Assembly: GCA_900113385.1 (NCBI GenBank)
Contig: FOPE01000009.1
Coordinates: 1-64,000, forward strand
DNA length: 64,000 nt
Reading direction: 5' to 3'
Origin: Lachnospiraceae bacterium C7
GTDB taxonomy: Bacteria > Bacillota > Clostridia > Lachnospirales > Lachnospiraceae
Shown here piece by piece: positions 1 to 64,000 of the stretch (its first letter is position 1; each line of letters opens with the position of its first letter). A program made the position numbers and the translations under genes. Under the pieces are notes generated by a model that did no database searches, had not been told where the DNA came from, and saw only the letters and a list, made by a program, of their open reading frames with translations.

Positions 1-59
1 ACTAAATGCTCCCCAATCCATAAATTTCCCGCCTTCCCCAAGAACCAGAACTCAAAAAT

Positions 60-98
60 TTACGTGTAAAATTTAAAAAATCGAAAATTTCCACGTAA
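60..98. repeat. Palindromic repeat element, copy 1
   Basis: Two 15-base arms (60-74 and 84-98) beginning TTACGTGTAAAATTT face each other across a 9-base spacer. The right arm carries a few mismatches. The same arrangement recurs at 248-286, so this is a dispersed element and not a one-off hairpin. No T-run follows, so it is not an obvious terminator. Confidence 0.7.
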
Positions 99-247
99 GC
101 GAATTGGATTTTGGAAACTAAAAATTGAAAAAGTGTTAAGAATACCGTGCTTTTCAAGTTTTAAATTGATTATTGCAGCAGGAAAGTGGCTAAATATAAT
201 GATTTGGCAGCCATTTAGTTCCCCAAAAGCCTCTACACATCAAAACG

Positions 248-286
248 TTACGTGTAAAATTTCCAAAAATGAAATTTTACACGTAA
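248..286. repeat. Palindromic repeat element, copy 2
   Basis: Perfect 15-base inverted repeat: TTACGTGTAAAATTT at 248-262 and its exact complement at 272-286, with a 9-base spacer. It shares arm sequence and spacer length with copy 1 at 60-98. The flanks are also alike (an ATTTAG/CTAAATG-CCCC block lies upstream of each copy), which suggests a duplicated unit of about 190 bases. Confidence 0.75.
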
Positions 287-698
287 AAATCCAGGTCCCG
301 GTATAAAAAAGGCAGTGGAAGAAGGGACAAAACGTTTCGAGGGCTCGAAAATACCCATTATCGTGTCGTCCACCAGTCGCCCCCACCATGAACATGTGCT
401 CAGTGATAAAATTAAGTAAACAATAAAATCCTAATGAAGCTTATACGCATGACCAAAACGGTGGCGCTAGCAACCGAATAAAAATCTGAACAAAAAATCC
501 GAATAAATAATTTAAATAAAAAACCGAATAAAGTATTTGAGTTGAGATTTATGTTGGATTTTGATAAAATAGAAAGGCGATTTTTGACTTTAAATTAATG
601 AAAAGATAACAGTCGTGACATAAAATTAGTGACAAATGAGAGTTACTGTTGTTAGTTAAGTCGTATAATTTTTACAATTGTATATAAGGAGAAATATT

Positions 699-2036
699 AT
701 GAACATTGAAAATGAAAGGAAAGCAAATCCTTGGGCATTATTGCCAATAGCCGTTTTCTTACTTTTATATTTAGGAAATGGTATTTATTTTGAATACATA
801 CATCCGCTAAAAGGACAGATGGGATTTTATGTAGTTTCAGTAGTTTTAGCGTTTAGTATATCATTGGCAGTGGCATTTGCCCAAAACAGAAAATATTCGT
901 TTGAAGACAAAATACATATTTGTGCACAAGGCATAGGTGATGACAATATAGTAACGATGCTTTTTATATTTATACTTGCAGGAGCTTTTAGTGGAATTGC
1001 ATCAGGAGCAGGTGGAGCAACTAGCACAGCCAACATGTTACTTAATGTAATTCCACATAATTTTGAAGTGCCAGGATTGTTTTTGATTGCGTGTTTGATT
1101 TCTATGGCCATGGGAACTAGCGTAGGTTCTATAACAGTTTTAGTACCTATTGCAGTAGCTATTTCAGCTAATGGATCCTTGTCTTTAGCATTATGTGTAG
1201 GAGCTGTAATTGGCGGTTCTATGTTTGGCGATAATTTATCATTTATATCAGACACAACAATTGCCGCAACTAAGACACAGGGCGTAGCAATGAAGGATAA
1301 ATTTAGAACAAATATTAAAGTATCGCTTCCAGCTGCAATAGTGACATTTATAATTCTTACAGTATATTCACTAATGAATAAAGGCGAATTAATAGGAAAA
1401 TTTGATTTTAATATTTGGCAAGCATTACCATATTTTATAGTTCTTTTATTATCTATCATAGGTTTAAACGTATTTATTGTACTTAGTATAGGAATTGTTT
1501 TATTTGGTTTCGTTGGTATCTTAACAGGTTCTTTGAATTATGTTACTTCATTAACATCTATTGGTAATGGAATTTCAGGCATGTTTGAGACCATGATTGT
1601 AACTATTTTAGTTGCATCTGTAACTGCACTTATACGTAGCAATGGTGGTTTTGAGGCTATTCTAGAATTTATCAAAAAAAGAGCAAAATCTAGAGTCGGC
1701 GGTATGACAGGAATCGCTTTTTTAACTGGATTTATGGATATTGCAACAGCCAATAATACAGTTGCTATTGTGGTGGCAGCTCCTATTGCAAAAGAAATCG
1801 GAGAAGAATATGGCGTTGAGCCAAAAAAAGTAGCATCACTTTTAGATGTGAGTTCTTGCATTATGCAGGGAATTATTCCTTATGGTGCTCAACTTTTGGT
1901 GGCATCAAGTATTGCCAAAATTCCAAGTTTTAATTTTATACCATATTTAATTTATCCATTTGTATTAGTTGTATTTGTAATTATTTCTATTTTGTTTGAT
2001 GGAAAAAGTAAGTATGCCTTAGAAGAGTGTGAGTAA
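699..2036 (+). CDS. nhaC: NhaC-family Na+/H+ antiporter
   Basis: Predicted inner-membrane exchanger of 445 residues that would move sodium out in exchange for protons. The protein is almost entirely hydrophobic, with about eleven to twelve membrane segments. The stretch MFGDNLSFISDTTIAAT (about residues 180-196), followed by a polar KTQG..MKDKFR loop, is the hallmark I recognise for the NhaC family. I start at the ATG at 699, which has AAGGAG a few bases upstream; an in-frame TTG at 678 lacks a ribosome site. It stands alone, so substrate preference cannot be judged from neighbours; a malate/lactate exchanger of the same superfamily is the main alternative. Confidence 0.85.
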   Translation: MNIENERKANPWALLPIAVFLLLYLGNGIYFEYIHPLKGQMGFYVVSVVLAFSISLAVAFAQNRKYSFEDKIHICAQGIGDDNIVTMLFIFILAGAFSGIASGAGGATSTANMLLNVIPHNFEVPGLFLIACLISMAMGTSVGSITVLVPIAVAISANGSLSLALCVGAVIGGSMFGDNLSFISDTTIAATKTQGVAMKDKFRTNIKVSLPAAIVTFIILTVYSLMNKGELIGKFDFNIWQALPYFIVLLLSIIGLNVFIVLSIGIVLFGFVGILTGSLNYVTSLTSIGNGISGMFETMIVTILVASVTALIRSNGGFEAILEFIKKRAKSRVGGMTGIAFLTGFMDIATANNTVAIVVAAPIAKEIGEEYGVEPKKVASLLDVSSCIMQGIIPYGAQLLVASSIAKIPSFNFIPYLIYPFVLVVFVIISILFDGKSKYALEECE

Positions 2037-2128
2037 AGTTGAGAATAAATTAATTTTTATTATTTAAATAAAAAGAAAAGCCGATATAAACAACAAGTGT
2101 TAGAGACAATTATATAATAAGCAATTAA

Positions 2129-2182
2129 TTGACAAATATCCACTAATTGTGTACTATCAATATATAAAAAATTGTGCACAAT
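2129..2182 (+). promoter_or_regulatory. trxA-ohrR promoter and palindromic operator candidate
   Basis: TTGACA (2129-2134), 17-base spacer, TACTAT (2152-2157) make a strong sigma-A promoter. A perfect 12-base palindrome, ATTGTGCACAAT (2171-2182), lies just past the expected start point near 2164. AATTGT half-sites are typical of OhrR-type operators, so this could be the autoregulatory site of the downstream repressor. Confidence 0.6.
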
Positions 2183-2201
2183 CATTTTAAGGAGGATCCT
2201 A

Positions 2202-2513
2202 ATGAAAGAGATAAAAGTTACAAGTAAAAACTTTGAAGAAGAAATTTTAAAATCAGATGTACCAGTTATCGTAGACTTTTGGGCAAGTTGGTGTGGACCA
2301 TGCAAAATGTTAAGTCCTATTCTTTCTGAAATTGCCTCAGAGGATCACGAAGGATTTAAAATCGGAAAATTAAATGTAGACGAAGAACCTGATTTAGCTC
2401 AAAAGTATCAGATTACTAATATTCCATGTCTAGTAGTTATCGAAAACGGACAGGAAGTTAGAAGATCTGTTGGTCTTATTTCAAAAGAGCAGGTTCTTGA
2501 GCTTGTAAAATAA
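2202..2513 (+). CDS. trxA: Thioredoxin
   Basis: Small cytosolic disulfide reductase of 103 residues, normal length for thioredoxin. It shows FWASWCGPCKM with the WCGPC redox pair at residues 30-34 and the conserved cis-proline loop (NIPCLVV), where Cys takes the usual Thr place after Pro. The start at 2202 follows AAGGAGG; the open frame runs further upstream but has no ribosome site there. It is the first gene of a two-gene unit with an OhrR-type regulator 25 bases downstream, pointing to a role in thiol or peroxide stress. Its likely electron donor is the reductase at 9858. Confidence 0.93.
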   Translation: MKEIKVTSKNFEEEILKSDVPVIVDFWASWCGPCKMLSPILSEIASEDHEGFKIGKLNVDEEPDLAQKYQITNIPCLVVIENGQEVRRSVGLISKEQVLELVK

Positions 2514-2538
2514 TCAAACACAGGGAGGATTTTTATAG

Positions 2539-2973
2539 ATGAGTGATAAATACGAATCTCTTAAACTAGAAAATCAGTTGTGTTTCCCACTTTACGCATG
2601 CTCTAAAGAAATCGTTAGACGTTATAAACCATATTTGGAGAAAATTAATCTGACTTATACACAGTATCTGACAATGATGGTTTTATGGGAGCAACATACA
2701 TTAAATGTAAAAAAGCTCGGAGAATGCCTATTTTTAGATTCAGGTACCCTTACACCTGTTCTAAAGAAGTTGGAAGCAAAAGGATTAGTTAGTAGAGTTA
2801 GATCTAAAAAAGATGAAAGATCTTTAGATGTTTCAATTACTGAAGAAGGAATGAAACTTAGAGAAGAAGCCTTAGATGTTCCAGAAGGGATGAAGGCTTG
2901 CATTAATTTGAATCCAGAGGAATCAAAGATTTTGTATAAAATTTTGTATCAAATCTTAGGCGATATGAATTGA
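2539..2973 (+). CDS. ohrR: OhrR-type MarR-family redox repressor
   Basis: DNA-binding repressor of 144 residues that would release its operator when a reactive cysteine is oxidised by organic peroxide. The N-terminus LKLENQLCFPLYA matches the OhrR pattern with the sensing cysteine at position 15, and Tyr29 and Tyr40, which hold that cysteine in the Bacillus protein, are both present. The winged helix follows (LDSGTLTPVLKKLEAKGLV, then the wing with KDERSLDV). An extra Cys21 could allow a second disulfide. It is co-transcribed with trxA and no ohr peroxidase gene is adjacent, so thioredoxin itself may be the regulated output. Ribosome site GGGAGG; stop followed by a strong terminator. Confidence 0.88.
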   Translation: MSDKYESLKLENQLCFPLYACSKEIVRRYKPYLEKINLTYTQYLTMMVLWEQHTLNVKKLGECLFLDSGTLTPVLKKLEAKGLVSRVRSKKDERSLDVSITEEGMKLREEALDVPEGMKACINLNPEESKILYKILYQILGDMN

Positions 2974-2992
2974 TAACGTAAATAAAAAGAAA

Positions 2993-3038
2993 AAGAATGG
3001 AAGCAACTATTTATTAGGTGCTTCCATTCTTTTATATT
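2993..3038. terminator. Bidirectional terminator
   Basis: Perfect 13-base stem (2993-3005 with 3019-3031, AAGAATGGAAGCA arm) followed by TTTATATTT on the plus strand and preceded by an A-rich run that becomes a T-run on the minus strand. It can end both trxA-ohrR and the convergent GGDEF-EAL gene. Confidence 0.85.
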
Positions 3039-3078
3039 TCATAATAGATTATTCTAGTATTTACTCCACTCGCTTCCT

Positions 3079-3123
3079 AGCAAGAAACTCGTTTTTCAGT
3101 AAGAAACTCGCTTTCTAGCAGCA
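3079..3123. repeat. Short direct repeats
   Basis: AAGAAACTCG occurs twice about 20 bases apart, flanked by related TAGCA/AGTA/AGCA units, giving a degenerate repeat with a period near 20. No function is apparent. Confidence 0.4.
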
Positions 3124-3132
3124 AATTCAAAT

Positions 3133-5445
3133 CTATTTTAAAAAATTTGTTTCAAATTCATCTACAGGTTTTGGTTTTGAAAAATAGAAACCTTGGAACA
3201 AGGAACATCCCATTTTTGAAAGGAAAGTTATTTGTTCTTTAACTTCTATACCTTCTGTTATAATTGTGATACCTAGTTGGTTGGCAAGGCCAATTAAGTC
3301 ATTTAAGATACGCTCACTATTATCAGGATTTCTTGTTTCATAAAGGAATGACATGTCTAGTTTTAATACATCTATAGGCAAGTTGTGGAGAATATTTAAA
3401 GTAGTGTAGCCAGTGCCAAAATTGTCAATTTCGATAATAAATCCATCATCTTTTAGCTTTTGTACAATAGCAATTTTGCGGTCTATATCATGCATAAGAA
3501 CAGTTTCAGTAATCTCTAAACGTAAATCACAAGGAGATAAATCATATTTTTTTATTAATCTTATAAATTCTTCATGAACATCTAAAAAATAAAAATCCAT
3601 TGGAGAAATATTTAAAGAAAGATACATGTTTTCTCCGGATTGGCTCTTCATATTTTGTTTTTTCCATTTTGAAAGGAGAGCACAGGCGTGTTCCCACATG
3701 TATTGGTCAAGCTGAATAATTAAACCATTTTTTTCTAAGATAGGAATAAACTGGTTTGGGTACAAAAGTCCCTTTATAGGGTGGTCCCAACGGACTAGAA
3801 CCTCAGCTCCTACAACGGCATTGTCTTTATTAATAAGTGGCTGCAAAAACAAAAGAAGTTCTTCGTTGCTAATGGCTTCGTTAATGCTAGAAATTACTTC
3901 TCGTTCCCACAAGAGTTTTCGATTAAGTCGTTCGCTATAATTTGAAATTTGAAGTTTATAGTTATTATGTAAATCTTCAATAGCATGAACTGCATTATCA
4001 TACATAAGTGCAATTGGAATTCGGTCATCGGATATTTCAAAAACACCAATGTGATATACGATAGGGTAGTATATTTTTTTATAAGTCTTAGAAACTTTAT
4101 CAAAAAGCTCATATATATAATCACGATGGTAGTCAGTTTTTTTAATTAAAATTCCAAATTTGTTACTGCTTATTCGTCCATATAAAATTTTATGATTATT
4201 ATGAAGCTCTTTTAAAGCGGCGGCTGTTACAAAAAGTACATCATCACCTATTCTTGGGCCAAAAACATCATTAATAAGTTTAAATTCATTTATTGAAACA
4301 ACAACTGCAAGATAGCGATATTGTGGAAATTCTTCGAGCTGACGACGAACTAGAGTATAAAAGTGGTTTTTATTATATATTCCAGTTACAGCATCATGTT
4401 TAGCAAGATATCGCTCTTTTTCAAGGGTATCAATAGTTTCAGTAGTGTCTATAATTTGATAATATGAACCTACTCTAATATTGTTGGCGTTATATATATT
4501 TCTATAGGCGATTTCTAAATGCATAGTTTTTGAATCGAATTCACCATTATAAAAACAAGTGAAATCACCTAAATCAGTATCTAAGTCAGGATTATTCAAC
4601 CATTTTTTTAAGAGAGGTTGACATTTATAATATTCATCATCACTTTTTATATTAAAAAGTTTTTTCGCAGAATTATTTAATAAAATATAATTATGGTCAA
4701 TGTCACAAAAGACAAGAGCACTATTTATATTGGAAACGATTTGAGATAACATACCGTCTAACAAGCGTTTTGGAACATACTCTAATGTAAAATAAAAGAC
4801 CAGAATAGCACAAATTGAATAGCATATTAAGGAGATAGAATTATGTTCGTTGTTGAAGAAATGTAAGGCATCTCCAGCTATTGCTGCTAACATACAAATG
4901 TTGATAAAAATATATTTTTGTAAATATGCAATTGGAGTATGGAAAAGTTTGTAAAATAAAATTCCAAGGGAAAAAATAAAAAGCGTAAGTGAAACAGCAA
5001 GATGATATGTAAATCCCCAATATGTAGTCATAACAAGGTGCCCTTGGGAAACAGAAATTCCTTTTGAAGTACATACATAAACGTGATGATAGATTGGATT
5101 TATTAAGATAGAAAAACAATCCAAAATTACAAGGGCCGAAAAAACTACATTCAAAGGCATGAACTTAAAATTAAGTCGAGTATACTTAATAGAAAAGTTA
5201 AGTAGCAAAAATAAAGCTACATCCATTGTAATAAAATACAAGGAATAAGCTATAGAACGCCCAAGAACTGTAGGGTAGGTCATGAATATGAAATTACCAA
5301 CGTGGAGAAACAGCACAGAAGTAAGTAATAAACGCACATTTTTTGCAGTTGGTTTTTTTATAAGGAAAGTTTTTATAAAACACAAAATTAATAGTATTGC
5401 GGATATAAGTAGCAGTACTTCTTTTATTTTTTCCAAAGGGTTCAC
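3133..5445 (-). CDS. Membrane GGDEF-EAL protein with degenerate GGDEF
   Basis: Predicted c-di-GMP signalling protein of 770 residues. Order: about seven membrane helices (1-220), a PAS-like segment (about 225-340), a GGDEF-like domain (about 345-500) and an EAL domain (about 520-765). The GGDEF active loop reads RISSNKF in place of RxGGDEF, so cyclase activity is very unlikely. The EAL domain keeps many phosphodiesterase residues (EVL for EAL, LNISP, LEITET, KLD, TEGIE, QGFYFSKP) but has IDNFGTGY where DDFGTGY is usual, changing one metal-binding Asp to Asn. It may be a weak phosphodiesterase or a c-di-GMP sensor. The start is GTG with no clear ribosome site, so the N-terminus is uncertain. 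Confidence 0.82.
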   Translation of the reverse strand: MNPLEKIKEVLLLISAILLILCFIKTFLIKKPTAKNVRLLLTSVLFLHVGNFIFMTYPTVLGRSIAYSLYFITMDVALFLLLNFSIKYTRLNFKFMPLNVVFSALVILDCFSILINPIYHHVYVCTSKGISVSQGHLVMTTYWGFTYHLAVSLTLFIFSLGILFYKLFHTPIAYLQKYIFINICMLAAIAGDALHFFNNEHNSISLICYSICAILVFYFTLEYVPKRLLDGMLSQIVSNINSALVFCDIDHNYILLNNSAKKLFNIKSDDEYYKCQPLLKKWLNNPDLDTDLGDFTCFYNGEFDSKTMHLEIAYRNIYNANNIRVGSYYQIIDTTETIDTLEKERYLAKHDAVTGIYNKNHFYTLVRRQLEEFPQYRYLAVVVSINEFKLINDVFGPRIGDDVLFVTAAALKELHNNHKILYGRISSNKFGILIKKTDYHRDYIYELFDKVSKTYKKIYYPIVYHIGVFEISDDRIPIALMYDNAVHAIEDLHNNYKLQISNYSERLNRKLLWEREVISSINEAISNEELLLFLQPLINKDNAVVGAEVLVRWDHPIKGLLYPNQFIPILEKNGLIIQLDQYMWEHACALLSKWKKQNMKSQSGENMYLSLNISPMDFYFLDVHEEFIRLIKKYDLSPCDLRLEITETVLMHDIDRKIAIVQKLKDDGFIIEIDNFGTGYTTLNILHNLPIDVLKLDMSFLYETRNPDNSERILNDLIGLANQLGITIITEGIEVKEQITFLSKMGCSLFQGFYFSKPKPVDEFETNFLK

Positions 5446-5608
5446 CTACAATCGTAATATTTAAAAAGATAGTTGAAAGAAAAATTAAGGTAAAAAATAA
5501 TATCTTTTCATAGATATTGTCGGCTATTTTATTAAATAAATATATAAAATCTAAAAAAAATATAAAAATTATGATAAAATAATAACAATTGGGTATAAAG
5601 GAGAAGTA

Positions 5609-5830
5609 TTGTCTTTTTCAAGAAAAGATTATGGAGTTGAAACTACTAGGGGAATTGAGATTAAATTTGATTTCTCCATAACTTTTTTAGCTGAGCTTGT
5701 AGGATCAAAAAGAGAAACAATCTCTAGAATTGTTAAACATCTTTCGAAGGAAGGTTATATATTTGTTGAACATAACACATGGTATGTAAAAAAACTTGAA
5801 GATATAAGAGAATTTGTGCACAAAAAATAA
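5609..5830 (+). CDS. Stand-alone Crp/Fnr-type winged helix, probably truncated
   Basis: A 73-residue product that matches only the C-terminal DNA-binding domain of Crp/Fnr regulators: RKDYGVET near the start, then the helix-turn-helix FLAELVGSKRETISRIVKHL and a wing (KEGYIFVEHNTW). The roughly 150-residue effector-binding domain is absent, and the upstream sequence is too AT-rich to encode it. A TTG start follows AAAGGAGAAG, so it could still be translated. It sits directly before the asr cluster, next to a CRP-like palindrome at 5890. It could be a remnant of the asr regulator or a minimal DNA-binding protein. Confidence 0.65.
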   Translation: MSFSRKDYGVETTRGIEIKFDFSITFLAELVGSKRETISRIVKHLSKEGYIFVEHNTWYVKKLEDIREFVHKK

Positions 5831-5889
5831 AAGGTAAAAATGTGCAATTTTAACGAAAATGACAACTAAATGATAATTTGACTCAATAT

Positions 5890-5932
5890 CGTGATTATGC
5901 TCACGGTCTCTCCATTCGATATATGATATGTT
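5890..5932 (+). promoter_or_regulatory. CRP/FNR-like operator and asr promoter candidate
   Basis: CGTGA-N6-TCACG (5890-5905) is a symmetric 5-6-5 site like those bound by Crp/Fnr proteins. A possible -10 box TATGTT (5927-5932) has no matching -35 box; if used, the palindrome would be centred at about -41.5, the class II activator position. The alignment is suggestive only. Confidence 0.55.
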
Positions 5933-5960
5933 AAATAAAATATTAATGGAGGGAAATTAT

Positions 5961-6727
5961 ATGTATAAGGATGAGTTTGAAAACGTATCAAATGCAGCAA
6001 AAACAAAAGTGAATTTTTTGAAAAGTAATTTTTGTGGTTATTTATTACATTCTGTTTTAGCAGGAATGTATATAGGTTTTGGTATTTTGCTAATCTTTAC
6101 AATTGGCGGAATGTTAAATGGTTCGCCAGCAACAAAGGTCGTTATGGGAGCATCATTTGGAGTTGCTCTTAGTCTTGTAGTTATCGGAGGAGCAGAACTT
6201 TTTACCGGTAATAATCTAGTCATGTCGGCAGGTTTATTCAATAAAAAATTAAATTAAGTGATGCAATTTATCTTTGGATAGTATGCTGGATTGGAAATGC
6301 TATAGGTTCAGTTTTATTAGCAGTGTTATATAAACTTTCAGGTTTAGGAACAGGTGCAGTTGCAAAGTTTATGGCGAACGGAGCATATGCAAAAATGTCA
6401 GCAACACCAGTGGAATTATTAGTAAGAGGTATTTTATGTAATATTCTAGTATGTCTTGCAGTTTGGTGTGGATTTAGAACAAAAAGTGATAGTGCAAAAT
6501 TAATTATGATTTTCTGGTGTTTATTTGCATTTATTACTACAGGATTTGAGCATAGTATTGCCAATATGACTTTATTGACAATAGGTTTATTAACACCAGA
6601 AGGTACAGGAGTGACACTAGGTGGATGGTTCTACAATTTAGGATTAGTAACTGTAGGAAATATGATTGGTGGAATTATTTTTGTGGCAGTACCTTACATG
6701 ATAGGTTCAAGAAATAGGGAGGCATAA
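5961..6727 (+). pseudogene. Frameshifted formate/nitrite-family channel (HS- channel type)
   Basis: The two frames together make a normal-length FNT-family membrane channel of about 255 residues. The N-terminal part (5961-6257) ends at TAA after NKKLN, while the adjoining frame continues with KLSDAIYLWIVCWIGNAIG and runs to 6727. The break falls at an A6 tract (6243-6248); one extra A would restore KKIKLSD and a single open frame. FNT motifs are seen on both sides (GGAELFTGNN; GFEHSIANM). Just upstream of asrABC this is likely the hydrosulfide channel described next to asr in Clostridioides difficile, which would export sulfide. A real mutation, transcript slippage or a base-calling error cannot be told apart here. 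Confidence 0.78.
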
Positions 6728-6732
6728 AATAC

Positions 6733-7764
6733 ATGGGATACAAATTAAACGAGAGAGAGTTTAATCAATTACTTGGCGAATTATCTGAAAAATATTTGAT
6801 ATATGCACCTAAAGTTTTTGTGGGAAAAGGTAGATTTTCAGATACTGATTGTATAAGATATGACAAAGTAAAAAATGTAGAAGATATGGAGTTATCTTTG
6901 AAATCACAATATTCTTTTAAAGAAGTATTAAATCCAGTTTCAGAGACATTATTTTATTTTACAGAAGACTCAGTAAAGGAAGCTGATATGCCTAGAAATA
7001 AAGGGGCTATTATCTTCCTTAGAAGCTGTGATCTTCATGCTGTTGAAAGAATGGATGAAATGTATCTAAATAATGGACCAAAGGATTATTACTATAAAAG
7101 ATTAAGAGATAACATTCATTTTGTATTGATTGGATGTAGCAAAGCTTTTGATTCGTGCTTTTGTGTAGATATGGGAACTAACAAATCTGACAATTATGAC
7201 ATTGGATTGAATGTAAGAGAAGATGGATACGAATTAGATGTAAAATGGGACGAGGCCAAAGATATTTTAGGAAAAATGGCCAAAGAGAATTCGCTTAAAG
7301 AGGAAGACGTTACAGTGGATTTTGTTAAAGAAACAACTACAAGAGTATCAATTCCAAAAAATCTTTCATATGATGTATCAAAGAGCAAAATTTGGGAAGA
7401 ATATGCAGGACGTTGCATTAACTGCGGAAGATGCAATTTTGTATGTCCTACATGTACATGTTTTACAATGCAGGACGTATATTACGATGCAAATGGAAAA
7501 GTAGGTGAGCGTCGTAGAGTTTGGGCTTCATGTATGGTTGATGGATATACCGATGTAGCAGGTGGCGGTAGCTATCGTAAAAATAATGGCGAAAGAATGA
7601 GATTTAAAACATTACATAAAGCCTTAGATTATCGCAACAGAACTGGCTACAATATGTGCGTAGGTTGCGGACGTTGTGATGATATTTGTCCTGAGTATAT
7701 CTCTTTTTCAAATATTTTAAACAAACTTGATACAGCAATGAAGGAGGTGTCAGCAAATGGCTAA
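6733..7764 (+). CDS. asrA: Anaerobic sulfite reductase subunit A
   Basis: Iron-sulfur electron-transfer subunit of 343 residues in the cytosolic AsrABC complex, which reduces sulfite to sulfide with NADH. Two ferredoxin-type cysteine clusters are visible in the C-terminal third: CINCGRCNFVCP (about 231-242) and CVGCGRCDDICP (about 312-323), each fit to bind a 4Fe-4S centre. An RSCD segment in the N-terminal half is typical of the family. It starts six bases after the FNT channel stop, behind GGGAGG, and its end overlaps asrB by 8 bases, so the operon is translationally coupled. Confidence 0.93.
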   Translation: MGYKLNEREFNQLLGELSEKYLIYAPKVFVGKGRFSDTDCIRYDKVKNVEDMELSLKSQYSFKEVLNPVSETLFYFTEDSVKEADMPRNKGAIIFLRSCDLHAVERMDEMYLNNGPKDYYYKRLRDNIHFVLIGCSKAFDSCFCVDMGTNKSDNYDIGLNVREDGYELDVKWDEAKDILGKMAKENSLKEEDVTVDFVKETTTRVSIPKNLSYDVSKSKIWEEYAGRCINCGRCNFVCPTCTCFTMQDVYYDANGKVGERRRVWASCMVDGYTDVAGGGSYRKNNGERMRFKTLHKALDYRNRTGYNMCVGCGRCDDICPEYISFSNILNKLDTAMKEVSANG

Positions 7765-8563
7765 AGAAGTGACTAAAAATGAATACGTCCCTTTTCTTTC
7801 AGAAATTAAAGAAGTAATTAAACATACAGATATTGAATATACATTTCGAATGACATATGAAGGAGATGTAAAGCCTGGACAGTTTTTTGAAGTGTCTATT
7901 CCAAAATATGGCGAGGCACCAATTTCAGTTTCAGGTATTAAAGACGGATTAATCGATCTTACAATTAGACGAGTAGGTAAGGTTACTAATGAAGTGTTTG
8001 AACATTATGAAGGAGATAAACTTTTTTTACGTGGACCTTATGGAAATGGTTTTGATGTAGAAGAGTATAAAGATAAAGAACTTGTAGTAGTTGCCGGTGG
8101 TACGGGAGTTTCACCAGTTAGAGGTGTTATCCAATATTTTGCAGACCATGACAATCAGCGAAAAGACATGACAATTATTACAGGATTTAAATCAGATAAA
8201 GATATTTTATTTAAAAAAGATTTTGAGTATTGGCGTCAAAAAATGAATGTTATTTTAACATTAGACGCAGGTATAGAGACTAAGGATCACAAGATTGGTC
8301 TAGTAACACAGTATATTCCTGACTTAAAACTTGCAGATGTAGAAAAGGCTGTGGCAATAGTTGTAGGACCACCTGCAATGATGCGTTTTTCAGTGAAGGC
8401 ACTTTTAGAAAGAGGATTTAAAGAGGAAAATATTTGGATTTCACAAGAAAGAAAAATGTGCTGTGGCATTGGAAAATGTGGACATTGCCGAATTGGAGAT
8501 AAGTATGTCTGCCTAGATGGCCCTGTATTTAATTACACACAAGGTAAGAATCTAGTGGATTAA
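7757..8563 (+). CDS. asrB: Anaerobic sulfite reductase subunit B
   Basis: FAD- and NAD-binding reductase subunit of 268 residues that passes electrons from NADH to the other Asr subunits. Layout follows the ferredoxin-NADP reductase fold: FAD-binding barrel (GQFFEVSIP, LTIRRVG, RGPYGNGF), nucleotide-binding domain (VVAGGTGVSPVRGV, GPPAMM), then a C-terminal CCGIGKCGHC...C cluster (about 234-253) for a 2Fe-2S centre, as in dihydroorotate dehydrogenase subunit PyrK. Start ATG lies inside the asrA end behind GGAGGTG. No anomaly seen. Confidence 0.93.
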   Translation: MAKEVTKNEYVPFLSEIKEVIKHTDIEYTFRMTYEGDVKPGQFFEVSIPKYGEAPISVSGIKDGLIDLTIRRVGKVTNEVFEHYEGDKLFLRGPYGNGFDVEEYKDKELVVVAGGTGVSPVRGVIQYFADHDNQRKDMTIITGFKSDKDILFKKDFEYWRQKMNVILTLDAGIETKDHKIGLVTQYIPDLKLADVEKAVAIVVGPPAMMRFSVKALLERGFKEENIWISQERKMCCGIGKCGHCRIGDKYVCLDGPVFNYTQGKNLVD

Positions 8564-8576
8564 GGAGGGAAATGTA

Positions 8577-9554
8577 ATGGATGTAAATACTAAGAAATTG
8601 AAAAAAAATGCCTTTCGTGTAACAAAAGAGCGTGGGCTGGCAGCATCAAGAGTTCGTGTGCCAGGTGGACGAATGGATGCAAAATATTTAAAGGATATTC
8701 AAGATATTGCAAATGAATTTGGAAATGGAACAGTACATTTAACAATTAGACAAGGTTTTGAAATCCCGGGTATTCCATATGAAAAAATGCCAGAAGTAAA
8801 CAAAAGACTTCAACCTATTATCGAAGGCTTAGGTATTAATCAAGAAGATCCAGATACAGGTTATTCATCTTCAGGAACAAGAAACATTATGGCTTGTGTA
8901 GGAAATACAATATGTCCATATGCTTGCTATGATACAACAGAGTTTGCAAGAAAGATGGAAAAAACAATTTTCCCAAATGATCTTCATGTAAAGGTAGCAT
9001 TTACTGGCTGTCATAATGACTGCTGTAAGGTAAGAATGCATGATTTTGGAATTATAGGAATGTCAATGCCAGAGTTTGACCCAAACCGTTGTATTTCCTG
9101 TGGAGCATGTGTAAAACGTTGCTCAAGAAAATCAGTAGGAGCCCTTGAAATGGTTAATTATAGACCAGTTCGTAATGAAGAAAAATGTCTAGGCTGTGGA
9201 GAGTGTGTACTTGCTTGTCCAAATATGGCATGGACTAGAAGCACCAAGAAGTTATATAAATTAACTTTACTTGGACGAACAGGAAAGAAAAATCCAAGAC
9301 TTGGAGTTGATTGGATAAAATGGGTTGACGAGGAAAGCATTCTTAAAATCGTTGCAAATGTTTATGCTTTTGCTAAAGAATACATTGATCCAACTGCACC
9401 AGGTGGAAAAGAGCATATAGGTTACATAGTAGATAGGACAGGAGTTCCAGAATTTTTGAAATATATCTTAAAAGACGTGGAACTTAATCCAGAAGCGGAG
9501 GTAACATCTCCACTATATTGGTCAGGAATTAAATACGGTTCAACAGAACCATAA
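8577..9554 (+). CDS. asrC: Anaerobic sulfite reductase subunit C (sirohaem subunit)
   Basis: Catalytic subunit of 325 residues that reduces sulfite by six electrons. The sirohaem/4Fe-4S coupling cysteines are present as two clusters (CVGNTICPYAC and TGCHNDCCK, about residues 105-145), and an inserted ferredoxin domain gives CISCGACVKRC and CLGCGECVLACP (about 172-215). The N-terminal LTIRQGFEIPG segment is the usual nitrite/sulfite reductase half-domain. It follows asrB by 13 bases with AAGGAGGG and is the last gene before a terminator. Confidence 0.94.
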   Translation: MDVNTKKLKKNAFRVTKERGLAASRVRVPGGRMDAKYLKDIQDIANEFGNGTVHLTIRQGFEIPGIPYEKMPEVNKRLQPIIEGLGINQEDPDTGYSSSGTRNIMACVGNTICPYACYDTTEFARKMEKTIFPNDLHVKVAFTGCHNDCCKVRMHDFGIIGMSMPEFDPNRCISCGACVKRCSRKSVGALEMVNYRPVRNEEKCLGCGECVLACPNMAWTRSTKKLYKLTLLGRTGKKNPRLGVDWIKWVDEESILKIVANVYAFAKEYIDPTAPGGKEHIGYIVDRTGVPEFLKYILKDVELNPEAEVTSPLYWSGIKYGSTEP

Positions 9555-9626
9555 AAAAGCTAATACGTTATTCAAGACTCACCAGTGAGAATTGAATGCT
9601 AAATATAATTAGAATTATATTTATAT

Positions 9627-9662
9627 AGTCCCTTGCAAGTAAAAAAGCAAGGGACTTTTTTA
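9627..9662 (+). terminator. asr operon terminator
   Basis: Ten-base perfect stem AGTCCCTTGC (9627-9636) with GCAAGGGACT (9647-9656), followed by a T-run. A second AT-rich hairpin (9601-9610 with 9613-9622) sits just upstream. Confidence 0.9.
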
Positions 9663-9857
9663 AAGGTGATAAAGTTACACAATTCCTTAAAAAAATATAA
9701 ACTCCCTTGACATTAAATAATTCATCAAGTAAGGTAATGTTATTGAAAAGATTGTATGCAATATAAGTTTAGTGTTGATACAATCTCATAAGAATATAAG
9801 AATCATAGAATATAAGATTAGATACAATTAGATGCAAATAAAACGGAGGTAACGATT
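9663..9857 (+). other. Leader region of the reductase gene
   Basis: AT-rich and non-coding. A TTGACA box is present at 9707-9712 but no well-spaced -10 box is clear. Repeated TATAAG words (about 9760-9815) make the exact promoter hard to choose. Confidence 0.35.
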
Positions 9858-10676
9858 ATGTATGATGTAATAGTAATAGGATTAGGACCAGCAGGACTTT
9901 CAGCTGCTATCAATGTAAGGCAACGTGGAGGAAGCGTTTTAGTAATAGGAACATCTATAGAAGAAAACCCACTTATGAAAGCAGAAAAAATAGATAATTA
10001 TTTAGGACTTCCAGGAAAAACTGGTGGAGAATTAATGGAAATTTATTTAGACCATGCTAAAAAAATGGGTGTAGAAATCAAAGAAGGTCGTGTACTTACA
10101 ACTATGAAAAATAAGAATAGTTGGATGGTAAGTGCAGGAAGTGATTTTTACGAAGCATATGCTTTAGTGCAAACAGGTGGAATTGTTAGAGGAAAAAAAT
10201 TCCAAGGAGAAGAAGAACATCTAGGAAAAGGCATAAGTTACTGCGCTACATGTGATGGAATGCTTTATAGAGGAAAAGACGTAGCTGTAATTGGTTACGG
10301 TGCATCAGACGCAAAAGAGGCAGAATTTTTAAAAGGTATTGGCTGTAATGTAGAATACTTCGAGAATCCTAAAAAAGTTACAATTGAGGGAGAGGACAAA
10401 GTTGAAAAATTAAAGATTGCAGAGAATGAATATAATGTTGAAGGAATCTTTATTTTAAGACCAACAATAGCTCCAAATGAGCTTTTCCCAAGTCTTGAAC
10501 TAGAAGGAAATTATATAAAAGTGGATAGAAAAATGGCAACAAATATAGAAGGTCTATATGCTGCAGGAGACTGTACAGGATTACCTCTTCAGGTTTCAAA
10601 GGCAGTAGGAGAAGGACTTGTAGCAGGACAAAGTGCCATGGCCTATGTCACAAAAGTAAAAAAGAAAGAAGAGTAA
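9858..10676 (+). CDS. Thioredoxin-reductase-like flavoprotein lacking the NADPH motif
   Basis: Cytosolic flavoprotein of 272 residues, about 30 shorter than ordinary thioredoxin reductase. It has the N-terminal FAD loop (GLGPAGLSA), the redox pair YCATCDG (about 134-140) and the C-terminal FAD motif GLYAAGDCTG. In the second nucleotide-binding domain GYGASDAKEAEFL is followed directly by GCNVEYFEN; the HRRxxxR motif that grips NADPH is missing. The compact form resembles ferredoxin-dependent flavin thioredoxin reductases described in clostridia, so ferredoxin may be the electron donor and the thioredoxin at 2202 the acceptor. It is coupled to the PHP phosphatase, whose ATG lies one base after its stop. 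Confidence 0.83.
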   Translation: MYDVIVIGLGPAGLSAAINVRQRGGSVLVIGTSIEENPLMKAEKIDNYLGLPGKTGGELMEIYLDHAKKMGVEIKEGRVLTTMKNKNSWMVSAGSDFYEAYALVQTGGIVRGKKFQGEEEHLGKGISYCATCDGMLYRGKDVAVIGYGASDAKEAEFLKGIGCNVEYFENPKKVTIEGEDKVEKLKIAENEYNVEGIFILRPTIAPNELFPSLELEGNYIKVDRKMATNIEGLYAAGDCTGLPLQVSKAVGEGLVAGQSAMAYVTKVKKKEE

Positions 10677-10677
10677 T

Positions 10678-11472
10678 ATGTCACAAAGTAACGAAAAATT
10701 TATGACTGCAAATTTTCATGCACATACTTTCAGATGTCAGCATGCTTATGGAACAGAAAGAGAATACGTAGAAACAGCTATAGAGATGGGAATTAAAAAA
10801 TTTGGATTTTCTGATCACGTTTTTTGCCCATTTAAAAATGGTGAAGTTTCAGGAATGAGAATGAAACTCAGTGAAGTAGAGGATTATGTTCATACAATAG
10901 AGCAGCTTAGACAAGAGTACAAAAATGATATTGAATTGTATATTGGATTTGAAACAGAGTATATGAGAGCATTCTATGAAGAACAAGTTAAAATATGTAA
11001 GGATTATGGAATTGACTATTTAATAATGGGACAGCATTTCCTTGGAACAGAATTTGATGGTCCATATGCAGGAACACCAACAGAAGATGAAAAAGTGTTG
11101 AGTACTTATGTAGAGTTAGTATTAGAAGGTATGCAAACTGGTAATTTTACATATTTAGCTCACCCAGATTTGATTCATTATATTGGAGATTCAAAAATAT
11201 ATGATAAGCATATGAGATATATGTGCGAAGAAATGAAAAAAATGGATATTCCTCTTGAATTAAATATGCTTGGAATGGCAACAGGAAGACATTATCCAAA
11301 TGAAACTTTTTGGAAAATAGTTTCAGAGGTTGGAAATAAAGCAGTTGTGGGAATTGATGCTCACGACACGAATATTATTCAGAATATTAATGCTTACAAA
11401 AATTGTATTAACATAGCAAAAAAATATAAGATTGAGGTTTTAAATGAGGCTAAACTCAGAAAAATTTCATAA
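10678..11472 (+). CDS. PHP-domain phosphatase, histidinol-phosphatase type
   Basis: Metal-dependent phosphoesterase of 264 residues. The PHP metal ligands are all visible in order: HAHT (about 15-18), FSDHV, GFETEY, GQH, HPDL and GIDAHD near the C-terminus. The layout agrees with the HisJ/HisK family that removes phosphate from histidinol phosphate, the penultimate step in histidine synthesis. No other his gene is in the window, and the gene is translationally coupled to a thiol-redox flavoprotein, so a different phosphoester substrate is possible. Confidence 0.8.
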   Translation: MSQSNEKFMTANFHAHTFRCQHAYGTEREYVETAIEMGIKKFGFSDHVFCPFKNGEVSGMRMKLSEVEDYVHTIEQLRQEYKNDIELYIGFETEYMRAFYEEQVKICKDYGIDYLIMGQHFLGTEFDGPYAGTPTEDEKVLSTYVELVLEGMQTGNFTYLAHPDLIHYIGDSKIYDKHMRYMCEEMKKMDIPLELNMLGMATGRHYPNETFWKIVSEVGNKAVVGIDAHDTNIIQNINAYKNCINIAKKYKIEVLNEAKLRKIS

Positions 11473-11493
11473 GCGCACAATTTAATTGAGCAA

Positions 11494-11534
11494 AAAAGCC
11501 CCCTACAAGATAATTTGTCTTGCGGAGGGCTTTT
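11494..11534 (+). terminator. Terminator after the PHP phosphatase
   Basis: AAAAGCCC (11494-11501) pairs with GGGCTTTT (11527-11534), and CAAGA with TCTTG closes the inner stem, leaving a small internal loop. The stem ends in TTTT. Confidence 0.75.
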
Positions 11535-11591
11535 GAAATACCTATTTTTATAAAAAATAATGTATAAAAATACAAAAGTTAAAAACATAAT

Positions 11592-11675
11592 ATAAAAAAA
11601 ACACACCACAAATGCAGGGGCGCATCTCTGGTGTGTTGCCTTGCTTCCCGACAAGGCTTAAAAGGGGGGTATATA
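11592..11675 (-). ncRNA. Candidate small structured RNA with terminator
   Basis: Read on the minus strand, a GCCTTG/CAAGGC hairpin (plus positions 11638-11643 with 11652-11657) is followed directly by a longer stem-loop: AACACACCA (11600-11608) pairs with TGGTGTGTT (11629-11637), with an inner ATGC/GCAT stem (11612-11615 with 11622-11625). A run of eight or nine T residues follows. The last stem and T-run are a textbook terminator for the minus strand, where no protein gene precedes it, so a short RNA starting near 11670 is likely. I cannot place it in a known family, and the promoter is not certain. Confidence 0.5.
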
Positions 11676-11779
11676 TATTTATAAGGGGAATAAAGGAAAG
11701 GGTTACAATATATAGTCAAATGAAACGGCGGGGAACCGAATCATTTATTAATCCAATCAAAAACGGCAATCAAAAGCAT

Positions 11780-11808
11780 TTGTACTTCGTTGCCGATAGA
11801 TGTATAAT
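11780..11808 (+). promoter_or_regulatory. Promoter of the AraC-type regulator
   Basis: TTGTAC (11780-11785), 17-base spacer and TATAAT (11803-11808), with start of transcription expected near 11815. This leaves about 64 bases of leader before the ATG at 11879. Confidence 0.75.
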
Positions 11809-11878
11809 AGCATGGTATAAATAATCATACAAGGTGTTATAATTGTAAAACAAAAATGACCATGAATTGAGGAAGAAT

Positions 11879-13492
11879 ATGGAAAGAATTTTGATATATG
11901 AAAAAGACATTAGTATAGAAAAGATACAACAACTAGATTGTTTTTCACCTTACGAGGTAGAAATTCATGAACTTATATTAGAAAAAGAGTTTGTGAAAAA
12001 AATAGACTTTACTAAGCCAATGATTTTTTTCTTTAAGATTAACAAATCAGAAATGTTAAATCCAGAAATATATTGGACACTAATGGATTATGTTCACATG
12101 AGAACAGACATGGCACGTTTCTTTTTTATTATAGAAGAAAAGAATTTCGATTTTGCATATGAGGCTATTGATCATAAAATAGATGCAATGATGATTACTC
12201 CAATAATACAAGAAGAAGTAATTATGAGGATGGCTAGACTTACAGCGTCAATTAGACGAGTTGAGAGAAGAAGAATAGAGCGTTCTAGACTTGAAGAGTA
12301 TGAGTTCAAGAAAAGAAGTATAGGAATGAAGAGAATGGTTGATAATATTTTAGAAAAGCCTAAAGACTTTGAATTCCTTTTACCAGAAATCAACAACAGA
12401 TATAAGCTTAATTTAGGACATTTAAATTATAGAGTTATTATTGTTGGATTTAATAAATTTAATATCTATCAGTCAGATTTAAAATTTGTAACAAAGGTGT
12501 ATAAAAAGTCAGTAGAAACACTAAATAGTGCAAGTGAAATTATTGCTTCAAATGTTTTGTCAATTGGATTGATTGGAATAGTTAACTATTCAGAAAATTA
12601 TTCTAAAGAACGTGATTACATGGAAATTAGAGAGTTGAAACAACTTTTAGAAGAATTAAGTGTGGAAAAAGGCAACTACCAGGTTTCAGTTACAATTGGT
12701 CCTATGGTTAGAGAACTTAAGGATGTAAAACATTCATTGCACCAAGCAGTTATGGCTCAAGAGTATAGAATGTTAGATAATAGCGACATTATTATTGCAG
12801 ATGAAGTAAATAAAATTAATAGACAACTATATTCATTTATACCTCGTAGGAGTATAAAAGAGCTAATTAGATACGTCGCATTAGGAGATGTGGATTTGAT
12901 AAATGAGTGGTTTGACAATTTCTTTGAAAATACAGAACCTAAATTAAAAAGTTATCCACCTGTATACAGAAAATTATGTGTAGAAGTATATAAAAATATT
13001 AAGCAGCTTGAGGAAAACATGAAGATGGAAATGTGTCCGGAAGCTCGATTTAATGCAATAGGACATATTTTTGATGGAACTAAAAAATTAAGGGCTCTTC
13101 AAACACTTTTAGTTGAGGTATGTCACACGGTATTAGGAGGAAGTGTAGGAGAAAAAGAAATTGCACAGAGAGCAATTGCATATATGAAAGTACATTACAA
13201 AGAACCACTTACACTTGAAGTACTAGCGGAAAATTGTAATCTAAGCACAAGTTATTTTAGTCGAAAGTTTAAAGAGCAAACAGGAGAAAACTACATAGAT
13301 GTGCTAACGGAGATAAGAATTAAAGAAGCTGAAAAGTTGCTTGTTACAACTCAAAAACCAATAGGAGATATTATTGTACAGGTTGGATATTGTGACGATA
13401 AACATTTTAGACGAGTCTTTTCAAAACATACAGGATTAACTCCAAGTAAATATAGAAAGCAAGGTAAACTTGTTAAAAGTAAAAAACGTTAA
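11879..13492 (+). CDS. AraC-family regulator with an N-terminal pseudo-receiver-like region
   Basis: Transcription factor of 537 residues. The C-terminal 100 residues are a clear AraC/XylS double helix-turn-helix (LTLEVLAENCNLSTSYFSRK, then IGDIIVQVGYCDDKHFRRVF and GLTPSKYRK). The first 120 residues have the alternating pattern of a response-regulator receiver, but I see no convincing phospho-acceptor aspartate, followed by an arginine-rich coiled helix (RRVERRRIERSRLEEYE). The middle (about 180-420) is unassigned and resembles the spacer of YesN-like regulators. Start at 11879 is set by GAGGAAG six bases upstream. It may control the hydrolase 74 bases downstream. Confidence 0.82.
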   Translation: MERILIYEKDISIEKIQQLDCFSPYEVEIHELILEKEFVKKIDFTKPMIFFFKINKSEMLNPEIYWTLMDYVHMRTDMARFFFIIEEKNFDFAYEAIDHKIDAMMITPIIQEEVIMRMARLTASIRRVERRRIERSRLEEYEFKKRSIGMKRMVDNILEKPKDFEFLLPEINNRYKLNLGHLNYRVIIVGFNKFNIYQSDLKFVTKVYKKSVETLNSASEIIASNVLSIGLIGIVNYSENYSKERDYMEIRELKQLLEELSVEKGNYQVSVTIGPMVRELKDVKHSLHQAVMAQEYRMLDNSDIIIADEVNKINRQLYSFIPRRSIKELIRYVALGDVDLINEWFDNFFENTEPKLKSYPPVYRKLCVEVYKNIKQLEENMKMEMCPEARFNAIGHIFDGTKKLRALQTLLVEVCHTVLGGSVGEKEIAQRAIAYMKVHYKEPLTLEVLAENCNLSTSYFSRKFKEQTGENYIDVLTEIRIKEAEKLLVTTQKPIGDIIVQVGYCDDKHFRRVFSKHTGLTPSKYRKQGKLVKSKKR

Positions 13493-13566
13493 GCAAAAAA
13501 TGTTGATTTAAAAAACTAATTAAGCATGTAAAAAATAAAATTAGCTAATAAGAAGAGGTCATAAAC

Positions 13567-14577
13567 ATGAAAAAAATTACAAAAAGTAGAGTGAAAAATA
13601 GAGAAGAAATTCAAAACTTTATTCAAAACATACTTATACGTGAAGATGACTATGAAATTAGAATGAAAAACGAGGTTATTCCTTTTGCAAAAAATATTTT
13701 ACAGCAAGGAGAACTTGTTACAGAAGATGGACTTAGGCTTAAATATTATTATGCGGTTAATGGCGGTGAGAAAGGCAGTGTTGTTTTTTCTCATGGTTTT
13801 TGTGAATTCGTAGGTAAATATTATGAGATGTTGTACTATTTTTACAGAATGGGATATTCAGTTTTTCTATTAGAACACAGAGGACATGGAAATTCTGATA
13901 GAGAAGTGTCTGGATTTGAAAAAGTTCATGTAGAAAGTTATTTAGAGTACATAAGAGATTTTCATAAATTTATAAAAGAAGTAGTAGTAAAAAAGAAGAA
14001 GACGAAAGACTTAAAGCTTTTTGCCCATTCAATGGGAGGATGTATAGGTGCTTTGTATTTAGAAAAATTTCCAAGCACATTTAAAAAAGCAATTTTAAGC
14101 TCACCTATGATTGAGATGAATACAGATGCAAAAAAATGGGAGCTTAAGGCAGTAATATTTTTTACAAAATTATTTGGATTAAAGAAAAAATATGTTCCGG
14201 GAGGTCACGGATTTAATAAGAATCTTACACCTGCAGGTAGCAATTCAATATCAGAAAAAAGATTTAAGTATATATTAGAATCTAGAATAAAAGAACCAAG
14301 ATATCGCACAACAAGTCCTACAAATGGATGGCTTATAGCATCATTAAAAGCATCGCATTATGTAAAAAATAATGCTAGAGACATTAGAGTACCTGTTCTT
14401 TTATGCCAGGCTTCAGAAGATAAGATGGTTATAAATGCAGCTCAAGATAAGTTCGCTCATAAGCTTAAAAAGGTGAAATTAAGTAAATATCAAGGTTCAA
14501 GACACGAAATATTTAATGCAACTACAGAACTTAGAGAAAGATTTTATAGGGAAGTATTTGCATTTTTAGAGATGTAA
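13567..14577 (+). CDS. Alpha/beta hydrolase, lysophospholipase/monoacylglycerol lipase type
   Basis: Serine hydrolase of 336 residues. Oxyanion loop FSHGFCE (about 77-83), the family LLEHRGHGNSD motif, nucleophile elbow AHSMGG (Ser about 158), acid residue in CQASEDKMV and catalytic His in GSRHEIFN form a complete triad. The layout matches PldB/monoacylglycerol lipase-like proteins that split an acyl chain from lysolipids. No signal peptide is seen, so it is cytosolic or loosely membrane-associated. It follows the AraC-type regulator with its own ribosome site (AGAGG), and the pair may form a regulator-target unit. Confidence 0.85.
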   Translation: MKKITKSRVKNREEIQNFIQNILIREDDYEIRMKNEVIPFAKNILQQGELVTEDGLRLKYYYAVNGGEKGSVVFSHGFCEFVGKYYEMLYYFYRMGYSVFLLEHRGHGNSDREVSGFEKVHVESYLEYIRDFHKFIKEVVVKKKKTKDLKLFAHSMGGCIGALYLEKFPSTFKKAILSSPMIEMNTDAKKWELKAVIFFTKLFGLKKKYVPGGHGFNKNLTPAGSNSISEKRFKYILESRIKEPRYRTTSPTNGWLIASLKASHYVKNNARDIRVPVLLCQASEDKMVINAAQDKFAHKLKKVKLSKYQGSRHEIFNATTELRERFYREVFAFLEM

Positions 14578-14595
14578 ATAAATAGAATTTATATG

Positions 14596-14656
14596 TTGAC
14601 AAATACCCCTCTAGGGTATATCTTATAAGTGTAATAGATATACCCCTAAGGGGTAT
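14596..14656 (+). promoter_or_regulatory. Copper-regulon promoter with two CsoR-type operators
   Basis: A TTGACA box (14596-14601) is followed by two inverted repeats: ATACCC-N5-GGGTAT (14603-14619) and ATACCCC-TAA-GGGGTAT (14640-14656), 37 bases apart centre to centre. G/C-tract palindromes of this kind are the usual CsoR binding sites. The first covers the spacer/-10 area and the second lies past the likely start point, consistent with repression until copper binds. Confidence 0.85.
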
Positions 14657-14689
14657 TTGGAACTTTAAAGCTTTTGCAGGAGGTCAAAT

Positions 14690-15100
14690 ATGCAAAAAAG
14701 TAATAAAGAATCAAAAGAACAAGTGAACACAGAGATTAGAGAAGCACTTGAGGTGGAAGCTAAAGAAATAGAAAAGCAAGCAGAAGCTGAAACTGTTACA
14801 AAATGTAAGGAGTGCGGAACTGGAAAAAGCAAAAAGCGCACAGAAAAAGAATACAAAGATATAATTAATCGTCTTAGCAGAATAGAAGGCCAAGTACGAG
14901 GCGTTAAAAAAATGGTAGAAAATGATGCATATTGTATCGATGTTTTAAGACAGACTTCAGCTATTTGTGCAGCACTTAGAAGTTTTAATAAAGTGATTTT
15001 ATCTAATCACATTAAAACCTGTGTAGTTGAAAATTTAGAAGCAGGTAATGAGGAAGTAGTGGATGAACTTGTAGACACTATGCAAAAGTTAATGAAGTAG
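14690..15100 (+). CDS. csoR: CsoR-family copper-sensing repressor with N-terminal extension
   Basis: All-helical repressor of 136 residues; Cu(I) binding would release the operators just upstream. The core (about 50-136) has the family signature NRLSRIEGQVRGVKKM and the metal ligands as Cys in DAYCIDVL and His/Cys in NHIKTCV, the C-H-C set of true CsoR. The first 50 residues are extra: a charged Glu/Lys-rich stretch followed by KCKECGTGKS with a CxxC pair, not found in the short family members. The start follows AGGAGG closely. It is co-transcribed with copA 13 bases downstream. Confidence 0.92.
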   Translation: MQKSNKESKEQVNTEIREALEVEAKEIEKQAEAETVTKCKECGTGKSKKRTEKEYKDIINRLSRIEGQVRGVKKMVENDAYCIDVLRQTSAICAALRSFNKVILSNHIKTCVVENLEAGNEEVVDELVDTMQKLMK

Positions 15101-15113
15101 AAAGGACATAGAT

Positions 15114-17705
15114 ATGGATAAGTATGATGTAACAGGTATGACCTGTGCAGCGTGCAGTGCTCATGTTGAAAAAGCAGTTAGATCTGTAGAAGGTGTAGAT
15201 GATGTTCAAGTTAATTTGCTGACAAATTCTATGATTGTTCAAGGAACTGCATCTCCAAATGACATTAGTATAGCTGTAGCAAAAGCCGGTTACAAAGCTA
15301 CAGTAAAAGGTGAAAACCCACAGGAATCAACACAAATAAACGACGAACCACTTAAAGACACAGAAACGCCAAAGATAGCAAAACGTCTAATTTATTCAAT
15401 AATTACCTTACTTCCACTTATGTACATTTCAATGGGACATATGATGTGGGGCTGGCCAGTGCCAAGTATTTTACAAGGCAATTACGTAGCACTAGCAATG
15501 ACACAGATGCTTTTAGCAATTGTGGTTATGATTATAAATAAAAAGTTTTTTGTGGCTGGATTTGGAAGCTTAGTACACCTTGCACCAAATATGGATACTT
15601 TAGTTGCCATGGGTTCAGGGGTATCTTTTGCTTGGAGTGTATATATTCTTTATATGCTAACAGCAGCAGTTCAAAATAATGATATGACACAGATTCATAC
15701 GTTGATGCATGAATTATATTTTGAGTCAGCTGCCATGATTTTGACACTTATTACAGTGGGAAAAATGTTAGAATCCTATTCAAAAGGACGTACAACAGAT
15801 GCGCTAAAAAGCCTTATGAAGTTGGCACCACAGCAAGCCACAATTATTAGAGATGATGTAGAAGTAACAGTTGATATACAGGAAGTTAAAGCTGGAGATA
15901 TATTTGTAGTACGACCAGGAGAAAGTGTTCCAGTTGATGGAATAATTTTAGAAGGAAATAGTGCAATAGATGAATCGGCTCTTACAGGAGAAAGTATTCC
16001 AGTTGATAAAAAAGCAAAAGACCAAGTGTCAGCAGCTACAATTAATCAAACTGGATTTATAAAGTGCCAAGCCACTAGAGTAGGAAAAGACACTTCTCTT
16101 TCTCAAATAATACAAATGGTGTCAGATGCAGCAGCTACAAAAGCTCCAATTGCTAAAATCGCAGATAAAGTTTCAGGAGTATTTGTTCCAATAGTAATTT
16201 CCATAGCTGTTATTGTTACAATAATCTGGTTATTGTGCGGTGGAAGCTTTGGCTATTCCATAGCAAGAGGAATTGCAGTTTTAGTAATTAGTTGCCCATG
16301 TGCACTTGGACTTGCCACACCAGTAGCCATTATGGTAGGAAATGGTATGGGAGCCAAAAATGGCATATTATATAAAAATGCAATAGCCCTTGAAAATACA
16401 GGAAATGCAGATGTAGTTGTTATGGATAAAACTGGAACACTTACTACGGGAAAACCAGTAGTAACAGATATTATTGCTATTAATTCTACAGAAGAAGAAT
16501 TAATAGAAGCAGCAATAGCCCTTGAGAAAAAAAGTGAACATCCACTAGCAAAAGCAGTTTTAGCTTATGGCAAAAATAATAAAATAGAACCAAAAGAAGT
16601 GACTGATTTTATGGCATATCCAGGAAATGGATTAACAGCAGATTTGGAAGGAAAGTTAATAGTTGGAGGCAATAAAAAGTTTATTTCAAACGTTTTAACT
16701 ATTCCAAATGTAGTAGAAAAAAAATCAGATGAATTAGCAGAGCAAGGAGTAACACCAGTATTTTTTGCAAAGGACAACAAGATACTTGGAATTATAGGAA
16801 TTGCAGATGTTTTAAAAGAAGATGCAAAAGAAGCAATAAATGAACTTCACGCTATGGGCAAAAAAGTAGTTATGCTTACAGGAGACAATGAAAAAACTGC
16901 AAAAGCAATAGCTAAAAAAGCAGGAGTTGATGAAGTAATAGCAGATGTTTTGCCTCAGGATAAAGAAGCTAATATAAGAAAAATTAAAGCTAGCCTTAAT
17001 AAAAAAGGAAAAGCCAATAAAGTTATAATGGTAGGAGATGGAATTAACGATGCACCAGCGCTTACATCGGCAGATGTAGGTATTGCAATAGGAACAGGCA
17101 CAGATGTGGCTATAGATGCAGCAGATGTTGTTCTTATGAAAAAAGAGTTAATGGATGTACCAAATTCAATTTTCCTTAGTAAAAAAGTTATTAAAAACAT
17201 TCATGAAAACCTATTTTGGGCTTTCATTTATAATGTTATAGGAATTCCACTTGCAGCAGGTGCCTATGTTCACCTATTTGGTTGGACATTAAGCCCTATG
17301 TTTGGAGCAGCAGCCATGAGTTTATCAAGTTTTTGTGTAGTAACTAATGCTCTTAGACTTAATTTCGTTAAACTCAAAAAGAATGCTACAATCTCAAACA
17401 ATGATGAAGTAATTGTTAAAGTAAGAAAAGATTCTATAAATTACGATTCAAAAATTGAGAAGAAAAATATTTCAGATATAGAAAAGGAGAACTTAAAGAT
17501 GAAACAAACACTTATTATTGAAGGAATGATGTGTATGCACTGCCAAAAACATGTGTCAGATGCTCTTAATGGAATGGAAGGAGTAACTGCAACAGTAGAT
17601 CATGAAGCAGGAAAAGCAGAGGTAGAAACATCTCGTGAAGTGTCAAAGGATGAATACAAAAAAGTTATTGAAGATGCAGGATACACATTAGTAGATGTAA
17701 AATAA
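15114..17705 (+). CDS. copA: Cu+-exporting P1B-type ATPase with C-terminal chaperone domain
   Basis: Membrane pump of 863 residues that expels Cu(I) using ATP. N-terminal metal-binding domain with GMTCAAC (about 8-14), membrane segments, phosphatase-domain TGES, the CPC ion site in ISCPCALGLATP, phosphorylation site DKTGTLTTGKP, HP dipeptide in SEHPLAKA, TGDN and GDGINDAPAL. After the last membrane pair a linker of about 50 residues leads to a second HMA domain with GMMCMHC at the C-terminus (about 796-863), resembling the free chaperone CopZ. That domain begins with its own ribosome site and ATG (listed separately). Cotranscribed with csoR. Confidence 0.95.
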   Translation: MDKYDVTGMTCAACSAHVEKAVRSVEGVDDVQVNLLTNSMIVQGTASPNDISIAVAKAGYKATVKGENPQESTQINDEPLKDTETPKIAKRLIYSIITLLPLMYISMGHMMWGWPVPSILQGNYVALAMTQMLLAIVVMIINKKFFVAGFGSLVHLAPNMDTLVAMGSGVSFAWSVYILYMLTAAVQNNDMTQIHTLMHELYFESAAMILTLITVGKMLESYSKGRTTDALKSLMKLAPQQATIIRDDVEVTVDIQEVKAGDIFVVRPGESVPVDGIILEGNSAIDESALTGESIPVDKKAKDQVSAATINQTGFIKCQATRVGKDTSLSQIIQMVSDAAATKAPIAKIADKVSGVFVPIVISIAVIVTIIWLLCGGSFGYSIARGIAVLVISCPCALGLATPVAIMVGNGMGAKNGILYKNAIALENTGNADVVVMDKTGTLTTGKPVVTDIIAINSTEEELIEAAIALEKKSEHPLAKAVLAYGKNNKIEPKEVTDFMAYPGNGLTADLEGKLIVGGNKKFISNVLTIPNVVEKKSDELAEQGVTPVFFAKDNKILGIIGIADVLKEDAKEAINELHAMGKKVVMLTGDNEKTAKAIAKKAGVDEVIADVLPQDKEANIRKIKASLNKKGKANKVIMVGDGINDAPALTSADVGIAIGTGTDVAIDAADVVLMKKELMDVPNSIFLSKKVIKNIHENLFWAFIYNVIGIPLAAGAYVHLFGWTLSPMFGAAAMSLSSFCVVTNALRLNFVKLKKNATISNNDEVIVKVRKDSINYDSKIEKKNISDIEKENLKMKQTLIIEGMMCMHCQKHVSDALNGMEGVTATVDHEAGKAEVETSREVSKDEYKKVIEDAGYTLVDVK
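17499..17705 (+). CDS. copZ: Possible internally initiated CopZ-like chaperone
   Basis: In frame within copA, AAGGAGA (17484-17490) stands 8 bases before an ATG at 17499. Starting there gives a 68-residue protein that is exactly one HMA domain (MKQTLIIEGMMCMHC at its N-terminus), the size and form of CopZ copper chaperones. The precise match of domain border, start codon and strong ribosome site suggests that free chaperone is made alongside the pump. Ordinary codon use in the linker could produce such a site by chance. Confidence 0.5.
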   Translation: MKQTLIIEGMMCMHCQKHVSDALNGMEGVTATVDHEAGKAEVETSREVSKDEYKKVIEDAGYTLVDVK

Positions 17706-17802
17706 TTTTTAATAACTAAAAATAACCTAAAACAAATTTAAAAATAAACGCAATAATAAAAATTCAGATCAATTCAAAAAATTAAATTAAAATAGCAAAG
17801 CA

Positions 17803-17834
17803 AAAAAGACGCCTAAACACATAGGCGTCTTTTT
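17803..17834 (+). terminator. csoR-copA terminator
   Basis: Perfect 13-base stem AAAAAGACGCCTA (17803-17815) with TAGGCGTCTTTTT (17822-17834), 6-base loop, ending in five T residues. Confidence 0.92.
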
Positions 17835-17911
17835 GATATAATAATGGAATCGGAATAAGTCTATATAAGACGATGATTAGAATTAAAAACAGATAAAAAA
17901 AGGAGTTAAAA

Positions 17912-19057
17912 ATGTACACCCAAAGGGAAATAGTAAGAATATCAAAAAGAGAAAATAATACAAAGAGAACTTATCTTGTAACTAATATACTTCAAGGAAA
18001 ACATGTAGCAGTTAATCCTTCAAAAGCACTAGGGATGTTTGACGAATTAGCAGAGACATTAAAGCAAAAATACAAAAATGAAAAGTTACTTTTAATAGGT
18101 TTTGCAGAAACAGCTACAGCTATAGGAGCAAGAGTTGCAATTGATTTAGGGGCAAAATATATGCAAACCACACGAGAGAAAGTGAATAATGAAAAATATA
18201 TATTTTTTACAGAATCTCACAGTCATGCTACAGAACAAAAGCTTGTGGAAAGTGACGTAGTAAAGTGGATTAAATGGGCAGATAGAATTATATTTGTGGA
18301 AGATGAAGTAACCACAGGAAATACAATTATGAAGATTGTGGATATATTAAGGGAAAAATATTCAAAAGAAATAAAATTTTCTGTAGCTTCAATTTTAAAT
18401 GGAATGGATGAAAAAGCCTTAAATAATTACAATGAAAAAAATGTAGCAATCCATTATTTAGTAAAAACTGACCATAGCACATATCCACAAAGGGTAGAAA
18501 ATTTTGTAAATGATGGCAGTTATGAAGTGGAGAAGATAGATGAAAAATCAAATGAAACTCCTACAATTTTACCAGAAATAAAGGAGGTTCAAGGATATTT
18601 GAACTCAAGAAAAGTAGTAGATGGAAAAGAATATGATAAAGCCTGTTACAACCTTGGAAAAGAAATCAGTAAGCTTGTAAAAAAAGATGCAAAAAATATA
18701 TTAGTAATGGGTACAGAAGAATTTATGTATCCAGCTATTTTTACAGGTAAGGTTATAGAAGACATGGGATTAGATGTAAAGACCCATTCTACTACGAGAA
18801 GTCCAATTGCAGTAAGTGCTTCAAAAGATTATTTGTTTCACAATAGATATGAAATAAATAGTTTTTACGATAGCAAAAGGACTACTTTCATTTACGATTT
18901 ATCTAAATACGATCAAGTAATAATTGTAACGGATGCAGGATTTAATGATAAAGAAAAACAAGGAGAATTCCTTGGAAATTTAGGACTTTTATCTTTGGTA
19001 AAGGCTCTAGAAAAAGTTGGAAATAAAGAAATAGTATGTGTAAGGTGGGTGAGATAA
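17912..19057 (+). CDS. PRTase_2-TRSP protein of the Ter biosynthetic branch
   Basis: Predicted phosphoribosyltransferase of 381 residues. The N-terminal half has the fold's glycine-rich entry (LLIGFAETATAIGARVA) and a PRPP-binding loop FVEDEVTTGNT (about 129-139). The C-terminal part contains HSTTRSPIAVS (about 291-301), the motif that names the TRSP domain. This pairing is known from predicted biosynthetic modules linked to tellurite-resistance (Ter) systems, thought to make a ribosyl-linked metabolite; the reaction is not established. The next gene starts one base after its stop, so both are likely made together. Ribosome site AAGGAG. Confidence 0.8.
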   Translation: MYTQREIVRISKRENNTKRTYLVTNILQGKHVAVNPSKALGMFDELAETLKQKYKNEKLLLIGFAETATAIGARVAIDLGAKYMQTTREKVNNEKYIFFTESHSHATEQKLVESDVVKWIKWADRIIFVEDEVTTGNTIMKIVDILREKYSKEIKFSVASILNGMDEKALNNYNEKNVAIHYLVKTDHSTYPQRVENFVNDGSYEVEKIDEKSNETPTILPEIKEVQGYLNSRKVVDGKEYDKACYNLGKEISKLVKKDAKNILVMGTEEFMYPAIFTGKVIEDMGLDVKTHSTTRSPIAVSASKDYLFHNRYEINSFYDSKRTTFIYDLSKYDQVIIVTDAGFNDKEKQGEFLGNLGLLSLVKALEKVGNKEIVCVRWVR

Positions 19058-20167
19058 ATGAGAAGTTCGTACAAAAAAGAAGATGTAATTTTACTTTTAA
19101 AAGATATAACAGGACAGGTGAAACCTCAGCCTACAGAAGAAAGAGAAAAACTTATTCAATCAGGACGTCATTATTCAGAAATGTTACCTATCGAATATGT
19201 GCCAACTCCTAAATATATGGAAGTATATGAAAACTCATTAGAGGTTTTTGCAAAAATTAATGCCAAGGCCATAGAGCAGTTAGGAGATAAAGTAATAGAA
19301 AAAAAGGGAAAAGATGTTGTATTAGTATCTTTAGCTCGAGCTGGAATTCCAATTGGAATTTTGCTTAAGCATTACATAGAAAAAAAATACAATATAAAAA
19401 CTACACATTATTCTATTTCTATAATTCGTGGCCGTGGGATAGATAAAAATGCAATGAATTATATGCTTAAAAGACATAAACCAAGTCAGCTTTTATTTGT
19501 AGATGGATGGATTGGAAAAGGTGCTATATTAAGAGAGCTTCAAAAGGATATAGCAGAATTTGAAGGGGTATCATCTGATATTGCAGTTGTGGCAGATCCA
19601 GCCGGTGTAACAGAGCTTTGTGGAACTCATGAAGATATTTTAATACCAAGTTCATGCCTTAATAGTACAGTTTCGGGACTAATAAGTCGAACTTTTTTAC
19701 GCAGTGATATTATTAAGAAAGATGATTTTCACGGAGCAGTTTATTATGGAGAATTAAAAGATAACGATTTATCCTACGAGTTTATTAATGCAATAGAAAA
19801 GGAATTTGATTTTTCAGAATGTAATAAGACTATAGGTGAAAATAGCACGAATAAGAAAAATAAAAAAGACACAGAAAATAAAAAATCAAAATTCAAAAAG
19901 TATCAATACGGTTTAGAAGAAGTTCAAGCCATAGCTAAAGAATATGGAATTGATGATATTAACTTAGTGAAACCAGGTATAGGTGAAACCACAAGAGTTT
20001 TATTACGCAGGGTACCTTGGAGAGTTTTAATAGATGAAAAACATAAAGATGATTTAGAATTAAAACATCTTATTCGTTTAGCAGATGAAAAAAATGTTCC
20101 CGTAGTTTACCATCATTTAGAGCATTATAAGGCTTGCGGAATTATAAAAAAATTAGCAGATGCATAA
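19058..20167 (+). CDS. StiP-like protein with C-terminal PELOTA domain
   Basis: Protein of 369 residues. Residues 1-265 resemble the StiP family (sometimes called a cysteine protease, but related to phosphoribosyltransferases): VLVSLARAGIPIGIL, IRGRGID, LFVDGWIGKGA and ADPAGVTELCGT are its conserved blocks. A Lys/Asn-rich linker (about 268-285) leads to a PELOTA/L7Ae-like RNA-binding fold (about 287-369) with GIGETTRVLL and a final HHLEHYKACG segment. The start codon directly follows the previous stop; its ribosome site lies within that gene. It belongs to the same predicted pathway; substrate unknown. Confidence 0.75.
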   Translation: MRSSYKKEDVILLLKDITGQVKPQPTEEREKLIQSGRHYSEMLPIEYVPTPKYMEVYENSLEVFAKINAKAIEQLGDKVIEKKGKDVVLVSLARAGIPIGILLKHYIEKKYNIKTTHYSISIIRGRGIDKNAMNYMLKRHKPSQLLFVDGWIGKGAILRELQKDIAEFEGVSSDIAVVADPAGVTELCGTHEDILIPSSCLNSTVSGLISRTFLRSDIIKKDDFHGAVYYGELKDNDLSYEFINAIEKEFDFSECNKTIGENSTNKKNKKDTENKKSKFKKYQYGLEEVQAIAKEYGIDDINLVKPGIGETTRVLLRRVPWRVLIDEKHKDDLELKHLIRLADEKNVPVVYHHLEHYKACGIIKKLADA

Positions 20168-20186
20168 AAATTAGCATATACATAAA

Positions 20187-20226
20187 AAAGCTGCCGAAAT
20201 CCTTAGGATAAAGGCAGCTTTAATAA
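20187..20226. terminator. Convergent terminator
   Basis: AAAGCTGCC (20187-20195) pairs with GGCAGCTTT (20213-20221). The flanking A-run gives a good T-run on the minus strand and a weaker one on the plus strand. It separates the StiP-like gene from the convergent CitE-like gene. Confidence 0.8.
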
Positions 20227-20251
20227 AAATATAATTTAAAATCACATAAAT

Positions 20252-21256
20252 TTAATTCTTAAGTAAAATCTTTTCTTTAGAATTTGTAGTTGAATTATCT
20301 GTTACACCATACTCTTGAGCTAGCATCATTATTTTAGCTGCCCAATTATAGTGAGTTTTATACTCGTTCATTCTCTGGTGGTCAAAATTTCCAGATACTA
20401 ACGATGCTGAATTCATATCCCAATTTAAAATTTCTTTAGCATCATCAAAGTCTAATTTTGAAACTTTAAGAGCCTCATTTACAACAGCAATTTGATTTGG
20501 ATGAATAACGGTTTTTCCAATAAAGCCAAAAAGTAAATCTTTTTTTATTTCAGCTTCCATTCCAGATTTCCAATTAGGTCCACTAAAATATTCCCAGACA
20601 GGACCAGAAACTACATAATCACCACCAAAGACTGTAACAATATCTGATAAGATATTTGCAATAGGGGCGATTTCGTAAATTGTTTCGTTGTTGTGTCGCC
20701 TAAATCCAAAGGCATGGCACAAATCGTTTCCACCAACCCTAATATTTAAAACATATGGTTCAATAGAATCAAGTTGTTCCTTTAATGAATATAAAATCTT
20801 GAAACGTTCTAATCCATTTATTATTGAAGGACTTTCAAAAATAGGCATCATATAAAATGTTTCAGGATATAATGAGTTAACATTTTTGATTTCATTAATG
20901 TATTTATTTGCACTAGCAAGTTCAAACTTTGGAATTATAAAACCACTAATTATACTTCGTGAATTTCCAAGGCGTTGACATAAATCAGAAATTTGATCAG
21001 AGTTTCTTACTCTAATAAATATTTTTGGTATAAAAAAGTTTTGGATTTTTGACGAATAGTAAATATTTTGTAATGATGATATTAATGTATTTTCTGCTTC
21101 TTTTACGTGATCATCATTAATAGTATCTTCTAAACAAAGTGCTAGCGAAAACTTATCCCCGAATTTTTCGCTTATTATATTAGAAGCAATCCCTTCATTA
21201 TTTGCTGGGCAATATAAAAGGGCCCCTACACTATAAAAAAGTTTTGAATTTTTCAT
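20252..21256 (-). CDS. CitE-like HpcH/HpaI-family aldolase/lyase
   Basis: Protein of 334 residues related to the citrate lyase beta subunit. Visible blocks include ALCLEDTIND (acidic metal site), FIRVRN, GFIIPKFE, the LNIRVGGNDLCHAFGFRR segment and GKTVIHPNQI near the C-terminus, all typical of the HpcH/HpaI barrel. It has no citrate lyase partner genes. CitE-like proteins of this sort are a recurring part of Ter-associated biosynthetic modules, where the carbon substrate is unknown. Start ATG follows AAGGAG on the minus strand. It converges on the PRTase/StiP pair and diverges from the YceG-like gene. Confidence 0.8.
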   Translation of the reverse strand: MKNSKLFYSVGALLYCPANNEGIASNIISEKFGDKFSLALCLEDTINDDHVKEAENTLISSLQNIYYSSKIQNFFIPKIFIRVRNSDQISDLCQRLGNSRSIISGFIIPKFELASANKYINEIKNVNSLYPETFYMMPIFESPSIINGLERFKILYSLKEQLDSIEPYVLNIRVGGNDLCHAFGFRRHNNETIYEIAPIANILSDIVTVFGGDYVVSGPVWEYFSGPNWKSGMEAEIKKDLLFGFIGKTVIHPNQIAVVNEALKVSKLDFDDAKEILNWDMNSASLVSGNFDHQRMNEYKTHYNWAAKIMMLAQEYGVTDNSTTNSKEKILLKN

Positions 21257-21394
21257 TGCAACTCCTTAAAATAACATTTATATAAACGTTTTATTCTCAT
21301 AAAAATACGTTTTTTTGATTTTTCTTTGAAATTCTTAAAATCCCCTGTATTGATAGTAATATAAGGGGGTTTGGCTTTAATTATCTTACGACTT

Positions 21395-21417
21395 AGATAA
21401 GTATAGCATAGTTATCT
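21395..21417. promoter_or_regulatory. Palindrome between divergent Ter genes
   Basis: Ten-base arms AGATAAGTAT and ATAGTTATCT around a 3-base centre, with one mismatch. It lies between the divergent CitE-like and YceG-like genes, about 14 bases upstream of the yceG -35 box, and could bind a shared regulator. Confidence 0.45.
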
Positions 21418-21430
21418 CATAAATACTACA

Positions 21431-21459
21431 TTGTTAAATTTATTAAAATATGGTAACAT
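21431..21459 (+). promoter_or_regulatory. Promoter of the yceG-telA-terD genes
   Basis: TTGTTA (21431-21436), 17-base spacer, TAACAT (21454-21459); start expected near 21466, about 24 bases before the ATG. Confidence 0.55.
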
Positions 21460-21489
21460 AGGCTATAAGACTACAGGAGAGGGATATAC

Positions 21490-23865
21490 ATGTTTGAACA
21501 TAAGAAAATAAATAGATTAGAAGACTTTTTCGTAGGCTTAAATATGAGACAAGAAAAAGCAGTATACATATATAGAATAGAAGAATATAATGAAGAAGTT
21601 TCAAAGTTTCTAAAAAAGTATTATGATATAGCACTAAAAACTGGTGTTGTAATTGAAAATGGAATTTCAAATCCTACAGAACATAATTTAGAATACTATA
21701 AGGAAATGCTTGGAACGGAATTTCAGATGAATATTGATTTTTTCAAGTCGCAGTTACAAAAATGGTTGCCAAGAATGAATCAGTATCAAAATGCAACTGT
21801 TGCAGATGCAATTTATGAAGAGCTTATGACTCTTAAAAAATTGGGAAAAAATGACAATATGCTAAAAAACGCATATATTAAATTTATGTGTTGGCTATAT
21901 TATAAATTTGAGCGAGTTGTTAATCGTTTGGGAGAAGGAGAATTGCCAAAAGTTCTTTACGAAGGAAATATTTCAAAGCACGAATTGCAATTTTTATCTA
22001 TATTAGGTAAAGCAGGTTGTGATATAGTGATGGTTTTCAAAGATAAAGGGCAAGCATATCGGAAAGTGGATTCTCAAGGAAGTTATTCAGAAAAGTTTCT
22101 GGTAGAAAATCCACAACAAATCTCAGATAGTTTTTCTTTTAATATGTTAAAAGGCCAAGTGGTTAATGAAACCACATCAAAAGCTCCTAGAGTGAATTTG
22201 ACTAGAGCAAATGCTCCACAGACAAATGCCCCACAGGCAAATGCTCCACAAGCAAATACTCCACAGGCAAATGCTCCACACCCAAATATTTTTGGTGGGG
22301 AGCCAGTTGTTCATAATTGCACCAATGCTTGGATACAAGGAAAAGGTTTAGAAGACATTTTAACACCGATTTCAAGCAGAGGTAATGATTTAAAATTTTA
22401 TTACAATGCCTTTATTAGAATTAACGGTGTAGAAGACAAGCTAACATATCAAAATGAGATGTTAACGTTCCAACAGGAGCTTAAGAGTAACAATCGAAAT
22501 ATTTGTGTTGTAGAAAAAACAATCGAAATACCTTCAGTAAGTGAGATATCTGCAATTAAGCGTGGAAATTATAAAGATATCAATATGATGATTTTTGAAA
22601 TAAGCAAAAACATTAATTTCCCATCGAACTTAGATTTGCAACAGTCAATGATATATGCATTTAATGAAGTTATGTATGAAGAGGCTAAAAACCCAGAAAT
22701 GAATCTAAATAAGTTGATGAATAAAGCTGTATATATATTATGTTGGCTAAAACGTTACGGCGATATTTTATTCAAAAACTGGGAACGTGCTAGATTAGGC
22801 TGTTTTATTTACTTAGGTGGATGTAAAAATGAAACAGAGAGCATATTCGTTAAATTTTTAGCTAAACTTCCAGTTGATGTACTTATTTTAGTACCAAATC
22901 GCAATGAAAGATGTGTCTTAGAAGATAAGATGCTCTATGAAATAAATTTTGAAGATAGCATGGTTTTAGAAGCATTTCCAAAACCAGGACAACCTGTCAC
23001 AATTGGAACAGCTGCATATCAGGCAGAACGTTCTCTTGACAATATTTTATATCAAGATACAGGCCTTTATAGACAAAACCAATTTAAAAAAGCTCAGACA
23101 ATTAACCTTAGAACTATGTATGAGGAAATTGCAATTTTATGGGATGAAGAACTTAAATATCGTCCAGGCTTTGGCACAGTTAACGATATGGTTAATTTAC
23201 CAACATTATGTGCAAAAGTATCAGGAGTTAAGAACAGAAACCTAGATGAATATTGGGAAAGTGTGGATAAGTTAGTTACAGATGATACCATGTTAGTTTA
23301 TGGACCATCAGTTATTACAAGTACAACACCTAATCCAATGAAAGCTCATGCAGCAGAGTTTTTGAAAAATGGTAAATTGCAGATAAACAAAATTAAATCT
23401 CATCCGCTGTTTAAGTACAGAGTGATTAGAGAAGACATGCAAGATTTCATGTTAGAAAGATTGCAACAATTAATAGACCAAAAAATAATTAAGGGCACTT
23501 TTGAAAATGGTACAGAATACACAATTGTATCAGTTGCTCTTAACTTAAATCAGGATGTTATAAGAAGGGTCCAAAGCTTTGATTTTACTAAAAAGAATCC
23601 AAAGATACTTTATATTAATGCAACAGAAAAAGCTATTTCTCTTGAAGATTCAATAGTTGTTGCATATCTTAATTCAATTGGATTTGACGTAGTATTTTTT
23701 GTACCAACTGGTTACCAAAGCGTAGAAGGATTTTTCAATAAAAATATATTTGAAGAACATCAAATCGGGGAATTTATGTATGGCGTAGATGTACCCCCAC
23801 TTGGCGGAGACGGAGGCGGAGGCTTCTTAGCTTCTCTCGCTGATAAACTTTTTAGAAGAGGATAA
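21490..23865 (+). CDS. YceG-like Ter-associated protein
   Basis: Large cytosolic protein of 791 residues that I recognise from context and overall form as the YceG family found in Bacillus-type ter operons; its biochemical role is unknown. Two similar halves seem present: each has a WLYYKFER / WLKRYGD-type helical block, then a strand-rich part (ILYINATEKAIS, VVAYLNSIGFDVVFFVPTGY near the end). Between them (about 240-264) lies a five-fold ANAPQ repeat that is probably a flexible linker. The C-terminal tail is Gly-rich (GGDGGGGFLA). It is followed by telA after 12 bases, so the two are co-translated. Confidence 0.75.
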   Translation: MFEHKKINRLEDFFVGLNMRQEKAVYIYRIEEYNEEVSKFLKKYYDIALKTGVVIENGISNPTEHNLEYYKEMLGTEFQMNIDFFKSQLQKWLPRMNQYQNATVADAIYEELMTLKKLGKNDNMLKNAYIKFMCWLYYKFERVVNRLGEGELPKVLYEGNISKHELQFLSILGKAGCDIVMVFKDKGQAYRKVDSQGSYSEKFLVENPQQISDSFSFNMLKGQVVNETTSKAPRVNLTRANAPQTNAPQANAPQANTPQANAPHPNIFGGEPVVHNCTNAWIQGKGLEDILTPISSRGNDLKFYYNAFIRINGVEDKLTYQNEMLTFQQELKSNNRNICVVEKTIEIPSVSEISAIKRGNYKDINMMIFEISKNINFPSNLDLQQSMIYAFNEVMYEEAKNPEMNLNKLMNKAVYILCWLKRYGDILFKNWERARLGCFIYLGGCKNETESIFVKFLAKLPVDVLILVPNRNERCVLEDKMLYEINFEDSMVLEAFPKPGQPVTIGTAAYQAERSLDNILYQDTGLYRQNQFKKAQTINLRTMYEEIAILWDEELKYRPGFGTVNDMVNLPTLCAKVSGVKNRNLDEYWESVDKLVTDDTMLVYGPSVITSTTPNPMKAHAAEFLKNGKLQINKIKSHPLFKYRVIREDMQDFMLERLQQLIDQKIIKGTFENGTEYTIVSVALNLNQDVIRRVQSFDFTKKNPKILYINATEKAISLEDSIVVAYLNSIGFDVVFFVPTGYQSVEGFFNKNIFEEHQIGEFMYGVDVPPLGGDGGGGFLASLADKLFRRG
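22207..22281 (+). repeat. In-frame 15-base tandem repeat
   Basis: Five copies of a 15-base unit resembling GCAAATGCTCCACAG, each encoding A/T-N-A/T-P-Q (the last ends in H). Copies 1, 3 and 5 are nearly identical in DNA, so copy number could change by slippage without breaking the frame. Confidence 0.9.
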
Positions 23866-23877
23866 AGGAGAAAATTC

Positions 23878-25026
23878 ATGGGACTAGATTTTAGTAAGTC
23901 TACAACAGCGGTACCACAGGCTCAGGCAACACCACAAGTTCAAAATGAAATTGTAGAAGTTCAGCCATATGATATCGTAGCCGATAGACAACAAATGAAT
24001 GAAACATTAGTAAATTCAAAGGAAGTTGATGATTTAGTAAGTCAAATTGAGATTTCTAATCTTGAGACAATTGTTTCCTTTGGTGCAGAAGCAGCAGATG
24101 AGATTTCAAAAGCATCAGATGTTGTTTTAAATAGTATGTCAATGTCACAACTTGACGAGTCAAGCCAGATGCTTAATACACTTGCCAAGATTATGGATAA
24201 GTTTGATATTGATGAGATTAAAGAGGAAAAAGGTTTCCTTAGTAAATTATTTAATAATGCAAAGAAACAATTAGAGAAAATTTTAGCTAAATATCACACT
24301 ATGGGTGATGAAGTAGATAAGATTTATGTCGAATTGAAAAAATATGAATCTGAAATCAAACAATCTAATAAAAACTTAGATAAAATGTTTGATGCAAACG
24401 TAGAATATTATCATTTACTTGTGAAATATATTTTAGCAGGTGAGCAAGGTTGCAAAGAAATCGAAGAGTATATTGCAAAAAGACAAGCTGATATGGAAGC
24501 AACAGGGGACAATTCTATCCAGTTTGAACTTCAGTCATTACAGCAAGCACTTATGATGCTTGAGCAAAGAACTCAGGATTTAAGAACAGCTGAAAATGTT
24601 GCTATGCAGTCAATTCCAATGATTAAAACAATGGAATTTTCTAACATGAACTTAGTTAGAAAGATTAACTCAGCATTTATTGTAACATTGCCAGTATTTA
24701 AACAGGCACTTGCTCAGGCAATTATGCTTAAACGTCAAAAAGTTCAAGCCGAAGCAATGTCAGCCCTTGATCAAAAAACTAATGAAATGTTGATTAAGAA
24801 TGCTCAAAACACTGTAAATCAATCTAAGATGACAGCTAAGCTTGCATCTGGAAGTTCAGTTAAAATTGAGACACTTGAGCAGACTTGGAGAACTATTACT
24901 TCAGGAATCGAAGAAACAAGAGCAATCCAAGAAAATGCTAGACAAAAACGTGTTGAGGATGCTAAGAGACTTGAAGAAATTAAAAAAGAGTTTAATGCAA
25001 AATACAATATGCCAAAGGCTAGATAG
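23878..25026 (+). CDS. telA: TelA/KlaA-family toxic anion resistance protein
   Basis: Helical cytosolic protein of 382 residues. It matches the TelA family (Bacillus YceH): a disordered Gln/Pro-rich start, then long amphipathic helices (about 60-380), including YHLLVKYILAGEQG, LRTAENVAMQSIPMIKTME and NLVRKINSAFIVTLPVFKQAL, which are family-conserved. The molecular function is not known; members protect against tellurite and some cell-envelope antibiotics and often sit with TerD genes. It is in a tight unit with the YceG-like gene before it, and terD follows 28 bases later. Ribosome site AAAGGAG. Confidence 0.88.
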   Translation: MGLDFSKSTTAVPQAQATPQVQNEIVEVQPYDIVADRQQMNETLVNSKEVDDLVSQIEISNLETIVSFGAEAADEISKASDVVLNSMSMSQLDESSQMLNTLAKIMDKFDIDEIKEEKGFLSKLFNNAKKQLEKILAKYHTMGDEVDKIYVELKKYESEIKQSNKNLDKMFDANVEYYHLLVKYILAGEQGCKEIEEYIAKRQADMEATGDNSIQFELQSLQQALMMLEQRTQDLRTAENVAMQSIPMIKTMEFSNMNLVRKINSAFIVTLPVFKQALAQAIMLKRQKVQAEAMSALDQKTNEMLIKNAQNTVNQSKMTAKLASGSSVKIETLEQTWRTITSGIEETRAIQENARQKRVEDAKRLEEIKKEFNAKYNMPKAR

Positions 25027-25054
25027 TTATTAGCAGTTTTTTAAGGAGGATATT

Positions 25055-25636
25055 ATGCCAATTAATTTAACAAAAGGACAAAAAATAGATTTAACAAAAG
25101 GAAGACCAAGCCTAAGTAAAATCATGGTAGGTCTTGGATGGGATGTTAATGAATTTGATTCAGGAGCAGATTTTGACCTTGATGCATCAGCCTTTTTATT
25201 AGGTTCAAATGGAAAATGTACTGTAGACCAGGACTTCATTTTCTATGGAAACTTAACACATTCAAGCGGTGGTGTTGTTCATATGGGTGACAACAGAACT
25301 GGTGAAGGTGAAGGTGACGATGAGCAAATCGAAGTAGATTTATCAAAAGTACCTGCAAATATTGAAAGAATTGCATTTACAGTAACAATTTATGATGCTG
25401 AAAAGAGAAATCAAAACTTTGGACAGGTTTCTAATGCATTTATTAGAATTGTCGATGAAAACTTAAACGATGAAATCATTAGATATGATTTAGGTGAAGA
25501 TTTCTCAATTGAAACAGCAATTGTAGTAGGTGAATTATATCGTCACAATGGTGAGTGGAAATTCAATGCAATTGGAAGTGGCTTTAATGGTGGATTAGCT
25601 GCTTTATGTGCTCACTATGGTATTGACGCAGAATAA
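25055..25636 (+). CDS. terD: TerD-family calcium-binding stress protein 1
   Basis: Protein of 193 residues. The family pattern is complete: [16 protein letters not shown] at the start, GLGWDVN, the acidic [11 protein letters not shown] loop, [15 protein letters not shown] and [21 protein letters not shown], ending [15 protein letters not shown]. The Asp-rich loops form the two calcium sites known for TerD structures. These proteins act with TelA and TerC-like partners in responses to tellurite, oxidants and phage, by an unclear mechanism. Ribosome site AAGGAGG. It shares most residues with the next paralogue, indicating recent duplication. Confidence 0.95.
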
Positions 25637-25758
25637 TTTAAATTATATTTTTTTTAAACTATAGCTAAGGCTGTAATTTTAAAATAATAATATAAAAACA
25701 ATATATAAAAGCAATAACATAAAATATATGTTTTTAAACAAGAAGGGAAGAGGGTAAG

Positions 25759-26340
25759 ATGCCAGTTAATTTAACAAAAGGACAAAAAGTTAGTTTAACA
25801 AAAGAAAACCCAGGTCTTCAAGAAGTTGTTGTAGGCTTAGGTTGGGACGCAAATTCATTCGATACAGGAGCAGATTTTGATTTAGACGCTTCTGCATTTT
25901 TGCTTACAAATACAGGAAAGGTTTCTAGTTCAAGTGACTTTGTTTTCTATGGAAATACTAAAGATCCAGCAGGAAGCGTAATGCACATGGGAGATAACAG
26001 AACAGGTGCAGGCGAAGGTGATGATGAACAGATTAAGGTTAACCTTACAGCTGTACCAGCAAATATTGAAAGAATTGCATTTACAGTAACAATTTATGAA
26101 GCAGAAAAAAGAAACCAAAATTTTGGACAAGTAAGAAATGCATTTATTCGCATTATGAACGGCCAAACTGGTGAAGAATTACTTCGTTATGATTTAGACG
26201 AAGACTTTTCTATTGAAACATCTGTAGTATTTGCAGAAGTATATAGACATAATGGCGAATGGAAATTTAACGCAATTGGTGCAGGATATCAAGGTGGACT
26301 TGCAGCACTTTGCAACAACTACGGTGTGGAAGTAGAGTAA
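25759..26340 (+). CDS. terD: TerD-family calcium-binding stress protein 2
   Basis: Same length as its upstream neighbour (193 residues) and very close in sequence: [49 protein letters not shown] and [18 protein letters not shown]. All the acidic calcium ligands are kept. It lies 122 bases downstream in an AT-rich gap with no terminator, behind a modest GAGGG ribosome site. Two near-copies may form mixed assemblies or simply raise dosage. Confidence 0.95.
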   Translation: MPVNLTKGQKVSLTKENPGLQEVVVGLGWDANSFDTGADFDLDASAFLLTNTGKVSSSSDFVFYGNTKDPAGSVMHMGDNRTGAGEGDDEQIKVNLTAVPANIERIAFTVTIYEAEKRNQNFGQVRNAFIRIMNGQTGEELLRYDLDEDFSIETSVVFAEVYRHNGEWKFNAIGAGYQGGLAALCNNYGVEVE

Positions 26341-26372
26341 CATAATTAATGTAAAAAAAATCGGAGGACAAT

Positions 26373-26966
26373 ATGGCAGTAAGTTTATCTAAAGGACAAA
26401 AGATTAGCCTTACAAAAGAGAATGCTGGTTTAAAAAACTTATTGGTTGGATTAGGATGGGATGAAGCCAAAAAAAGTGGTGGATTTTTAGGCCTTTTTGG
26501 CGGTGGTCCTAATATCGACTGTGATGCATCAGCTATTCTTTTAAAAGATGGGAAGTTTGTTAGCAAACACGATTTGGTATATTTTGGAAATTTAAAACAT
26601 GTTACAGGAGCAGTGACTCACTTAGGTGATAACTTAACTGGACAGGGTGATGGAGATGATGAACAAATCGTTATCGATTTATCAAAATTACCAGCAGAAT
26701 ACGATAGAATAGTAATTGTAGTAAACATTTACGATTGCATAAATAGAAAGCAAGATTTTAGTATGATTAAGAATGCTTTCATTAGAATCGTTGATGGATC
26801 AACAAACCAAGAGATGGCAAGATACAATTTATCTGAGAATTACGACGGCCTTACAGCTATGATTTTCGGAGAAATTTATAGACATGGCAATGAATGGAAA
26901 TTTGGAGCAATTGGTCAAGGTACTAATGATGCTTCATTAAAAACATTAATTCAAAGATACGAATAA
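26373..26966 (+). CDS. TerD-family stress protein 3 (YceE-like)
   Basis: The most divergent TerD paralogue, 197 residues. It begins MAVSLSKGQKISLTKE and has GLGWDEAKK, then a short insertion GFLGLFGGGPN before the acidic loop NIDCDASAILL. HLGDNLTGQGDGDDE and IVVNIYDCINRKQDF keep the calcium-site acids. The Gly/Phe insertion is the feature that marks Bacillus YceE, so this set of three corresponds to YceC/YceD/YceE. It follows terD 2 after 32 bases with GGAGG, and the structured RNA of the ATPase begins 23 bases after its stop. Confidence 0.92.
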   Translation: MAVSLSKGQKISLTKENAGLKNLLVGLGWDEAKKSGGFLGLFGGGPNIDCDASAILLKDGKFVSKHDLVYFGNLKHVTGAVTHLGDNLTGQGDGDDEQIVIDLSKLPAEYDRIVIVVNIYDCINRKQDFSMIKNAFIRIVDGSTNQEMARYNLSENYDGLTAMIFGEIYRHGNEWKFGAIGQGTNDASLKTLIQRYE

Positions 26967-26989
26967 AAAATAGAATCTATACTAATTTA

Positions 26990-27072
26990 ATGCCTAGCGA
27001 TAGGATAAATTAAGCGATGCAGTGCTGAATTTATTCTAGTTTCAGGTTTAGTAAAGCTTGAACGCTAGGCAT
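26990..27072 (+). ncRNA. Three-way-junction leader RNA before the calcium ATPase
   Basis: An 83-base element folds by eye into a complete three-way junction. P1 is a perfect 10-base stem (26990-26999 with 27063-27072). P2 is an 11-base stem (27001-27011 with 27028-27038, one G-U), extended past a mismatch by AGC/GCU (27013-27015 with 27024-27026) around an 8-base loop. P3 is a 9-base stem (27041-27049 with 27054-27062, two G-U) with an AGUA loop. Junction linkers are only 0-2 bases. The ribosome site at 27085 follows P1 by 12 bases. It does not fit the Mn2+ (yybP-ykoY), purine or c-di-GMP riboswitch patterns I know. Confidence 0.7.
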
Positions 27073-27097
27073 GTGGTGAAATTTGGAGGAAAAAAAT

Positions 27098-29899
27098 ATG
27101 AAATTTACTGGATTATCTAGTAAACAAGTTGAAGAGTCACGTAGACAATATGGATCGAATATTATACCTGACTCTGAGCCAACTACTTTTTGGGAAGAAT
27201 TCAAAGAGACATTTGGAGATCCTATGATCAAGATTTTATTAGCGATTGCAGGTTTGATGATCGTAATGTATTTCTTGGGATATGCAGAAATTTATGAACC
27301 AATTGGAACTATCGTAGCTGTATTAATAGTAGCATTCGTTTCTGCCAAAACGGGTGTAGCAAGTGACACTAAGTACAGAGAATTAAAAGACAGCACAAAA
27401 AAAGATACATGTAAAGTTCATCGTGACGGAAAATTAGAAGTAATTGAAGTAGATGAAGTTGTAGTAGGAGATAAAATCTTACTTCAATCAGGAGATAAAA
27501 TACCTGCAGATGGTATCTTAATTGATGGAAAATTAAGAGTTGATAACTCGGCACTAAACGGTGAAGCTGAAGAATGTAAAAAAGAAGCAGCTCCAATTGA
27601 AACACAATTAAATGATGATATTACAGGCGATACATTCGTCGACAAACACTCTTTATTCAGAGGAGCTGTTGTATTTGATGGTGAAGGTATTTTAGATGTT
27701 AGAAAAGTTGGACTTAAAACTATGATGGGTAAAATGGCTGAAGAAATGCAAGAAGATGAGCCAGATTCACCACTTAAAGTTAAACTTGGAATTTTAGCAA
27801 AACAGATTTCTACATTTGGATATATCGGAGCTATTGTAATTGCAGCATTTTATATGATTCACACAATTACATTAGCACATGGTTTAGGCGCATTTTTGGC
27901 ACAGGGACCAGAAGTTGTAATCAAAAGTATTGTTGATGCAGTTTCATTAGCTGTTGTAATTATTGTATGTGCAGTACCAGAGGGACTTCCACTTATGATT
28001 TCTCTTGTACTTATGCAAAATACAAGTAAGATGTTAGACCACAATGTATTAGTTAGAAAAGCTGAAGGTATTGAAACAGCTGGATCATTAAATATTTTAT
28101 TTAGTGATAAAACTGGTACAATTACAAAAGGTTCATTAGAAGTAGTTGATTTCTTTACAGCTGATGGAAATAGTATTGCTATTAGTGAATTAGATAAACA
28201 TGAAAAAGTTAAAAGTTTAATTAACTTTGCAATTGGTAAAAATACTCAGTCACTTTTTGATGCAGAAGGTAGAGTAGTTGGTGGTAATGCTACAGATCAA
28301 GCATTAATGAAATTCTTAGGAATTGATGTATTCAATGAATTAGAAAATGATGATGTACATAAGATTACAGCAAACCAAGGATTTAACTCAACAAACAAGT
28401 TCTCACAAGCTAGAATTGATAGTTTAGGAAAAACATTCTACAAAGGTGCACCAGAAAGACTTTTAGCAAAAGCTAAAAAATACTTAGATGCAGATGGTAA
28501 TGTAAAAGATTTAAATCTTGAAGTTTTAAACAAAAAGATTGATGACTTAGCTGTTAAAGCAATGAGAGTATTAGCTTTTGGATATTCTGAAAAAGATTTA
28601 ACAGAAAATAGTATTAATGATGACCTTGTTTTAATTGGTTTAGTAGGTATTAGAGATGATGTTCGTGCAGAAGCTAAAGAAGCTATTCACGAAGTTAGAA
28701 AAGCTGGAATTCAAGTTGTAATGATTACAGGTGATAGATTAGAAACAGCTGTAGCTATTGCAAAAGATGCAGGACTTATTGAATCAGATGAAGATAAAGC
28801 AATTTCATCAGCTCAACTTAATGAAATGTCTGATGATGAAGTAAAAGCAATTATTCCACATATCAGAGTAATTGCAAGAGCTTTACCAACAGATAAATCA
28901 AGAATGGTAAGACTTTGTCAGGAAATGAACCTTGTTGTAGGTATGACAGGTGATGGTGTTAACGATTCTCCAGCTCTTAAACGTGCAGACGTAGGTTTTG
29001 CAATGGGTAGCGGTACAGAAGCTGCAAAAGAAGCTGGTAAGATTGTTATTTTAGATGATAACTTTAAATCAATTAAAGATGCTATTTGGTATGGTAGAAC
29101 AATTTATCATAACATTTTAAAATTCTGTAAATTCCAGTTAGTAATTAACGTTACAGCTGTATTAGTAAGTGCTATAGCTCCTTTCTTTGGAGTTGAAGAA
29201 CCACTTAAAGTAACTCACTTGTTATTTGTTAACTTAGTAATGGATGGACTTGGCGCTATTATGTTAGGTAATGAGCCAGCACTTGAAAAATATATGTCAG
29301 AAAAACCAAGACGTAGAGATGAAAGCATCATTAGTAAAAAAATGATGGGGCAGATTGTAACAATGGGTCTTTGGTTGACAGTAGTAAGTTTTATTTACTT
29401 AAAACTTCCATTTTTCCAAAACTTATTTGTTAAAGCAGGAGAAAAATATAAAGTTGCTGAGAATAATTTACCATATGTAAGACATTTGACAGGTTACTTT
29501 GTATTATTTATTGTTGCTGCATTATTTAACGGATTCAATGTAAGAGATGACGGATTTGGAATCTTTAAGAACTTAGTTTCAGGCGAAGATAAGAATACAG
29601 GTTTCTTAAAAGTATTTGTTGCAATTTGTGCAGTTCAGTGTTTGATAGTTAATGCTACTTTAGTACCAACTTTAGTATTTCGATTAATTGAAAAGATACA
29701 TTTCAGACAAGCTGAAATAAGTTCGATAGCAAATTCGGTAGCTACGGTAGTAGCTGAAGTATTCCAATTTATCGGAAAGATGTTTAGCTGTGAAACATTT
29801 GGTCTTAAAGGATGGGTTGCAGTTATTTTACTTGCTATAACTATGATTCCAGTAGATATGGTTAGAAAAGTTGTTACAAAATCATACAAGGAAGCATAA
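27098..29899 (+). CDS. PMCA-type calcium-translocating P-type ATPase
   Basis: Membrane pump of 933 residues, type IIB by its membrane-4 motif CAVPEGLPL and membrane-6 motif VNLVMDGLGAIML (Asn and Asp for calcium). Other landmarks: SDKTGTITKG with the phosphorylated Asp, TGDR, MTGDGVNDSPALKRADVG, and about ten membrane segments. The actuator loop reads NGEAEE where TGES is usual; the key Glu stays. Start at 27098 follows GGAGG; an in-frame TTG at 27083 is too close to it. It follows three TerD genes and may supply or remove the calcium they bind. A structured leader precedes it and a terminator follows. Mn2+ or another divalent ion is an alternative substrate. Confidence 0.9.
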   Translation: MKFTGLSSKQVEESRRQYGSNIIPDSEPTTFWEEFKETFGDPMIKILLAIAGLMIVMYFLGYAEIYEPIGTIVAVLIVAFVSAKTGVASDTKYRELKDSTKKDTCKVHRDGKLEVIEVDEVVVGDKILLQSGDKIPADGILIDGKLRVDNSALNGEAEECKKEAAPIETQLNDDITGDTFVDKHSLFRGAVVFDGEGILDVRKVGLKTMMGKMAEEMQEDEPDSPLKVKLGILAKQISTFGYIGAIVIAAFYMIHTITLAHGLGAFLAQGPEVVIKSIVDAVSLAVVIIVCAVPEGLPLMISLVLMQNTSKMLDHNVLVRKAEGIETAGSLNILFSDKTGTITKGSLEVVDFFTADGNSIAISELDKHEKVKSLINFAIGKNTQSLFDAEGRVVGGNATDQALMKFLGIDVFNELENDDVHKITANQGFNSTNKFSQARIDSLGKTFYKGAPERLLAKAKKYLDADGNVKDLNLEVLNKKIDDLAVKAMRVLAFGYSEKDLTENSINDDLVLIGLVGIRDDVRAEAKEAIHEVRKAGIQVVMITGDRLETAVAIAKDAGLIESDEDKAISSAQLNEMSDDEVKAIIPHIRVIARALPTDKSRMVRLCQEMNLVVGMTGDGVNDSPALKRADVGFAMGSGTEAAKEAGKIVILDDNFKSIKDAIWYGRTIYHNILKFCKFQLVINVTAVLVSAIAPFFGVEEPLKVTHLLFVNLVMDGLGAIMLGNEPALEKYMSEKPRRRDESIISKKMMGQIVTMGLWLTVVSFIYLKLPFFQNLFVKAGEKYKVAENNLPYVRHLTGYFVLFIVAALFNGFNVRDDGFGIFKNLVSGEDKNTGFLKVFVAICAVQCLIVNATLVPTLVFRLIEKIHFRQAEISSIANSVATVVAEVFQFIGKMFSCETFGLKGWVAVILLAITMIPVDMVRKVVTKSYKEA

Positions 29900-29980
29900 A
29901 GCAATTGCTGAATATAATTATTAGTATAGTTACTAATATAGTTACTAAATAAAATTGCTTAAAATAATTGCCTAATATAA

Positions 29981-30025
29981 AGGTGCCGTATCAACTACAA
30001 ATGTATTGGTACGGCATCTTTTTTC
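29981..30025 (+). terminator. Terminator after the calcium ATPase
   Basis: Long stem (29981-29998 with 30003-30019) with one bulged base and a 4-base loop, then a run of T to 30024. Confidence 0.9.
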
Positions 30026-30145
30026 TATGTAGGAAAGAAAAATTAGAGTACTTTTATGGAATAAGATTTAGAGAATAATTTAAGTAATGAGTTAAAGAAT
30101 ATATTTAAAAAATATATTTAAATAATAGATTTAAGGAGGAGCGTT

Positions 30146-30937
30146 ATGATAATTTTTTTCTCGGATTTAGATAAAACATTAATATATTCATATAAACATG
30201 ACATAGGGAATAAAAAGGTTTTAGTAGAATTATATGAAGGACGAGAAATATCTTATGTGACAGAAAAAAGTGCCAATATGATGAAAAAACTATTTGGAAC
30301 AAAGAAAATCGCAAAAGAAAATGATATTTTTTTCGTACCAACAACTACAAGAACAGTGCAACAATATAATCGTATAAAGTTGCCCATAGAACAACAATCC
30401 TATGCGCTTACATGTAATGGAGGCGTTTTATTAGTAGATGGCAAAGAAGATAAAAAATGGTACAAAGAATCTTTAGATATGATACAATATGCTTCTGATG
30501 AAATGAAAAAAGGCATAGAGTATTTAGAAAAAGATACAAATAGAACATTAGAAGTAAGGAATATAAAAGATCTTTTTGTTTTTACTAAAAGTTCAAAGCC
30601 AGACACAACCATAAAAGAATTAAAAAAGATATTGGATAATGAAAAAGTAGATGTTTTTTCAAATGGAGTAAAGGTGTACATAGTACCAAGTAAGTTGACT
30701 AAGGGAAATGCAGTAAAACGTTTTACAGAAAAAATAAAAAAACAAGTAACATCAGTAACCATTTTTTCAGCAGGAGACAGTAAATTTGATATTCCAATGC
30801 TAGAAGAAGCAGATGTAGCAGTAGCTCCAAAAGAGTTAGAAAAGGAATTGTGTGAAAAAAATATAGGTATAAAGCCAGATAAATACAAGGTTTTTTCAGA
30901 ATATGTATTAGATGTTTTAAATGAGTTAACTAAATAA
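30146..30937 (+). CDS. HAD-family phosphatase of the Ter branch
   Basis: Hydrolase of 263 residues. HAD motif I is FSDLDKTLIYS (about 5-15), motif II lies in VPTTTRT, a Lys is in LTKGNAV, and motif IV is AGDSKFDIPMLEEA (about 210-223). The cap between about 80 and 190 is of the Cof/sucrose-phosphatase type. HAD enzymes of this kind recur in the predicted Ter-linked biosynthetic modules, so it probably removes phosphate from the product made by the PRTase and lyase genes. It follows the ATPase terminator with its own AAGGAGG; its promoter is not clear. Stand-alone sugar phosphatase is the alternative. Confidence 0.8.
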   Translation: MIIFFSDLDKTLIYSYKHDIGNKKVLVELYEGREISYVTEKSANMMKKLFGTKKIAKENDIFFVPTTTRTVQQYNRIKLPIEQQSYALTCNGGVLLVDGKEDKKWYKESLDMIQYASDEMKKGIEYLEKDTNRTLEVRNIKDLFVFTKSSKPDTTIKELKKILDNEKVDVFSNGVKVYIVPSKLTKGNAVKRFTEKIKKQVTSVTIFSAGDSKFDIPMLEEADVAVAPKELEKELCEKNIGIKPDKYKVFSEYVLDVLNELTK

Positions 30938-31013
30938 AATTTCAGAAAAGAATATACGAAAGAAACAATTATCCGACAACTTAAAATTAAAATAAAAAAT
31001 ATCAGAAAATATG

Positions 31014-31042
31014 TTGACAGAAAGTAAAAAAGATGTTATATT
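31014..31042 (+). promoter_or_regulatory. Strong promoter of the long non-coding unit
   Basis: Perfect TTGACA (31014-31019), 17-base spacer and TATATT (31037-31042). Transcription should start near 31049. No open frame with a ribosome site follows for over 600 bases. Confidence 0.85.
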
Positions 31043-31048
31043 AAATAC

Positions 31049-31662
31049 AACAAAACAAGAGCAACAGGAAAAGAGGTAATAAGAAAAAAGGTGAGAGATT
31101 AGTAATAATCATTTAGAGAGTGAGCGTTAATCTAAATGAAATTTATGAAATGGAGGTACGGTCCAAAAGGAACTGAACTTTGAAAAGAGCAACCAAGCAA
31201 ACTAAAACTAGATAGGAAACCAATAGTTTATAGTGAGGGAAAGTAAGTTTTATATGTTGTGAGTGTTAATATATAAAGCTGCTGAAGCAACTATTAGGAA
31301 AACGGAAAAGAAAGTTTTAGAATGTCATGAAATTGAAAGACTGATATAAAATCTTGGACTTCAGATATACGAGTCGACTAAGTGATAGATTTAATAAAAA
31401 GAATTTATCATAAAAAGGTATTTGAAAGTCACTACGGTAATTAAAGTAATTATTGAAATATTGTTCTTATGGAGATGATTGTTAGTTATATTTGAAAGTT
31501 GTGGAACAGCTGGATTAGGTAGGAAAAGATAGTAAGTGTAGTAATACTTTTTATATCAGATCAGACAAAAGTAATAGGCATAACGGAGGTATAGTCCATT
31601 GGAAATTGAGAACATATAGGCGTCATTCGAAGAAAAAAATTCGGGTGGCGCCTATCTTATTG
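31049..31662 (+). ncRNA. Candidate large structured non-coding RNA (about 610 nt)
   Basis: A non-coding unit bounded by a consensus promoter and a strong hairpin terminator. Two hairpins carry the same loop motif GTGAGYGTTAA: CATTTAGA/TCTAAATG (31110-31117 with 31131-31138) and a TTTATAT/ATATAAA stem (about 31249-31255 with 31271-31277). The second lies inside nested helices AATAG/CTATT and CTAAAACT/AGTTTTAG (31202-31209 with 31313-31320). A further 9-base stem joins 31383-31391 with 31402-31410. The word GGAGGTAYRGTCCA occurs near both ends (31152 and 31585). Size, isolation and structure recall ornate large RNAs such as ROOL or OLE, but I cannot confirm a family. It is not RNase P, tmRNA or a group II intron by motifs I know. 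Confidence 0.65.
31616..31662 (+). terminator. Terminator of the long non-coding unit
   Basis: Sixteen-base stem with G-U pairs (31616-31631 with 31640-31655, ATAGGCG... and ...CGCCTAT), A-rich loop, then CTTATTGT. The T-run is modest but the stem is strong. Confidence 0.75.
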
Positions 31663-31724
31663 TATAAAAAAATGTTAAAATGAATCCGATAAATATAACA
31701 TATATAGATAGACAGGAGACAGAG

Positions 31725-32480
31725 ATGAAGTTAATATCATGGAATGTAAATGGACTTAGAGCCTGCGTTAAAAAAGGGTTCGAAGATTTTTTTAATGAAA
31801 TAGATGCTGATATATTTTGTATCCAGGAATCAAAACTTAGTGAAGGACAAATAGATTTACAATTAGATGGTTATTATGATTATTGGAATTATGCAGAGAA
31901 AAAAGGTTATTCAGGAACAGCACTTTTTACAAAGAAAAAACCATTAAGTGTTGTAAATGGTATAGGAATAGAAGAACATGATAAAGAGGGTCGAGTAATA
32001 ACAGCCGAATTTGATAACTACTATGTTGTTACATGTTACACACCTAATTCAAAAAGAGGCTTAGAAAGACTCGAATACAGAATGGTGTGGGAAGACGCAT
32101 TTAGAGATTACCTTAAAAAATTAGAAGAGAATAAACCAGTTATTTTATGTGGTGATTTAAATGTTGCCCATGAAGAGATTGATTTAAAAAATCCAAAGAC
32201 AAATCATAAAAGTGCTGGTTTTTCAGATGAAGAGAGAAAAAAAATGACACAACTTTTAGAATCTGGATTTATTGATACATATAGATATTTCTATCCAGAT
32301 GTTACAGGAGTATATTCATGGTGGTCATATATGTTCCATGCTAGAGAGAAAAATGCAGGATGGAGAATTGATTATTTTATTACTTCTGAGTCATTAAAAG
32401 ATAAATTAGAAGATGCAAAAATTTTGACAGATATTTTAGGATCAGATCACTGCCCAGTAGAACTTGATATTACCCTGTAA
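31725..32480 (+). CDS. exoA: Exodeoxyribonuclease III (AP endonuclease)
   Basis: Base-excision repair enzyme of 251 residues that cuts DNA at abasic sites and trims 3' ends. Signature residues are all visible: SWNVNGLRA at the start, CIQESKL (metal Glu), [20 protein letters not shown] (catalytic Asp/Asn), WRIDYF and GSDHCPV at the C-terminus. The start at 31725 is fixed by AGGAGA and by the family's usual [10 protein letters not shown] opening; the frame extends upstream to 31680 without a ribosome site. It follows the non-coding RNA terminator. Confidence 0.95.
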
Positions 32481-32642
32481 GTATTGGAAATAGGCATTAT
32501 TTATAACATGTTAAAATAGTCAAGTAAAAAAATGTAAGAAGATTTTAGAGATTTTGTTACATTTAGTCCATAGATATAAAAAAGGTCTTGCGATATAATA
32601 TAACACGTTGTGAAAAAACAAAAGAGGAGAACGTGATTTATT

Positions 32643-32819
32643 ATGTCAAACGAAGTATTGGATGAAGTAATGCTTAAAGGAGAATGCAAAGGAAAGGCAG
32701 ATGCAGTGGTTAACTGTCAATGTGACATCGAACATGCACCACAGAGATGTTCGCAAGCTGAAAAGTGTATGTTTTATTCATACTATAAGTGTTCTAAACA
32801 ATGGAAACGTTTAGCTTAA
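32643..32819 (+). CDS. Small cysteine-rich protein, 58 residues
   Basis: Short open frame (MSNEVLDEVMLKGECKGK...) with six cysteines: ECK, NCQC, QRC, EKC and YKC. GAGGAG stands upstream at a somewhat long spacing, a TATAAT box lies at 32594-32599, and a clear terminator follows at 32862, so it looks like a complete single-gene unit. The paired cysteines could hold zinc or an iron-sulfur centre. No signal peptide or membrane segment is seen. I do not recognise the family and assign no function. Confidence 0.6.
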   Translation: MSNEVLDEVMLKGECKGKADAVVNCQCDIEHAPQRCSQAEKCMFYSYYKCSKQWKRLA

Positions 32820-32861
32820 CATTCACGAAATGTAATTAAATTAATTAGAAATGTGATAGCA

Positions 32862-32903
32862 AAAACTCTTGAAGTGGCAAGGGCGCCACAACAAGGGTTT
32901 TTT
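32862..32903 (+). terminator. Terminator after the small Cys-rich gene
   Basis: AAAACTCTTG (32862-32871) pairs with CAAGGGTTTT (32892-32901) with one G-U, and TGGC/GCCA closes the inner stem; a T-run follows. Confidence 0.85.
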
Positions 32904-33025
32904 GCGTTTTTACATATAAATAGTAAGAAACATAAAATATTAAATTAGACCAGAATATAAAATAAAAACACAGAGCAAAATACAGAGCAAAATACAAAAA
33001 AGCTCTATATTCAAGGAGGAAAAAA

Positions 33026-33517
33026 ATGAAGTTACTAATATTAAGTGATTCACATGGAGACGTTACAAGTATGGTGGACGTAGTAGAAAAAGAGCAACCA
33101 GATACAATTATTCATTTAGGAGATTTAGTTTCAGATGCTATGGAATTAAGAAATCAATTTCCACATATAGCTTTTTTAAGTGTACCAGGAAATTGTGATG
33201 GATATATGCCAGTTGAGGATTGTGAGAAAATGGTAGAGATTTCAGGAAAAAAATTCTTCCTTTGCCATGGCCATACAAGACAAGTGAAATTAAGCTATTT
33301 ACAGCTTTTATATAAGGCAAAAGAAGAAGGGGCAGATGTGGCATTATTTGGTCACACTCACATTCCATACCAAGAAGAAGCAGACGGATTAATCTTATTC
33401 AATCCAGGAAGTATAGGAAGTCCACATTACGGATCAGAACCTACTTATGGAGTAATCGAAATTGATGATGAAACAAAAGAGATATATACCGAACTTTGCG
33501 AATATTCTTATGTTTAA
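33026..33517 (+). CDS. YfcE/MJ0936-type metallophosphoesterase
   Basis: Compact calcineurin-like phosphodiesterase of 163 residues. The metal-binding motifs come in the expected order: SDSHGD (7-12), HLGDLVSD, GNCD, CHGHTR and FGHTHIP, then FNPGSIG. This is the full set for the YfcE family, which splits simple phosphodiesters and whose physiological substrate is usually unknown. Ribosome site AAGGAGG seven bases before the ATG. It is transcribed ahead of aspartate kinase but a promoter for that gene lies between. Confidence 0.9.
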   Translation: MKLLILSDSHGDVTSMVDVVEKEQPDTIIHLGDLVSDAMELRNQFPHIAFLSVPGNCDGYMPVEDCEKMVEISGKKFFLCHGHTRQVKLSYLQLLYKAKEEGADVALFGHTHIPYQEEADGLILFNPGSIGSPHYGSEPTYGVIEIDDETKEIYTELCEYSYV

Positions 33518-33527
33518 GCTAAAATAA

Positions 33528-33557
33528 TTGACGTATTGCCTCATTATGGTTTACAAT
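33528..33557 (+). promoter_or_regulatory. Promoter of aspartate kinase
   Basis: TTGACG (33528-33533), 18-base spacer, TACAAT (33552-33557); the ATG follows about 46 bases past the expected start point. Confidence 0.6.
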
Positions 33558-33610
33558 AGTGTCGTTTATTAATTTTTTAAATTGCAAAAGTATGTAATGA
33601 GGAGCAAAAG

Positions 33611-34930
33611 ATGATGAAGGTTGTTAAATTCGGTGGAAGTTCTTTAGCTAGTGCAGAGCAATTTGCTAAAGTGGGAAAAATTATTCGTGCAGATAAGACA
33701 CGTAGATATGTAGTGCCAAGTGCACCAGGTAAAAGACATAACAAAGATACAAAAGTAACAGATATGCTTTACAAATGTTATGGATTAGCAGAGGCGGATG
33801 AAGATTTTAGAGTATTATTAATGAAAATTAAAGATCGTTATGATTCTATTATTAATGGCCTCAATCTTAGAGTTAACTTAGAAGAAGAATTTAAAGTTAT
33901 TTCTAAAAATTTTAAAGAAAAAATTGGAGAGGATTATGCAGCATCTAGAGGAGAATATCTTAATGGTATCGTTATGGCAGCATATTTAGGCTATAAATTT
34001 ATAGATGCAGCAGAAGTTATTCTTTTTGATGAGGATGGCAATCTTAAATTAGAAGAGACTTTAAAGGTATTAAGAGCTAGATTAGAAGAGACACCAAATG
34101 CAGTAGTTCCAGGTTTTTACGGAAGTAAACCAGATGGTTCTATAAAGACATTTTCACGAGGTGGTTCAGATATTACAGGCTCTATTGTAGCTAGAGCAGT
34201 ACATGCAAGTCTTTATGAGAATTGGACAGATGTTTCAGGTTGTTTAGTAGCAGATCCTAGAATTATTGACAATCCAGTGCCAATTGATGTGATTACTTAT
34301 AGAGAACTTCGTGAACTTTCATATATGGGAGCATCAGTTTTACATGAAGATGCAATTTTCCCAGTTAGAAAAGCGGGAATTCCTATTAATATAAAAAATA
34401 CAAATGCACCAGAAGATCCAGGTACTTTAATTGTAGAAAGTACAGTTACAAAACCTAGCTATACAATTACAGGTATTGCAGGTAAAAAAGGATTTGTTGC
34501 AGTAAATATAGATAAAGATATGATGAATGGTGAAGTGGGATTTTGTAGAAAAGTCTTACAAGCTTTCGAAGAAAATGATATTTCAATTGAACATATGCCA
34601 TCAGGAATTGATACAATGACAGTATTTGTTCATCAAGATGAATTTAAAGAGAGAGAACAACAAATTATTGGCTCAATTAGACATAAGGTAGATCCAGATA
34701 TCATTGATATGGAAGGAGATTTAGCTCTTGTGGCAGTTGTTGGGAGAGGAATGAAATCTACTAGAGGCACAGCTGGTAGAATTTTCTCAGCATTAGCTCA
34801 TTCAAAAATCAACGTAAAGATGATTGATCAGGGTTCATCAGAGTTAAATATAATCATCGGAGTTAGCAATAGTGATTTTGAAGATGCAATCAAGGCTATT
34901 TACGATATCTTTGTTGAGACTAGATTATAA
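33611..34930 (+). CDS. lysC: Aspartate kinase
   Basis: Phosphorylates aspartate, the first step toward lysine, threonine and methionine. 439 residues, normal for a monofunctional clostridial form. KFGGSSLAS (4-12) forms the nucleotide site, SRGGSDITGS (about 177-186) the aspartate/phosphate site, and DVSGCLVADPR follows. The last 130 residues are two ACT domains (GKKGFVAVNIDKD; ALVAVVGRGMKSTRGTAGR) that usually bind lysine or threonine for feedback control. Start ATGATG follows GAGGAG. It stands alone before a terminator-like hairpin. Confidence 0.93.
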   Translation: MMKVVKFGGSSLASAEQFAKVGKIIRADKTRRYVVPSAPGKRHNKDTKVTDMLYKCYGLAEADEDFRVLLMKIKDRYDSIINGLNLRVNLEEEFKVISKNFKEKIGEDYAASRGEYLNGIVMAAYLGYKFIDAAEVILFDEDGNLKLEETLKVLRARLEETPNAVVPGFYGSKPDGSIKTFSRGGSDITGSIVARAVHASLYENWTDVSGCLVADPRIIDNPVPIDVITYRELRELSYMGASVLHEDAIFPVRKAGIPINIKNTNAPEDPGTLIVESTVTKPSYTITGIAGKKGFVAVNIDKDMMNGEVGFCRKVLQAFEENDISIEHMPSGIDTMTVFVHQDEFKEREQQIIGSIRHKVDPDIIDMEGDLALVAVVGRGMKSTRGTAGRIFSALAHSKINVKMIDQGSSELNIIIGVSNSDFEDAIKAIYDIFVETRL

Positions 34931-35017
34931 TAAAGAATACTTAAGAGTTGACTTTAGAAGTTTGTAATAGAAGATAATTTTAAAAACAAGAAAAGTTGAC
35001 ATAATAAGATTATGATG

Positions 35018-35058
35018 ATACACCGTTAGGTAAGTAATTACTTAGCGGTGTATTATAT
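35018..35058 (+). terminator. Terminator after aspartate kinase
   Basis: Sixteen-base stem with two G-U pairs (35018-35033 with 35038-35053; ATACACCG arm). The following TATATT is only weakly T-rich. Confidence 0.65.
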
Positions 35059-35102
35059 TGCTAAAAATTAAAGTTTGAACAAAATGTAGTTACAAATACT
35101 AA

Positions 35103-35172
35103 AATTGTTAAAAAAAAGTTAACAATTCGTTAATCCCTTTTAGTTGAGATTAATAAGATAAAGTGATATAAT
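35103..35172 (+). promoter_or_regulatory. secA promoter with upstream palindrome
   Basis: TTGAGA (35144-35149), 17-base spacer, TATAAT (35167-35172) is a strong promoter for secA. A perfect inverted repeat AATTGTTAA-N7-TTAACAATT (35103-35127) lies just upstream and could be an operator. Confidence 0.7.
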
Positions 35173-35205
35173 TTTGTCATTGTTTATGATAGGAGTAGGT
35201 ATAGG

Positions 35206-37785
35206 ATGAGTACATTAACTAAGATATTTGGCACACATAGCCAGAGAGAACTTAAAAGAATTAAGTCAACAGTTGATAAAATCGAGTCTTACAGAGACAC
35301 TATGAGAGGTTTATCAGACGAAGAACTTAAAGGAAAGACCGCGGAGTTTAAAGAGCGTTTAGCAAAAGGGGAGACATTAGATGACATACTTCCAGAAGCT
35401 TATGCGACAGTCCGTGAAGCAGCAAAACGTGTCCTTGGAATGGAACACTACAGAGTACAGCTTATTGGTGGTGTAATTTTACATCAGGGACGTATCGCTG
35501 AGATGAAAACAGGTGAAGGTAAAACATTAGTTTCTACACTTCCAGCATACTTAAATGCTCTAGAAGGCAAAGGCGTTCATATCGTAACAGTAAATGATTA
35601 CCTTGCAAAACGTGACTCTGAGTGGATGGGTCAAGTTCATGAATTTTTAGGATTAAAAGTAGGTGTAGTCCTTAATGAAATGGACAATGACGAGCGAAGA
35701 GAAATGTATAATTGTGATATCACATATGTAACTAACAATGAGTTAGGATTCGATTACTTACGTGATAACATGGTAATTTACAAAGAGCAGCTAGTACAAA
35801 GAGGATTACACTATGCAGTTATTGATGAGGTGGATTCAGTTTTAATCGATGAAGCTAGAACACCACTTATTATTTCAGGACAAAGTGGAAAATCTACAAA
35901 GTTATACGAAGCTTGCGATATTTTAGCACAGCAATTACAAAGAGGTGAAGATTTACCAGAATATTCTAAGATGGATGCCTTAATGGGTGTTGAACAAGAA
36001 GAAACAGGTGACTTCATCGTTAATGAGAAAGATAAAATTGTTAACCTTACTCAACAAGGTGTTAAAAAAGTTGAGAAATTCTTTAATCTTGATAACTTAG
36101 CAGATCCAGAGAACCTTGAAGTTCAGCATAACGTTGATCTTGCTCTTAGAGCACACAACTTAATGTTTAAGGATCAAGATTATGTAGTAAAAGATGATGA
36201 GGTATTAATCGTAGATGAATTTACAGGACGTATTATGCCAGGTCGTCGTTATTCAGATGGTTTACACCAAGCTATTGAAGCTAAAGAACATGTAAAAGTT
36301 AAGAGAGAAAGTAAGACTCTTGCAACAATTACATTCCAGAACTTCTTTAACAAATATGATAAGAAGTCAGGTATGACAGGTACAGCTCTTACAGAAGAAA
36401 AAGAGTTTAGAGATATTTATGGAATGGACGTTATTGAAATTCCAACTAACCGTCCAGTAGCTCGTATCGATCATGAAGATGCAGTTTACAAGACAAAAGA
36501 AGAGAAATTTAAAGCAGTAGTAGAAGAAGCAGTAGAAGCACACAAGAAAGGACAGCCAGTTCTTATTGGTACAATTACTATTGAAACTTCAGAATTACTT
36601 AGCAAGATGCTTAGAAAAAGAGGTATCAAACATACAGTATTAAATGCTAAATTCCATGAGCAAGAAGCTGAGATTGTAGCACAAGCAGGACAGCATAGTG
36701 CAGTTACAATTGCTACAAACATGGCAGGTCGTGGTACTGATATTAAGTTAGATGATGAGTCAAAAGAAGCAGGTGGACTTAAGATTATTGGTACAGAGCG
36801 TCATGAATCAAGACGTATTGATAACCAGTTAAGAGGTCGTGCTGGACGTCAAGGTGATCCAGGTGAATCACAATTCTTCATTTCATTAGAGGATGACTTA
36901 ATGAGACTTTTCGGTACAGAGAGACTTATCAGTGTGTTTGAAGCACTTAAAGTACCAGAAGGTGAAAGAATACATCACAAGATGTTAAGTAACGCTATTG
37001 AAAAAGCTCAACAGAAAATCGAAAGCAACAACTACGGTATTCGTAAGAACTTACTTGAGTATGATCAAGTTAATAATGATCAAAGAGAGATTATGTATGG
37101 CGAAAGACGTAGAGTATTAGATGGAGAAAACATGCGTGATGTTATCTTTAAGATGATTCAAGATAGAGTTGAAGCAGCAGTTGACACATGTATTTCTTCA
37201 GAAATTGATAAATCAGATTGGGATTTAAAAGAACTTGATGAACTTTTACTTCCAATTATTCCACTTGAGCCAGTTTACAAAATGGATTTATCAAGTGTTA
37301 AAAACGAAAAACAATTAAAACAGTTCTTAAAAGAAAAAGCTGTTAAATTATACGAAGAAAAAGAAGCTGAATTCCCAGAAGTAGAACAATTTAGAGAATT
37401 AGAGCGAGTAGTTCTTCTTCGTGTAATGGATAGAAAATGGATGGATCACATCGATGACATGGATCAGCTTCGCCAAGGTATTGGTTTACAGGCATATGGT
37501 CAGAGAGATCCACTTGTAGAGTACAAGATGGTAGGTTATGACATGTTTGCAGATATGACATCAGCTATCCAAGAAGATACAGTTAAACTTCTATATCATG
37601 TAAATGTAGAAGAAAAATTAGAGCGTGAAGAGGTTGCAAAGGTAACTGGAACTAACAAAGAAGAGGCAGGACCTAAAACACCTAAGAAACGTGAAGCAGC
37701 AAAAATTTATCCAAATGATCCATGTCCATGTGGTTCAGGCAAAAAATATAAACAATGCCACGGTAGATTTAATGCTGTAGGCTAA
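35206..37785 (+). CDS. secA: Preprotein translocase ATPase SecA
   Basis: ATP-driven motor, 859 residues, that pushes secretory proteins through SecYEG at the membrane. Seen in order: Walker A region [20 protein letters not shown] (about 100-119), [19 protein letters not shown] (Walker B), the preprotein-binding region, [23 protein letters not shown] split across motif VI, scaffold helix, and the C-terminal zinc-binding tail [15 protein letters not shown]. The tail means SecB-like or ribosome contact is kept. Start ATG follows AGGAG with a promoter about 35 bases upstream. No anomaly seen. Confidence 0.97.
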
Positions 37786-37873
37786 TTGTATAAACAATTA
37801 AAAGAAAATTTAATATAATATCTTTTAAATAGGTTGAATTGACGAAAAAATATCATAAATTTTAATATTTGTA

Positions 37874-37902
37874 TTGCAATATGACATATCAAGTGTTAGA
37901 AT
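37874..37902 (+). promoter_or_regulatory. glpP promoter
   Basis: TTGCAA (37874-37879), 17-base spacer, TAGAAT (37897-37902); expected start near 37909, upstream of the leader terminator. Confidence 0.6.
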
Positions 37903-37930
37903 TAAGATAAATTAAAGATATGCCTACGAG

Positions 37931-37997
37931 AAAAGAGAATGTGGCGTTAGATACAGTTGATAAGCTGTACACTCTATAGTTGCGTTCTCTTTTTTTA
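37931..37997 (+). terminator. Leader terminator upstream of glpP
   Basis: A 15-base stem rich in G-U pairs (37931-37945 with 37979-37993, AAAAGAGAA arm) ends in seven T residues, with an inner TACAG/CTGTA hairpin. It lies between the promoter and the glpP start, so most transcripts should stop here unless an antiterminator acts. GlpP itself is the obvious candidate, binding leader RNA in the presence of glycerol-3-phosphate. Confidence 0.85.
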
Positions 37998-38036
37998 ATT
38001 GGAGAGGCGCAAAAAATAAAAATGGAGTATGCAGTT

Positions 38037-38615
38037 ATGTGTAAAGAATTTGTACAAAAAATAGAAAACACGCCAATCATTGCAGCAATTAAAGATGACA
38101 AGGGATTAGAGGTATGTTTAAAAACAGACATAGAAGTAATATTTGTTTTATACGGAGATGTTTGTACAATTCCAAGCATCATTAAAAAACTAAAAGATGC
38201 AAATAAAGTTGCAATGGTACATATAGATTTGATAGGAGGGTTGAGCGCAAAGGATGTAGCGGTGGACTACATAAAAAACAATACAATGGCGGATGGAATA
38301 ATTACAACAAAGACGAATCTAATAGCTCACGCAAAAGAAATTGGATTAAATACGATCTTACGATATTTTGTCCTAGACAGCATGGCTCTTGTAAGCATAG
38401 AAAATCATGCAAAACCTGGAGTGACTCAGCCAGATGTAATAGAGATAATTCCAGGTGTGGTTGTGCCAAAGATAATAAAACGAATTGATAAAATCAGTAG
38501 GGTTCCCGTTATGGCTGGGGGGTTAATAACGGACAAAGAAGATGTTATGAATGCTTTATCAAGTGGTGCAATAGCAATTTCAACCACCAATCAAGATGTA
38601 TGGTTTTTAGATTAG
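38037..38615 (+). CDS. glpP: Glycerol uptake operon antiterminator GlpP
   Basis: RNA-binding regulator of 192 residues, exactly the length of the Bacillus protein. It has the GlpP TIM-barrel pattern: PIIAAIK, MVHIDLIGGLSAKDVAVDYI, ADGIITTKTNLI, AKEIGL, VLDSMAL, PDVIEIIPGVVVPKII, VPVMAGGLI and GAIAISTTN. With glycerol-3-phosphate it is known to read through leader terminators of glp genes. I start at 38037 (MCKEF), which has GGAG nine bases upstream and matches the family N-terminus; an ATG at 38022 is less well placed. It heads a glycerol gene cluster and has a terminator in its own leader, implying autoregulation. Confidence 0.9.
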   Translation: MCKEFVQKIENTPIIAAIKDDKGLEVCLKTDIEVIFVLYGDVCTIPSIIKKLKDANKVAMVHIDLIGGLSAKDVAVDYIKNNTMADGIITTKTNLIAHAKEIGLNTILRYFVLDSMALVSIENHAKPGVTQPDVIEIIPGVVVPKIIKRIDKISRVPVMAGGLITDKEDVMNALSSGAIAISTTNQDVWFLD

Positions 38616-38742
38616 TAGAAAAAATAAAAGATAATGTAAAAAGGTAAAAATTAAAGAAAAAAAGGTAAAAAACAAAAAAACGGACTTACATAAGACTAAA
38701 ATGAAAGTACTAGAGCAATTAAGGGAATTCAGAGGAGGATAA

Positions 38743-40236
<1,494 letters not shown>

Positions 40237-40293
40237 AATAAATTGAAAATTAAATATGGATAAAACGGAGTTTGGAATATGGGAGGTTGGCTT

Positions 40294-41010
40294 ATGCAAA
40301 TATTTGTATGCGAGTTAATAGGTACGGCAATGCTGATTTTATTAGGAGCAGGAGTTAACTGTAATGTTTCTCTTAATAAATCTGGACAAAAAGGTGGAGG
40401 TTCAATCCAAACAGGAATTGCTTGGGGACTTGCAGTTTTACTTCCAGCATTTATCTTTGGAAAAACAACTGGAGCTCATTTTAATCCAGCAGTAACAATT
40501 GCTCTAGCAGTAGAGGGAACAACTAAATGGTCAGATGTCCCAGCATATTTAGCAGGACAATTTATCGGAGCATTTATTGGAGCTGCTATTGTAATATTAC
40601 TATTTTACGAGCATTTCAAAGCAACAGATGACCCTAAAGTAAAATTAGGATGTTTCGCAACAGGTGGAACTATTAGAAATACCCCACTTAATTTTGCATC
40701 AGAGTTTGTTTGTGGATTTGTTTTGTTATTTGCAATAAAAGGAATTGGCCAAGTAGATAAAGTTGGAGAATTTGGATTAAATTACATTTTAGTTTATGCA
40801 ATTATTGTATCAATAGGTATGTCACTTGGAGGTTTAACAGGATATGCAATGAATCCAGCAAGGGACTTTGGTCCTAGACTAGCCCATGCACTTCTTCCAG
40901 TACCTGGAAAAGGAGATTCAGATTGGGGATACGCTTGGATTCCAGTTGTAGCGCCAGTGTGCGGCGGAATTGCAGCTGTATTATTATATTCAGTTATTCC
41001 ATTTGCATAA
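40294..41010 (+). CDS. glpF: Glycerol facilitator (aquaglyceroporin)
   Basis: Membrane channel of 238 residues with six full helices and two half-helices. Both selectivity motifs are intact: FNPAVT (first NPA) and MNPARDFGPR (second NPA followed by Arg), and the Asp after the second NPA marks a glycerol channel rather than a water channel. I choose the ATG at 40294, giving the usual MxxFxxELIGTA opening, because GGGAGG lies seven bases before it; the ATG at 40279 contains that ribosome site just downstream. Sits between glpK and the oxidoreductase genes, with a terminator behind it. Confidence 0.95.
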   Translation: MQIFVCELIGTAMLILLGAGVNCNVSLNKSGQKGGGSIQTGIAWGLAVLLPAFIFGKTTGAHFNPAVTIALAVEGTTKWSDVPAYLAGQFIGAFIGAAIVILLFYEHFKATDDPKVKLGCFATGGTIRNTPLNFASEFVCGFVLLFAIKGIGQVDKVGEFGLNYILVYAIIVSIGMSLGGLTGYAMNPARDFGPRLAHALLPVPGKGDSDWGYAWIPVVAPVCGGIAAVLLYSVIPFA

Positions 41011-41040
41011 AAATAAAAAACAAAATATTTTGCAGAGGAG

Positions 41041-41103
41041 ATAGGAGTCATGCAATATAGCTTATATGAAAATATAGGTTGTGTTTGCTGACTCCTATTT
41101 TTG
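41041..41103 (+). terminator. Terminator or attenuator between glpF and the oxidoreductase genes
   Basis: ATAGGAGTCA (41041-41050) pairs with TGACTCCTAT (41089-41098), extended inward by GCAA/TTGC after a bulge, and ends in five T residues. Like the glpP leader it could be read through under GlpP control, but that is inference. Confidence 0.75.
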
Positions 41104-41151
41104 AAATAAAAAATAAGTTTATTCAAGAAACTACAAAGGAGAGGAAGTACA

Positions 41152-42591
41152 ATGAGAGACGTTATCATAATCGGAGCAGGAGTTACAGGTGCAGCTGTAG
41201 CAAGGGAATTATCAAAATATAATATAGACGTATGCGTCCTTGAAAAGGGAGAAGACGTTTGCAGTGGCACATCTAAAGCCAACAGTGCAATTATACATGC
41301 AGGTTTTGATGCGGAAGAAGGCTCTCTTATGGCAAAAATGAATGTAAGAGGAAACGAAATGATGGATGACTTATGTAAAGATCTTGATATACCATTTAAG
41401 AGAAACGGATCTTTAGTTGTTTGCATTCATGAGGAAGCAAAAGATGGACTACAGACTTTATATGACAGAGGTGTAGAAAATGGAGTAAAGGGATTAAGGA
41501 TTATAGATAAGGAAGAATTAAGAGAATTAGAACCAAATATTTCAGATAAAGCCGTTGCAGCATTGCTTGCACCAACAGGTGGAATTATATGTCCATTTGA
41601 ACTTAATATAGCAATGGCTGAAAATGCAAATGTAAACGGAGTAGATTTTTTCTTTAATACAGAGGTTGAAGATATTACAGTAGATGATGATAAAATTTAT
41701 CATTTAAGAACAAACAATGGAGAATACAAGGCAAAATATGTAGTAAATGCAGCAGGAGTATATGCAGATAAAATCCACAATATGGTAAGTGAAAATAAAA
41801 TCAAGATAGTACCAAGACGTGGTGATTATTGCCTTTTAGATAAAGAGGTTGGTGGTTATGTTAGTCACACTATTTTCCCACAGCCAACAGAATTAGGAAA
41901 AGGTGTTTTAGTTTCGCCAACTATTCATGGCAACTTAATAGTTGGTCCAACAGCAATTGATATTGAAGATAAAGAAGGTACAAATACAACAGCAGAAGGA
42001 ATTGAAAAATTAACAGCAAAAGCCAGTGATCATGTAAAGAATTTGCCAATGAGAAAAGTAATTACAAGTTTTTCAGGCTTAAGAGCCCATGAAACACACC
42101 ATGAATTTATTATAGAAGAAGTTAAAGATGCTCCACATTTCATTGACTGCGCAGGAATAGAATCTCCAGGACTTACTAGTAGTCCAGCAATTGGAGAATA
42201 TGTAGGAGCAATGATGAAGAAAATGATGAATCTAGAAGAAAAAACTAATTGGATAAAAACAAGAAAAGGAATTACTCATCCATCAGATTTATCATTTGAA
42301 GAAAGAAAAGAACTTATTAAAAAGCACCCAGAGTACGGAAATATAATATGTCGTTGTGAATCTGTAACTGAAGGAGAAATTATTGAGGCAATTCACAGAC
42401 CACTTGGGGCTCGTTCACTAGATGGCGTAAAAAGAAGAACGAGAGCAGGAATGGGAAGATGTCAAGCCGGATTTTGCTCTCCAAAAACTATGGAGATTAT
42501 CCACAGAGAGTTAGGATTAGATTATGAACAAATAACAAAGAATGGTGGAAAATCAACAATAGTTTTAGAACGTACAAAGGGGGAAAAGTAA
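41152..42591 (+). CDS. FAD-dependent oxidoreductase, anaerobic glycerol-3-phosphate dehydrogenase type
   Basis: Flavoprotein of 479 residues. The N-terminal Rossmann motif VIIIGAGVTGAAVAREL (4-20) binds FAD, followed by the GlpA/L-2-hydroxyglutarate oxidase-like core (NSAIIHAGFD, VNAAGVYADKIH, GLRAHETHHEF). The C-terminal 80 residues are a BFD-like 2Fe-2S domain with CRCESVTEGEI and GMGRCQAGFC (Cys-x-Cys, Cys-x4-Cys). With the next two genes it forms the three-part GlpABC-like unit common in anaerobes, oxidising glycerol-3-phosphate to dihydroxyacetone phosphate. Start ATG behind GAGAGG, downstream of an attenuator-like hairpin. Confidence 0.85.
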   Translation: MRDVIIIGAGVTGAAVARELSKYNIDVCVLEKGEDVCSGTSKANSAIIHAGFDAEEGSLMAKMNVRGNEMMDDLCKDLDIPFKRNGSLVVCIHEEAKDGLQTLYDRGVENGVKGLRIIDKEELRELEPNISDKAVAALLAPTGGIICPFELNIAMAENANVNGVDFFFNTEVEDITVDDDKIYHLRTNNGEYKAKYVVNAAGVYADKIHNMVSENKIKIVPRRGDYCLLDKEVGGYVSHTIFPQPTELGKGVLVSPTIHGNLIVGPTAIDIEDKEGTNTTAEGIEKLTAKASDHVKNLPMRKVITSFSGLRAHETHHEFIIEEVKDAPHFIDCAGIESPGLTSSPAIGEYVGAMMKKMMNLEEKTNWIKTRKGITHPSDLSFEERKELIKKHPEYGNIICRCESVTEGEIIEAIHRPLGARSLDGVKRRTRAGMGRCQAGFCSPKTMEIIHRELGLDYEQITKNGGKSTIVLERTKGEK

Positions 42592-42592
42592 T

Positions 42593-43861
42593 ATGAAAAC
42601 ATATGAAATAGTAATTATCGGTGGAGGCCCAGCAGGTCTTGCAGCTGCAATATCAGCAAGAAAAGCAGGAGCAAAAGATATACTTATATTAGAAAGAGAC
42701 AAGGAATTAGGTGGAATTTTAAATCAGTGTATTCATAACGGTTTTGGACTTCATACATTTAAAGAAGAATTAACAGGCCCAGAATATGCTTACAGATTTA
42801 TGGAGCAGGTTTTTGAAGAAAAAATAGAGTATAAACTAAACACTATGGTTATGGATATTTCAAAGGACAGAGTTGTAACTGCTATGAATAAAGAGGATGG
42901 ACTCTTTATGATTCAGGCAAAAGCAATTATTTTAGCAATGGGATGTAGAGAAAGACCAAGAGGAGCTTTAAATATACCAGGTTATAGACCAGCAGGAATT
43001 TTTTCAGCAGGAACAGCACAAAGACTTGTTAATATAGAAGGTTATATGCCAGGACGAGAAGTAGTAATTCTAGGATCAGGTGATATAGGACTTATTATGG
43101 CCCGTAGAATGACATTAGAAGGAGCTAAGGTAAAAGTTGTTGCAGAACTAATGCCTTATTCAGGTGGTTTAAAAAGAAATATTGTTCAGTGCCTTGATGA
43201 TTTTGGAATTCCACTAAAACTATCACATACTATTATAGATATAGAAGGAAAAGAAAGAATATCTGCAGTTACAATTGCAGAGGTAGACAGTAATAGAAAA
43301 GTGATTCCAGGAACAGAGGAAAGATATACCTGTGACACCTTATTGTTATCTTGTGGTCTTATTCCAGAAAATGAATTATCAAGAAATGTAGGTGTTGAAA
43401 TGAATCCAGTAACAAATGGCCCAGTAGTTAACGAAAGCCTAGAGACAAATATTCCAGGAATTTTTGCATGTGGAAATGTCCTACATGTTCATGACTTAGT
43501 AGATTTCGTGTCAGAAGAGGCCAAGAGAGCTGGAGAAAATGCTTACAAATTTGTTTCAAATGGTTGCAAAGAAGAAAAAACAGGTAAAGTTGTAGAAATT
43601 GTAGCTACACAAGGTGCAAGATATACAGTTCCTTCTACTATTAATTTAGACAGAATGGAAGACAAACTAACGGTAAGATTTAGAGTAGGTCAAGTTTATA
43701 AAGGCGCCTATGTTAGCGTTTATTTAGATGATCAAAGAATTATGCACAATAAGAAAAAAATAATGGCTCCAGGAGAAATGGAACAGGTTATTTTATTAAA
43801 AAATAAATTAGAAGCACAAGAAAACTTACATACTATAACAGTTAAAATAGAAGAAGAGTAG
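42593..43861 (+). CDS. FAD/NAD-linked oxidoreductase subunit
   Basis: Second flavoprotein of the unit, 422 residues, starting one base after the previous stop. FAD motif IIGGGPAGLAAAISARKAG (8-26), then CIHNGFG, AMGCRERPRGALNIPG, the NAD-binding GSGDIGLIMARRMTLEGA (about 159-176) and GIFACGNVLHVHDLVDFVS near the end. Such proteins pass electrons from the GlpA-like subunit to NAD or another carrier. A ~85-residue C-terminal domain with a beta pattern follows (from about 340). Its ribosome site lies inside the preceding gene (GGGGG). Confidence 0.85.
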   Translation: MKTYEIVIIGGGPAGLAAAISARKAGAKDILILERDKELGGILNQCIHNGFGLHTFKEELTGPEYAYRFMEQVFEEKIEYKLNTMVMDISKDRVVTAMNKEDGLFMIQAKAIILAMGCRERPRGALNIPGYRPAGIFSAGTAQRLVNIEGYMPGREVVILGSGDIGLIMARRMTLEGAKVKVVAELMPYSGGLKRNIVQCLDDFGIPLKLSHTIIDIEGKERISAVTIAEVDSNRKVIPGTEERYTCDTLLLSCGLIPENELSRNVGVEMNPVTNGPVVNESLETNIPGIFACGNVLHVHDLVDFVSEEAKRAGENAYKFVSNGCKEEKTGKVVEIVATQGARYTVPSTINLDRMEDKLTVRFRVGQVYKGAYVSVYLDDQRIMHNKKKIMAPGEMEQVILLKNKLEAQENLHTITVKIEEE

Positions 43862-43874
43862 GAGGGATGAGATC

Positions 43875-44240
43875 ATGGAAAAAAGAGAATTAACCTGTAT
43901 TGGTTGTCCAATGGGATGCCAAATTACAGTGGAATTAGAAAATGGAGAAGTGAAAAGTGTAACAGGAAATAACTGTGGAATTGGTGATAAATATGCAAGA
44001 AATGAAGTGACTCATCCAGTTAGAACAATTACATCCACAGTAGTTATCGAGGGTGGTGACAAGCCACGACTCTCTGTAAAAACAAAAGGCAACATTCCAA
44101 AGGATAAAATGGCTGAATGTATGAAAGCTATTGACAGTGTAAGAGTAAAAGCACCTATTAAAATTGGAGATGTTGTAATTAAAGATGTTTGCCATACAGG
44201 AATTGATGTAGTTGCAACTAGAAATATTTATTCAGAATAA
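43875..44240 (+). CDS. DUF1667 protein, third subunit of the glycerol-3-phosphate unit
   Basis: A 121-residue protein with an N-terminal CIGCPMGC (8-15) and a further NNCGIGD Cys, enough for an iron-sulfur or zinc site. This is the DUF1667 pattern, nearly always the third gene after the two flavoproteins seen here, and commonly listed as a GlpC-like subunit although no experiment defines it. Two beta-rich halves follow (VITSTVVIEGG is close to TITSTVVIEGG here, then VRVKAPIKIGDVV). It follows after 13 bases behind GGAGGG. Confidence 0.8.
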   Translation: MEKRELTCIGCPMGCQITVELENGEVKSVTGNNCGIGDKYARNEVTHPVRTITSTVVIEGGDKPRLSVKTKGNIPKDKMAECMKAIDSVRVKAPIKIGDVVIKDVCHTGIDVVATRNIYSE

Positions 44241-44333
44241 AAACCATCAATAACTGTATAACAATACTTCCTAAAGTAGTAGTTTTTTGAAATGCCGTGG
44301 TAATAACATACGGCAGTAATGCACACAGAGAGG

Positions 44334-44361
44334 AGCTAGGACACAAGTCCTAGCTTTTCTT
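44334..44361 (+). terminator. Terminator of the glycerol cluster
   Basis: AGCTAGGAC (44334-44342), ACAA loop, GTCCTAGCT (44347-44355), then TTTCTT. A smaller TGCCGT/ACGGCA hairpin (44293-44298 with 44310-44315) precedes it. Confidence 0.9.
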
Positions 44362-44406
44362 GCGTATAAATTAAAATTGTATAAAATCTTTCTGAACCCT
44401 TGTTCG
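44360..44406 (+). promoter_or_regulatory. uvrBA promoter with LexA-type SOS box
   Basis: GAAC-CCTT-GTTC inside TGAACCCTTGTTCG (44393-44406) fits the Gram-positive LexA/DinR core GAAC-N4-GTTC. It covers the expected start point of a promoter with TTGCGT (44360-44365), 16-base spacer and TAAAAT (44382-44387), so LexA binding would block uvrB. Confidence 0.75.
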
Positions 44407-44496
44407 ACAAAACAAATTATGTTAAACTTGAGCTATATTGAGGTATACGCTTCGCAAGCGGGATTTGAATTTATGAGTTTTTGAAAAGAGGCCATT

Positions 44497-46482
44497 ATGA
44501 AACAATTTAAATTGCATTCAAAATATAAGCCTACGGGAGATCAACCCCAGGCAATAGAAAAATTAGTAAATGGATTTAAAGAAGGTAACCAGTTTGAGAC
44601 ATTACTTGGAGTAACTGGTTCAGGAAAAACTTTTACTATGGCAAACATTATAGAACAATTAAACAAACCAACCCTTATCATTTCCCATAATAAGACATTG
44701 GCAGGACAACTGTATGGGGAGATGAAGGAATTTTTCCCAGAAAATTCTGTAGAATATTTTGTATCATATTACGATTACTATCAGCCAGAGGCTTATGTTC
44801 CTCAGTCAGATACATATATTGCAAAGGATTCTGCTATTAATGACGAAATAGATAAGCTTAGACTTTCAGCAACAGCAGCGTTAGCTGAAAGAAAAGATGT
44901 AATTATAGTAGCATCTGTTTCTTGTATATATGGAATTGGTAGTCCAGACGACTATATGAATATGATGGTATCTCTTAGACCAGGTATGGAAATAGATAGA
45001 GATGATGTAATCAAAAAATTAATAGATATGCAGTATGCTCGTAATGAAATGGATTTTAAGAGAAGTACATTTAGAGTACATGGAGATGTACTTGAAATAT
45101 TTCCAGCAAATGCAACGGATACAGCAATTAGAGTAGAGTTTTTTGGAGACGAGATAGATAGAATCACGGAAGTAGACGTTCTTACAGGTGAGATAAAAGC
45201 AGAGCTTAAACATGCAGCTATTTTTCCGGCATCTCATTATGTAGTGCCAATGCCTAAGATGCTTGAAGCATGTGACAGAATAGAAAAAGAGATGGAAGAA
45301 CGAGTAAAATATTTTAAAAGTGAAGATAAATTAATTGAAGCACAAAGAATAGCCGAAAGAACAAATTTCGACGTAGAAATGATGAAAGAAACAGGCTTTT
45401 GTAGCGGAATTGAGAATTATTCAAGACATTTAGCAGGACGAGCTGAGGGAGAAATGCCAGAGACATTAATAGATTATTTCCCAGATGACTTCCTTATAAT
45501 AGTGGATGAGTCTCATATTTCAATACCTCAAGTTCGAGGTATGTATGCAGGTGATAGATCTAGAAAACAGACGTTAGTAGATTATGGATTTAGACTCCCA
45601 TCGGCATTAGATAATAGGCCACTTAATTTTGAAGAGTTTGAAAGCAAGATTAATCAGATGCTTTTTGTTTCAGCGACTCCAAATGTATATGAAGAACAGC
45701 ATGAATTACTTAGAGCAGAGCAAATTATTAGACCAACAGGTTTATTAGATCCAGAGATTTCAGTTAGACCAGTGGAAGGACAAATTGATGATTTGATTAG
45801 TGAAGTTAATAAAGAAACAGCTCACAAGAATAAAGTCCTTATTACAACATTGACTAAGAGAATGGCAGAAGACCTAACACAGTACATGACTGAACTTGGA
45901 ATAAGAGTAAAATATTTACATTCAGATATAGATACATTAGAGCGAGCAGAAATTATTAGAGATTTAAGATTAGATGTTTTTGATGTTCTTGTAGGAATTA
46001 ACCTTTTGCGAGAAGGTCTTGATATCCCTGAGATTACACTTGTTGCAATATTAGATGCTGATAAGGAAGGATTTTTGCGTTCAGAAACATCATTGATTCA
46101 GACAATTGGTAGAGCAGCAAGAAATAGCGAAGGACATGTAATAATGTATGCAGATACTATTACAGATTCTATGCGAAAAGCTATAGATGAGACATCTAGA
46201 AGACGTGAAGTTCAGATGGCGTACAATAAAGAACACGGAATAACACCAACGACAATACAAAAATCCGTAAGAGATCTTATAACAATTTCAAAGAAAGTAG
46301 CAGCGGAAGAACTTAATTTCTCTAAAGATCCAGAGTCAATGAATAAGGAAGAATTAGAGAAACTTATTGCCAAGATCCAAAAGAAAATGAAAAAAGCAGC
46401 AGCAGAACTTAATTTTGAAGCGGCAGCAGAATATAGAGATAAAATGGTGTCTTTAAAGAAGATGCTACAAGACATAGACTAA
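44497..46482 (+). CDS. uvrB: Excinuclease ABC subunit B
   Basis: Damage-verifying helicase-like subunit of nucleotide excision repair, 661 residues. Walker [11 protein letters not shown] (about 39-48), the damage-gripping beta-hairpin [22 protein letters not shown] (Walker B), [13 protein letters not shown] (motif VI) and a C-terminal UVR domain ([14 protein letters not shown]) that contacts UvrC. Expression is probably SOS-controlled through the LexA-type box about 90 bases upstream. The ATG follows AAGAGG. uvrA follows after 35 bases; uvrC is not in the window. Confidence 0.97.
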
Positions 46483-46517
46483 AACGTAGGTGACATTTAC
46501 GCAGTAAGGAGATAAAA

Positions 46518-49388
46518 TTGAGCAACAATAAAAACAATAGAAAATACATAAAAATAAGAGGTGCGAAAGAGCACAATTTAAAAAATGTAGGAATTGAAAT
46601 CCCAAGAGATGAATTCGTGGTTTTTACAGGATTATCAGGTTCCGGAAAATCATCCCTTGCATTTGATACAATTTATGCAGAAGGACAAAGAAGATATATG
46701 GAGTCTTTAACTTCATATGCTAGACAATTCTTAGGTCAAATGGAAAAACCAAATGTAGAAAAAATAGAAGGACTGCCACCAGCAATTTCCATTGATCAAA
46801 AGTCAACAAATCGTAATCCACGTTCAACAGTAGGAACAGTTACAGAAATATATGATTATTTTAGACTTTTGTATGCAAGAATAGGTATAGTGCATTGCCC
46901 AAAATGTGGTAGAGAAATTAAAAAACAAAGTATTGATCAAATGGTAGATGCAGTTATGGCCCTTCCAGAAAAAACAAGAATACAATTACTTGCACCAGTA
47001 GTACGAGGTCGAAAAGGTACCCACAAAAAATTGCTTGAAAAAGCTAAAAAAAGTGGATACGTTAGGGTAATTGTAGATGATGTTTTATATGATTTATCAG
47101 AGGAAATAGAATTAAATAAGAATGTTAAACATACAATTGCTATTGTTGTAGATAGACTAGTTGTAAAAGAAGGCATTGAAAAAAGACTTACAGATTCTTT
47201 GGAGAATGTTTTTTCACTTACAGACTCAATAGCAGTAGTAGAGGTACTTGGACAGAAGAAGGAAGATGGTACAAAGGCAGAAAGTACATATCTTAATTTT
47301 TCACAAAATTTTGCATGTCCAGATTGCGGAATAAGCATTGATGAAGTAGAGCCAAGAAGTTTTTCATTTAATAATCCATTTGGTGCGTGTCCAACATGTT
47401 TTGGCCTAGGTTACAAAATGGAATTTGATGAGGACCTAATGATACCAGACAAATCCCTTTCCATATCAGAAGGAGCAATACAAGTATTAGGATGGCAATC
47501 TTGTACAGACCCAAAAAGTTACACTTATGCCACATTAAAGGCTCTTTCTGAAAGTTACGGATTTTCATTAGATACACCATATAAAGATTTACCAGAAGAT
47601 ATTAGACATATGTTTATATATGGAGGAGATGGTAGAGTTCTAAAAGTCCACTACAAAGGACAAAGAGGCGAAGGTATTTATGATTTAAACTGGGAAGGCT
47701 TAATCAAAAATGTAGAAAGACGTTATAGAGAAACAGGCTCAGACAATACTAAAGCAGAGTATGAGCAGTTTATGAGAATTACACCATGTAAAGATTGTGG
47801 CGGTCAAAGATTAAAACAAACATCTTTAGCTGTTACAGTTGGTGATAAAAATATTTATGAAATGACTACAATGTCAATAAAGGATTTAGTTGTATTTTTA
47901 GATCAACTTGAACTTTCAAAGCAACAACATATTATAGGAGACCAAATTTTAAAAGAAATAAAAGGTAGAGTTGGATTTCTAAAAGAAGTTGGTTTAGATT
48001 ATCTTTCACTTTCAAGAAGTGCAGGAACACTATCAGGTGGAGAAGCTCAAAGAATTCGACTTGCTACACAAATTGGTTCAGGGCTTGTAGGTGTAGCTTA
48101 CATATTAGACGAACCAAGTATAGGTCTTCATCAAAGGGATAATGATAAGCTTTTGAAATCCCTAATGAATTTAAAAGACTTAGGAAATACATTGATTGTA
48201 GTTGAGCATGATGAAGATACTATGAAGGCAGCAGATTTTATAGTAGACGTAGGTCCAAAGGCTGGTGTTCACGGAGGTGAGATTGTTGCATCTGGTACAG
48301 TAGAAGATATAATGAACAATCCAAATTCCATTACAGGTGCATATTTAAGTGGAAAAATCAAAATCCCAGTGCCAGATGAGAGACGTAAACCAACAGGATA
48401 TCTTACTATAAAAGGTGCTAGAGAAAATAATCTAAAAAATATAGACGTAAAAATCCCATTAGGAATTTTCACATGTGTAACAGGTGTTTCAGGATCTGGA
48501 AAAAGTTCGCTAACTAATGAAATTTTATATAAACATCTAGAAAGAGATTTAAACAGAGCTAGAATTATTCCAGGAGATCATGATGGAATAGAAGGAATAG
48601 AACAGTTAGATAAAGTAATAGATATAAATCAATCTCCAATCGGAAGAACTCCAAGGTCTAATCCTGCCACATATACAGGTGTTTTTGACATGATTCGAGA
48701 TCTATTTGCAGCCACAGCAGATGCAAAAGCAAGAGGTTACAAAAAAGGAAGATTTAGTTTTAATGTAAAAGGTGGTAGATGTGAAGCCTGCCGTGGAGAT
48801 GGTATTCTTAAGATAGAAATGAGATTTTTACCAGATGTATTTGTACCATGTGAAGTATGTGGTGGAAAAAGATATAACAGAGAAACACTAGAAGTTAAAT
48901 ACAAAGGAAAAAGCATATATGATGTTTTAGACATGACAGTTGAGGATGCTTTAGAATTTTTCAAGAATGTACCAAGAATTCATAATAAATTACAGACATT
49001 ATATGATGTTGGTCTTTCTTATGTAAAACTAGGACAGCCATCTACAGAATTATCAGGTGGAGAAGCTCAAAGAATTAAGTTAGCAACAGAACTTAGCAAA
49101 AGAAGTACAGGTAAAACTATCTACATATTAGATGAGCCAACAACTGGACTTCATTTTGCAGATGTGCATAAATTAGTTGACATTTTGAGAAAACTTTCAG
49201 AAGGTGGAAATACAGTTGTTGTTATTGAACATAATTTAGATGTAATTAAAACAGCAGACTATATCATTGATATGGGACCTGAAGGTGGAGACGGAGGCGG
49301 TACCGTTATAGCACAGGGAACACCAGAAGAGATATGCAAAGTAAAAGAATCTTACACTGGCCAATTTCTAAAGCCGTATTTACAATAA
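46518..49388 (+). CDS. uvrA: Excinuclease ABC subunit A
   Basis: ATPase that first scans DNA for lesions and loads UvrB; 956 residues. Two ABC halves are complete: Walker [15 protein letters not shown] and [17 protein letters not shown] signatures LSGGEAQRI twice, and zinc-binding cysteines ([13 protein letters not shown]...[13 protein letters not shown]...CEVCGG). The family [19 protein letters not shown] block is present. Start codon is TTG at 46518, set by AAGGAG. Co-transcribed with uvrB; followed by a long hairpin. Confidence 0.97.
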
Positions 49389-49419
49389 AACAAGCATTTT
49401 TTTAGTGAAAAATGATAAA

Positions 49420-49466
49420 AGGATTTCTACATATATGAAATAAATGTGTAGAAATCCTAAATTTTT
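49420..49466 (+). terminator. uvrBA terminator
   Basis: Perfect 12-base stem AGGATTTCTACA (49420-49431) with TGTAGAAATCCT (49447-49458), then AAATTTTTG. Confidence 0.85.
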
Positions 49467-49486
49467 GCATAATTGAAAAAAATTAT

Positions 49487-49514
49487 TTGAAAAATAAAAA
49501 TAATCGTATATAAT
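49487..49514 (+). promoter_or_regulatory. mbl-flagellar operon promoter
   Basis: TTGAAA (49487-49492), 16-base spacer, TATAAT (49509-49514). Transcription should start near 49521, leaving an unusually long 190-base leader. Confidence 0.7.
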
Positions 49515-49550
49515 GGTTAGTGTATATGTAAAAATAGAGAAATGTATTTA

Positions 49551-49670
49551 TTCCCATAGGAGAATACCATAAGGTAGAGTTTGTAGCCAGTAATCTGGCA
49601 AAGTTTGCGCAAGATATTATAATCTTTGGCAGACCTGTGTACTTTTGCGAGTCTGCATGCCATATGGGAA
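49551..49670 (+). ncRNA. Structured leader RNA of mbl-flgFG
   Basis: A closing stem TTCCCATA/TATGGGAA (49551-49558 with 49663-49670) encloses several hairpins: TACC/GGTA, GCCAG/CTGGC (49586-49590 with 49595-49599, UAAU loop), AAGAT/ATCTT (49611-49615 with 49622-49626) and GCAGAC/GTCTGC (49629-49634 with 49651-49656). This multibranched arrangement of 120 bases sits between promoter and start codon of a cell-shape/motility operon. It lacks the c-di-GMP-I riboswitch core and T-box motifs I know. No terminator follows it, so translation control or processing would be more likely than attenuation. Confidence 0.6.
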
Positions 49671-49713
49671 GATGACATATAAATGATTTGAAAGTTTAGA
49701 AAGGGGCTAGAAA

Positions 49714-50700
49714 ATGGTCGGAACAGATATAGGAATTGATTTAGGTACAGCAAGTATTTTAGTTTACATAAAAGGAAAAGGTGTGGTTTTAAAAGAGCCT
49801 TCAGTAGTTGCTGTAGACAAAAGCTCTGATAAAATCATTGAATTCGGAGAAGATGCTAGACTTATGATTGGTAGAACTCCAGGTAATATTATGGCAGTTA
49901 GACCACTTCGTCAAGGTGTTATTTCAGATTATAGAATTACAGAACAGATGATTAAATATTTCATCCAAAAAGCAGTAGGTAAGAGAACTTGGAGAAAACC
50001 AAGAGTATCTGTATGCGTTCCTTCAGGGGTTACAGAAGTAGAACGTAAAGCAGTAGAAGATGCTACATACAATGCAGGTGCTAGAGAAGTTAAGATTATT
50101 GAAGAGCCAATTGCAGCTGCTATTGGAGCAGGAATTGATATTGCAAAACCATGTGGAAACATGATTGTAGATATAGGTGGTGGTACAGCAGATATCGCTG
50201 TTATCTCATTAGGAAACTCAGTAGTAAGTACATCAATTAAGATTGCTGGTGATGATTTCAATGATGCTATCGTAAGATACATGAGAAAGAAACATAACTT
50301 ATTAATTGGTGAAAGAACAGCCGAAAATGTTAAGATTAAGATCGGTACTTGTTTCCCACTTGCTGAATCTGAGACTATGGAAGTTAGAGGACGTAACCTT
50401 GTAACAGGTCTTCCAAGAACAGTAACAGTAAGCTCAGAAGAGACAGAAGAAGCATTAAGAGAAGCAACTCTTCAAATTGTAGAAGCTGTACATGCTGTAT
50501 TAGAGAAAACTCCACCAGAACTTGCAGCCGATGTTGCAGATAGAGGTATTGTATTAACAGGTGGTGGTGCACTTCTTCGTGGATTAGAAGAATTAATCGA
50601 AGATAGAACAGGCATTAATACAATTACAGCTGACGATCCAATGACATGCGTAGCTATCGGAACAGGTCAATACGTAGAGTTACTTGCAGATCGTGACTAA
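49714..50700 (+). CDS. mbl: MreB/Mbl-type bacterial actin
   Basis: Cytoskeletal ATPase of 328 residues that organises side-wall synthesis under the membrane. The actin-fold phosphate loops are IGIDLGTASILVY (5-17) and MIVDIGGGTADIAV (about 149-162), with IIEEPIAAAIGAG and GGGALLRGLEELIE (adenosine motif) also clear. In Bacillus the paralogue Mbl precedes flhO-flhP, the same order as here, so I favour Mbl over MreB. The start follows AAGGGG. A terminator (50752) separates it from flgF, but read-through is possible. Confidence 0.92.
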   Translation: MVGTDIGIDLGTASILVYIKGKGVVLKEPSVVAVDKSSDKIIEFGEDARLMIGRTPGNIMAVRPLRQGVISDYRITEQMIKYFIQKAVGKRTWRKPRVSVCVPSGVTEVERKAVEDATYNAGAREVKIIEEPIAAAIGAGIDIAKPCGNMIVDIGGGTADIAVISLGNSVVSTSIKIAGDDFNDAIVRYMRKKHNLLIGERTAENVKIKIGTCFPLAESETMEVRGRNLVTGLPRTVTVSSEETEEALREATLQIVEAVHAVLEKTPPELAADVADRGIVLTGGGALLRGLEELIEDRTGINTITADDPMTCVAIGTGQYVELLADRD

Positions 50701-50751
50701 TTTTAAAGATTAAATTTTTATAAATAAAATTAAATAATAATAAACAATAAT

Positions 50752-50792
50752 AAACCACACCGGCTAAAATCCTTTAGGCGGTGGGTTTTTTG
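50752..50792 (+). terminator. Terminator after mbl
   Basis: AAACC...CTAAA (50752 onward) pairs with TTTAG...GGGTT with small internal mismatches, ending in TTTTTT at about 50791. Confidence 0.8.
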
Positions 50793-50940
50793 TTGCCTAA
50801 AGGACTAGATTGTAAAGATTACTCAGCATTGTTAGAAAGTTAAGCTTTTAGCGGGGTTAGACGATATATTTCCTAGAATCATGATACAAGCGTATACAAC
50901 AAAAGTAGCTAGGAAAACACAGCTAGTAAGGAGTCTAACT

Positions 50941-51744
50941 ATGGTAAAAGGTCTATATACAGCCCACATGGGTATGATTAATGAAATGAGACGATTAGAT
51001 GTTTTATCAAATAACTTAGCAAATGCTCAGAATACAGCATATAAAAAAGAGGGAACAACATCTCGTTCTTTTGCTGATGAAATGGCAGTTAAGTTAAATG
51101 ATACATCTGAGTATGGTGTGCCAAAACAAATTGGAGATATTACTTTTGGTTCACATTTAGGTCAGGTATATACCGACTATTCTCAAGGCAGTTTTATAGT
51201 TACAAATAATGCTTCAGATCTTGCGTTAGATGGAAAAGGTTTTTTTGCTATTGCATTTACAGATAAGCAAGGAAATACATCAGTAAAATACACAAGAGAT
51301 GGTTCTTTTACAGTAAATACACAAGGGTATTTAGTGACAAAGGATGGAGATTATGTATTAAATCAGGCAGGAGCCACAAATGGAGACTCTTCAGCTAACA
51401 ATTATATTAGAATAGATCCAAATGCTAAGTTTTCTATTAATGCATTGGGACAAATTTATCAAAATAATGTAAATGTAGCACAAGTTGGGGTGACTGATTT
51501 TGATAATTATGACTATTTAGAGAAGTACGGTGAGAATCTTTACAATCTAGTCGATGGTGGTAACCATATAGCAGCGTCTGCTAAAGTAAGACAAAGCACC
51601 CTTGAAGCATCTAACGTAAATGTCGTATCAGAGATGGTTAATATGATAACCATTCAAAGAGCCTATGAAGCAGGACAAAAAGTTATACAGTCAGAAGATT
51701 CAACTTTAGAAAAAGCAGTAAATGAAGTAGGTAGAACGTCGTAG
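50941..51744 (+). CDS. flgF: Flagellar basal-body rod protein FlgF/FlhO type
   Basis: Distal-rod/hook-family structural protein of 267 residues. N-terminal MVKGLYTAHMGM and LDVLSNNLANAQNTAYKK carry the flagellar rod signature, and the C-terminal SNVNVVSEMVNMITIQRAYEA helix is the matching coiled-coil end. The middle contains the beta-domain LALDGKGFFAIA. I start at 50941, with AAGGAG seven bases upstream; the frame opens at 50881 but that segment is not family-like. Exported by the flagellar type III system, so no signal peptide. flgG follows. Confidence 0.9.
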   Translation: MVKGLYTAHMGMINEMRRLDVLSNNLANAQNTAYKKEGTTSRSFADEMAVKLNDTSEYGVPKQIGDITFGSHLGQVYTDYSQGSFIVTNNASDLALDGKGFFAIAFTDKQGNTSVKYTRDGSFTVNTQGYLVTKDGDYVLNQAGATNGDSSANNYIRIDPNAKFSINALGQIYQNNVNVAQVGVTDFDNYDYLEKYGENLYNLVDGGNHIAASAKVRQSTLEASNVNVVSEMVNMITIQRAYEAGQKVIQSEDSTLEKAVNEVGRTS

Positions 51745-51850
51745 TAGAAAACGTAATAGGGTTTTATAATACAACTTATTAATACATGTAAAGTATTATG
51801 AATTTTGCATTGATAAGACAGTTTATTTGTGAGTAAAGGAGCAAATGCTT

Positions 51851-52669
51851 ATGATGAGAGCACTTTATACTGCAGCCAGTGGAATGATTGCAGAGCAGAC
51901 GAATGTAGATACAATTTCAAACAACTTAGCGAATGTAAATACTAATGGATTTAAAACAGAAAGAACAGAGTTTAAATCATTGTTATATCAAACACTACAG
52001 ACCAAAACAACTACAGCAAATGGAGAAAATAAACCAGTTGGTGCGCAGGTTGGATTAGGTACTAGAGTTGCAGCTACAACATCTATGTATACACAAGGAG
52101 CTATGCTTGCTAGCGATAGTAAAACAGATTTTTGTTTAGACGGAGATGGCTTTTTTGCCATTAGAGGTTTAGACGGAGAGACATATTATACTAGAAATGG
52201 TAACTTTACATGGAGTGTTACAGCTGATGGACGTACAATGTTAGCTAATCATAATGGTGAAGCTGTGCTTGATGCAGGAGGCAATCCGATTTATGTACCA
52301 GAAGGAGTAGCATCTAATAACATAGAAGTTTCTAATACAGGTAAGTTTAGTTATAAGCTTGCCAATGGAAATTTAGTAGATATGAATCAGTCTTTTGGTA
52401 TATATCAATTTAATAACCCACAAGGTTTAGAAAAATTATCAGATAGTCTTTTAAGAGAGACAGTTGCCTCTGGAAATGCATTGCAAGAAGGAGTAGCAGC
52501 AGGATTATCTCCAACAAAGGTTCGTGCTAATTATCTAGAAGGATCAAATGTACAAGTAGCAGATGAAATGGTTAATTTGATTATTGCTCAAAGAGCATAT
52601 GAGCTTAATTCAAAAGCTATTACTACATCAGATTCTATGTTAGATACAGCCAATAATTTGAAACGATAG
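51851..52669 (+). CDS. flgG: Flagellar distal rod protein FlgG/FlhP type
   Basis: Rod protein of 272 residues beside its paralogue. It opens MMRALYTAASGMIAEQTNVD with ISNNLANVNTNGFKTER and closes NVQVADEMVNLIIAQRAYELN, the classic FlgG pattern; FCLDGDGFFAIRG is the shared central motif. AGGAG lies nine bases before the ATG at 51851; ATGs at 51845 and 51854 are possible too and change only two residues. The gap from flgF is about 100 bases with no hairpin. Confidence 0.92.
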   Translation: MMRALYTAASGMIAEQTNVDTISNNLANVNTNGFKTERTEFKSLLYQTLQTKTTTANGENKPVGAQVGLGTRVAATTSMYTQGAMLASDSKTDFCLDGDGFFAIRGLDGETYYTRNGNFTWSVTADGRTMLANHNGEAVLDAGGNPIYVPEGVASNNIEVSNTGKFSYKLANGNLVDMNQSFGIYQFNNPQGLEKLSDSLLRETVASGNALQEGVAAGLSPTKVRANYLEGSNVQVADEMVNLIIAQRAYELNSKAITTSDSMLDTANNLKR

Positions 52670-52716
52670 TTTTATTTTAAACCAAATGAATTGAAGGTAA
52701 AGAAAGGACGAGTGAT

Positions 52717-53091
52717 ATGGATATTTCAACTAGTTCTATAACCTCGATGCTTGGAAATGCGAATAGGAGTAGCGATACTCAAAGTGCTAACAAATTGACA
52801 TCATCAGCAAAAAATTTATCTTCTAACTCAACAGAGGAAGAATTAAAATCTGTATTAAAAGATTTTGAATCTTATTTCGTAGAGCAGGTTATTAAACAAG
52901 TAAAAGAGACATTTATTGAAGATGAAGATAAAGATCAGACAATGTCTCAGTACAGAGATATGTATATGGACAAAACCATTGAACTTGTGGCAGATAAAGT
53001 TGTTGATGAAATTGGAGAAAACTATACCAATCAATTATATGAGCAAATGAAACGCAATTATAATATTGGAGATAGTAACACAGAAAGTTAA
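52717..53091 (+). CDS. Rod-binding (FlgJ N-terminal-type) protein
   Basis: A 124-residue protein with a Ser/Thr-rich start and a helical core. LKDFESYFVEQVIKQVKETF (about 47-66) is the rod-binding domain pattern seen in the N-terminal half of FlgJ, which caps the growing rod. There is no muramidase half, as is common in Gram-positive flagellar systems, where a separate enzyme opens the wall. It follows flgG after 47 bases behind AAAGGA, so it belongs to the same operon. Confidence 0.8.
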   Translation: MDISTSSITSMLGNANRSSDTQSANKLTSSAKNLSSNSTEEELKSVLKDFESYFVEQVIKQVKETFIEDEDKDQTMSQYRDMYMDKTIELVADKVVDEIGENYTNQLYEQMKRNYNIGDSNTES

Positions 53092-53148
53092 AGCAATATA
53101 AACGAAAGTTTTAAAGCTTTTCATGGATTACCCTTATTAGGCGTATTC

Positions 53149-55404
53149 ATGGAAAGCTTTTTTAGATTAAGTAGAAAGGATTATAGATTGGAAACTATAA
53201 ACGGATATGTTGATCATATAATATTTCGCAATGAAGAAAACGGATATACGGTATTGATCCTTGTTGATGAAGGTGAAGATATAACATGTGTTGGAACATT
53301 TACAGATGTTTCCGAAGGAGAAAACATAGAGTGTGAAGGTGAGTTTACAACACATCCGACATACGGCAAACAATTTAAAACAAAATCCTACCAACATAAA
53401 GAACCAGAGGATGAAACTGCTATAGAAAGGTATCTAGGTTCAGGTGCAATCAAAGGATTAGGAAAAGCCTTAGCTGCTCGAATAGTTAAAAAATTTAAAA
53501 AAGATACATTCCGAATAATTGAAGAAGAACCAGAGCGTTTATCATCGGTAAAAGGCATTAGTGAACAAAAAGCAATGGACATAGCTAATCAGATTAATGA
53601 AAAAAAAGATTTAAGAAGAGCTATGATTTATTTACAGCAATATGGTATTTCAACAGTTATGGCTGTTAAAATTTATAAAGAATACAAACAAGATGTTTTT
53701 AAAATATTAAAGGAAAATCCTTATAAACTTGCAGAAGATATAGGTGGTATTGGATTTAGAACTGCAGACACAATTGCAGCGAAAATTGGTATAAAGCCAG
53801 ACTCAGATTTTAGAATTCAAAGCGGTGTACTATATACTTTGCAACAAGCTTCTGCCGAAGGACATACATATTTACCTTATGATGAGTTAATTGAAGAAAG
53901 CATTAAGGTTTTAGGTGTAACAGAGGATCAAATAGATATTAATATTAAAAATTTAGCCATAGATAAGAAAGTTGTAATTACAGAGAAAAACAGTGATAAA
54001 CAAGTTTTTTATGCACCTTATTTTTACATGGAATCAAATTCTTCTAAAATGTTAAAAAACCTTAATGACTATTTTGAAATAGCAGATTCAGAAGTAGAAA
54101 ATTGTATTAAAAAAATCGAAAAGAAAACGGGAATGGAACTTGACGATGCTCAAAGAGATGCGGTAAAAGCAGCAGCTCATAATGGAGTATTGATAATAAC
54201 AGGTGGTCCTGGTACAGGTAAAACAACAACAATTAATACAATAATTAAATATTTTGAAATGGAAGGCTTAGACATTTTCTTAGCTGCTCCAACGGGAAGA
54301 GCTGCTAAACGAATGAGCGAAACAACAGGATTTGAAGCAAAAACAATTCATAGATTGTTAGAATTAAATGGTGGTGCTGAAGGAACTACAGCTTTTGAAA
54401 AAAATGCAGATAATCCATTAGAGGCGGATGTAATCATAATTGATGAAATGTCTATGGTTGATATCAATTTAATGAATGCATTGTTAAAGGCAATTATACC
54501 TGGACAAACTAGACTCATTTTAGTTGGTGATGCAAGCCAGTTACCAAGTGTAGGACCAGGAAGTGTTTTAAAGGATTTAATAGAATCAAAATGTTTTAAA
54601 ACAGTTGCTCTTACAAAAATTTTCAGACAGGCAAGTACTTCAGATATTATTGTGAATGCCCATAAAATTAATAAAGGAGAAATGGTTTTACTAGATAATA
54701 AAAGTAAAGATTTCTTTTTCTTAAAACGATATGAAGCAGATAAAATAATAAATGTTACATTGCAACTTATTATTCAAAAATTACCGAAATATGTAGATGC
54801 AACAACTTATGATATTCAGGTTTTAACTCCAATGAGAAAGGGATTGCTAGGAGTTGAAAGACTAAATGGTATATTACAAAATTACATAAATCCCCCATCT
54901 GAAAAAAAGAAGGAAAAAGAGCATAATGGAAAAATCTTCAGAGAAGGAGATAAAATTATGCAAATGAAAAATAATTATCAAATTGATTGGGAAGTAAAAA
55001 CAAAATATGGCCTTGCAATTGATAAAGGTACAGGTGTTTTTAATGGTGATGTAGGAATTATTGAAAAAATAAATGATTATACAGAGACAATTACAATCAA
55101 TTTTGATGATAATAAAAAAGTAGAATATCCATTTAAACTTTTAGATGATTTAGATTTAGCCTATGCTATTACAATACATAAATCTCAAGGTTCGGAATAC
55201 CCAGCAGTTGTTATGCCGCTTTTATCAGGGCCAACAATGCTTATGAATAGAAACCTTTTATATACGGCTGTTACTAGAGCTAAAAAATGTGTTACAATAG
55301 TAGGGAATGATAAAACATTTGATATGATGGTGAAGAATGTTTCACAACAAAAAAGATATAGCGGACTAAAGGACCGCCTGATGGAGGATAATTATGGAAA
55401 CTAG
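53149..55404 (+). CDS. recD2: RecD2-type helicase
   Basis: 5'-3' DNA helicase of 751 residues, the stand-alone RecD relative of bacteria without RecBCD. N-terminal OB-like part (VDHIIFRNEENGYTVLIL), helix-hairpin-helix repeats (AIKGLGKALAARI, VKGISEQKA, DIGGIGFRTAD), Walker A ITGGPGTGKTTTI (about 350-362), Walker B IIDEMSMVD, RLILVGDASQLPSVGPGSVL and the C-terminal AYAITIHKSQGSEYP motif. It probably acts in repair or fork stability. The ATG at 53149 has a poor ribosome site; a TTG at 53188 behind AAAGGA gives METINGYVDH and is a real alternative. Confidence 0.93.
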   Translation: MESFFRLSRKDYRLETINGYVDHIIFRNEENGYTVLILVDEGEDITCVGTFTDVSEGENIECEGEFTTHPTYGKQFKTKSYQHKEPEDETAIERYLGSGAIKGLGKALAARIVKKFKKDTFRIIEEEPERLSSVKGISEQKAMDIANQINEKKDLRRAMIYLQQYGISTVMAVKIYKEYKQDVFKILKENPYKLAEDIGGIGFRTADTIAAKIGIKPDSDFRIQSGVLYTLQQASAEGHTYLPYDELIEESIKVLGVTEDQIDINIKNLAIDKKVVITEKNSDKQVFYAPYFYMESNSSKMLKNLNDYFEIADSEVENCIKKIEKKTGMELDDAQRDAVKAAAHNGVLIITGGPGTGKTTTINTIIKYFEMEGLDIFLAAPTGRAAKRMSETTGFEAKTIHRLLELNGGAEGTTAFEKNADNPLEADVIIIDEMSMVDINLMNALLKAIIPGQTRLILVGDASQLPSVGPGSVLKDLIESKCFKTVALTKIFRQASTSDIIVNAHKINKGEMVLLDNKSKDFFFLKRYEADKIINVTLQLIIQKLPKYVDATTYDIQVLTPMRKGLLGVERLNGILQNYINPPSEKKKEKEHNGKIFREGDKIMQMKNNYQIDWEVKTKYGLAIDKGTGVFNGDVGIIEKINDYTETITINFDDNKKVEYPFKLLDDLDLAYAITIHKSQGSEYPAVVMPLLSGPTMLMNRNLLYTAVTRAKKCVTIVGNDKTFDMMVKNVSQQKRYSGLKDRLMEDNYGN

Positions 55405-55972
55405 ACCTATGTATGGACCTGAATTAGTCGGGGCAGTAAATTTAGCGCGTTACACATACGAAAATAGTATTGAAGAACCAACAGATAATCCAATGCAAAA
55501 ACAATTTTTTCTACAATATGTAGAAGCAAATAATATAATCAATTTAGTAGACTATAGAAGATTAGTTGTTTTTGGAACATTTAATGACGTGGGAGAATTA
55601 GTAGCAGTTTCAGCGATTAATTCAATGGGGTATATTACAATGCTATATATATTACCACAGTATCAGTGGCAAGGTATTGGTAAAAGAATGATACGTATAA
55701 TGGAGTTATATGCGTACAGTAACTGGAAATTAAATTCAGTTAGAATAAATGTTACACCAGCAAATAGACAAATTTATTTTGCAAATAGAGGATTTATGCC
55801 GATGAATGTAATGCAAGGTGGAAATATGGCATATTGTGAAATGTTTAAGCCTATTGATTTTGGCAAAAATAAATACATGTCACGACCATTAAATAAAAAA
55901 GTGACAGCTGCAGTTATTTGTTCAGGATTAGTTTTATGTAATGTTTTTGCGTGGATATGTTGCATAATTTAA
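55394..55972 (+). CDS. GNAT acetyltransferase with C-terminal membrane anchor
   Basis: Protein of 192 residues overlapping the recD2 end by 11 bases. The GNAT core shows an acetyl-CoA loop QYQWQGIGKRMI (about 95-106) and a following NVTPANRQIYFANRGF block. The last 30 residues (KVTAAVICSGLVLCNVFAWICCII) form a hydrophobic helix, so the enzyme is likely tail-anchored with the catalytic domain in the cytosol. Substrate unknown. The overlap with recD2 and the shared GGAGG site mean the two are translated together. Confidence 0.8.
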   Translation: METRPMYGPELVGAVNLARYTYENSIEEPTDNPMQKQFFLQYVEANNIINLVDYRRLVVFGTFNDVGELVAVSAINSMGYITMLYILPQYQWQGIGKRMIRIMELYAYSNWKLNSVRINVTPANRQIYFANRGFMPMNVMQGGNMAYCEMFKPIDFGKNKYMSRPLNKKVTAAVICSGLVLCNVFAWICCII

Positions 55973-55982
55973 ATTGAAAATT

Positions 55983-56028
55983 CAAGGGATAAATTAATTA
56001 TTTATTAGAAATTTTAATTTATCTCTTG
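55983..56028. other. Long AT-rich hairpin upstream of carA
   Basis: CAAGGGATAAATTAA (55983-55997) pairs with TTAATTTATCTCTTG (56014-56028) with one G-U. No T-run follows on the plus strand, so it may be a weak terminator of the recD2 unit or a protein site next to the carA promoter. Confidence 0.5.
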
Positions 56029-56107
56029 CAAAAATTCAGATATTGTGATACTATTTTAGCAATTTAGGCACATGCTGAGCGAAAAAAGAGACTCTCTCTT
56101 TTTTTTT
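56026..56107 (+). promoter_or_regulatory. carAB promoter and leader attenuator
   Basis: TTGCAA (56026-56031), 17-base spacer, TACTAT (56049-56054), then a leader hairpin AAAAAAGAGA (56082-56091) / TCTCTTTTTT (56095-56104) running into a T-run to 56107. A terminator between promoter and first gene suggests pyrimidine- or arginine-linked attenuation. Confidence 0.65.
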
Positions 56108-56147
56108 GCCAAGATGTAGAGGAAATAATGAAAGGGCAGGGAAAGAA

Positions 56148-57218
56148 ATGAAAGCATTTTTAATACTTGAAGATGGAACTGTGTTTACTGGAAGTAGCAT
56201 AGGTTCAACACGTGATGTAATTAGTGAAATTGTATTTAATACTTCGATGACAGGTTATTTAGAAGTATTAACTGATCCATCTTACGCTGGACAAGCGGTG
56301 GTGATGACTTATCCGTTAATTGGTAATTATGGTATTACACCAGATATGGAGTCGAAAAAGCCATGGCCAGACGGATATATCGTAAGAGAGTTATCACGAA
56401 TTCCAAGTAATTTTCGTTCGGAGGGAACTATTCAAGACTTCCTGCTAAAACATGATATTCCTGGTATTTCGGGAATTGATACTCGAGCACTCACCAAAAT
56501 TCTCAGAGAAAAAGGTACTATGAATGGTATGATTACTACTAATGAGAATTTTAATCTTGATGAAATTATTCCAAAATTGAAATTATATACAACAGGTAAT
56601 GTAGTTGAAAAAGTTACTTGTGATGAAAAATCTATTTTAAAAGGCAATGGTAAGAAAGTTGCTCTTCTTGACTTTGGCGCAAAAAACAATATTGCGAAAT
56701 CTCTTAATCAACGTGGTTGTGAAGTTACTATTTATCCAGCACATACAACTGCAGAAGAAATCTTAAACTCAAATCCAGATGGAATTATGTTAAGTAATGG
56801 CCCTGGAGATCCAAAAGAATGTACATCAATTATTAAAGAAATTAAAAAATTATATGATTCAAATGTTCCTATTTTTGCAATTTGCTTAGGACATCAGTTA
56901 ATGGCGCTTGCTACAGGAGCTGATACTCATAAAATGAAATATGGACATAGAGGTGGAAATCATCCAGTAAAAGATTTAAAAACAGGAAGAGTTTATATTT
57001 CATCTCAGAACCATGGATATGTTGTAGACACATCTACTTTAGATGAAAAGATTGCAAAACCAGCTTTCGTTAATGTTAACGATGGCACAAACGAAGGACT
57101 TGAGTACATTGGAAAGAACATTTTTACAGTTCAATTCCATCCAGAAGCATGTCCTGGACCTCAGGATTCATCATATTTATTTGATCGTTTTATTGACATG
57201 ATGGGAGGAGAAAAGTAA
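56148..57218 (+). CDS. carA: Carbamoyl-phosphate synthase small subunit
   Basis: Glutamine amidotransferase subunit, 356 residues, that feeds ammonia to CarB for arginine and pyrimidine synthesis. The N-terminal interaction domain has FNTSMTGYLEVLTDPSYAGQ; the class I amidotransferase domain has the nucleophile in FAICLGHQLMALA (Cys about 245) and the His/Glu pair in QFHPEACPGP. The start at 56148 is the family MKAFLILEDG; the upstream TTG frame is not conserved. The ATG is behind GGGAAAG, a modest ribosome site. Stop overlaps carB start by one base. Confidence 0.95.
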   Translation: MKAFLILEDGTVFTGSSIGSTRDVISEIVFNTSMTGYLEVLTDPSYAGQAVVMTYPLIGNYGITPDMESKKPWPDGYIVRELSRIPSNFRSEGTIQDFLLKHDIPGISGIDTRALTKILREKGTMNGMITTNENFNLDEIIPKLKLYTTGNVVEKVTCDEKSILKGNGKKVALLDFGAKNNIAKSLNQRGCEVTIYPAHTTAEEILNSNPDGIMLSNGPGDPKECTSIIKEIKKLYDSNVPIFAICLGHQLMALATGADTHKMKYGHRGGNHPVKDLKTGRVYISSQNHGYVVDTSTLDEKIAKPAFVNVNDGTNEGLEYIGKNIFTVQFHPEACPGPQDSSYLFDRFIDMMGGEK

Positions 57219-60200
57219 TGCCTAGAAATAAAGAGATAAAAAAAGTTTTAGTAATTGGATCAGGTCCAATTGTAATTGGACAAGCTGCAGAGTTTGACTA
57301 CGCCGGAACACAGGCATGTCGTTCATTAAAAGAGGAAGGCATTGAAGTATGTTTGGTAAACTCAAACCCAGCAACCATCATGACAGATAAGGAAATTGCA
57401 GATCAGGTTTACATTGAACCACTTACAACAAAAGTTCTAGAAGAGATTATTGAAAAAGAAAAACCAGATAGCATTTTACCAACATTAGGTGGTCAAGCAG
57501 GATTAAACCTAGGAATGGAACTTGCAGAATCAGGTGTTTTAGAAAAATACAATGTAAAATTAATAGGAACAACAGCGGAAACTATTTTTAAAGCAGAAGA
57601 TAGACAAGCTTTTAAAGATACAATGGAAAAAATTGGAGAGCCAGTAGCTGCATCACAGGTTGTAACAAACATTGATGATGGTATTAAATTTACAAATACA
57701 ATAGGTTATCCAGTAGTACTTAGACCAGCATTTACCCTTGGTGGTAGCGGTGGAGGAATTGCCCACAATGAACAAGAATTAGTTGACATCTTATCAAATG
57801 GTTTAAGACTTAGCCGTGTAGGAGAGGTTTTAGTTGAAAGATGTATTGCTGGTTGGAAAGAAGTAGAATACGAAGTAATGCGTGATGCAAATGGAAACTG
57901 TATCACAGTTTGTAACATGGAAAATATTGATCCAGTAGGTGTACATACAGGAGATTCAATTGTAGTAGCACCTTCACAAACACTAGGAGATAAAGAGTAT
58001 CAGATGCTTAGAAGTTCAGCATTAAACATTATTGATGAACTTAAAATTACAGGAGGATGTAACGTACAATATGCATTAAATCCAGAATCATTTGAATATT
58101 GTGTAATTGAAGTTAACCCTCGTGTATCTAGATCATCAGCTTTAGCATCAAAAGCAACAGGTTATCCAATTGCAAAAGTTACTGCAAAAATTGCATTAGG
58201 ATATAACCTTGATGAAATCGAAAATGCAATTACTAAAAAAACATATGCAAGTTTTGAGCCAATGCTTGATTATTGTGTAGTTAAAATTCCAAGATTGCCA
58301 TTCGACAAATTTATTACAGCAAAGAGAACATTAACAACACAAATGAAAGCAACTGGAGAAGTTATGAGTATATGTGATAACTTCGAAGGTGCATTAATGA
58401 AAGCAATTAGATCCCTTGAGCAACATGTAGATTCAATGAGATCATATGACTTTACTAAACTTACAAAAGAAGAAGTATTAAAGCAACTTGCAGTAGTAGA
58501 TGATAGAAGAATTTGGGTAATAGCTGAAGCACTTAGACGTGGAATTAGTTATGATAAAATTCATGAAATTACAAAGATTGATTTATGGTTTATAGACAAG
58601 ATTGCGATTTTAGTAGAAATGGAAGAGCGTCTTGAAAAAGAAGAACTTACAGTAGAGTTACTAAAAGAAGCAAAAAGAATTGAATTCCCTGACACAGTAA
58701 TCGCAGAGCTTACAGGAAAAACACAAGAAGAAATCAGAGATATGCGATATGCAAATGGAATAATTGCAGCTTATAAGATGGTTGATACATGTGCCGCAGA
58801 GTTTGAAGCTGAGACACCATATTATTACTCAGTTTATGGAAGTGAAAACGAAGCAGTAGAAACAAAGCCAGAGAAAAAAGTGTTGGTATTAGGATCAGGT
58901 CCAATTAGAATCGGACAAGGTATTGAATTTGATTTCTGTTCAGTACATTGTACATGGGCATTTGCAAAAGAAGGTTGGGAAACTGTAATTGTAAATAATA
59001 ACCCAGAAACAGTTTCAACAGATTTTGATATAGCAGATAAATTATACTTCGAGCCACTTACAGCAGAAGATGTAGAAAGCATTGTAAATATTGAAAAACC
59101 AGACGGAGCAGTAGTTCAATTTGGTGGACAAACAGCTATTAAATTAACAGAAGCTCTTATGAAAATGGGAGTTAAAATTTTGGGAACTAAAGCAGAAGAC
59201 GTAGATGCTGCAGAAGATAGAGAATTATTTGATGAGATTCTTGAAAAAACAGGTATTCCAAGAGCTGCTGGTGGAACAGTATTTACAGCAGATGAAGCAA
59301 AAGAAGTAGCCAATAGATTAGGATATCCAGTGCTTGTAAGACCATCATATGTCTTAGGTGGACAAGGAATGCAAATAGCATTTTCAGATGAAGAAATTGA
59401 AGAGTACATGGGAATTATCAATAGATATGCGCAAGATCATCCAATTCTTGTAGACAAATATTTACAAGGAAAAGAAGTTGAAGTTGATGCAGTGTGTGAT
59501 GGCGAAAATATTTTGATCCCTGGAATTATGGAGCATATAGAAAGAACAGGTATCCACTCAGGAGATTCGATTTCTGTATATCCAGCCCCAACTATTAGCG
59601 AACACGCAAAAAATAAAATAGTTGATTACACAGGTAGACTTGCAAGAGCTCTTCATGTAAAAGGACTTATCAATATTCAGTTCATAGACATGGATGATGA
59701 AATTTACGTAATTGAAGTTAACCCAAGATCATCAAGAACAGTTCCTTATATTAGTAAGGTTACAGGAATTCCAATTGTAGATCTTGCAACAAAAGTGATT
59801 TTGGGAAAAACAATTGAAGAATTAGGATATAAACCAGGACTTGCACCAACAGCAGACTATATAGCAGTAAAAATGCCAGTATTCTCATTTGAAAAATTAA
59901 GAGGAGCAGAAATTTCATTAGGACCTGAAATGAAATCAACAGGTGAATGTTTAGGAATTGCAAAAACATTCAATGAAGCATTATATAAGGCCTTCCTTGG
60001 AGCAGGTGTAGTTTTACCAAAATACAAGCAAATGATCATGACAGTAAAAGATGCAGACAAACCAGAAGCAGTAGGAATTGCAAGAAGATTTAAAAACCTA
60101 GGTTATACAATCTATGCTACAAGAAGTACTGCAAAATATTTACAAGAACATGGAATTGACGCATTAAGAGTTAATAAAATTGCACAGGAATCTCCTAACG

Positions 60201-60421
60201 TAATGGATCTTATTTTAGGACATAAGATAGATCTTGTAATTGATACACCAACTCAAGGTAGAGATAAATCAAGAGATGGCTTCTTAATTAGAAGAAATGC
60301 AATTGAAACAGGCGTAAACTGTATAACAGCCCTTGATACTGCTAATGCATTAGCAAGAGCAATGGAAACAGCAGATGGAAGATTAACACCAGTAGATATA
60401 GCAACAGTAAAAAACATGTAG
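57218..60421 (+). CDS. carB: Carbamoyl-phosphate synthase large subunit
   Basis: Builds carbamoyl phosphate from ammonia, bicarbonate and two ATP; 1067 residues. The two homologous synthetase halves are clear, each beginning with a biotin-carboxylase-type loop (VLVIGSGPIVIGQAAEFDYAG near the N-terminus and VLVLGSGPIRIGQGIEFDF near residue 555). ATP-grasp residues appear as RPAFTLGGSGGGIA and RPSYVLGGQGMQIA. The final 130 residues are the MGS-type regulatory domain (GRDKSRDGFLIRRNAI). Translation is coupled to carA. Confidence 0.96.
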   Translation: MPRNKEIKKVLVIGSGPIVIGQAAEFDYAGTQACRSLKEEGIEVCLVNSNPATIMTDKEIADQVYIEPLTTKVLEEIIEKEKPDSILPTLGGQAGLNLGMELAESGVLEKYNVKLIGTTAETIFKAEDRQAFKDTMEKIGEPVAASQVVTNIDDGIKFTNTIGYPVVLRPAFTLGGSGGGIAHNEQELVDILSNGLRLSRVGEVLVERCIAGWKEVEYEVMRDANGNCITVCNMENIDPVGVHTGDSIVVAPSQTLGDKEYQMLRSSALNIIDELKITGGCNVQYALNPESFEYCVIEVNPRVSRSSALASKATGYPIAKVTAKIALGYNLDEIENAITKKTYASFEPMLDYCVVKIPRLPFDKFITAKRTLTTQMKATGEVMSICDNFEGALMKAIRSLEQHVDSMRSYDFTKLTKEEVLKQLAVVDDRRIWVIAEALRRGISYDKIHEITKIDLWFIDKIAILVEMEERLEKEELTVELLKEAKRIEFPDTVIAELTGKTQEEIRDMRYANGIIAAYKMVDTCAAEFEAETPYYYSVYGSENEAVETKPEKKVLVLGSGPIRIGQGIEFDFCSVHCTWAFAKEGWETVIVNNNPETVSTDFDIADKLYFEPLTAEDVESIVNIEKPDGAVVQFGGQTAIKLTEALMKMGVKILGTKAEDVDAAEDRELFDEILEKTGIPRAAGGTVFTADEAKEVANRLGYPVLVRPSYVLGGQGMQIAFSDEEIEEYMGIINRYAQDHPILVDKYLQGKEVEVDAVCDGENILIPGIMEHIERTGIHSGDSISVYPAPTISEHAKNKIVDYTGRLARALHVKGLINIQFIDMDDEIYVIEVNPRSSRTVPYISKVTGIPIVDLATKVILGKTIEELGYKPGLAPTADYIAVKMPVFSFEKLRGAEISLGPEMKSTGECLGIAKTFNEALYKAFLGAGVVLPKYKQMIMTVKDADKPEAVGIARRFKNLGYTIYATRSTAKYLQEHGIDALRVNKIAQESPNVMDLILGHKIDLVIDTPTQGRDKSRDGFLIRRNAIETGVNCITALDTANALARAMETADGRLTPVDIATVKNM

Positions 60422-60430
60422 TTTAAATAA

Positions 60431-60469
60431 AAAATACACAGCCATTAAGCTGGCTGTGTATTTTGTTTT
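60431..60469. terminator. Bidirectional terminator between carB and the HD-GYP gene
   Basis: Perfect 14-base stem AAAATACACAGCCA (60431-60444) with TGGCTGTGTATTTT (60451-60464), 6-base loop, T-run on both strands. It contains the stop codon of the convergent gene at 60445. Confidence 0.92.
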
Positions 60470-61611
60470 TCTTTTTTAAATTTGGCCGCAAGAGCTTTAA
60501 TTCTAGGATCAGGAACAAATTGTTTAAGTGTTTCTTTATCTATCTTAATACGATTGTCCATAGTTTTCATTAAATCCGAAATTTGAATATATCTATAAAT
60601 TTTAGGATCACTTAAATCATAAATTTGGTTATCAACTAAACGAAGAATAAGTGGTTTCATAAAATCATCATGATTTTCTTCAAGAACAATAGCTTTATCC
60701 CCAGTAGTAAGATCAACGCTAGCTCCTTTTGGCATAATATGAATACATTTAGACAATGCATCAACAACTTTTTTATTATATTTAGAACGTTCTGCATATA
60801 AAAATTTCATAGCCGTTACTTCAGATAAAGGCATATGGTTAATATTCATAGCAGTAAGTTGATCAAAAGTATTAGCAACCTTTAAAACATCAGAAAGTAA
60901 CTCTGTTGTTTTATATGCTTGAGGTTTAGAATGTTCTGTGCTACTAGAATAAATGTAATATTCAATTAAATCTGTCATATCAGGTGGAAAAAGTAATTTG
61001 TTTTCGTATTTTCTAATAAGTTCATATCCTTTTTCCATGGCGTGTTGTATGGTATTTTTGTCATTTTCACTGAGCCAAGCCCCTTTATTTAAGATTTCTT
61101 TTGGAACATAATTATAGCCGATATTGGACAATAGAGCAGCTGCAACACATGTTTTTTGATGTCTAATGTTAAGGTTTAAAACACGAGTAATCATAGCGGA
61201 TAAAATTGCAATGCTAACTCCATGTTTATAAAGGTAGTCATCTGGACTTCTCATATTCTGGCTAAAGTTAATCATATGTTTTAAAGTACCAAATTTCAAT
61301 GAAATATCTTCAACTAAAGGATTAAATTTTTCGGATAAAGATCCGTTTAGCAGAGAGTCGATAGTTTCCTTAAACTGGAAAACGTAAACAGTTTGTTTCT
61401 TTTCAAATTCTATGTCTTCTTCGCTTAATGGAGGCAAAGGCTCTGCAGGTTCTAACACATAAATCCCAATTAATCCAAAATTATGAATACTGTTAATAGC
61501 AGAATCAGTAAGTTTAGAGTCGCGTTCATGTAGCAAAACACCCGACTTATTATATATAGGCTTTGCAAGCCTCATACCCGGTTTTAAAAATTCCGTTCGA
61601 ACAAATTGCAT
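60445..61611 (-). CDS. Degenerate HD-GYP domain protein
   Basis: Protein of 388 residues. The first 90 residues resemble the DUF3391-like lead of HD-GYP proteins (EFLKPGMRLAKPIYNKSG). The HD-GYP core (about 130-300) can be aligned by YKHGVSIAIL (keeps the first His), but the catalytic LLHDIGK motif reads LLSNIGY and the HHE...GYP region reads YIYSSSTEHSKPQAY, so the metal ligands are lost. DVLKVANTFDQLTA matches the later helix. It is therefore likely a receptor or adaptor, not an active c-di-GMP phosphodiesterase. Start ATG has AGGAGGA. C-terminal tail is Lys/Gln-rich. Confidence 0.82.
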   Translation of the reverse strand: MQFVRTEFLKPGMRLAKPIYNKSGVLLHERDSKLTDSAINSIHNFGLIGIYVLEPAEPLPPLSEEDIEFEKKQTVYVFQFKETIDSLLNGSLSEKFNPLVEDISLKFGTLKHMINFSQNMRSPDDYLYKHGVSIAILSAMITRVLNLNIRHQKTCVAAALLSNIGYNYVPKEILNKGAWLSENDKNTIQHAMEKGYELIRKYENKLLFPPDMTDLIEYYIYSSSTEHSKPQAYKTTELLSDVLKVANTFDQLTAMNINHMPLSEVTAMKFLYAERSKYNKKVVDALSKCIHIMPKGASVDLTTGDKAIVLEENHDDFMKPLILRLVDNQIYDLSDPKIYRYIQISDLMKTMDNRIKIDKETLKQFVPDPRIKALAAKFKKEKQNTQPA

Positions 61612-61933
61612 AAATATTCCTCCTATTGGAAATTGAATAAATTTAAAAACTTATGTAATAAATTTATGCGAAACATATGACGCTAAGAAACGCAATTCAT
61701 TTAGTGTATTAAAGTAAAAAGTTGAAAGTGTTTATATAATCTGTTATTATATTAAAGTGATTTTATAAATTTAGTTATAAAATTATAGTAAATTGATAAT
61801 TAAATGATTTCTTGAACAGAGGAATTTAATTATTAATTTTATATTTTTTGATACTCTTACTATTAATTATCGGCAAGTTGTATCAAAAGATGAAAATGTA
61901 ACTCATTAGACCGGCTAGAAAGTAAGGATGGGA
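61612..61933. other. Intergenic region with hydrolase promoter
   Basis: Divergent control region. TTGAAA (61722-61727), 17-base spacer, TATTAT (61745-61750) is a good plus-strand promoter. The 170-base leader contains a perfect TTTTGATAC/GTATCAAAA hairpin (61847-61855 with 61880-61888). No promoter for the minus-strand gene stands out. Confidence 0.55.
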
Positions 61934-63079
61934 ATGAAAAAGAAAATAATTATTGCCATAATCATTGCAACAATATGCGTATCAGGCAGCAATGCAACGA
62001 GAGCCTTAGCGGCAGGCCAAGCAATGGTTTCGAAAGAAGAACTTAAAAAACAAAAAGCAGAAGCTGAAGGTAAAGCGAAAGCATTAGAAGGCGAAAAATC
62101 TAAGAAGCAAGGCGAATTAAATAGTTTAAATTCTAACATGGAGAGTGTTTCAAAACAGGTACAAGATACTAACGATAAGATAGCTGAAACACAGAAAAAA
62201 ATATCAGATTCAAAAGAAAAAATAAAAGCAGCAGAAAAAAAAGCAAAAAAACAATATAATGATATGAAAATAAGAATTCAGTTTATGTATGAGAATACTG
62301 CAGATAATATGGTAGCAGATATTTTTTATTCAAAGAACATGGCAGAATTTTTAAACAGAGCACAGTATGTATCCGATGTTTTTGAATATGACAGAAAAAA
62401 ATTAGATGAATATCAAGAAACATTAGACGGTATTAAAAAGTTAAAATCAGAATTAGAAGCTGAGAACAAACAATTAAGTAGTCAACAACAGAAGTTGAAG
62501 GCCCAGGAAAATGTTTTAAATGCTAATATTCAAAAACAAACACAAGAACTTAAATCAACAACAGATGCTTACAATTCACAAAAAGGTCAAGCACAAGATT
62601 TAGATGCTAAGATTAAAAAAATGGAAGCATATGAAGCAGAACAAGAAAGAAAAAGAGCTGAAGAAGAAGCTAGAAGACAAAAACAAGGTGAAGGTGATAA
62701 AAATCCACCAGTAGACTACACAGGTCAAGCTATTGTTGCAGACACATCAGATGAATATTTACTTGCAGCAATTATTCAGTGTGAAGCAGGAGGAGAGTCA
62801 TATGCAGGACAAGTTGCAGTAGGTAGTGTAGTTGTAAACAGAGTCCATAGTCCAGCATATCCAAGTACCATAGCAGGGGTAGTTTATCAAAGTGGACAAT
62901 TTACTCCAGCTGGAAGTGGTAGATTAGCCTTAGTTATTCAGAATCATAAAGTAAGCGCAAGCTGTCAAAAAGCAGCAAAACAAGTACTTGCAGGAAATAT
63001 TAATACAAAATGCTTACATTTTTGTGTAAATACCGGAAATATAAGCGGAACAGTAATTGATAATCAGGTATTTTATTAA
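61934..63079 (+). CDS. Secreted CwlO/SleB-like cell-wall hydrolase
   Basis: Exported protein of 381 residues. N-terminal signal peptide (MKKKIIIAIIIATICVSG, cut near ALAAG). Residues about 40-250 form a long coiled coil (repeated KKQ/EAE/KLK heptads) like the CwlO lead. The C-terminal 110 residues match the SleB/hydrolase_2 fold: LLAAIIQCEAGGESYAGQVA with the catalytic Glu, VGSVVVNRVHSP and YQSGQFTPAG. It would cleave peptidoglycan, in spore cortex or vegetative wall. I prefer the ATG at 61934 over 61928, since TAAGGA sits too close to the latter. A Glu/Arg-rich linker joins the two parts. Confidence 0.87.
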   Translation: MKKKIIIAIIIATICVSGSNATRALAAGQAMVSKEELKKQKAEAEGKAKALEGEKSKKQGELNSLNSNMESVSKQVQDTNDKIAETQKKISDSKEKIKAAEKKAKKQYNDMKIRIQFMYENTADNMVADIFYSKNMAEFLNRAQYVSDVFEYDRKKLDEYQETLDGIKKLKSELEAENKQLSSQQQKLKAQENVLNANIQKQTQELKSTTDAYNSQKGQAQDLDAKIKKMEAYEAEQERKRAEEEARRQKQGEGDKNPPVDYTGQAIVADTSDEYLLAAIIQCEAGGESYAGQVAVGSVVVNRVHSPAYPSTIAGVVYQSGQFTPAGSGRLALVIQNHKVSASCQKAAKQVLAGNINTKCLHFCVNTGNISGTVIDNQVFY

Positions 63080-63117
63080 AAACATAAAACATTGCCTTAA
63101 ATGTTAGAAAATAATAT

Positions 63118-63174
63118 AAAAAGTCCCTAAATGTGGAAAAAACAACAGTTATTATCCATATTTAGGGATTTTTT
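63118..63174 (+). terminator. Terminator after the hydrolase
   Basis: AGTCCCTAAAT...TGGA pairs with TCCA...ATTTAGGGATT, followed by TTTTTT. Confidence 0.85.
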
Positions 63175-63500
63175 GTTGTTAAAACACTTGAAACGGTAAT
63201 TGTACTAAATTGCACATTGTATACAAAATACAAGGATGCATTTATGTATAAACTGCAAAAGGAAAAAAAGAATAAAAAATAATCTTTCTCCATAATGCAT
63301 AAAAATAATAAAAAATAAAATTAAAAATATAGCAAAAATAAATAAAGACAAAACACATAGGTTGTGCAGTTCTGTGACTGCATGATAAAAAATTAACAAA
63401 GATTAAGAAAAAAATTAGTGAACTTGTACTTTTATATTTGAAAAATCCCAAAAGTCAAGGGCTTTTAGGAGGGGGCGATTCATTGATTTTAAAAAAGAAG
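63175..63500. other. Non-coding region upstream of thl
   Basis: AT-rich, no gene on either strand; minus-strand open frames here have no ribosome site or family features. A small hairpin AAAAGTC/GGCTTTT and an AGGAGGGGG run (about 63466) are present; the only frame after that run is 15 codons long. Confidence 0.5.
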
Positions 63501-63515
63501 TGTGCTACGATTAGA

Positions 63516-63555
63516 TTGTTAAAAAATTAACAGCAAAAATTTAGCACTTTATAAT
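63516..63555 (+). promoter_or_regulatory. thl promoter with Rex-type operator
   Basis: TTGTTAA-AAAA-TTAACAG (63516-63533) matches the clostridial Rex box TTGTTAA-N4-TTAACAA in all but the last base. Its TTAACA (63527-63532) also serves as a -35 box, 17 bases before TATAAT (63550-63555). Rex would thus repress when NADH is low. Confidence 0.82.
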
Positions 63556-63580
63556 ATTAACAACAAAGGAGAAGAGAAAC

Positions 63581-64000
63581 ATGGCAAATAAAGTTGTTTT
63601 AGCAGGCGCTTGTCGTACTGCAATCGGAAAAATGGGCGGACAGTTCACTTCTGTTCCAGCAGTAGATCTTGGAGCTATTGTAATTAAAGAAGCATTAAAT
63701 CGTGCTGGCGTTAAACCAGAACAAGTTGATGAAGTAAAAATGGGTTGTGTTATTCAGGCAGGCCTTGGACAAAATGTTGCACGTCAGGCATCTATTAAAG
63801 CCGGACTTCCAATTGAAGTTCCAGCAATTACATTAAATGTAGTTTGTGGATCTGGACTTAAATGTGTAAACGAAGCTGCAAACATGATTATGGCTGGTGA
63901 AGCTGATATCGTTGTAGCTGGTGGTATGGAATCAATGTCACGTGCACCATTTGCATTAGATAAAGCTCGTTTCGGTTACCGTATGAACAACGGAAAACTT
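63581..64000 (+). CDS. thl: Acetyl-CoA acetyltransferase (thiolase), 3' end outside the window
   Basis: First 140 codons of a thiolase that joins two acetyl-CoA into acetoacetyl-CoA, the entry to butyrate formation in this group. [16 protein letters not shown] at the start, [13 protein letters not shown], then the acylated Cys in NVVCGSGLK (about 88) and [11 protein letters not shown]. The ATG follows AAGGAG. Downstream crt/bcd/hbd genes would be expected but lie outside the window. Control by the Rex-type box immediately upstream fits redox regulation of butyrate genes. Confidence 0.95.

Follow-up and report, generated by a model that had tools for sequence, protein, structure and literature searches.

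A candidate Lachnospiraceae RNA family with putative strong Shine-Dalgarno sites and minimal reading frames that may act on ribosomes

The window, which is the whole stretch of DNA analyzed here (64,000 nucleotides of contig FOPE01000009.1 from Lachnospiraceae bacterium C7), contains at positions 31014-31655 what appears to be an independent RNA gene, one that encodes no ordinary protein. This view is based on a near-consensus promoter, a terminator with a 16-pair stem, and the absence of an open reading frame (ORF) of at least 60 amino acids on either strand between 30938 and 31679. An earlier note on this DNA had claimed all three features, and each was found again. The promoter, TTGACA-N17-TATATT, is the best of the four promoter-like sites at the locus; as a class, such sites show no excess there (4 versus 4.7 in shuffled sequences). 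Terminator-like sites average 0.1 in shuffled sequences, and in 13 relatives the pairing of the terminator stem has been maintained despite changes. According to Pfam, a HAD-type hydrolase is encoded upstream of the RNA and an endonuclease/exonuclease/phosphatase-family protein downstream, with a cation ATPase and TerD further upstream. Three consecutive TerD-like ORFs, the first of which is TerD by Pfam, lie ahead of the cation ATPase at 25055-26966. The features of the locus are listed below.

30937-30951, + strand: CodY-like box AAATTTCAGAAAAGA, with 3 mismatches to AATTTTCWGAAAATT; it begins 77 nt before the -35 hexamer, the modal place in the family
30997-31011, + strand: second CodY-like box AAATATCAGAAAATA, with 3 mismatches; it adjoins the promoter
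31014-31042, + strand: promoter TTGACA-N17-TATATT, matching 11 of 12 consensus positions, with TG ahead of the second hexamer
31049-31662, + strand: RNA of about 610 nt, from folding and covariance model R1
31109-31139, + strand: helix P1, TCATTTAGA, a 13-nt loop and TCTAAATGA (stem 31109-31117/31131-31139)
31152-31165, + strand: 5' Shine-Dalgarno motif GGAGGTACGGTCCA, then AAA as a dead start and, five codons later, TGA in phase
31202-31209, + strand: 5' arm of helix P4, CTAAAACT
31222-31228, + strand: 5' arm of nested helix P3, AATAGTT
31249-31277, + strand: second hairpin, with GTGAGTGTTAA in its loop (stem 31249-31255/31271-31277), enclosed by P3
31289-31295, + strand: 3' arm of nested helix P3, AACTATT
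31313-31320, + strand: 3' arm of helix P4, AGTTTTAG
31353-31382, + strand: hairpin resembling P2, CTTGGACTTC...GAGTCGACTAAG, here outside P4; read from the sequence
31585-31598, + strand: terminal Shine-Dalgarno motif GGAGGTATAGTCCA
31599-31619, + strand: terminal mini-ORF TTG GAA ATT GAG AAC ATA TAG (MEIENI*), its stop inside the base of the terminator stem
31616-31655, + strand: intrinsic terminator with a 16-pair stem

The earlier note had proposed collecting homologues in Lachnospiraceae by BLASTN. This search gave matches, mostly short, in 25 of 60 relatives (the window's own genome counted), and it covered the 5' motif region in 10 same-genus genomes besides its own. The repeated word GGAGGTAYRGTCCA occurs exactly in 33 of 62 same-genus genomes, a count that includes at least two ordinary gene starts (L041 and L043), and is absent from 29; its reversed control occurs in 5 of 62. 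L041 and L043 were dropped because the motif there leads an ordinary ORF. At L041:1501-1700 and in L043, GGAGGTACRGTCCAATGGA seems to act as ribosome-binding site for a small hydrophobic protein, which in L041 has 60 amino acids and belongs to no Pfam family. A longer pattern gave 43 stretches in a public genome collection, 38 of them with Lachnospiraceae names (Agathobacter, Roseburia, Butyrivibrio, Eubacterium ramulus, Lachnobacterium, Fusicatenibacter, Coprococcus, and one Blautia). Among the other five, L092, L095, and L112 look like chance matches and were dropped on reading, L109 is called Bacillota, and L085 is called Muribaculaceae. We inspected 33 of the 43 stretches; the remaining 10 lie on contigs already seen. 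L085 and L082, the latter on a contig labelled Blautia, are very similar members and perhaps come from mislabelled or contaminated assemblies.

A covariance model (R1) was built from 11 relatives, with the window excluded from training. Its hit in the window, at 31111-31200, scores 49.5 bits (E 6.3e-7). R1 is narrow and covers mainly one subfamily; it matches 28 of the 62 same-genus genomes at E 0.01, 17 of 299 genomes of the family at E 0.001 (including the own genome and one of the same genus), and 2 of 295 genomes of the order, namely the own genome and one of another family (L166). An extraction script that demanded the motif, a promoter, and a terminator yielded 42 RNAs. A later set of 60 was obtained by adding more loci and removing near-exact repeats. 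Both sets consist of loci with a recognizable promoter and terminator, and close relatives remain in them, their counts not being independent. The RNAs are 200-730 nt long in 59 of the 60 cases, the exception being L015 (1135 nt), in which the terminator was misplaced. L067 (G005) has two of the RNA genes one behind the other, both equipped with a promoter and a terminator of their own. The RNA has the look of a genuine gene that is conserved among bacteria of the gut and rumen.

The RNA of the window folds with an energy of -126.5 kcal/mol, versus -101.8 (sd 4.8) for 20 shuffled sequences (z -5.2). The earlier note had described a structured RNA with its own promoter and terminator and had called for a covariation test of homologues; when this was done, helices P1 (11 relatives) as well as P3 and P4 (22 RNAs) were found to covary, which bears out the structure. 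Among the 11 relatives, P1 has a covariation of 0.596, as against 0.237 in shuffled alignments (0 of 500 as high), for a helix drawn from the same alignment in which it was tested. It is paired in 87% versus 66%, and slid versions covary at most 0.135. On two of the five measures P1 is unexceptional: pairs changed on both sides (4 versus 3.0) and further pair types (8 versus 7.0). A P1-like hairpin better than in shuffled sequences at the 0.05 level is present in just 10 of the 42 RNAs, with 2.1 expected; thus, P1 is a feature of a subfamily. The loop word GTGAGYGTTAA, which had been said to occur twice, was indeed found at 31120 and 31259, each time in a hairpin, and the first of these two stems corresponds to the covarying hairpin P1 of the relatives. 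L031, the closest relative, does not have this word, which therefore looks lineage-specific.

For P3 and P4, the 5' region of each of 22 RNAs, including the window, was allowed to find its best stem either in its own 3' region or in a permuted one. The 22 RNAs were a manual selection of those that could be aligned with the window, and the permutation leaves their relatedness in; L028 was omitted because of a misplaced anchor, and the anchor of L129 was set by hand. P3 scored 13.75 with its own partners versus 8.57 with permuted ones, with 13 distinct stems, and P4 scored 15.30 versus 10.83, with 22 distinct stems; in both cases 0 of 5000 permutations were as good. P4 is the long-range helix 31202-31209/31313-31320 that had been proposed from the window, and it is present exactly there. 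P2 is weakly supported in the relatives (covariation 0.205 versus 0.187, with 136 of 500 shuffled alignments as high). A GGA...UCC hairpin within the motif was drawn by RNAalifold and rejected, as no pair in it is changed on both sides.

Judged by its predicted pairing with the tail of 16S rRNA, the repeated GGAGGTAYRGTCCA amounts to a strong Shine-Dalgarno site, a feature that the earlier note had missed. The note had seen repeated words near both ends, and the repetition is beyond chance: GGAGGTAYRGTCCA is exact at 31152-31165 and 31585-31598, and with up to two mismatches it has three matches in the window, a number reached by 0 of 100 shuffled sequences. With a generic 16S tail, the 5' motif is predicted to form a duplex of -13.2 kcal/mol and the terminal motif one of -14.0 kcal/mol. 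Only 1 of 42 ORFs of the window (at least 150 amino acids) pairs with this tail as well as the motifs do; these ORFs were started mechanically at the first ATG, and some are not genes or do not have their true starts.

The copies of the motif differ in what follows them. All 24 strict terminal copies are followed by a start codon, whereas 54 of the 75 strict internal copies have none and 21 have ATG or TTG. The dead-start codons among the 54 are AAG (28), AAA (9), ACG (6), and others. A stop codon within five codons follows in phase in 67 of the 75 internal copies, versus 12 and 14 in the other two phases and a mean of 28.1 (maximum 40) in a shuffled control; for the start-less copies alone, the figures are 49 of 54 versus 8 and 11. 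The dead-start copies have the letters GGAACAUAAG in common. Their in-phase stops are therefore not separate events but a single conserved feature encountered many times, and its origin could be structural. Several members contain internal ORFs led by a Shine-Dalgarno site (for example, ATGAAATGA, ATGGCATAA, and ATGGGTACATAA). In the case of L007/L070 (G001), a single member has five copies of the motif; ATG and a short ORF accompany several of them. A conserved internal ORF, MK(K)GRGP*, is found in L036, L096, L086/L071, and L152 (in L152, MKGRDP*), and in L036, L096, and L086 it follows a TTTACATA block. An internal ORF that ends in proline and a stop might stall the ribosome.

The last copy of the motif leads a start codon and 4-9 further codons, with the stop flush with the terminator stem. 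Thus, the description of the RNA as non-coding was right as to ORFs of at least 60 amino acids and calls for qualification at the last copy of GGAGGTAYRGTCCA, which in the window heads a 6-codon ORF flush with the terminator. This ORF has few codons, a Shine-Dalgarno site ahead of it, and a stop in phase with its start; minigenes of 2-4 codons are absent from the window RNA. We scored a terminal mini-ORF as present when it had at least four codons, a loosely defined Shine-Dalgarno site, and a stop within -12 to +9 nt of the terminator stem. By this definition it is present in 52 of 60 RNAs, as against a control mean of 4.0 and maximum of 10 in 300 runs (37 of 42 in the earlier set, with a control of 4.0 and a maximum of 10 in 200 runs). 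The eight RNAs that failed are L015, L035, L037, L072, L084, L087, L160, and L161; in several of them, an ORF can be seen by eye with a weak or distant Shine-Dalgarno site or a shifted stem. Two other TTG ORFs of the window RNA (11 and 17 codons) pass the loose Shine-Dalgarno test and are probably due to chance.

The terminal peptides vary in sequence and are acidic in character. Of 48 distinct ORFs, 38 have GAN as their second codon, with C as its third base in 11, T in 10, G in 9, and A in 8. Aspartate and glutamate account for 35.5% in frame, whereas the two alternative frames give 2.3% and 9.3%. Five RNAs encode MDEIV or MDEII, and of the five positions that vary among them, four are third bases. 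The frame-specific acidic residues and the free third base at codon 2 are indirect signs of translation, read from the genome sequences. Alternatively, GAN at codon 2 could be preserved for the sake of the RNA itself, as part of the letters TCC...GGA that surround the start.

Upstream of the promoters, we looked for CodY-like boxes (AATTTTCWGAAAATT with three mismatches or fewer) within 120 nt of the -35 hexamer. Such a box is present in 31 of the 42 RNAs, as against 3.6 in shuffled sequences (maximum 8 in 100 runs), although a few of the 31 are mere runs of T and A. The best box, whatever its score, begins 77-81 nt away in 20 of 42. L031 has words similar to the second box of the window near its -35 hexamer. 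The motif of CodY is described in PMC6256015; in Staphylococcus aureus, according to the same source, the hibernation factor HPF is under CodY control, and CodY boxes tolerate mismatches. A CodY gene is present in 60 of the 62 genus genomes; CodY, like CsrA, is nearly universal in the genus, and co-occurrence with the RNA is thus uninformative. In the genome of the window, the CodY consensus at one mismatch gives four sites, no excess over the three of the reversed control. Three lie inside ORFs, and the fourth is intergenic, about 180 nt upstream of a gene for the acetolactate synthase small subunit, a classic kind of CodY target. The genome scan is therefore weak support, and the enrichment at the promoters of the RNAs is stronger. 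The anatomy of the RNAs, their conservation and covariation, the mini-ORF statistics, the CodY-like boxes, and the presence of the CodY gene were all obtained by computation.

The earlier reader had failed to place the RNA in a family, and our searches agree: the window has no match at gathering score among 4,227 Rfam families, the region 30940-31700 gave just three unrelated, chance-like rows at E up to 10, and ten relatives gave no matches. The kinship with ROOL, OLE, GOLLD, or raiA that had been considered was not borne out, as their curated covariance models in Rfam matched neither the window, nor 30940-31700, nor the ten relatives. ROOL and GOLLD, like the RNA of the window, are large structured RNAs of unknown role. 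They are encoded by phages and prophages, often close to tRNA islands (PMC12286853), whereas the window RNA has no Rfam match, no tRNA gene was found in the window, and the exact pattern GGAGGTAYRGTCCANNNGGAAC is in no viral contig; on this last count, a phage origin was rejected. OLE RNA is similar in its length of about 600 nt, its structure, its occurrence in Bacillota, and its Shine-Dalgarno/anti-Shine-Dalgarno theme, bS21 being bound through a mimic of that pairing (PMC12054373). The window RNA differs in having no Rfam match and in carrying Shine-Dalgarno motifs and mini-ORFs instead; there is no CCTCC (CCUCC) stretch in 31049-31662 that could form an internal duplex of the OLE type. The raiA motif, or ModT RNA, which is tied to growth transitions (PMC11706538), is likewise a structured independent RNA of Bacillota, but the window RNA has no Rfam match.

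Other likenesses lie in translation. Bar of phage lambda is a strong-Shine-Dalgarno minigene. The txe leader, another, has very short ORFs behind Shine-Dalgarno sites (PMC8708949) as here; those minigenes are in mRNA leaders or coding regions, whereas here they are the conserved part of a stand-alone RNA gene. Leader ORFs of the MgtL type also have early acidic codons able to destabilize ribosomes (PMC11282234), but here there is no conserved, regulated gene downstream. In the open-licence PMC literature, among the matches listed, there was no account of a large Lachnospiraceae RNA like this one. A term search of the main texts of two surveys of structured RNAs (PMC8632094 and PMC11109978) found no mention of Lachnospiraceae, Roseburia, Butyrivibrio, or Eubacterium. 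No counterpart was found in which ribosome landing sites with dead starts or ORFs of 2-10 codons are the most conserved parts of an RNA gene.

The shared anatomy, conservation, and covariation of its members suggest a new Lachnospiraceae RNA family that may act on ribosomes. Our leading, still tentative reading, to which we give somewhat less than an even chance, is that the RNA, under CodY control, traps initiating ribosomes at ORFs that are dead or minimal. In it, the covarying scaffold of P1, P3, and P4 would display one to several very strong Shine-Dalgarno motifs (GGAGGUAYRGUCC), of which the upstream copies would mostly aim at a dead start codon or open a minigene of 2-4 codons, and the last would open an acidic ORF of 5-10 codons ending flush against the terminator. 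The RNA would capture 30S subunits or newly initiated 70S ribosomes and hold them by strong anti-Shine-Dalgarno pairing. The dead starts would yield no productive initiation, and the minimal ORFs with their early acidic residues would yield just pausing or drop-off. Early acidic residues cause ribosome pausing or destabilization (PMC11282234), and the terminal peptide, acidic from its beginning, is in keeping with this. The supply of free initiating ribosomes would thereby be lowered or buffered under the control of the nutrient sensor CodY. We infer here the transcription and translation of the RNA, ribosome capture, the direction of CodY control, and the physiological role. Counting against capture, the RNA of the window has just two sites, one with a dead start and one with TTG; moreover, a rare RNA could not titrate ribosomes, which limits this reading. 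The fuller proposal of a ribosome-parking gene, in which a CodY-controlled folded RNA with an array of strong landing sites and dead starts or minimal ORFs would be an RNA counterpart of hibernation factors, is possible and, in our judgment, doubtful.

Among the rival explanations, the structured RNA may have another job, as a scaffold, a protein partner, or an antisense RNA, with ribosomes on the mini-ORF and the Shine-Dalgarno sites protecting it from decay. This we hold to be unlikely, with perhaps a quarter of our belief: the covarying core of P1, P3, and P4 does suggest a folded functional body, and minigene-borne ribosomes have been proposed to shield a leader mRNA from ribonuclease (PMC8708949), but the members L091 and L113, of about 200 nt, keep the Shine-Dalgarno motifs and the terminal mini-ORF while lacking P1 and, by eye, P3 and P4, and copies with dead starts would not protect the RNA by translation. 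It is improbable that the RNA is a trans-acting brake in which ORFs of 2-4 codons release peptidyl-tRNA and deplete tRNAs, as strong-Shine-Dalgarno minigenes can. Toxicity of minigenes via peptidyl-tRNA has been described (PMC8708949), and internal ORFs of several members, such as ATGAAATGA, ATGGCATAA, and ATGGGTACATAA, would suit it; against this, most internal copies (54 of 75) lack a start codon, the window RNA has no such minigene, and the terminal ORFs exceed the length of the most toxic kind.

Sponges of the CsrB/RsmZ type are independent RNAs with repeated motifs and a terminator, and the window RNA is alike in these respects. Nevertheless, we rate as slightly less probable still that it titrates CsrA through GGA triplets, many of which lie in hairpin loops in RNAs of that type. 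CsrA is encoded in 58 of the 62 genus genomes, the window's among them, and the 42 RNAs contain 457 GGA triplets versus 415 in shuffled sequences (z 3.6); yet this enrichment is slight, the 14 GGA triplets in 617 nt of the window RNA are sparse, and the in-phase starts and stops are left unexplained. The repeat here is a Shine-Dalgarno site that has a stop in phase and, where it is the last copy, a start as well. The least probable reading, to which we attach almost no weight, is that the RNA serves the downstream gene (in the window, an exonuclease III-like one) as a leader or attenuator and that the mini-ORF encodes the leader peptide. The order of ORF, stop, and terminator does resemble leader-peptide attenuators, and the downstream gene is on the same strand in both the window and L031. 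However, by an ORF heuristic (at least 80 codons) applied to the 42 RNAs, 21 have a downstream neighbor in the same orientation, 18 have one in the opposite orientation, and 3 have none called, with no single conserved gene. This mixed orientation argues against a leader role, which we rejected for the family. The position directly after the Ter/HAD genes, which the earlier note had pointed out, also looks accidental, as the relatives adjoin many different ORFs, with downstream neighbors in both orientations.

Lachnospiraceae are prominent fermenters of the gut and rumen. The RNA described here would offer ribosomes very strong sites to land on, with hardly any coding sequence behind them, and its action may be on the ribosome itself. 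If our leading reading of ribosome capture is right, the cell would have an RNA-based means of adjusting its translation capacity, linked to the nutrient sensor CodY. The family is also natural material for learning what effect strong Shine-Dalgarno sites, dead starts, and early acidic codons have on ribosomes at initiation.
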